A stretch of 22,449 bases of DNA from a virus, in the IMG/VR virus record IMGVR_UViG_3300020172_001414, positions 1 through 22,449 of that record; one strand, given 5' to 3'. Shown in pieces: positions 1-22,449 of this stretch. Under the pieces are notes generated by a model, which was given only the letters and a program-made list of their open reading frames with translations, was not told the DNA's origin and did no database searches. The position numbers were made by a program, and so were the translations under genes. Position 1 is the first letter of the stretch. Every line of letters starts with the position of its first letter.

Positions 1-958
1 AGGCTTCATCAGAAGCTTTATCCCAAGGTAAGTCCAGCCCCTCACGATTAAAATCATTGAGCATCAAACTTAGAATTGGGCTGGTGTTATCTAACACTGT
101 GTCAAGTGTTTCCATTAGGGATGCTTGCACACCTTTGCTAGAAAACATAAGAACTGGGGATTCTGCTCCACGCATACGGTCAGTGTTAAAGAACTTGTCA
201 ATCATCTGACGAACGGTTGTTCGTGAAACACCAGCGTCTAGTAGAAGCTTGATTGTTCTGCGGAGAATGTTCATGTCCTGAAAAGAATACGAACAAACCA
301 TTACTGATCTGGGATGGTACACAAAGTAACTAGCCAAGTCGTTTACCTCTGGTCGAGGTTTACGTTTTACTGGTTCTTCAACCTTTGCTTTTTCGTTTAC
401 GTCTGCGCCAAGAATCATATCCTCTACCTTATCACGAGGGCCATCGGCCTTCTTTACGGTTTTATTACTATTACTCTCTATTATTACTATTTCTCTAGAG
501 ATCAGCGCTTTTGTTACCTGTGCTGGTGTTATGTTCATTTTGATAGGGTCATGGGTGACCCTATCAGGGGTAGTGGGTAGGGTCATGGGTGATCCTATTG
601 AGGGGGTTGTGTTGGTGGTTGATAGGGTCATGGGTGACCCTATTGCTGGTTGTGTGTAGTTAATAATGTAAGTGTTTGGCTTTGGTTTTTGTCGTAATTT
701 TGTTGTGATTATTTGTTGCTCTGAGAGCCATTTGAGTGATCGTTTTACAGTTTCTTTTGAAGTGTACGATGCATCAGCAATCTCTTGAATGGACGCCGAA
801 ACAGATTTGTTATGGATGTGCATCATTGAAACAAGGCATGTTAAAACCTGCAGATCGCGTGGTTGACCATGCTTAAAAATGAGGGGCACTGCCCACTCAG
901 GGACTGCTAAAAAGCGTCCACCAAAAACGTTACTGGTTCCCATTGGACTAGTGATCAT
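1..958 (-). CDS. Winged-helix replication-initiator-like protein (C-terminus cut by window edge)
   Basis: A minus-strand frame is open from an ATG at 958 to the left edge (319 residues visible, no stop). An in-frame TGA lies just upstream of the ATG, so 958 is the first possible ATG; a GGAGGTGA element sits about 12 bases upstream, slightly far. An ATG at 943 is the alternative. Residues about 35-100 look like a helix-turn-helix/winged-helix domain of the phage Rep/DnaD type, with IQEIADASYTSKETVKRSL as the helix-turn-helix and a basic wing ending in NTYIINY. Residues about 105-140 are a Thr/Pro/Ser linker encoded by three DNA palindromes. Residues 155-205 are charged and probably unstructured. 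Residues about 205-300 form a second folded, helical part. By analogy with lambda O this suggests an initiator carrying its own origin. A transcriptional regulator with operators inside its gene is the alternative. No helicase or loader gene is in view. Confidence 0.72.
   Translation of the reverse strand, partial: MITSPMGTSNVFGGRFLAVPEWAVPLIFKHGQPRDLQVLTCLVSMMHIHNKSVSASIQEIADASYTSKETVKRSLKWLSEQQIITTKLRQKPKPNTYIINYTQPAIGSPMTLSTTNTTPSIGSPMTLPTTPDRVTHDPIKMNITPAQVTKALISREIVIIESNSNKTVKKADGPRDKVEDMILGADVNEKAKVEEPVKRKPRPEVNDLASYFVYHPRSVMVCSYSFQDMNILRRTIKLLLDAGVSRTTVRQMIDKFFNTDRMRGAESPVLMFSSKGVQASLMETLDTVLDNTSPILSLMLNDFNREGLDLPWDKASDEA
459..644. other. Candidate replication origin (iterons plus A/T-rich stretch)
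   Basis: Just downstream of the iterons in the coding direction, bases 459-497 are almost purely A/T with TTATTACTATTA at 462-473 repeated as TTATTACTAT at 481-490. Iterons followed by an A/T-rich repeat tract inside the reading frame of a DNA-binding protein is the arrangement of the lambda origin within gene O, where the A/T-rich part melts. That this segment is an origin is inference; the repeats and base composition are directly visible. A cluster of operator sites is the main alternative. Confidence 0.45.
542..644. repeat. Three 24-bp palindromic iterons inside the initiator-like gene
   Basis: Copies are at 542-565, 576-599 and 621-644. The consensus has 10-base arms GATAGGGTCA and TGACCCTATC around the spacer TGGG. 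Copy 1 is a perfect inverted repeat, copy 3 differs at the last base, and copy 2 differs at three positions. Start-to-start spacing is 34 and 45 bases, a difference of 11, close to one helical turn. Copies 2 and 3 are read in the same frame (both give IGSPMTL), while copy 1 is read in another frame (DRVTHDPI). The shared element is therefore the DNA sequence and not a peptide repeat. Probably binding sites for a dimeric protein, most likely the encoded initiator. Confidence 0.85.
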
Positions 959-1033
959 AGCCCACTCAAGTCACCTCCACAACCCCTCTTCAAAAATGAT
1001 ACGATTTGTGGTGACAAATAACAAGGAGTTTTT
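959..1033 (+). promoter_or_regulatory. Divergent intergenic region with weak promoter candidate for dps
   Basis: This 75-base gap separates the minus-strand initiator-like gene from the plus-strand dps gene, so promoters for both are expected here. On the plus strand a possible extended -10 (TG, one base, TACGAT) ends at 1005. No convincing -35 box is visible. A short inverted repeat TTTGT/ACAAA spans 1005-1018, close enough to act as an operator. The ribosome binding site AAGGAG at 1023-1028 sits 5 bases before the dps ATG. Confidence 0.25.
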
Positions 1034-1468
1034 ATGAAAGATTTAGCCAAGTCGCTCAAAGTGTTAGTGTCTGATGTAGTTACATTCTACTTTATGGCAC
1101 ATGGTTATCACTGGAATGTGGAGGGCCAGGACTTCAGCCAGTACCATTCATTGTTCTCGGAGATTTACGAAGATGCATACGGGTCAATTGACCCAATTGC
1201 TGAAAACATTCGTAAGTTGGATGATTATGCTCCCTTTAGTCTTCAAAAATTCCTTGATCTAAGAACTATTGATTTCAAGGATGTTCAACCTAATCCTAAG
1301 GCAATGGCTAAGTCATTGCTAACAGCAAACGATTCTCTTCTTGTATCTCTTAAAGATACCTTTGAAGCTGCTATGAAAGCCGATGAACAGGGTATTGCTA
1401 ACTTCTTGTCAGAGCGTATTGACATGCACCAAAAATGGGCTTGGCAACTTCGAGCCTCAACCAAGTAA
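1034..1468 (+). CDS. dps: Dps-family ferritin-like DNA protection protein
   Basis: The 144-residue protein is a compact four-helix ferritin-like Dps. The family signature HGYHWNVEG is near the N-terminus, and the residues that form the inter-subunit ferroxidase site in Dps proteins are in place by spacing: His26, His38, Asp53 and Glu57, with PIAENIRKL following. Dps proteins form dodecamers that oxidise Fe(II) with peroxide and store iron, and many also bind DNA. There is almost no basic N-terminal tail here (only K3, K6 and K9), so DNA binding may be weak or supplied by the neighbouring lysine-rich proteins. A strong AAGGAG site 5 bases upstream fixes the start. It heads a three-gene plus-strand cassette opposite to the structural operon. 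A host-derived gene used to protect phage DNA from oxidative damage is plausible. Confidence in the family is high; the role in infection is inferred. Confidence 0.93.
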   Translation: MKDLAKSLKVLVSDVVTFYFMAHGYHWNVEGQDFSQYHSLFSEIYEDAYGSIDPIAENIRKLDDYAPFSLQKFLDLRTIDFKDVQPNPKAMAKSLLTANDSLLVSLKDTFEAAMKADEQGIANFLSERIDMHQKWAWQLRASTK

Positions 1469-1477
1469 GGAGCCGAC

Positions 1478-1777
1478 ATGGTAGAAAAAAAGAAAGCCCC
1501 AGCTAAAAAGACAGCCGCTTGGTCTCGTGCCGAGGGCAAAGACCCCAAGGGTGGTCTTAACGAAAAAGGACGTAAGTCTTACGAGCGCGCAAATCCCGGC
1601 AGCGACCTTAAGCCTCCGGTAAAGAAAGAACAGGCCGCTAAGTCTGAGAAGTCAGCAGCGCGTCGTGATTCTTTCTGTGCGCGTATGGAAGGCATGAAAA
1701 AAAAGAACACTTCATCAAAAACAGCCAACGATCCTGACTCCCGTATTAACAAGTCCTTGCGGGCTTGGGATTGCTGA
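1478..1777 (+). CDS. Small basic protein, DUF6321-like
   Basis: The 99-residue protein is rich in Lys, Ala and Ser. It starts with a Lys/Ala/Pro-rich tail (KKKAPAKKTAA), followed by the conserved-looking blocks SRAEGKDPKGGLNEKGRKSY, RRDSFCARMEGMK and a C-terminal SLRAWDC. This pattern matches the small DUF6321-type proteins I recall from many environmental phages and some bacteria, whose function is unknown. Two cysteines (in SFCARM and the terminal residue) are at positions that look conserved. The start is set by AAGGAG at 1467-1472, which overlaps the dps stop codon, so it is cotranscribed and probably coupled with dps. The N-terminal tail resembles that of the next protein, and histone-H1-like tails in general, so nucleic-acid binding is a reasonable guess. 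Confidence 0.8.
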   Translation: MVEKKKAPAKKTAAWSRAEGKDPKGGLNEKGRKSYERANPGSDLKPPVKKEQAAKSEKSAARRDSFCARMEGMKKKNTSSKTANDPDSRINKSLRAWDC

Positions 1778-1789
1778 AGGGGGGTAAGT

Positions 1790-1903
1790 ATGTGTGCAGC
1801 ATGTGGATGTGGTTTAAAAGATAAGAAGGACCCCGGTTACGGCAAGGGTCCCGCAAAGAAGAAAGCAGCGCCAGCTAAGAAGGCAGCTCCTAAGAAAAAG
1901 TGA
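1790..1903 (+). CDS. 37-aa CxxCxC mini-protein with lysine-rich tail
   Basis: A 37-codon frame begins with MCAACGCG, giving a CxxCxC metal-binding-like head, continues through KDKKDPGYGKG, and ends in an H1-like Lys/Ala/Pro tail (PAKKAAPKKK). A G-rich ribosome binding site (GAAGGGGGG) lies 5 bases before the ATG, and the gene starts 12 bases after the previous stop. It ends about 35 bases before the terminator, as expected for the last gene of the cassette. I do not recognise a characterised homologue. The composition suggests a small metal-binding, DNA- or RNA-associated protein. Its lysine-rich tail uses the same PAKK vocabulary as the preceding protein, so the two may bind the same target. 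Confidence 0.65.
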   Translation: MCAACGCGLKDKKDPGYGKGPAKKKAAPAKKAAPKKK

Positions 1904-1938
1904 ACTCACTAATTTAGTAGTAGTTACTACTGAATAAC

Positions 1939-1964
1939 AAAAGGCCCCCGCAAGGGGGCCTTTT
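1939..1964. terminator. Strong bidirectional intrinsic terminator between converging operons
   Basis: An 11-base stem AAAAGGCCCCC / GGGGGCCTTTT encloses the loop GCAA. T-runs follow the stem on either strand. It sits between the last plus-strand gene (stop at 1903) and the last minus-strand gene (stop at 1998), so it can end both the dps cassette and the long structural operon. A minor inverted repeat AGTAGTA/TACTACT lies just upstream at about 1917-1932. Confidence 0.92.
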
Positions 1965-1997
1965 GCTTGGTTTGGGAACCGTATGTGAAGGACAATA

Positions 1998-2771
1998 CTA
2001 CTCGTCCGATTGACTATCTACAACTAAATTCATAATCTTTTTCAAAAGATCTTTGTTCATTCCAAAGCCAAGTTCAGTACCGTCATTGAACAACAACAGT
2101 ATTGATCCAATTTCAATGTCTTCTTTGACCTTTGTTGAACCAGTCAAAGCGTCAATTGCTTCCTCTTTGTTCTTTACCAGGAACCCAGCATTAGCTGCCA
2201 TTCTTTTTACCGAAGCAGCTGGCATAATTTCAAGAGTTTCTCTATCAAAGCTAGTTACATCTAAATCAAGAACCTTGTCCAGATGCTCCTCCATTTCAGA
2301 TGCCTCTGTCACTGACAGGGTTATTTCACTTTGTTCTGGCGGGTCAACTACAATTGGGCACAAACCATTAGTAAGTTCTAATGATTCAAGGCCACGGTTA
2401 ATTGTACTAGTGGCAAGGTTTAATGAACGCTCAGGATTAGTTTCATCCCACATGATTAAAGCAATCCCAGGCTTACAGTCAACCAAAAGATCAATTACTG
2501 TGGAATCTACATCTTCTACCAAAGTTACATTTAAAGCATTTTTACTTAATGCTTTTGGAAGTGGGCGGCCTTCTGAAGAAGCAACTATCTCGTAGTCAAT
2601 CTCATTGTCTAACATCCAGTCATATACACATTCCATTGATGGGGAAATTGTCTTTGAACCGTACCAGGGGACTACGAAAGCATGTTTTGCAATATCATTA
2701 AGTGAAGCATTAATTACTTCCTTGGGGACACTTGCTCCACCAAGAATTCCGTACGTATTTGTCTTTGCCAT
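1998..2771 (-). CDS. Unknown 257-aa protein, last gene of the structural operon
   Basis: The start is placed at MAKTNTYGILGG (ATG at 2771) because AGGAG lies 4 bases upstream, overlapping the stop of the preceding gene. A longer frame from 2813 would overlap that gene and has no such site. The first ~125 residues alternate hydrophobic strands and helices in a Rossmann-like way (TYGILGGASVP; HAFVVPWYG; IDYEIVAS; NVTLVEDV; GIALIMWDE), consistent with an alpha/beta nucleotide-binding-like domain. The C-terminal half is acidic, with helices such as SVKRMAANAGFLVKNKEEA, and ends in a short hydrophobic and acidic segment. No catalytic signature is recognisable. A late, operon-terminal position after a holin candidate would fit a lysis accessory, host-interaction or regulatory role, but nothing in the sequence settles this. 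Confidence 0.8.
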   Translation of the reverse strand: MAKTNTYGILGGASVPKEVINASLNDIAKHAFVVPWYGSKTISPSMECVYDWMLDNEIDYEIVASSEGRPLPKALSKNALNVTLVEDVDSTVIDLLVDCKPGIALIMWDETNPERSLNLATSTINRGLESLELTNGLCPIVVDPPEQSEITLSVTEASEMEEHLDKVLDLDVTSFDRETLEIMPAASVKRMAANAGFLVKNKEEAIDALTGSTKVKEDIEIGSILLLFNDGTELGFGMNKDLLKKIMNLVVDSQSDE

Positions 2772-2778
2772 AACGCTC

Positions 2779-3033
2779 CTATCGAAGACTCTTGCGGTGT
2801 GCAGCATCTCCACTAAGAGTCAATAGGCGGAGTGCTGAATGCACTGTACCAGATAAAGCTGCAATTGCAGCACCATCTACAAGTATATTATCTGTGTCTA
2901 TGGCAAAACACGAAATATAGGATAGGGCTATTGAGGCCAATATTTTGACCCAAGGCATTGCTTCTTTTGGCAACAACGAGTCAATAAGTTGTAGCACTTT
3001 ATATACAGCTAGTGAAGCTATTACTAAGCTCAT
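2779..3033 (-). CDS. Small two-helix membrane protein, holin candidate
   Basis: The 84-residue protein has two predicted membrane segments (about residues 2-20, MSLVIASLAVYKVLQLI, and about 28-48, WVKILASIALSYISCFAI), then a third less hydrophobic stretch (AAIAALSGTVHSALRLL) and a basic C-terminus (HRKSLR). Size, topology and charge fit a small phage holin. A comparable membrane protein is often found at the end of phage structural operons, so holin is a candidate and not a proof. Its ATG overlaps the preceding TGA (ATGA), and AGGAG lies 4-5 bases upstream. No separate endolysin is visible in the window; murein-active domains are seen only in the tape measure. Confidence 0.75.
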   Translation of the reverse strand: MSLVIASLAVYKVLQLIDSLLPKEAMPWVKILASIALSYISCFAIDTDNILVDGAAIAALSGTVHSALRLLTLSGDAAHRKSLR

Positions 3034-4799
3034 GTATCTCCTGGTATCTTATCGTATGTAATAGTATACATATAATTTGGTGTTTTTACAATGTTACCAA
3101 CTGTTGGTTTGTAATATCCATTGCTGTATAGAGTGCCAGAAGAAATAGTTTCTTTAACTGGAAGCAAGTCTTTTAATAACCTAGAAACTACCTGGGTAGT
3201 TTTTTTCCAGTTAGTTGTATACACCGAAAAAGAATTATGGGGTGTTCCAAGCCATCGATAATCAGAGATACTTCCTGCAGAACCATTTCCACTCAGCAGC
3301 CATCCACCCTCAACAGTGTCTCCATCAAAATATGTACCAATAGAGTTTCTTTCTAGTAAAACATTACCAAAATCAGAATATGAAATACTTTGGTTGTTGT
3401 AGTTAGTATTGTACTCAATGGTTAATTTTGCTGGAGTGTAGGTGGTTACTGTACTTGGTATTGTTATTCTCCAATATTTGGTTGTTCCAAATACCTGTGG
3501 AACAGAGTCAATTCCTAATAAACTGGCACTACCACCACCCACTCCACTTGCTGTATACATGGCAATATTGTTAATAGCCCCAGGAACATCTTTAGCTCCA
3601 CCAGAAATATTAGGGATATTTATTGAAACATAAAAAACATCTCCGCCAATGACTTTTACGTCAGCGTTGGCTGTTTCTAAAATGTCATGAAGAACATTAT
3701 TAGGATTAGTAAAACTTACCCATTTTTCTGTAGTTACGGTAGCTGAAGAGTAAACATCACTAGGACTACCACCCTCCACAGTGCTTGCTTGGGCTGTTCC
3801 TACTACTCCAGAGTCATATATAACAGCCGATTCATCAGCAGGTCCACCTGCATCTAATCCAGCTGCTACTCCAAAAACAAACCTAGGGTCTTTAACTAAG
3901 TTTACTCTTTGTGAGTAAACCTTAATAGTTTTATTGTTACCATCTATTTCTACGTTTGCGCCAATTACTGCTTCTAAAAACTGCTCAATAGAAGCACCTG
4001 TACCATTTTTCTTACGTGAGTTACTTACTATGGTAAGTAGGTCTCTAAGTCTTTGAGAACCAAGATCGCTTACAGTAACAGCTACTCCCAAATCACTAGC
4101 AATGTAATCTAGTGTTTCTTCATTTGCTACCCAAGGGTCTTTCATTGACATTGCAAAATCTAAAGTAGTTCTAAATTTGTCCAAATCCCAACCAAATACT
4201 GATAAGTATTTTTTAAGATCCCCAGTACCAATTTCATCTTGGTACTGGTAGTAAGCCGGTATCTTTGCATACAAGCTTTCTGTTGAACCATAATCTGATG
4301 GAACTAATACTTCAAGTTTTGATACAGGTTCATAGTAATCATCATTATCTGATCTATACCGAATAAACATAGTGTAATAGGCCCACTCACCTTCTACACC
4401 TGTATGTACAAATTCTTCAATTGTACGAGTTTCTATAAGTACAGAACCTTCTGCAATAGTGTCTGGGCACCCAAGTGGTGAATACACAATGTGTACTGAA
4501 TATGGTTCTGCAGTTACACCAAGTTCATATAGTGTAAGGCCCCATTTTATAGTGACTTGTTTATATTCAGTTGAACTAGCCTCAAAAAATGCAGCATTTG
4601 AAAGTGTGTTACCTGCCGCAATAGCTGTACTTAGAACTGGGGCAGTTTGTACATTGTCACCTTTTATGTAGGTAGCAGAAGCAGAACCAGCATAGTTTTG
4701 TGGGCCTCCTAATGAAGCACCAATTCCACCAGCATAGTATTGGAGATACGAACCACCTTCAAATGACCCTCTTCTTATTGTAAAAGATCTACGTGCCAT
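3030..4799 (-). CDS. Baseplate/tail protein I-like (P2 gpI family) with receptor-binding-like C-terminus
   Basis: The 589-residue protein has an N-terminal beta-rich region (1-170). A central tail-protein-I segment follows at about 175-300 (SLYAKIPAYYQYQDE, then LKKYLSVFGWDLDKF, then DPWVANEETLDYIASDLGV, then SRKKNGTGASIEQFLEAV). This is the classic gpI pattern of a helical core with the NxRKKNGT-type turn, which in P2-like phages links the baseplate wedge to the tail fibres. The C-terminal 290 residues are rich in Ser/Thr/Gly/Val and look like a beta-sandwich adhesion or carbohydrate-binding module. The gene lies directly after the gpJ-like gene, 1 base from its stop, with no clear ribosome binding site, so translation is probably coupled. 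The C-terminal part is the most likely host-range determinant in this half of the operon. Confidence 0.82.
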   Translation of the reverse strand: MARRSFTIRRGSFEGGSYLQYYAGGIGASLGGPQNYAGSASATYIKGDNVQTAPVLSTAIAAGNTLSNAAFFEASSTEYKQVTIKWGLTLYELGVTAEPYSVHIVYSPLGCPDTIAEGSVLIETRTIEEFVHTGVEGEWAYYTMFIRYRSDNDDYYEPVSKLEVLVPSDYGSTESLYAKIPAYYQYQDEIGTGDLKKYLSVFGWDLDKFRTTLDFAMSMKDPWVANEETLDYIASDLGVAVTVSDLGSQRLRDLLTIVSNSRKKNGTGASIEQFLEAVIGANVEIDGNNKTIKVYSQRVNLVKDPRFVFGVAAGLDAGGPADESAVIYDSGVVGTAQASTVEGGSPSDVYSSATVTTEKWVSFTNPNNVLHDILETANADVKVIGGDVFYVSINIPNISGGAKDVPGAINNIAMYTASGVGGGSASLLGIDSVPQVFGTTKYWRITIPSTVTTYTPAKLTIEYNTNYNNQSISYSDFGNVLLERNSIGTYFDGDTVEGGWLLSGNGSAGSISDYRWLGTPHNSFSVYTTNWKKTTQVVSRLLKDLLPVKETISSGTLYSNGYYKPTVGNIVKTPNYMYTITYDKIPGDT

Positions 4800-4800
4800 C

Positions 4801-6276
4801 TTATGAAGCTACCATCCCTCCAGAAAAAGTAACAGAAATAGAACCTTTTCTTATTAGATGTGTTGGATCTAGCACAGTAACTTCTGCATTGTCTGAGTTT
4901 AAAATTTGAAAATTTGATATTTCAATGTAGTCAACTCCATTTAAAGCCATAACTGCTTTATACACATCAGATTTTCTTATTTGTTTACCAAAATCAGTGG
5001 CGTCAAAAGATAATAAACCATCTATAGCGTTGTAAACACTAGCAGCTACTGAACTACTCACAAAACCATCTGAAACATAAACTTCAGCAGTTATGTTTAG
5101 TCTATTTAAAGTAATCGTGCTTGCTGCAATAGGGGTTACACCAAGCATTGAACGAGGGGTAACCTGGTTAACAATATCTGTTCTTAAATCAGTAGGAACA
5201 GTAATTGAATGCAAAGTGGTTGTTAAAAAGTCACTTATGTATGGTAACCCATACAGTATTACAGAAGCTCCGCCACTTGCTGATCCAGATCCTGGAGTAT
5301 AAGTAGTAACTGCTTTATAAACACCATTTACAGATCTAGCAAGGTCTTCATAATCTTTTAGGGTCACAGCCCTATCTTGTGTTCTCATATAGGAAACTAT
5401 ATTAGACTTAAGTGTTTCCGCAGTTTCTCCATTAGTACCCCCAGAAGCTACACTTGAATCGCCAAGTGTTATATACGCAGGGGCTGTACTAACAATTGTT
5501 TTTATTAAATTACTTCCAATGTTTCCATCAGCACCAGAACTTCTAGTGTAGCTAGCTTTAATAGTAGATCCAGCAGGTGGTATATACCCATTAATTCTGT
5601 TACCAAAATTTAATTGCACTTTTCCAGAAGAAGATAAAACAACACTAAAACCCCTAGAGTTTTGGGGTATATCTTGAACAGTTCCATAGGGAATCCAAGT
5701 ACCTTCTACACCCTCTTCAGTTACAGTAACCGTTATTGTGGTTGTATCTGCATCGGAGTTTGCTAGTATATAAGTTTGATTAGGAAGTCCAGTTGCTGCT
5801 GCTACAAGAGTTTCATCAATTACTCTAGTTCCTTCAGTAAGTGACACTTCAACAGTTTGACCAGGAGAAATAATAGCCTCATTGGAGGCATAGAAATTAT
5901 AAGTAGTGTTGTTTGAAACAGCAGAAAACTTGTCTCCAACATTAATTGTGTATATGTTAGCTGAAGCAGAAGAACTATTTGCTATAAATAAAGTAGCTTC
6001 AGATGATCTTCTGCCACTTGGCTTATACCCAAACATATTTGCGTAAGCAATTAGGCTTTCACGTTGAGTTGCTGTAGTTATAAAAGCTTCTCTACCTGCC
6101 CTATCAATATAGTAGTTCATAATATCACCCATGTAGGACCATAGGTCAACAAACAACATACCAAAGTCTGATGGATCTCTGTCCGTCCATTCTGGGGCAA
6201 CAATAGCAGCACGATTAAGCAGATCTTGTCTAATAGTGCTGTATGTTCTGCTGGCGTAATTAAATGCTGGGTCCAT
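4801..6276 (-). CDS. Baseplate J-like wedge protein
   Basis: The 491-residue protein begins with a baseplate-J signature: DPSDFGMLFVDLWSYMGDIMNYYIDRAGREAFI at about 36-68, followed by RESLIAYANMFGYKPSGR. A second characteristic block is VTLKDYEDLARSVNGVYKAV at about 310-330. The middle is beta-rich, and the C-terminal domain (about 400-491) includes GKQIRKSDVYKAVMALNGVDYI, the usual terminal ferredoxin-like half of gpJ/T4 gp6 proteins. These proteins form the inner ring of baseplate wedges around the hub. It follows the gp25-like gene by 8 bases and precedes the gpI-like gene, the order seen in P2 (W-J-I). The ribosome binding site is modest (AGGT). Confidence 0.92.
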   Translation of the reverse strand: MDPAFNYASRTYSTIRQDLLNRAAIVAPEWTDRDPSDFGMLFVDLWSYMGDIMNYYIDRAGREAFITTATQRESLIAYANMFGYKPSGRRSSEATLFIANSSSASANIYTINVGDKFSAVSNNTTYNFYASNEAIISPGQTVEVSLTEGTRVIDETLVAAATGLPNQTYILANSDADTTTITVTVTEEGVEGTWIPYGTVQDIPQNSRGFSVVLSSSGKVQLNFGNRINGYIPPAGSTIKASYTRSSGADGNIGSNLIKTIVSTAPAYITLGDSSVASGGTNGETAETLKSNIVSYMRTQDRAVTLKDYEDLARSVNGVYKAVTTYTPGSGSASGGASVILYGLPYISDFLTTTLHSITVPTDLRTDIVNQVTPRSMLGVTPIAASTITLNRLNITAEVYVSDGFVSSSVAASVYNAIDGLLSFDATDFGKQIRKSDVYKAVMALNGVDYIEISNFQILNSDNAEVTVLDPTHLIRKGSISVTFSGGMVAS

Positions 6277-6284
6277 TGTTTAAC

Positions 6285-6683
6285 CTACACAATCGTGTCT
6301 TCAGTAACTATACCTGGTATAGCTATCTTTATGGTACTACCTAGTATAGTCCCAATGGGTAATCTGTATGTAATGTATACATTAAGAATTGGATCAGAAC
6401 TAGTAATCGAGGATGTATCAAAACGCATGTCTAGGATAGTAGCGCCAGATAGATTTTCTCCTAAATCCATCAAAGCTTCAACTTTTGCATCAAGTAATAC
6501 TAGTTCACTTGGATATTCGTTAATTAACATGGAAATACTACTACCGTATAATGGGTGCAGTATTCTTGAGAATTTTGGAGTATTTAAAATACTTTCAATT
6601 TTTTGATTTATTATTGTAACAGTATCTTTAGTTACTTCAGTTTTTCCACCTACAAAACTAAATGGTGTTTTAAGTGTTTTCAT
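6285..6683 (-). CDS. GPW/gp25-family baseplate wedge protein
   Basis: The 132-residue protein matches the gp25/gpW size and pattern. It has an N-terminal strand, then TVTIINQKIESILNTPKFSR and LHPLYGSSISMLINEY in place of the usual ERxxxPxYG block, an ILDMRF strand, and a final VYITYRLPIG strand. In T4 and P2-like tails this protein is the sheath-nucleating wedge component that copies the sheath C-terminal fold. GAGAGG about 6 bases upstream supports the start. It lies just before the gpJ-like gene in the conserved W-J-I order. Confidence 0.88.
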   Translation of the reverse strand: MKTLKTPFSFVGGKTEVTKDTVTIINQKIESILNTPKFSRILHPLYGSSISMLINEYPSELVLLDAKVEALMDLGENLSGATILDMRFDTSSITSSDPILNVYITYRLPIGTILGSTIKIAIPGIVTEDTIV

Positions 6684-6696
6684 AAAATCCTCTCAA

Positions 6697-6960
6697 TTAA
6701 GCGCTTCCACCATTAACATTATTAATGGTTGTAGTGTCGGTAATGTTGCTTATTAAGTACACTTTGTTAAAGTTTTCTCCCTCAATAGCAACTATTATTT
6801 GATCGCCCTCTGTTGGTGGCCATTCTGAACCAACCGTAGTGGGTCTATGTACGGTTATAGTTTCATTTGCACCAAGAATTGATGGTATTTTTACGTGTAC
6901 TTCTTGGTCCAATGCTCTGACTACAAGGGCTCGATATAAACTAATGTCTGAACTAGGCAT
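6697..6960 (-). CDS. Minimal OB-fold spike/hub protein (gp5/gpV-like)
   Basis: The 87-residue protein looks like a bare OB-fold of the type found in the baseplate spike (T4 gp5 N-domain, P2 gpV, VgrG): YRALVVRALDQEVHVKIPS, then EWPPTEGDQIIVAIEGENFNKVYLI, the usual pair of strands with a WxPPxxGD turn. It ends soon after (NNVNGGSA), with no beta-helix needle and no lysozyme domain. It overlaps the hub gene by 8 bases and precedes the gp25-like gene, the place where a spike gene is expected. A piercing tip, if present, must come from another protein. Function by context is good; by sequence moderate. Confidence 0.7.
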   Translation of the reverse strand: MPSSDISLYRALVVRALDQEVHVKIPSILGANETITVHRPTTVGSEWPPTEGDQIIVAIEGENFNKVYLISNITDTTTINNVNGGSA

Positions 6961-8110
6961 ATTGCATCACCTCAGCAGTTTCTGCTACCCAGTTATCATT
7001 TAATAAAAATGATGTAGGAGGATTTGAAAACCTTTTTGTTAAAGTAATTGTTGGTTTATCTTCATATTTAGAATCTTTAATTACTAAAAGTTCAGTTACA
7101 TAGTTTTCTGATTTTACTAAATGTTTAACATCTGTTATATACCATAACCCATCAAAATCTGATGAATAACCTTTTAGGTCTATTAAACCACCAGGTACCG
7201 CTCCAGCACCATACATTACTCTTATTGTAGCGTTATATATGTAGTTACTCTTATCATTAAAATCTACAATTTTTAAACCTTCTTCTAATGAACTTGCTGA
7301 GTAATACAGTGGCTTTTTAAATAACTTAGGTGTACTGTTACCTGGATTGTAATCATCAGAATCCGAAGTAATAGTATGCACGTTGTTTTGGTTGTCTAAT
7401 ACAGTTACAACTGACTTACTTGCGTTTACTGAAGAAGAGATTCTTCCAAGAGTAGCTTCAAAATTAAGCACTGAAAATGGTTGGTTAGCTTGTGTTTTTG
7501 AAGAAGTAGTAGCTACATGATAAGAGGACATTCTTCCTGTTGCTTTTGACCTATCCCATATATGTAAATGAGTTCCATGTAATGTAAAAGATAAACCAAA
7601 TGTTTTACATACTTTATTTAAAAAAGACCAGTCACTTTCAGTAGCCTGTACTAAACGAATAGGTTGATATGACTCTGTGGGGTAATCAATACTAAATCTA
7701 TATCTAGAAGATATGTCATTAACAACATCAGTTAATGTAGGATAGTCCCATACCTTTGATCTTACTTCTTTCATTACAAATGAAGCACCCACACAGTAAA
7801 GTTTTGTTAATTGTATGGGGCTTTTATTTACAAAACCATCTTGGTTATTTGAAAAGGGTTCAGTATAAGAAATGTAACCATTAAAAGTTTGGCTTCTTCC
7901 ATTAGAAGAACCCATAAAAAATTTAACTGGTGCCCCTATATAGTCTGTTACAGCTTTTGGAGAAATACCAGTCATAGTTATGACTAGAAGGTCATGTTTG
8001 TTTTCTGATAATGAAAGGTCGTACTCTAATACAGAGTTATATAAAACCTGCATATTGTTGATAACCAGATTTGTTACCCCAGCAAAATCATTTAAAGACT
8101 TAGATATCAT
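6953..8110 (-). CDS. Baseplate hub protein, gpD-like
   Basis: The 385-residue protein resembles late-control gene D/gp27-type hubs. A beta-rich N-terminal domain (LVITMTGISPKAVTDYIGAPVKFF, FNGYISYTEPF) is followed by a helical SLxDVVNDISSRYRF-like segment. Then come PIRLVQATESDWSFLNKVCKTFGLSFTLHG and LHIWDRS at about 150-190, which is the diagnostic Q.tESDWxFLxRLAxxxGL.f pattern. These hubs form the trimeric ring that connects the spike to the tube. The gene is coupled to the LysM gene upstream by an ATGA overlap and to the OB-fold gene downstream by an 8-base overlap. Confidence 0.88.
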   Translation of the reverse strand: MISKSLNDFAGVTNLVINNMQVLYNSVLEYDLSLSENKHDLLVITMTGISPKAVTDYIGAPVKFFMGSSNGRSQTFNGYISYTEPFSNNQDGFVNKSPIQLTKLYCVGASFVMKEVRSKVWDYPTLTDVVNDISSRYRFSIDYPTESYQPIRLVQATESDWSFLNKVCKTFGLSFTLHGTHLHIWDRSKATGRMSSYHVATTSSKTQANQPFSVLNFEATLGRISSSVNASKSVVTVLDNQNNVHTITSDSDDYNPGNSTPKLFKKPLYYSASSLEEGLKIVDFNDKSNYIYNATIRVMYGAGAVPGGLIDLKGYSSDFDGLWYITDVKHLVKSENYVTELLVIKDSKYEDKPTITLTKRFSNPPTSFLLNDNWVAETAEVMQYA

Positions 8111-8352
8111 AATGGTATCCGTATAAGAGTTCCAACTGGAATTTGATCAGGCCATTGAACCTGCGGATTAATATCCGCAATTTCCCAGTACCTTGATTGA
8201 TCATTTAAAAATTTTATACTTAAATTCATAAAAGTCTCACCCTGTGTTGCTACATATACTTCATAAGTGGTAGCTATAAACTTATTTCTAGACGCAGTTT
8301 GACCAGAAGCATCAAGTGTATACCTATCTGTTGATAAATAAGTTGTTTTCAT
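8107..8352 (-). CDS. LysM-domain baseplate protein (gpX-like)
   Basis: The 81-residue protein is mostly one LysM-like module: YEVYVATQGETFMNLSIKFLNDQSRYWEIADINPQ with a final GTLIRIPL strand. In contractile tails and related injection systems this small LysM protein sits between tube and hub (P2 gpX, the LysM part of Afp7). Both ends are ATGA overlaps with the neighbours (8107-8110 and 8349-8352), so its translation is tied to the CIS-tube-like gene and the hub gene. In this context LysM is a baseplate structural element and not necessarily a murein binder. Confidence 0.88.
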   Translation of the reverse strand: MKTTYLSTDRYTLDASGQTASRNKFIATTYEVYVATQGETFMNLSIKFLNDQSRYWEIADINPQVQWPDQIPVGTLIRIPL

Positions 8353-10592
8353 GAGGGAACATAGTCCAGTTTCAGAGTAACTGTAAAGTTAGTATTATCA
8401 CCTTTTACTACAGAAACTTTCTTACCTATAGCGGAACCACCTGATTCATTGGGGCCCGCTATGTTATAAAAATTAGCACCTACTGTTACTACAACAAAAT
8501 ATTTATCAGATAAGTTATGAACAGGATCAACTAACTCTAGCAGTGAGTTAGGTAATTTACTATACAAATCAAATGGTATTGAGTTGTGACCCAAACCTGA
8601 ATTGCTAGTTAATAGTGAATCAATCCACTCAGGATCACTAATCTCCCTATCTGGGTGAGTATTATTGTTTATAAACAACGCTCTGGCGGCGTTCTCATCA
8701 TTGTATATCTCACTACCAGCGTATTCTAAAGTATCTATGAGTTCAAGTAGTCTAATTGAAACACTTTTAGCGGAACTATTTAGTGTGTCTATTGTTATAG
8801 AATGAGTTGCTTTATTGGCACCGTTGTACACTGGATCAAAATTGTTAAGTCCTAAAGTCATATTCACTGGGTTTTTACTAAATTTATCCCAATCATCCTT
8901 ACTTCTCATTGCAAACCCTGTAGTGTATTCCCCAACTTTTAACGCGTCTGACGGAGGCTTAACTTCAGGTTTAGGTGATAGCTTGTCTTTAAAAGTGTTT
9001 GCTAACTGCTCACTAGCAAATGGACCATATATAAAAGAGTTTACTTTTAGATCAATAACCGGGTTGTCGCTATCCATCTTTTCAAATATTTCTGATTTTA
9101 CAAGTGGTACATCAGACGGGGCATAACAAGGTCTTACTGTAATACCAGGAACACCAAAAGGTGTTGATAACGGATTATCAAAATCTAATAACACAGTATC
9201 ATCATATTCAGCATATGGATCAGTACTAGTACCGACAAATGGTTTGTTGCCATTTGCGGACAGACTTTGGGATATAAGGTTTCCTGCACCGCCCGTTATT
9301 GCATATGGTCGATTGTACCAAAAGCCTTTAGTAGCAAACATCCAAAATGGTTGATATATCAGACCAAAATCTTCTTTGCCACCAAGAAATTTTGCCGAGG
9401 TAACTGATTGTGCAAAATTAGAAGTTGCCTCAGATATACCACCATCAGACAGTATTCTTGGATCAGCATTGTAACCAACTGTCATGTAGCCTAAGTGCTT
9501 GATTAATTTATCTCGTAAAGCTGATAAATTAGTATTGTACGTAGCTAATTCCTCATCATTTTGCTCTTTGGTTTCCTCTATCTGTTCAGTTATAAATGTT
9601 TTAGCTCTAGCAAAACCAATGTATATTGCTTGCATTTGTAAGTATACTTTACATTGTATTGGAATCATTTTTGCACTAAATTTTGTAAACAAAACATTTG
9701 TGTTCATTACAAAACCGTCAACCATAAACATTGGGGAAAATATAACTCTGCATGGTTGAGGTATCAAGAATGCAGAGTTTCCAACATTTAGCTCACTCAT
9801 AAATTTAAGACCACCACCTGGATCAGTCTCAATTCCTGATAAAAAATCAGCAGTCTTTTTTGAGTTTAAATCTCTAAGATCATCGTCACCTTCTCCCCCT
9901 GTATACACGGTACCATCTGTATTTAAAGCTGTAAAAGTAGTAACATTACCATCGGTTGCTTCCGTTGCTTGAATATTTAGCTGTTTGTAGTTTAGGGAAG
10001 CAAACTTTTTTACGTCTCGTTTTAATTTAGCTAATTGAGCATCCATTAACTCAGAGCTAAGCCCCTGTCCAATTATTGAATAGAGTACACGTAAATCATG
10101 GAATACACCAACAGTTTCTGCAGAGCTAGGGTCTGGCATACCCGCGTTTTTTGGGTCAGTTTTTGAAATGTTAGTATTGACTTCCATACTTCTATCAAAT
10201 ATTAATTCAAAAGCAAATGTTGCATTACCAGCCATTGGTTGATTAAGTTGTGAAGGGTCTTGCAAGATTGGTAAATACATATCCTTTCTTGCTTCAATTT
10301 GATGTTGAATATCTTGTGGGTTAAATTGAAAGTTGCATCGTATATTTGGAAACTGGGCTAGGTTTCCACCTAGGTTTGTTGTTAAATTTCTAATAAAACC
10401 TTTTGGTAGTTTTTGGGTGTTTGGTTGTAGCTGACCATTTCTATTATTCAAAGAAACAGTTCTAGAGTTCTGAGGGTATAGACCAAACGGATTATTTGTA
10501 ATGGTTTTAATTGCATCTGCATCTTGCCCAGAACCTGGTTGTTTATTTTCTAAAAATGAATAAAGATCATCATAATCCTTGTAACCAGCCAT
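8349..10592 (-). CDS. Large tube-initiator/baseplate protein with CIS-tube-like parts
   Basis: The 747-residue protein has a low-complexity N-terminus (1-70, rich in Asn/Gln). At about 82-135 it has the pattern of the contractile injection system tube family: FPNIRCNFQFNPQD, then FAFELIFDRSMEVN. The companion strand pair is near 275-330 (PQPCRVIFSPMFMVDGFVMNTNVLF, then QCKVYLQMQAIY). In eCIS particles (Afp7/Pvc7) a tube-fold protein with LysM joins tube to hub; here the LysM gene follows immediately as a separate gene. A long insertion between those halves and a large C-terminal half (350-747) have no family I can name. AGGAG lies 5 bases upstream of the start, and the ATG shares one base with the tape measure stop (TAATG). 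Confidence 0.75.
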   Translation of the reverse strand: MAGYKDYDDLYSFLENKQPGSGQDADAIKTITNNPFGLYPQNSRTVSLNNRNGQLQPNTQKLPKGFIRNLTTNLGGNLAQFPNIRCNFQFNPQDIQHQIEARKDMYLPILQDPSQLNQPMAGNATFAFELIFDRSMEVNTNISKTDPKNAGMPDPSSAETVGVFHDLRVLYSIIGQGLSSELMDAQLAKLKRDVKKFASLNYKQLNIQATEATDGNVTTFTALNTDGTVYTGGEGDDDLRDLNSKKTADFLSGIETDPGGGLKFMSELNVGNSAFLIPQPCRVIFSPMFMVDGFVMNTNVLFTKFSAKMIPIQCKVYLQMQAIYIGFARAKTFITEQIEETKEQNDEELATYNTNLSALRDKLIKHLGYMTVGYNADPRILSDGGISEATSNFAQSVTSAKFLGGKEDFGLIYQPFWMFATKGFWYNRPYAITGGAGNLISQSLSANGNKPFVGTSTDPYAEYDDTVLLDFDNPLSTPFGVPGITVRPCYAPSDVPLVKSEIFEKMDSDNPVIDLKVNSFIYGPFASEQLANTFKDKLSPKPEVKPPSDALKVGEYTTGFAMRSKDDWDKFSKNPVNMTLGLNNFDPVYNGANKATHSITIDTLNSSAKSVSIRLLELIDTLEYAGSEIYNDENAARALFINNNTHPDREISDPEWIDSLLTSNSGLGHNSIPFDLYSKLPNSLLELVDPVHNLSDKYFVVVTVGANFYNIAGPNESGGSAIGKKVSVVKGDNTNFTVTLKLDYVPS

Positions 10593-13500
10593 TACATACT
10601 CCTAAATTTGGTTATATTTGCTTCTTGTTCAATTAACTTAGCAATCTTTTTGGCCATAGACCTTAAGTCATACTCACTTACAGTACCACTATTACCTGTT
10701 GAAGTCATATTTATTACTGGTGAAATAGTTACAGTACTACCTTCATGGTAGGTACCACCTCCACCAGATGACCCAGATGATGAAAGCATAGGCGAACTAG
10801 GTATTGACATTGGTTGCATTGAAGAACCAGATACTGGATCTCCTACTGAACCACCCCACGCTCCCATCTTTTTACTCCAGTCTGTTATGGGTATAACTTC
10901 ATCTAGCCCTTCTTTTCCATAACTATTTGCTATTCCTTGTACGTTTTTATCAGCAACAGCGTTATTCCAATCTGTAGTAACACTACCACGAAGGTGTGTT
11001 AACGTACCTACAGCTCCGGCTCCTGTAAGACGGGACAATACCTCCTGTAGTCTTTCCATAGAAGGGTCTTCTTCCATAAGAACTTTCATAATAGCTTCGT
11101 TGTTTTTTACATAATGATAAAGCGAGCTACTAACACCTTCTGTAAAACTGTCAAAATTTTGTACAGGATATTTGTTAGTTTTAACTTCTTTGCCATCTAT
11201 AATCTCTGTGCCATTTATATTAAAATGTGTTTCAACTCTCTCTATTCCATCTGCTGTAAATCTATTATTATTAGAAACAACATTCCATGGGTTGTAGTTA
11301 CCCCCCGAACCTTCTTTAGCTGATATAGCAGTAAGAAATTTAAGTTTATTAAGAGTAATTGTTGTTCCTAATCTATTTAAAAAAGATCTATTAAACTGGT
11401 TTAAGTTAACACCACCAAATTGAGCTAAAGTACTTGCATTAAACATATTAGCAGTTTGACTTCTAAACCCTTGTCCCGCACCTAGGCCACTACCCTTTAG
11501 AAATGCCTCCTCATATGACATAGCAGTGCTACCAAGAAATTGACTTACTGACATGTCTTTAGTCCATGCTAGTTGTATATGCCCAGGTTCTCCGTCTGCT
11601 TTACCAGATGACAACCCAAATCTCCATAAGTTTTGATTAACATACGCTCTGGCAGCTGGGTCTGATAAATCTAAGTCTGCTGCTAAACCAAGTTCATGTA
11701 ATGAAGTTCCTGGTGCTGCTATAGGGGGATCTGAGTTGCCAGGTTTTTTCATCCAAAGTTGACCGTTATATCTTACTAAATTATAGTTTTTTCCATCAAA
11801 ATCATCCTTATAATAAGGAAGTTTATAACCATTAGGCACTACCTGCATTCGTTGATTCCATAAAGTTTTTTGTTCTTCCGCAGATCTTCTACCACTAGCT
11901 AGTTTGATTTGAACGTTTCCGTTAGTTTCTGCGTAAGCTCTATTTGCTAGTCTTCTTATTGCTGAGTTAAGTGACCCATTTAAACCTGTTCCCGGGGCGG
12001 TATTTTCGTTACCCATAATGGCAGCATTTTCAGGAGTGTCAAAACCAGGTATATTAAAATGCTCTGGACCACCGTTTTGAGGTGTTCCACCCATTCCTGA
12101 ACCACTAGTAAGTGTTTCTTTCCTAGCACCACTACTTGTAATACCATAAGTTTTTATTAGATCAGCTAAAAATTGTCCCCTGGGGTCAGGTCCAGAAAAA
12201 CCACCAATAGTGTTAGGGTAACTTAAACCTAAATCAGTACGTGGTGGAGTAGTTACTGGAGGTGTAGTACCACCGCCACCGCCACCGCCACTAGGTATAG
12301 TAGTAGTAGTAGCGTATATATCATTAATATCATCTCCAATATACCGGCTATTGCTCGGACGAGGATCTCCAAGTATTCCACCTATTGAACTGAGCAGTCC
12401 ACCAACTATAGGTATGTTACTAAGCATTGAACCAACACCACCAAGTATTTTTTGAGCCACACGGCTACCAGTTCTTGCACTAATAATTGGGGCCATTACC
12501 TCTTCGAGCTTTGCCATAGCATCTGTAAGTCTTTGTGTTTGGCGTTCTAACTTAGCGTAAGAACCAGCTTGGTCTTGATAGAACTTTTCATCTCTTTTAC
12601 CGCGCTTACGCTCAGTTTCTTCTGCTTCCATAGCAAAGGTATCATCAATACCCATTCTTTTACGATCAGCTTCTTTGGTTGGATCGTATGATCCTTTTCC
12701 ACCTTTTTCACGAAAGTTAACGTTAGCTTGACCATATTGGATAACTTGATCTTGCAAATCCCCAGATACCCCCATAGCCGAAAGTGTTGCTCTGGTAACA
12801 GAACCAGGGGCTATTGCGGATTCAGCTATGTTTTTATTATCTAATCCTGCTCTTTTGGCAAGTCCTTGAATTAAGGATTGAGTACTTTTTTGCTTACCAC
12901 CTGGGCCAATCAAGCTCATTCCGGTCATCATAAACATCTTATTAACGGTTTCTGGAGCAGCTAGGCTTTCTATGATACTTGAAGCTCCTTCAGCACCCAT
13001 AGAAAACCCACTTAGAGTTCTCATAAACTCCACACTAGATGCCTGCTGGCTAGCATTGATACCTGTACGGGCCTGTAAGGACATGAGCTGGTTAATCCCG
13101 TTAGTACCAAGCTTATAGTCTGTTAGGGGCATACGGAGATTATCCATAACCCCCCTCTGGCTCATGCCAGTAATTTGTTGCATTTGAAGTGTGGATTTAT
13201 CAGCAGCTAGGGCGTAAGGTCTGGCATCTTCTACACGTTTATCTATTGCTTGAACGCCTACTTTGGCGAGTGTTCCTGCCATGCTTGCAAAGTTACCAGC
13301 ACTAGTAAAACCACCACCTTCAATGCCTTTTTGCATAAAACCAATTGCCCCAGTTCCACCGGTTCCAGGTTTTCCTCCAAGATTATAGTTAGGAGCAGAC
13401 CCTACTCCTGCTTGAAATCCTCCAGACACTCCACCCATTAAAGCTTTAAACCCACCCAACGCTGCAGCTACTGAATCTACTGCTGGAGTTACTGGTTTTG

Positions 13501-13819
13501 TATCGTGAGCTCTACCACCAACAATGGTTGTTCCAGCAGCACCTCGTTGTGCACCACCACCACCACCACCACCAGTACCGCCAGGACTGTTTTCAGTATA
13601 GCTTATAACCTGGGTTAAGCCATAGTCTTTTCCCATTTCTTTAAGGGCTTCAAGAGCTTCCTTAAAGTTAATGGCCATTTCTTTGGCCTCTTTGTTAATA
13701 GCTTTTACGGTATCTTGCAATCCACGAAGTGCCTGGTTGTCAAGGTCGATGCCAACAGAAACAGACGACATTGAACTAGTCTCTTTAGAGACTTGCTTAT
13801 TAATCTCGTCTTCTGTCAT
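10592..13819 (-). CDS. Tape measure protein with M15 peptidase-like and transglycosylase-like domains
   Basis: The 1075-residue protein is the longest in the window and lies between the tail chaperone and baseplate genes, the tape-measure position. The N-terminal ~460 residues are helical and include Gly-rich linkers (a poly-Gly run near residue 86, another near 510). At about 640-750 it carries a VanY/M15 D,D-carboxypeptidase-like domain: SGRRSAEEQKTLW, SLHELGLAADLDLSD (His and Asp zinc ligands) and EPGHIQLAW (third ligand). At about 828-930 a second murein-hydrolase-like region follows, FLTAISAKEGSGGNYNPWNVV, then YPVQNFDSFTEGVSSSLYHYV, with a candidate catalytic Glu in AKEG, resembling transglycosylase-like domains. 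Together these would open peptidoglycan during injection. GGAGG lies 6 bases before the ATG, and the gene overlaps the frame-shifted ORF upstream as ATGA. Confidence 0.88.
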   Translation of the reverse strand: MTEDEINKQVSKETSSMSSVSVGIDLDNQALRGLQDTVKAINKEAKEMAINFKEALEALKEMGKDYGLTQVISYTENSPGGTGGGGGGGAQRGAAGTTIVGGRAHDTKPVTPAVDSVAAALGGFKALMGGVSGGFQAGVGSAPNYNLGGKPGTGGTGAIGFMQKGIEGGGFTSAGNFASMAGTLAKVGVQAIDKRVEDARPYALAADKSTLQMQQITGMSQRGVMDNLRMPLTDYKLGTNGINQLMSLQARTGINASQQASSVEFMRTLSGFSMGAEGASSIIESLAAPETVNKMFMMTGMSLIGPGGKQKSTQSLIQGLAKRAGLDNKNIAESAIAPGSVTRATLSAMGVSGDLQDQVIQYGQANVNFREKGGKGSYDPTKEADRKRMGIDDTFAMEAEETERKRGKRDEKFYQDQAGSYAKLERQTQRLTDAMAKLEEVMAPIISARTGSRVAQKILGGVGSMLSNIPIVGGLLSSIGGILGDPRPSNSRYIGDDINDIYATTTTIPSGGGGGGGTTPPVTTPPRTDLGLSYPNTIGGFSGPDPRGQFLADLIKTYGITSSGARKETLTSGSGMGGTPQNGGPEHFNIPGFDTPENAAIMGNENTAPGTGLNGSLNSAIRRLANRAYAETNGNVQIKLASGRRSAEEQKTLWNQRMQVVPNGYKLPYYKDDFDGKNYNLVRYNGQLWMKKPGNSDPPIAAPGTSLHELGLAADLDLSDPAARAYVNQNLWRFGLSSGKADGEPGHIQLAWTKDMSVSQFLGSTAMSYEEAFLKGSGLGAGQGFRSQTANMFNASTLAQFGGVNLNQFNRSFLNRLGTTITLNKLKFLTAISAKEGSGGNYNPWNVVSNNNRFTADGIERVETHFNINGTEIIDGKEVKTNKYPVQNFDSFTEGVSSSLYHYVKNNEAIMKVLMEEDPSMERLQEVLSRLTGAGAVGTLTHLRGSVTTDWNNAVADKNVQGIANSYGKEGLDEVIPITDWSKKMGAWGGSVGDPVSGSSMQPMSIPSSPMLSSSGSSGGGGTYHEGSTVTISPVINMTSTGNSGTVSEYDLRSMAKKIAKLIEQEANITKFRSM

Positions 13820-13971
13820 TTACTGCCTCCGTCGGATATTCGCCATTTTGCTATACGGTACCAAAAGTCTCTTTGGCGGATAGTCATACTCCGTATATCA
13901 TCTAAACTAAACCCTTTGTAGACAGTAGCGACGCCTTCGTACTCCCAGTATATACTTTTTAAGTTAGGCAA
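13816..13971 (-). CDS. Second reading frame of the tail assembly chaperone (frameshift extension)
   Basis: After and overlapping the end of the gp26-like gene, the +1 frame is open from 13989 to a TGA at 13816-13818. The translated segment holds the dense motif DIRSMTIRQRDFWYRIAKWR, the kind of Trp/Arg-rich sequence typical of the second frame of phage tail assembly chaperones. No ATG or GTG exists in this frame; the only conventional start is TTG at 13971, with no good ribosome binding site. The TGA overlaps the tape measure ATG (ATGA), which argues for a real, translated frame. It is most likely made as an extension of the 264-residue protein by ribosomal frameshifting. The coordinates given start at the TTG; the fusion product would run from 14758 to 13816. 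Confidence 0.72.
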   Translation of the reverse strand: MPNLKSIYWEYEGVATVYKGFSLDDIRSMTIRQRDFWYRIAKWRISDGGSK

Positions 13972-13989
13972 GTAGAAGTGATACCCAGT
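13964..13989 (-). promoter_or_regulatory. Likely +1 (or -2) frameshift window at the end of the chaperone gene
   Basis: The two frames overlap only between the TAG that closes the second frame upstream (13990-13992) and the TAA that ends the first (13964-13966). Any shift must happen here, over the codons ACT-frame GGG TAT CAC TTC or zero-frame TGG GTA TCA CTT CTA CTT GCC TAA. The CTT CTA pair allows a +1 slip from CUU to UUC, comparable to the CUU UGA slip in bacterial RF2. No -1 slippery heptamer applies, because the downstream frame is +1. The exact site is inferred. Confidence 0.5.
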
Positions 13990-14758
13990 CTACATTCATT
14001 ATGATGTCAGCGTCACAAGTGGCGCACTGGGTCTTCACCTCCCCAAGCTTGGGACCAACCTTTGGTCCTAGGATTTCCCCAAGGATGGTATTACGATCTT
14101 GCAATCCAAGATTCTTAGCCCACTCTTCGCTATACAGCGAGTCTTTGTGCTGATCCCAAATAACGCATCGGCTAATTAACAAAGTACTCTGCTGTGCAGT
14201 TGTTTCACCTTTAGCCATTGCCACATTGTCTGAGCCAACCGGGTATCTAAATTTTAACTGTGATCCGTTCTTTAGTGTAATTAAAAAGGGATCGCGAAGA
14301 TTAAGAGTAGTTTCCTGCATTGGAAAGTCTTCTTCAATATTGATGGTTACTTCGTTAAGTGTATTGCAAGCTGAACATGGGTATTTAAAAGTACGCTCAG
14401 CTCCATAAGTGGCTTTTAATATAGCAAGAAGAAGTATGTCACGATCACCAGTGATTAGCTCTTCAATAATACTTTTAGTGTTTCTAACGTTGGTATCACC
14501 AATGCGTACAGTAGCCCTACTTACAAGAGTATTAACATACATAGCATACGTAATCTTTTTGTTGTTTTCTAAGGATGAAAGAAACTCCTCATCCTTACCA
14601 TTAAGCTCACGTACTTCTGCTGTTGTTTGCCATTGTCCAGTAGTTGGGTTTAGCAAACCTCTCTGTAGTTCTACAATTACAGATTCGGGCAAAGAAATAG
14701 AAGGAGCTGGGTCCTTGAATGCCTCATCCATAGACTCAACTTCAGTTATATTGGTCAT
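13964..14758 (-). CDS. T4 gp26-like tail/baseplate assembly protein, putative tail assembly chaperone
   Basis: The 264-residue protein matches the general pattern of T4 baseplate (gp26-type) proteins. A helical first half (ELNGKDEEFLSSL; ITYAMYVNTLVSRATVRIG; LITGDRDILLLAILKATYG) is followed by a zinc-ribbon-like core with Cys128-x-x-Cys131 and, near the end, Cys245-x-x-Cys248. In actinobacterial and environmental myoviruses this protein lies between tail tube and tape measure and is treated as the tail assembly chaperone. Here the same position plus the overlapping second frame supports that role. AGGAG lies 6 bases before the ATG. The final 20 residues lie inside the frameshift window. Confidence 0.82.
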   Translation of the reverse strand: MTNITEVESMDEAFKDPAPSISLPESVIVELQRGLLNPTTGQWQTTAEVRELNGKDEEFLSSLENNKKITYAMYVNTLVSRATVRIGDTNVRNTKSIIEELITGDRDILLLAILKATYGAERTFKYPCSACNTLNEVTINIEEDFPMQETTLNLRDPFLITLKNGSQLKFRYPVGSDNVAMAKGETTAQQSTLLISRCVIWDQHKDSLYSEEWAKNLGLQDRNTILGEILGPKVGPKLGEVKTQCATCDADIIMNVDWVSLLLA

Positions 14759-14792
14759 TTTATACTCCTTATAGTGGTTTTAACTTCTAGTT

Positions 14793-15398
14793 TTACGTGA
14801 GTGAACTTAAGGCTGAAATTTCAGTGGCAGTCCAACCAAGCTTAAATCCTTCATGGTGAAGGGTCATTTGTTGAACAATGATACCAGAGTCACCAGCAGA
14901 AAGATCACTAAGTGTGTAAGCGCCCGGCCAGCAGTCGTACAACTTAATACCAAGCCGTGGCTTACCAAGGTTAAGGGCATTAGAAGAACCTGGTTCTTGG
15001 TATGAACCAATTGAGTGAGGATGATCAAAAACAGTAACCAAAACATCACATCGGTAATCATTGCCATTAGTTGCTGTGGAATCTGAACCCAATGAAGCTG
15101 AGCTCCAAGAGTGTATAAACTCAGACCATTTCCATAAATGACTTTGATCTGAAATCACTCCACGACTGAAGGTCACAGGACCAAAGTCTGACTGACCCAC
15201 TAGTTTATGAGTGTGGGTATTCATTCCACCCTCACGATAACCAACCATTTGGTGCTGAACTGAAACACCAGTCATAGCAGCAAACCCTAAGTTACCAATA
15301 CCACTTATGGCAGTGGCTAGTCGGGTGTTTGCGGGTGGAACAATCTGTACTTGAAATTTAAAGTTACGTACTGGATCTGAAGCAGCTGAACGTGCCAT
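14793..15398 (-). CDS. Tail tube protein, T4 gp19-like
   Basis: The 201-residue protein carries the gp19-type tube pattern: DPVRNFKFQVQI at the N-terminus, GVSVQHQMVGYREGGMNTHTHKLVGQSDFGPVTFSRGV in the middle, and LWKWSEFIHSW after it, then paired beta strands. These proteins form hexameric rings that stack into the inner tube of contractile tails. It is placed right after the sheath gene, as usual, with a 15-base gap, and has a strong AGGAG site 8 bases before its ATG, fitting high expression. Confidence 0.94.
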   Translation of the reverse strand: MARSAASDPVRNFKFQVQIVPPANTRLATAISGIGNLGFAAMTGVSVQHQMVGYREGGMNTHTHKLVGQSDFGPVTFSRGVISDQSHLWKWSEFIHSWSSASLGSDSTATNGNDYRCDVLVTVFDHPHSIGSYQEPGSSNALNLGKPRLGIKLYDCWPGAYTLSDLSAGDSGIIVQQMTLHHEGFKLGWTATEISALSSLT

Positions 15399-15413
15399 TA
15401 TGCATTCTCCTTA

Positions 15414-16943
15414 TTAATTTGTTTCGATTGAGTTAGAACCACCGGTCCATTGGGACAGGTTAATTACGATAAATTCGGCTGGGTATTGCAAAGCAACTCC
15501 AACCTCTATATGAACTTCACCATTATCTACAGTTACTGCCGTATTGTTTGTTGAGTTACATACTACATAAAAAGCCTCGCTAGTGGTTGCTCCCTTAAGT
15601 CCACCCTTAGTCCAAAATTCTGAAAGAAGCCCAGAAATACCCATTGTGAGTTGAGTCCACAATCTTTCATCATTTGGTTCAAATACTGCATAGCTAGTTG
15701 AATCCTTTAAAGTTTGCTTCAAGTAGTTCAATGTTCTGCGAGCAGAGATGTACTTTCCGGGAGGAGCTTTATCTAGCGTGCGTCCACCATTAATAATGAT
15801 TCCACCACCAGGTATTGCCTTTAAGGTATTAACGTTGTAAGTTCCATACAGAGTACCTGTTTGTGCTTCAGTAAATGTTGAAGCTAGTCCAATTGCATTT
15901 CTGACATTAACATTGACACCAGCAGGAGTTTTGGAGACATTACGTTCAATTTCTGTACGAACATACGCTCCGGCAATTGCTCCACCAGGGGCAGTCGTGC
16001 GAATAGCTCCTGGACCAGTTTTTGAAGGATCAACCATCAACAATGCTGGGTAATAAACAGCAGCGTAGTTTGAGGCAGTGTAGCTAGCCACAGTAGTTCC
16101 GCCAATTGTTGTTACGTTAGACTCAACCATATCAGGATCAATAATTACAAAGGAATTACCACGTGTCTGTGCTTTATCAATAAAAGCGTTAACAACGCTT
16201 GTACTAGTCTTATTAACAGCATTTAGAATCAAAACACCTTCAACGCTATCAAGTTGTGATAATGCTGCTGTGTAATCAGAATCTTGTGTTGCCGAACCAG
16301 CAACACCTAGTGTAAATGCTGTAGCTGTGCTCTTATAGGCCCATGAAGCATCTGCTGTTTCAGCAGCCACAGCTCCACCAACAACTACGTTATCTATATA
16401 ACTTGAATAAGTATTTAAAATAGTAACAAAATAACGGTTAGATGAAATTTCTGGAGAAAGATCATTCCAACGTTCTACTTCAACTCCAGACAACTTAATA
16501 AGTAAGTTAAAAGTTGGGATTACTGAAGCAGTAGCTGCAGTAGATCCTGCTGTAAATTCCACAGTCAAATCATTACCCCAAACACCCTTGCTTATTGCAT
16601 CAGCAGTAAACAGTACAGCAGAAGCTGAACCAGTACCATTTGGGTAATACGGAACGGTAATAGCAGCGGCAGCTGCGCTGGTTGAGGTAACACGCACAAC
16701 ATAGGCATCCTTACCACCATTTGAAAAATAATGGTAAACGGCAAAACCAAGGTCTGATGTTTGTGAAAGATCACCATAAAGAGTACGGTAATCAGACCAA
16801 GAGGTTACCAAGGTTGCAGTTGACGGTCCACGTGAAGCTTCTCCAAAGAAAGCTGCAGTAGATCTCGATGTATTTGAACTTTTGGGCTTTGATACAAAAG
16901 CCGCCTCTGACACATACACACCAGGGTTTTGATAAGTGGGCAT
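15414..16943 (-). CDS. Contractile tail sheath protein
   Basis: The 509-residue protein shows the sheath pattern at both ends. The N-terminus is MPTYQNPGVYVSE with an FFGEASRGP strand and SWSDYRTLYG. The C-terminus has GGRTLDKAPPGKYISARRTLNYLKQTLKD, then AVFEPNDERLWTQLTMGISGLLSEFWTKGGLKG, and a final beta hairpin (EVHIEVGVALQYPAEFIVINL). The N- and C-terminal strands in this family mesh with neighbouring subunits, and its length is normal. It proves a myovirus-type contractile tail. AGGAG lies 7 bases upstream and the ATG directly follows the preceding stop. Confidence 0.96.
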   Translation of the reverse strand: MPTYQNPGVYVSEAAFVSKPKSSNTSRSTAAFFGEASRGPSTATLVTSWSDYRTLYGDLSQTSDLGFAVYHYFSNGGKDAYVVRVTSTSAAAAAITVPYYPNGTGSASAVLFTADAISKGVWGNDLTVEFTAGSTAATASVIPTFNLLIKLSGVEVERWNDLSPEISSNRYFVTILNTYSSYIDNVVVGGAVAAETADASWAYKSTATAFTLGVAGSATQDSDYTAALSQLDSVEGVLILNAVNKTSTSVVNAFIDKAQTRGNSFVIIDPDMVESNVTTIGGTTVASYTASNYAAVYYPALLMVDPSKTGPGAIRTTAPGGAIAGAYVRTEIERNVSKTPAGVNVNVRNAIGLASTFTEAQTGTLYGTYNVNTLKAIPGGGIIINGGRTLDKAPPGKYISARRTLNYLKQTLKDSTSYAVFEPNDERLWTQLTMGISGLLSEFWTKGGLKGATTSEAFYVVCNSTNNTAVTVDNGEVHIEVGVALQYPAEFIVINLSQWTGGSNSIETN

Positions 16944-17642
16944 TTAAAACTCCTCTGAAAGATTGGTTGCTGTAGGGAAATTACTATTAGTTTTTGTATT
17001 AAATTCTCCAACAAGGCTGAGAGCTAGTGGTACAGAACTAAAGTCTGTGTCAGCTATTTCAGCATTCATTTGTATTGTAAACACTTTTCTAAAGATACGT
17101 TTTCGGTATCCTGCTTCTCTATCTAAAAGGTCTGATGTAGACCAAGATTGAAGATCAAACCGACGAATTGTACCATCTTCTGGGATTTCAATAAAACCCG
17201 TTCTGAACGGTACAACTCTTCTTAATATTTTACTAGATAACTGCCTGTCATGTAGGGCTGTTCTGGTATAGGTGGTTACTTGGTACATTAAGTTTACTGG
17301 AATAAACGAATGTACTTTAAGAGCATGATTAGCAATATTTAAACTGGCTAACTCAGAGGAGGTCATTTCAGATGGGTAGTAATCTATGTACGAACTACCA
17401 TTTGAAGCAGATACAGTATTACTATAGTAATAGTTAGTCTCAGACAACTGTCTGCGGGTATCGTGGCTTAGGTTTACCATTTCTATAGTAATAAAAGGGT
17501 ATGCTTTTTCAGTTTCCCCTTCAGGGTACCTAAAGAAAACTTGAACCGCGCGCTCTTGGTTTCTATCATCAGATACAGTTAAATTACTAAATCTGTTTTT
17601 AACAGCAGCATCTTCTGCAAGCAAAAATCCCTTGTTAGGCAT
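16944..17642 (-). CDS. Tail terminator/sheath-proximal protein (by position)
   Basis: The 232-residue protein has paired strands in the N-terminal half (VQVFFRYPEGETEKAYPFITIEMVNLSHD) typical of tail-terminator-like folds. The middle has LKVHSFIPVNLMYQVTTYTRTALHDRQLSSKILRRVVPF and the C-terminal half ends in strands such as FTIQMNAEIADTDF. No signature fixes the family. It lies between the connector genes and the sheath, where the tail terminator or tail-completion protein is normally coded. It shares one base with the upstream gene (TAATG), implying translational coupling. Confidence 0.65.
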   Translation of the reverse strand: MPNKGFLLAEDAAVKNRFSNLTVSDDRNQERAVQVFFRYPEGETEKAYPFITIEMVNLSHDTRRQLSETNYYYSNTVSASNGSSYIDYYPSEMTSSELASLNIANHALKVHSFIPVNLMYQVTTYTRTALHDRQLSSKILRRVVPFRTGFIEIPEDGTIRRFDLQSWSTSDLLDREAGYRKRIFRKVFTIQMNAEIADTDFSSVPLALSLVGEFNTKTNSNFPTATNLSEEF

Positions 17643-18022
17643 TATCTAATACCTATCTTTTGGAACTGTTCTTTAATTAAGGGAACCAACTCAGCTTGTG
17701 CTTTTACTGCAGCTGACCGCAATACGGGCTTAGGTGGGTTTTCAGAATCCCCAGATTCTAGAAGTTCAGCTTCTGGGTGATCAGATTTAATTGTTAGAGT
17801 CATTGACTTAGAGTCAAAAGTAACCTTAATAGTCTTTGCTATATCTGCACCCCATGAGCTAGCTGCATCTTTTCTGAGTTTAGTCTGATACTTTTTAACA
17901 GCCTTGTTTATAGAAGCTTCAACTTCTTTTAGGGTTTTCATGACATTAGCCATTGCGTGGGGAACAACGCCTTTAGTTGAAGAATGTGTAAGAGATGTGG
18001 GGTATGCAGTTTGTCCAGGCAT
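17642..18022 (-). CDS. Putative head-tail connector/neck protein (HK97 gp10-like)
   Basis: The start is placed at ATG 18022 (MPGQTAYPTSL), giving 126 residues, since AGAGG lies 5 bases upstream; a longer frame from 18064 has no such support and would begin inside a perfect palindrome. The protein has a long N-terminal helix (TLKEVEASINKAVKKYQTKLRKDAA), then strands TIKVTFDSKSMTLTIKS and a helical end (PVLRSAAVKAQAELVPLIKEQF). Helix plus beta-sheet of this size is common among HK97 gp10-like joining proteins, and the gene lies between neck and terminator genes. The assignment is by position and secondary structure only. Confidence 0.55.
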   Translation of the reverse strand: MPGQTAYPTSLTHSSTKGVVPHAMANVMKTLKEVEASINKAVKKYQTKLRKDAASSWGADIAKTIKVTFDSKSMTLTIKSDHPEAELLESGDSENPPKPVLRSAAVKAQAELVPLIKEQFQKIGIR

Positions 18023-18052
18023 AAGGACCTCTAACAATTCTAGGCGTTGACT

Positions 18053-18072
18053 GCTACAACGCACGTTGTAGC
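18053..18072. repeat. Perfect 20-bp palindrome in a rare intergenic gap
   Basis: Nine-base arms GCTACAACG and CGTTGTAGC flank a two-base centre. It occupies one of the few true gaps (18023-18082) in an otherwise overlapping operon, between the stop of the 180-residue gene and the start at 18022. No T-run follows on the minus strand, so it is not a standard terminator. An RNA processing stem, a translation-modulating hairpin or a protein-binding site are possible. Confidence 0.75.
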
Positions 18073-18082
18073 TACTATAATT

Positions 18083-18625
18083 TTAGCCTATCTCAGGTAA
18101 GGCTGCAGGCCATGGGAGGTTATTGCTAGACAACTCAGGAAAGCTAGAGTCATTAACAAATTCCTGGTCAACATAAAGTTCCTGTCCTTGAATTAACACA
18201 AAAACTTCACCCTTAACACGGCCTCTAACTGCGTAGTCAAACACTGAAAAGAATCTACCATCATACAAAAATACGTCATTAAGGTGGTTACGGTACTCCC
18301 AGACTGCTTCAATACCTGCGTTTCTCATGGCATTTACTGGGATAAACAAGTTCATTGTTTCTAAAGTTAATCGACCTTCAGGAATAGCTCTTCTTTGGTC
18401 TTCAGTTTCAGAAGCTAAAAGTGCAGGTAGAACCACTCCAGGTTTGTACTTACGACCACCAGTACCACTTGGGGACTCATCGTATACATCATCATACACA
18501 CTAGTAGTATTACTACTTTCACCTAATGGTATAAATTCATACCAAACTAGGTACTCTTGTCCAGCTTCTTTATGACGTTTATTAAAGTGTTTATTTATTA
18601 ATGAAAGTTCAGTATGCAGATTCAT
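18083..18625 (-). CDS. Putative neck/head-closure protein
   Basis: The 180-residue protein has an N-terminal helix (LHTELSLINKHFNKRHKEAG), a YLVWYEFIPL strand, a Ser/Tyr/Asp-rich loop with YDDVYDESP, and then PGVVLPALLASETEDQRRAIPEGRLTLETMNLFIP. The middle and C-terminal parts alternate strands (YDGRFFSVFDYAVRGRVKGEVFVLIQGQEL). This resembles small beta-barrel head-closure proteins in size and location, but I cannot name the family. It shares one base with the upstream neck gene (TAATG) and has no independent ribosome binding site, so it is made at a fixed ratio to it. Confidence 0.6.
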   Translation of the reverse strand: MNLHTELSLINKHFNKRHKEAGQEYLVWYEFIPLGESSNTTSVYDDVYDESPSGTGGRKYKPGVVLPALLASETEDQRRAIPEGRLTLETMNLFIPVNAMRNAGIEAVWEYRNHLNDVFLYDGRFFSVFDYAVRGRVKGEVFVLIQGQELYVDQEFVNDSSFPELSSNNLPWPAALPEIG

Positions 18626-19425
18626 TAGTAAAACGCATTCGTAGTAGCACCTGTTGGAGGAGTAGTATCTATATAAACGTCCTCGCGGAGATTATCACCC
18701 TTGGTTTCTGGGGTAACAATTCCTTCATCAATTTCTGGCCATTGACGTTCCATAGGAGAAAAATCTCCAAGTTCTTTAGACTTGTAAAGTGGTACAAGGC
18801 GATTGGTGGTTCTAGAAGTACGGCGAAGGTTAAATACTTCTAGTCTGTCAAAACCAATATTAAGTGATGTAGCGTGACGTCTGTATTCACCCTCCCATTG
18901 AGACAGCAAAGATTGAACCATTCGGAAACGCTGACTGGCAGGAATATGCACTGACTCAGAGGTAATTACGTCAATGTCACGACTGTACTCAGTCATTAAA
19001 GCCCACAAAGCTTCACAAATAGCAGCAATTCCAATAGCGTTAATTACAACATCAGAAAGCTGTTCTACCGAGAGGTTAATGGTATGTAAGTGCTTTTCTA
19101 ATGCTCTTTTAGTATAAAAAGACAAATCAGTAGGGGTAACCCACTCATAATAATAACCCTCAACCATAACTTTAGTGCTACTTGAATACGTTCCTGCAAG
19201 CCTTAAAATTCCATTACGTTCATCAACACTATATTGCGTTGGTGATAAGACTGAAGCAGAACCAGCACCAGACAAATAAACAGCTACCCATAGGGACTCA
19301 GAGTCAATATTAATATGATCTAATTCATAGGTGCGGCCAACCACATCAAAAGATGTTTGAAAGAACTTAGGGAAATCCCTGAGGTAGGTCCTTGCGATAG
19401 TCTCAATGTCTGCCTGTGTTGCCAT
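18625..19425 (-). CDS. Putative head-tail adaptor/neck protein
   Basis: The 266-residue protein starts with MATQADIETIARTYLRDFPKFFQTSF and has a short beta domain (VWVAVYLSGAGSASVLSPTQYSVDERNGILRLAG). A central helical core follows (YTKRALEKHLHTINLSVEQLSDVVINAIGIAAICEALWALMTEYSRDI), and then a charged C-terminus. The helical core and its position second after the capsid-proximal genes fit a portal-adaptor/neck protein, though no family can be named with certainty. The ribosome binding site is weak, and the gene begins 14 bases after the stop of a 51-residue mini-gene. Confidence 0.6.
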   Translation of the reverse strand: MATQADIETIARTYLRDFPKFFQTSFDVVGRTYELDHINIDSESLWVAVYLSGAGSASVLSPTQYSVDERNGILRLAGTYSSSTKVMVEGYYYEWVTPTDLSFYTKRALEKHLHTINLSVEQLSDVVINAIGIAAICEALWALMTEYSRDIDVITSESVHIPASQRFRMVQSLLSQWEGEYRRHATSLNIGFDRLEVFNLRRTSRTTNRLVPLYKSKELGDFSPMERQWPEIDEGIVTPETKGDNLREDVYIDTTPPTGATTNAFY

Positions 19426-19439
19426 ATAACCAGTCTATC

Positions 19440-19595
19440 TCAAGTAGGGGTGTCAGCGGAGTCTTGACCTGGCACAGTCTTTTGTATTGGTTGGTTTACA
19501 GCTGGTTGTTCAGGGCGCATTGCGCCAACACTTGTTATACGCCTAATTCGTATTTGATCAGGAGTACCAGTTGGTTTTGGAAGTTTTTCTATCAT
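19440..19595 (-). CDS. 51-aa proline-rich mini-protein in the neck region
   Basis: A 51-codon frame starts at ATG 19595, overlapping the collar fibre stop as ATGA (19592-19595), and ends with TGA at 19440. The sequence is basic and proline/glutamine-rich (IEKLPKPTG, DQIRIRRITSVG, RPEQPAVNQP) with no membrane segment. The ATGA overlap and full use of an otherwise empty 166-base gap argue that it is a real gene. No family is recognised. A small extended structural peptide or assembly factor of the neck is a reasonable guess. Confidence 0.68.
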   Translation of the reverse strand: MIEKLPKPTGTPDQIRIRRITSVGAMRPEQPAVNQPIQKTVPGQDSADTPT

Positions 19596-21103
19596 AACGC
19601 GCGTATAAACCAACGCATGGTTACATAAGGAGGAATAACCGATAAAGAGTCACCAGTTCCAGTACTATTTGCAGTATCTCCAGTGCTAACACCTGTATTA
19701 GCACTAGCTGTGGATGTTGTTAGGCTTCCAGTATTACCAGTATAGTTATCAAAATCAATGTCATGTTTATGAGATACTGCATTTTTTAATCCTGTAGTGT
19801 AATGGACTTGCATACCACGTGCAGGGAAACCAAATCCAACATCGCTAGCATTTGCATCTGGAAGTATCGTAAGACCATCCGCTAACCCATTATTATTAAC
19901 AGAGTGTGGGACTATATATCCAGTATCCCCATAGACTGTACCACTGGCAACGGTGAATGTGCCATTTATATACTCAGTTAATCTAGTAACAAATCCACCA
20001 GTGGTACCTGCCTGGTTATAACCATCTTGTACTTCTGGAAGGTGGGTGTGTACTCCACCTAGTTTAGTTTCCTGGTCTGCATGAGCATGATCCATTGTAT
20101 GAGCATGGCTTCCAACAGGATGTGTGTGGTCATTTAAATCATGTTTGTGTGCAGGTAAATTACTTTCTGCAATAGATACTGAGCTACTACCACCGGTAGT
20201 TCCTGCAGTTCCTGATCCTTGAATAAACCCACTTGATAAGTTAGGCAATTTAAAGGTTGTGCCAACGTACGGTCCGTATGTTTCCCCTAGTAAATTCTTT
20301 AGCTCAGTGTAGTTTGTATTAGAAACATAGTCACCATTGCACTCTAACCAAAATGTTTTACCAGTTGGGTTAGGGGTTGTTACGTTACTTGGCCACATAA
20401 TGATGGAGCCAATTGGTGTAACTGAACCAGAGTTATTTTGAAGTAGTAACTCAACCCAAGTTCCATTTGTTTTAATGAAAACACCAGAAGATGAAGCAAC
20501 CTCAGTTGTTCTGTAATACAGGTCTCCATTATTACCAATAGTATTATCAGGGTTCGTGGACCCGCGTAAACTAGTAGTTGATGGAACGTTAACCCGTTTG
20601 TCTACTATGCATGCATTAGAAATTGCAGCAGCAGCATTACGAAATACCGTAGCTAACACAACATCAGTAGTTGGGTTATTTGCAGTGATATTACCAATGT
20701 TTATGTAATCCACTCCAACAAGGCTACTAAGTCTGCTAGGTGTTTTAGGAAAAGTTGGGTTAGTTGTGTCTTCAGGTCCAGAAACTACCACTATAGAAAT
20801 TGCATTAGTTGTGGTATTTAAACGTGCAACAACTATGTCAAATCTATAGGTGGTAGTAATTGGTGCAGTAGGTAACGTTATTTGGTTAAAAACTGGAACA
20901 TTATAGACAACCCCTTGTATAGCAACCGCACCTTGATCAACTTTAATAGTTGTACCAGTTACTGTTGATACGGCACAACCTGTAAGAACACCAGTTGAAC
21001 GATCTCCTAATATTTGAAAATCAAGAGAATCTGGTTCAGACTGGTCAAGGGCAATAAAATTACTGCCATCAATATCGGTAGCGTTAGGGATTATGAAGGG
21101 CAT
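19592..21103 (-). CDS. Tail-collar-domain fibre protein with His-rich metal-binding region
   Basis: The start is placed at MPFIIPNATDIDG (ATG 21103, GAGG 5 bases upstream), giving 503 residues; a longer frame from 21202 overlaps the preceding gene. Residues about 1-190 are beta-rich. Residues about 230-302 are a phage tail collar domain (PIGSIIMWPSN, FWLECNGDYVSNTNYTELKNLLGETYG, TTFKLPNLSSGFIQGSG). A run of HxH motifs follows (HKH, HTH, HAH, HAH, HTH within about 50 residues, plus a later HKH), as in fibre tips where paired His residues bind iron. The C-terminus is Thr/Ser/Gly-rich and ends in VIPPYVTMRWFIRA, the usual collar-protein tail. It lies between capsid and neck genes and not near the baseplate, so it may be a neck whisker, collar or head fibre. 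Confidence 0.87.
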   Translation of the reverse strand: MPFIIPNATDIDGSNFIALDQSEPDSLDFQILGDRSTGVLTGCAVSTVTGTTIKVDQGAVAIQGVVYNVPVFNQITLPTAPITTTYRFDIVVARLNTTTNAISIVVVSGPEDTTNPTFPKTPSRLSSLVGVDYINIGNITANNPTTDVVLATVFRNAAAAISNACIVDKRVNVPSTTSLRGSTNPDNTIGNNGDLYYRTTEVASSSGVFIKTNGTWVELLLQNNSGSVTPIGSIIMWPSNVTTPNPTGKTFWLECNGDYVSNTNYTELKNLLGETYGPYVGTTFKLPNLSSGFIQGSGTAGTTGGSSSVSIAESNLPAHKHDLNDHTHPVGSHAHTMDHAHADQETKLGGVHTHLPEVQDGYNQAGTTGGFVTRLTEYINGTFTVASGTVYGDTGYIVPHSVNNNGLADGLTILPDANASDVGFGFPARGMQVHYTTGLKNAVSHKHDIDFDNYTGNTGSLTTSTASANTGVSTGDTANSTGTGDSLSVIPPYVTMRWFIRAL

Positions 21104-21110
21104 GTATACC

Positions 21111-21359
21111 TCAAGCCATAGTGTCGTAAATGTTACCGTTATTACGGAGGTAGTTGAACAAGTCTTTTGGCAACTTGTAGCTCTTTCCGTCAACAAAATC
21201 AAACTTATCTTGACCCCAGAACATAATCCATGTTCCCTTAACTCTTGCTTTTACAAAATCAGGGTCAGACGAAGAAACAATGACGGGTTCGTCAATGACT
21301 ACTTCATCGTGTTCTACGGGTTCTGCCCAATTTGTTGTGGTCGTAATCTTGCGAGCCAT
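21111..21359 (-). CDS. Small conserved-looking protein next to the major capsid gene
   Basis: The 82-residue protein has a variable acidic N-terminus (PVEHDEVVIDEPVIV) and a compact C-terminal part, VKARVKGTWIMFWGQDKFDFVDGKSYKLPKDLFNYLRNNGNIYDTM, which looks like one small beta-helix domain. A very strong AAGGAG site sits before the ATG with the spacer ATATC, suggesting abundant product. I recall similar small proteins beside capsid genes in related phages, with unknown function. A head decoration or head-tail joining accessory is possible. No firm family can be named. Confidence 0.78.
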   Translation of the reverse strand: MARKITTTTNWAEPVEHDEVVIDEPVIVSSSDPDFVKARVKGTWIMFWGQDKFDFVDGKSYKLPKDLFNYLRNNGNIYDTMA

Positions 21360-21396
21360 GATATCTCCTTGTAGTTATGTGCTTATAAATGGTAAT

Positions 21397-21420
21397 GGGT
21401 GGGGGTTTCTGCCCCCACCC
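21397..21420 (-). terminator. Strong stem-loop after the major capsid gene (attenuator or RNA-stability hairpin)
   Basis: Nine-base arms GGGTGGGGG and CCCCCACCC around a six-base loop form a very stable hairpin (two further A-T pairs can extend it), 54 bases after the capsid stop. A weaker stem (CGTACCC/GGGTTACG with one bulge) lies at about 21434-21454. In the minus-strand transcript the stem is followed by ATTACCATTTATAA, without a clean T-run. Partial termination or protection of the capsid mRNA 3' end is more likely than full termination, because the operon continues. Confidence 0.6.
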
Positions 21421-21474
21421 ATATTACACCATTCGTACCCTTAAATGGGTTACGATTCCTTACCTTTTTTAGGT

Positions 21475-22449
21475 TCAGGAAATGGCGCCACCAAGCGTGT
21501 TGAGAATAACACGCGACTCGTGTGTGATCACACCAAAGCCCCAGATGGCGTACCAAGCAAGACCATGCTCACGACCAAAGTCAATGACACCACCGTCGCG
21601 CAGTTCAACCGGAAGGCTGATAGCGTGACCAAAGGAGTTGTCACCAATCATGATTGCGTTGTAAGCATCGGCGTTTTCTTGGAAGCCAGCAGTAGCACTG
21701 GAGTCAAGCGTTGAACCCATGCCGTAGAGGGGAGCGGCAGCTGCAGTAGCGTCCAAGCCCTTCTTAACCTGGGTGGTTTCAATGAACACGACGTCGTACA
21801 AGCGGCCAATTTCACCGAGCATGAAGTTGCCCGGAGCAGCGTACTTGGTGACTTCAATGAATTCCGGCCAGTCACGGAGCGAGCGGCTCTGCGACGGGTG
21901 AACGAAGCACACGTAGGTGTCGCCCAAACGCGGGATGTTCTGACCAGCAAGAACTTCGACTGCGTCCTTAATGGTTGCGGGGCTGAGGTAGCCAGGAGCC
22001 GAGGCTGAGCCAAGGGTACCAGCGTCGTACGGGCTGATTGCGCCACGTGCCGAAGCCGAGGTGCGACCGAAGACCACGCTCGGAGCAACAGCGTTGCCAG
22101 AATCGTAAGCACCAGAGGTACCGAAAGGAATGCCCTTCGAGTACAAGGTGTTACGAGCCTGGGCGTCCATGCTCTGTGCCATGTGGCGACCAAGCAAGCG
22201 TGAAGCTGAGGCCATGACGTCATCAAATGATGCGTTCAAAAGGAGCTCAGTAACTGCAACTGCCTGACCGTTTTCCTTAACGGTGATCTGGATCTGGCTG
22301 GCCGAGAGGGCCTTCGGATCCATACGCACGCCTTCACTCAGCACTGCACCAGTGTCATCATTGACGGTGAGGTTGTTGTAGCGCATGAAGTTGATGGTCA
22401 AACCAGGCTGAACACCAAGTTCGGTCTTCTTAACAGCGAACTGTTCGAA
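21475..22449 (-). CDS. Major capsid protein, N4 gp56-like (N-terminus beyond the window)
   Basis: The frame is open to the right edge (324 residues visible) and its start is not in the window; a TTG at 22401 is internal. Visible blocks include FEQFAVKKTELGVQPGLTINFMRYNNL, KENGQAVAVTELL, SRLLGRHMAQSMDAQARNTL, TYVCFVHPSQSRSLRDWPEF and a C-terminal WYAIWGFGVI strand, consistent with HK97-fold, N4 gp56-type capsid proteins. Codon third positions are much richer in G/C than in the neighbouring tail genes, fitting very high expression. It is first in the visible order of the late operon and is followed by a strong hairpin. Confidence 0.88.
   Translation of the reverse strand, partial: FEQFAVKKTELGVQPGLTINFMRYNNLTVNDDTGAVLSEGVRMDPKALSASQIQITVKENGQAVAVTELLLNASFDDVMASASRLLGRHMAQSMDAQARNTLYSKGIPFGTSGAYDSGNAVAPSVVFGRTSASARGAISPYDAGTLGSASAPGYLSPATIKDAVEVLAGQNIPRLGDTYVCFVHPSQSRSLRDWPEFIEVTKYAAPGNFMLGEIGRLYDVVFIETTQVKKGLDATAAAAPLYGMGSTLDSSATAGFQENADAYNAIMIGDNSFGHAISLPVELRDGGVIDFGREHGLAWYAIWGFGVITHESRVILNTLGGAIS

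Follow-up and report, generated by a model that had tools for sequence, protein, structure and literature searches.

Genes and sequence features at the locus

The stretch of DNA analysed here, called the window, is 22,449 nt long, and all positions are window coordinates unless a gene position is stated. It opens with an initiator-like gene that runs beyond the window edge, its 3' end lying outside, and 319 aa of the product are encoded within the window; the complete protein of its relatives has 421 aa. In an AlphaFold2 model of the initiator-like protein (mean pLDDT 66), a winged helix (residues 23-99) is followed by a disordered linker (residues 105-200) and a helical C-terminal domain (residues 203-420), and the linker spans three inverted repeats, here named dyads, together with an AT-rich element (Table 1).

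Table 1. Features of the initiator-like gene and of its neighbours in the window
Feature	Position	Strand	Remarks
Initiator-like gene	2..958	minus	winged helix, linker and C-terminal domain; replication-initiation PHROG matches
GC-rich inverted repeat GGCC-nnn-GGCC	439..449		immediately beyond the AT-rich element; covarying arms in relatives
AT-rich candidate DNA unwinding element	452..501		least stable 50 bp of the gene, in a conserved position; less stable than its codons demand
Dyad/iteron 1	541..566		gene position 399, frame 2, peptide RVTHDPI
Dyad/iteron 2	577..598		gene position 365, frame 1, peptide IGSPMTL; one core mismatch
Dyad/iteron 3	622..643		gene position 320, frame 1, peptide IGSPMTL
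Dps/ferritin-like gene	1034-1468		divergent from the initiator
DUF6321 gene	1478-1777		after the Dps/ferritin-like gene; divergent from the initiator

Of the PHROG matches given by five divergent members of the protein family, most are to replication initiation, O-like or DnaD-like families, and the winged helix is at the centre of the matched region. The initiator-family sequence matches are weak (best 5.9e-8) and those to O-like PHROGs range from 1.8e-6 to 0.06, both mainly across the winged helix. Neither Phage_rep_O nor RepA_N (PF06970) was matched in Pfam at E<=1 by the window protein or at E<=0.1 by five relatives, and the sub-threshold Pfam matches of the initiator-like protein were to regulators. 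The top PDB fold matches are the NTDs of RepA_N initiators (4pql, 4pt7 and 5kbj) and are not significant (E 0.03-0.09, best 0.034; TM (target) ~0.47); viral fold matches include A0A6J5N5Y0, a close homolog (42%) annotated only as an HTH protein, as well as lambda O-type proteins and a replisome organizer. As far as sequence can tell, no curated family is matched above threshold and the protein family is unannotated.

The dyads share the consensus GGTCAnnnnTGACC and occur in three copies within the winged-helix gene, in two reading frames. Dyad 1, TGATAGGGTCA-TGGG-TGACCCTATCA, has 11-bp perfect arms around a 4-nt asymmetric centre, dyad 2, GTAGGGTCA-TGGG-TGATCCTAT, carries two mismatches in its arms, and dyad 3, ATAGGGTCA-TGGG-TGACCCTAT, has 9-bp perfect arms. 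Their chance expectation is 0 (0 matches in 100 shuffles of the window). An earlier note on this DNA had described three near-perfect palindromes in an initiator-like gene, with copies 2 and 3 encoding the same peptide and copy 1 read in another frame, and this is what the sequence reads; the start-to-start spacings of 34 and 45 that it gave are correct, and the predicted structure supports its placement of the palindromes in the linker between the winged helix and the C-terminal part. The note had further put the bound proteins on one face of the helix. The helical repeat of B-DNA is 10.5 bp, and this part of the claim has to be softened to an approximate alignment, because across the family a lattice of 11.25 bp fits the spacings better than one of 10.5 bp.

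The genes around the initiator were compared among relatives. In 18/18 loci checked a DnaC-like helicase loader lies just downstream of the initiator, and in 17 a Dps-like gene stands ahead of the initiator. A 94-kb relative has the order initiator, DnaC-like loader, 147-aa protein, DnaB-like helicase, primase and SNF2-type helicase, with a family A polymerase (polA) further along in the same cluster; the same relative carries a queuine tRNA-ribosyltransferase-like gene (L072:12237-13664). Two further observations were made in the window beyond the genes of Table 1: a tiny ORF (~1790-1903) encodes a basic peptide that is rich in lysine and alanine and begins with a cysteine-rich segment (MCAACGCG...KKKAAPAKKAAPKKK), and a terminator-like inverted repeat between convergent genes (1938-1965; CAAAAGGCCCCC/GGGGGCCTTTTG) has 12-bp perfect arms and a 4-nt loop.

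The initiator family belongs to uncultivated tailed phages, BRock-related myophages. Among cultured phages, the closest to them are those of the Streptomyces BRock group, whose major capsid protein is ~55% identical; this kinship suggests an actinobacterial host. A host search by initiator found no relatives in GTDB genomes.

The dyads are conserved as DNA

Relatives came from protein searches, DNA-pattern searches and alignment, which together yielded up to 46 viral loci. All homologs whose sequence covers the whole linker, down to ~36% protein identity, carry 3-4 dyads there; the sequences of L070 and L137 end before the linker dyad region and stand outside this count. The palindromes of the earlier note are thus present in related genes and in differing frames: all of frames 0, 1 and 2 are used, frame 0 only once. 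Adjacent dyads are spaced by 22/23, 33/34 or 44/45 bp, and the pairwise distances fit 11.25 bp with R 0.956 versus R 0.67 for 10.5 bp; one lattice position filled in other lineages is without a site in the window's clade. In 12 phage records (~0.93 Mb), exact RGGTCANNNNTGACCY was found only in the initiator gene, and one-mismatch matches outside this gene were few. Single GATCC-variant copies that the DNA pattern retrieved in L026, L027 and L031 lie on fragments without an initiator homolog, and we rejected them as probably due to chance.

Resampling of synonymous codons in 15 non-redundant genes gave a mean of 5.3 sites and a maximum of 10, versus 53 observed. Between L036 and L043, a comparison that reaches the farthest-diverged sequence in the clade of the window, none of 22 dyad codons shows a synonymous change, versus 90/331 codons elsewhere; the constraint proposed on the DNA is supported by this difference and by the use of up to three frames. 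The remaining linker evolves fast at the protein level, with 17/49 codons changed between the same two genes. Among 47 distinct sites, positions 5-7 of the dyad core are nearly invariant and the outer arm pairs are often broken.

An AT-rich element and a GC-rich hairpin accompany the dyads

In 16/16 homologs the 50-bp segment of lowest stability is found at gene position 431-462, within the top 0-0.4% of the locus, and in 10/10 further homologs at gene position 419-427. In 14/14 genes the AT-rich element is less stable than synonymous resampling usually gives (P<=0.011); these gene counts are not independent because the genes are related. The window's own element is moderately extreme, with 0.5% of positions less stable. 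Its codons show 0/19 synonymous changes between L036 and L043. At gene position 457-506, L036 and its relatives have TAG/TAA/AGA trinucleotides, with codons strongly skewed to ATA, GTA and AGA, a make-up that superficially resembles DnaA-trio repeats. We set this reading aside as a curiosity: on the gene strand TAG/TAA runs 5'->3' away from the iterons, unlike the DnaA-trio consensus, which is 3'-GAT-5' (PMC8287927).

The hairpin arms vary by lineage yet remain complementary, the variants being GGCC/GGCC, AGGCC/GGCCT, GTCGC/GCGAC, GCCGC/GCGGC, GACCGC/GCGGTC, GTCCCC/GGGGAC, GCTCCC/GGGAGC and GGCTG/CAGCC. Summed over 17 genes, which again are related and not independent, the hairpin signal lies above all 2000 synonymous resamplings (z 7.6), and 13 control windows range from -0.3 to 3.3. 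This covarying GC hairpin, on which the earlier note is silent, may be a new origin part.

Winged helix and dyads may change together

A scan based on the loader, independent of the initiator and of the dyads, yielded the loci L185-L189. The gene upstream of the loader there (L185:3132-3998) matches the initiator over nothing but its C-terminal domain and is without the winged helix, and exact dyads are absent from these loci, which keep the DnaC-like loader and the C-terminal domain. The joint absence of winged helix and dyads may represent one evolutionary event. In summary, dyads, AT-rich element and hairpin are conserved as DNA, and the dyads are missing where the winged helix is missing.

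Natural variants of the sites were found in two non-sister lineages. In L063/L067 the dyad cores are altered symmetrically to AGGTCA at 2/3 sites, and in L138 they are altered symmetrically to TGTCA at 3/3 sites. Among the 23 remaining sequences, 48 protein columns show no variation, and of these K72, in the recognition helix, alone differs in both lineages. Because a chance coincidence in two lineages amounts to ~4/48, we regard this covariation as suggestive only, with K72 as a candidate specificity residue.

A predicted origin within its own initiator gene

We consider it highly probable that these phages have a lambda-O-like replication origin that is embedded in its own initiator gene and bound by the product of that gene. 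The lambda O logic had already been put forward in the earlier note, and it is supported by the dyads, the replication-initiation PHROG matches, the AT-rich element and the replication gene cluster. The predicted origin would extend from ~643 down to ~439 (minus-strand reading), in the linker-coding part of the gene. Winged-helix dimers would bind the 3-4 GGTCAnnnnTGACC iterons, a prediction that the joint absence in L185-L189 and the K72 covariation support indirectly, and the array of bound dimers would strain and melt the adjoining AT-rich element, with the GC-rich hairpin bordering the opened region; to judge from gene order, the C-terminal domain and the DnaC-like loader would then recruit the phage's own DnaB-like helicase and primase. 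On a bolder reading, which we rate as less likely than not, the hairpin would be a third, separately evolving part of the origin and might offer single-stranded DNA on which the DnaC-like loader with the helicase, or the primase, lands, fixing the direction of the first fork, and the 11.25-bp iteron lattice would impose a spiral or underwound initiator filament. GC skew in four long records was weak and inconsistent and gave no clear origin signal. Also weighing against the origin reading are the weak initiator-family matches, the fold matches short of significance, the departure of the lattice from 10.5 bp, the small number of lineages (two) behind the K72 covariation and the moderately extreme AT-rich element of the window.

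The dyads could instead form an intragenic operator, at which a winged-helix transcription factor represses or road-blocks its own gene in a region that is no origin. Winged-helix domains are common among regulators, to which the sub-threshold Pfam matches also point, and autoregulation is frequent among replication initiators; the same dyads could serve as both operator and origin. However, no exact dyad occurs outside the gene in the 12 records, hence none at the initiator promoter, and an operator leaves unexplained the conserved AT-rich element, the hairpin and the linkage to the helicase loader; we judge an operator alone to be unlikely. Action in the mRNA, with hairpins that control translation or decay of the initiator transcript, is very improbable. 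Folding as RNA is conceivable for the dyads and for the GC hairpin, the arms of the latter covary, and position 2 of the dyad arms is often G-U in the sense strand, but the dyad core is kept as sequence beyond what pairing asks for (positions 5-7) even as outer pairs break, and RNA folding accounts neither for the 11-bp lattice nor for the AT-rich element.

A partition site of the centromere type, to which the winged-helix protein would bind, has a slighter chance still. Some centromere-binding proteins are winged-helix proteins (fold matches 5k5q and 4rs8); the gene order is nevertheless that of a replication module, and the subset of proteins that was scanned showed no partition gene. It is scarcely credible, finally, that the dyads stem from mobile palindromic units, comparable to the Rickettsia palindromic elements, which settled in a linker that tolerates insertions. 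Copies in differing frames within a disordered linker would suit such units, but the lack of exact copies elsewhere in ~0.93 Mb of phage sequence largely refutes them, and the conserved lattice positions, the zero synonymous change in dyad codons and the coordinated change of arms in all three L138 copies speak against them as well.

The origin reading assigns a likely initiator and origin to uncultivated BRock-related myophages. With ~46 loci, natural site variants, a lineage without winged helix and dyads, and K72, the family also offers a system for the study of initiator-origin coevolution.

Comparison with known systems

The BRock group shares with the phages described here the replication cluster of DnaC, DnaB and primase. 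It differs in that a search of the phage collection gave no homolog of the initiator and that the replication regions searched (L091 and L092) have no exact dyad. BRock gp120 and LuckySocke gp104 were considered as initiator homologs and rejected, with no PHROG support, no dyads and no AT-rich element.

In lambda, the origin lies inside O, where four inverted-repeat iterons of 18-19 bp are accompanied by an AT-rich tract of 38-39 bp (PMC7466680, PMC3349717, PMC6022878); the iterons bind O dimers (PMC5043065), and the Stx phages P27 and 933W have the same lambda-type arrangement with six iterons (PMC7466680, PMC3349717, PMC6022878, PMC5043065). Common to these systems and to ours are an N-terminal DNA-binding domain and, within the initiator gene, inverted-repeat iterons and an AT-rich tract; as in lambda, a helicase loader gene adjoins the initiator gene. 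The phages here differ from lambda in that they have a DnaC-like AAA+ loader instead of P, encode their own DnaB-like helicase and primase, use another iteron sequence, carry a covarying GC hairpin after the AT-rich element and give no Phage_rep_O match in Pfam scans of their proteins.

The Rep protein of pSK41 has a DNA-binding winged-helix NTD, an origin-encoded linker and a CTD that recruits primase, with four Rep boxes located centrally within rep (PMC5703833). For the present family, RepA_N NTD structures are among the top fold matches, which are not significant, and the candidate origin elements lie within the linker-coding part of the gene. There is no RepA_N Pfam match, the replicon is a phage and not a plasmid, and the dyad centres are mostly GC-rich, whereas those RepA_N iterons that have been characterised mostly converge on a poly-A tract (PMC7145576).

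An origin within the initiator gene is thus an arrangement already known from lambda O and pSK41 RepA_N. The present family would add lambda-like origin logic in a protein whose sequence shows no clear kinship with O or RepA_N, a case relevant to the question whether an origin within the initiator's linker is a recurrent solution. The family appears to work like lambda O and pSK41 Rep while lying outside the curated sequence criteria of both.
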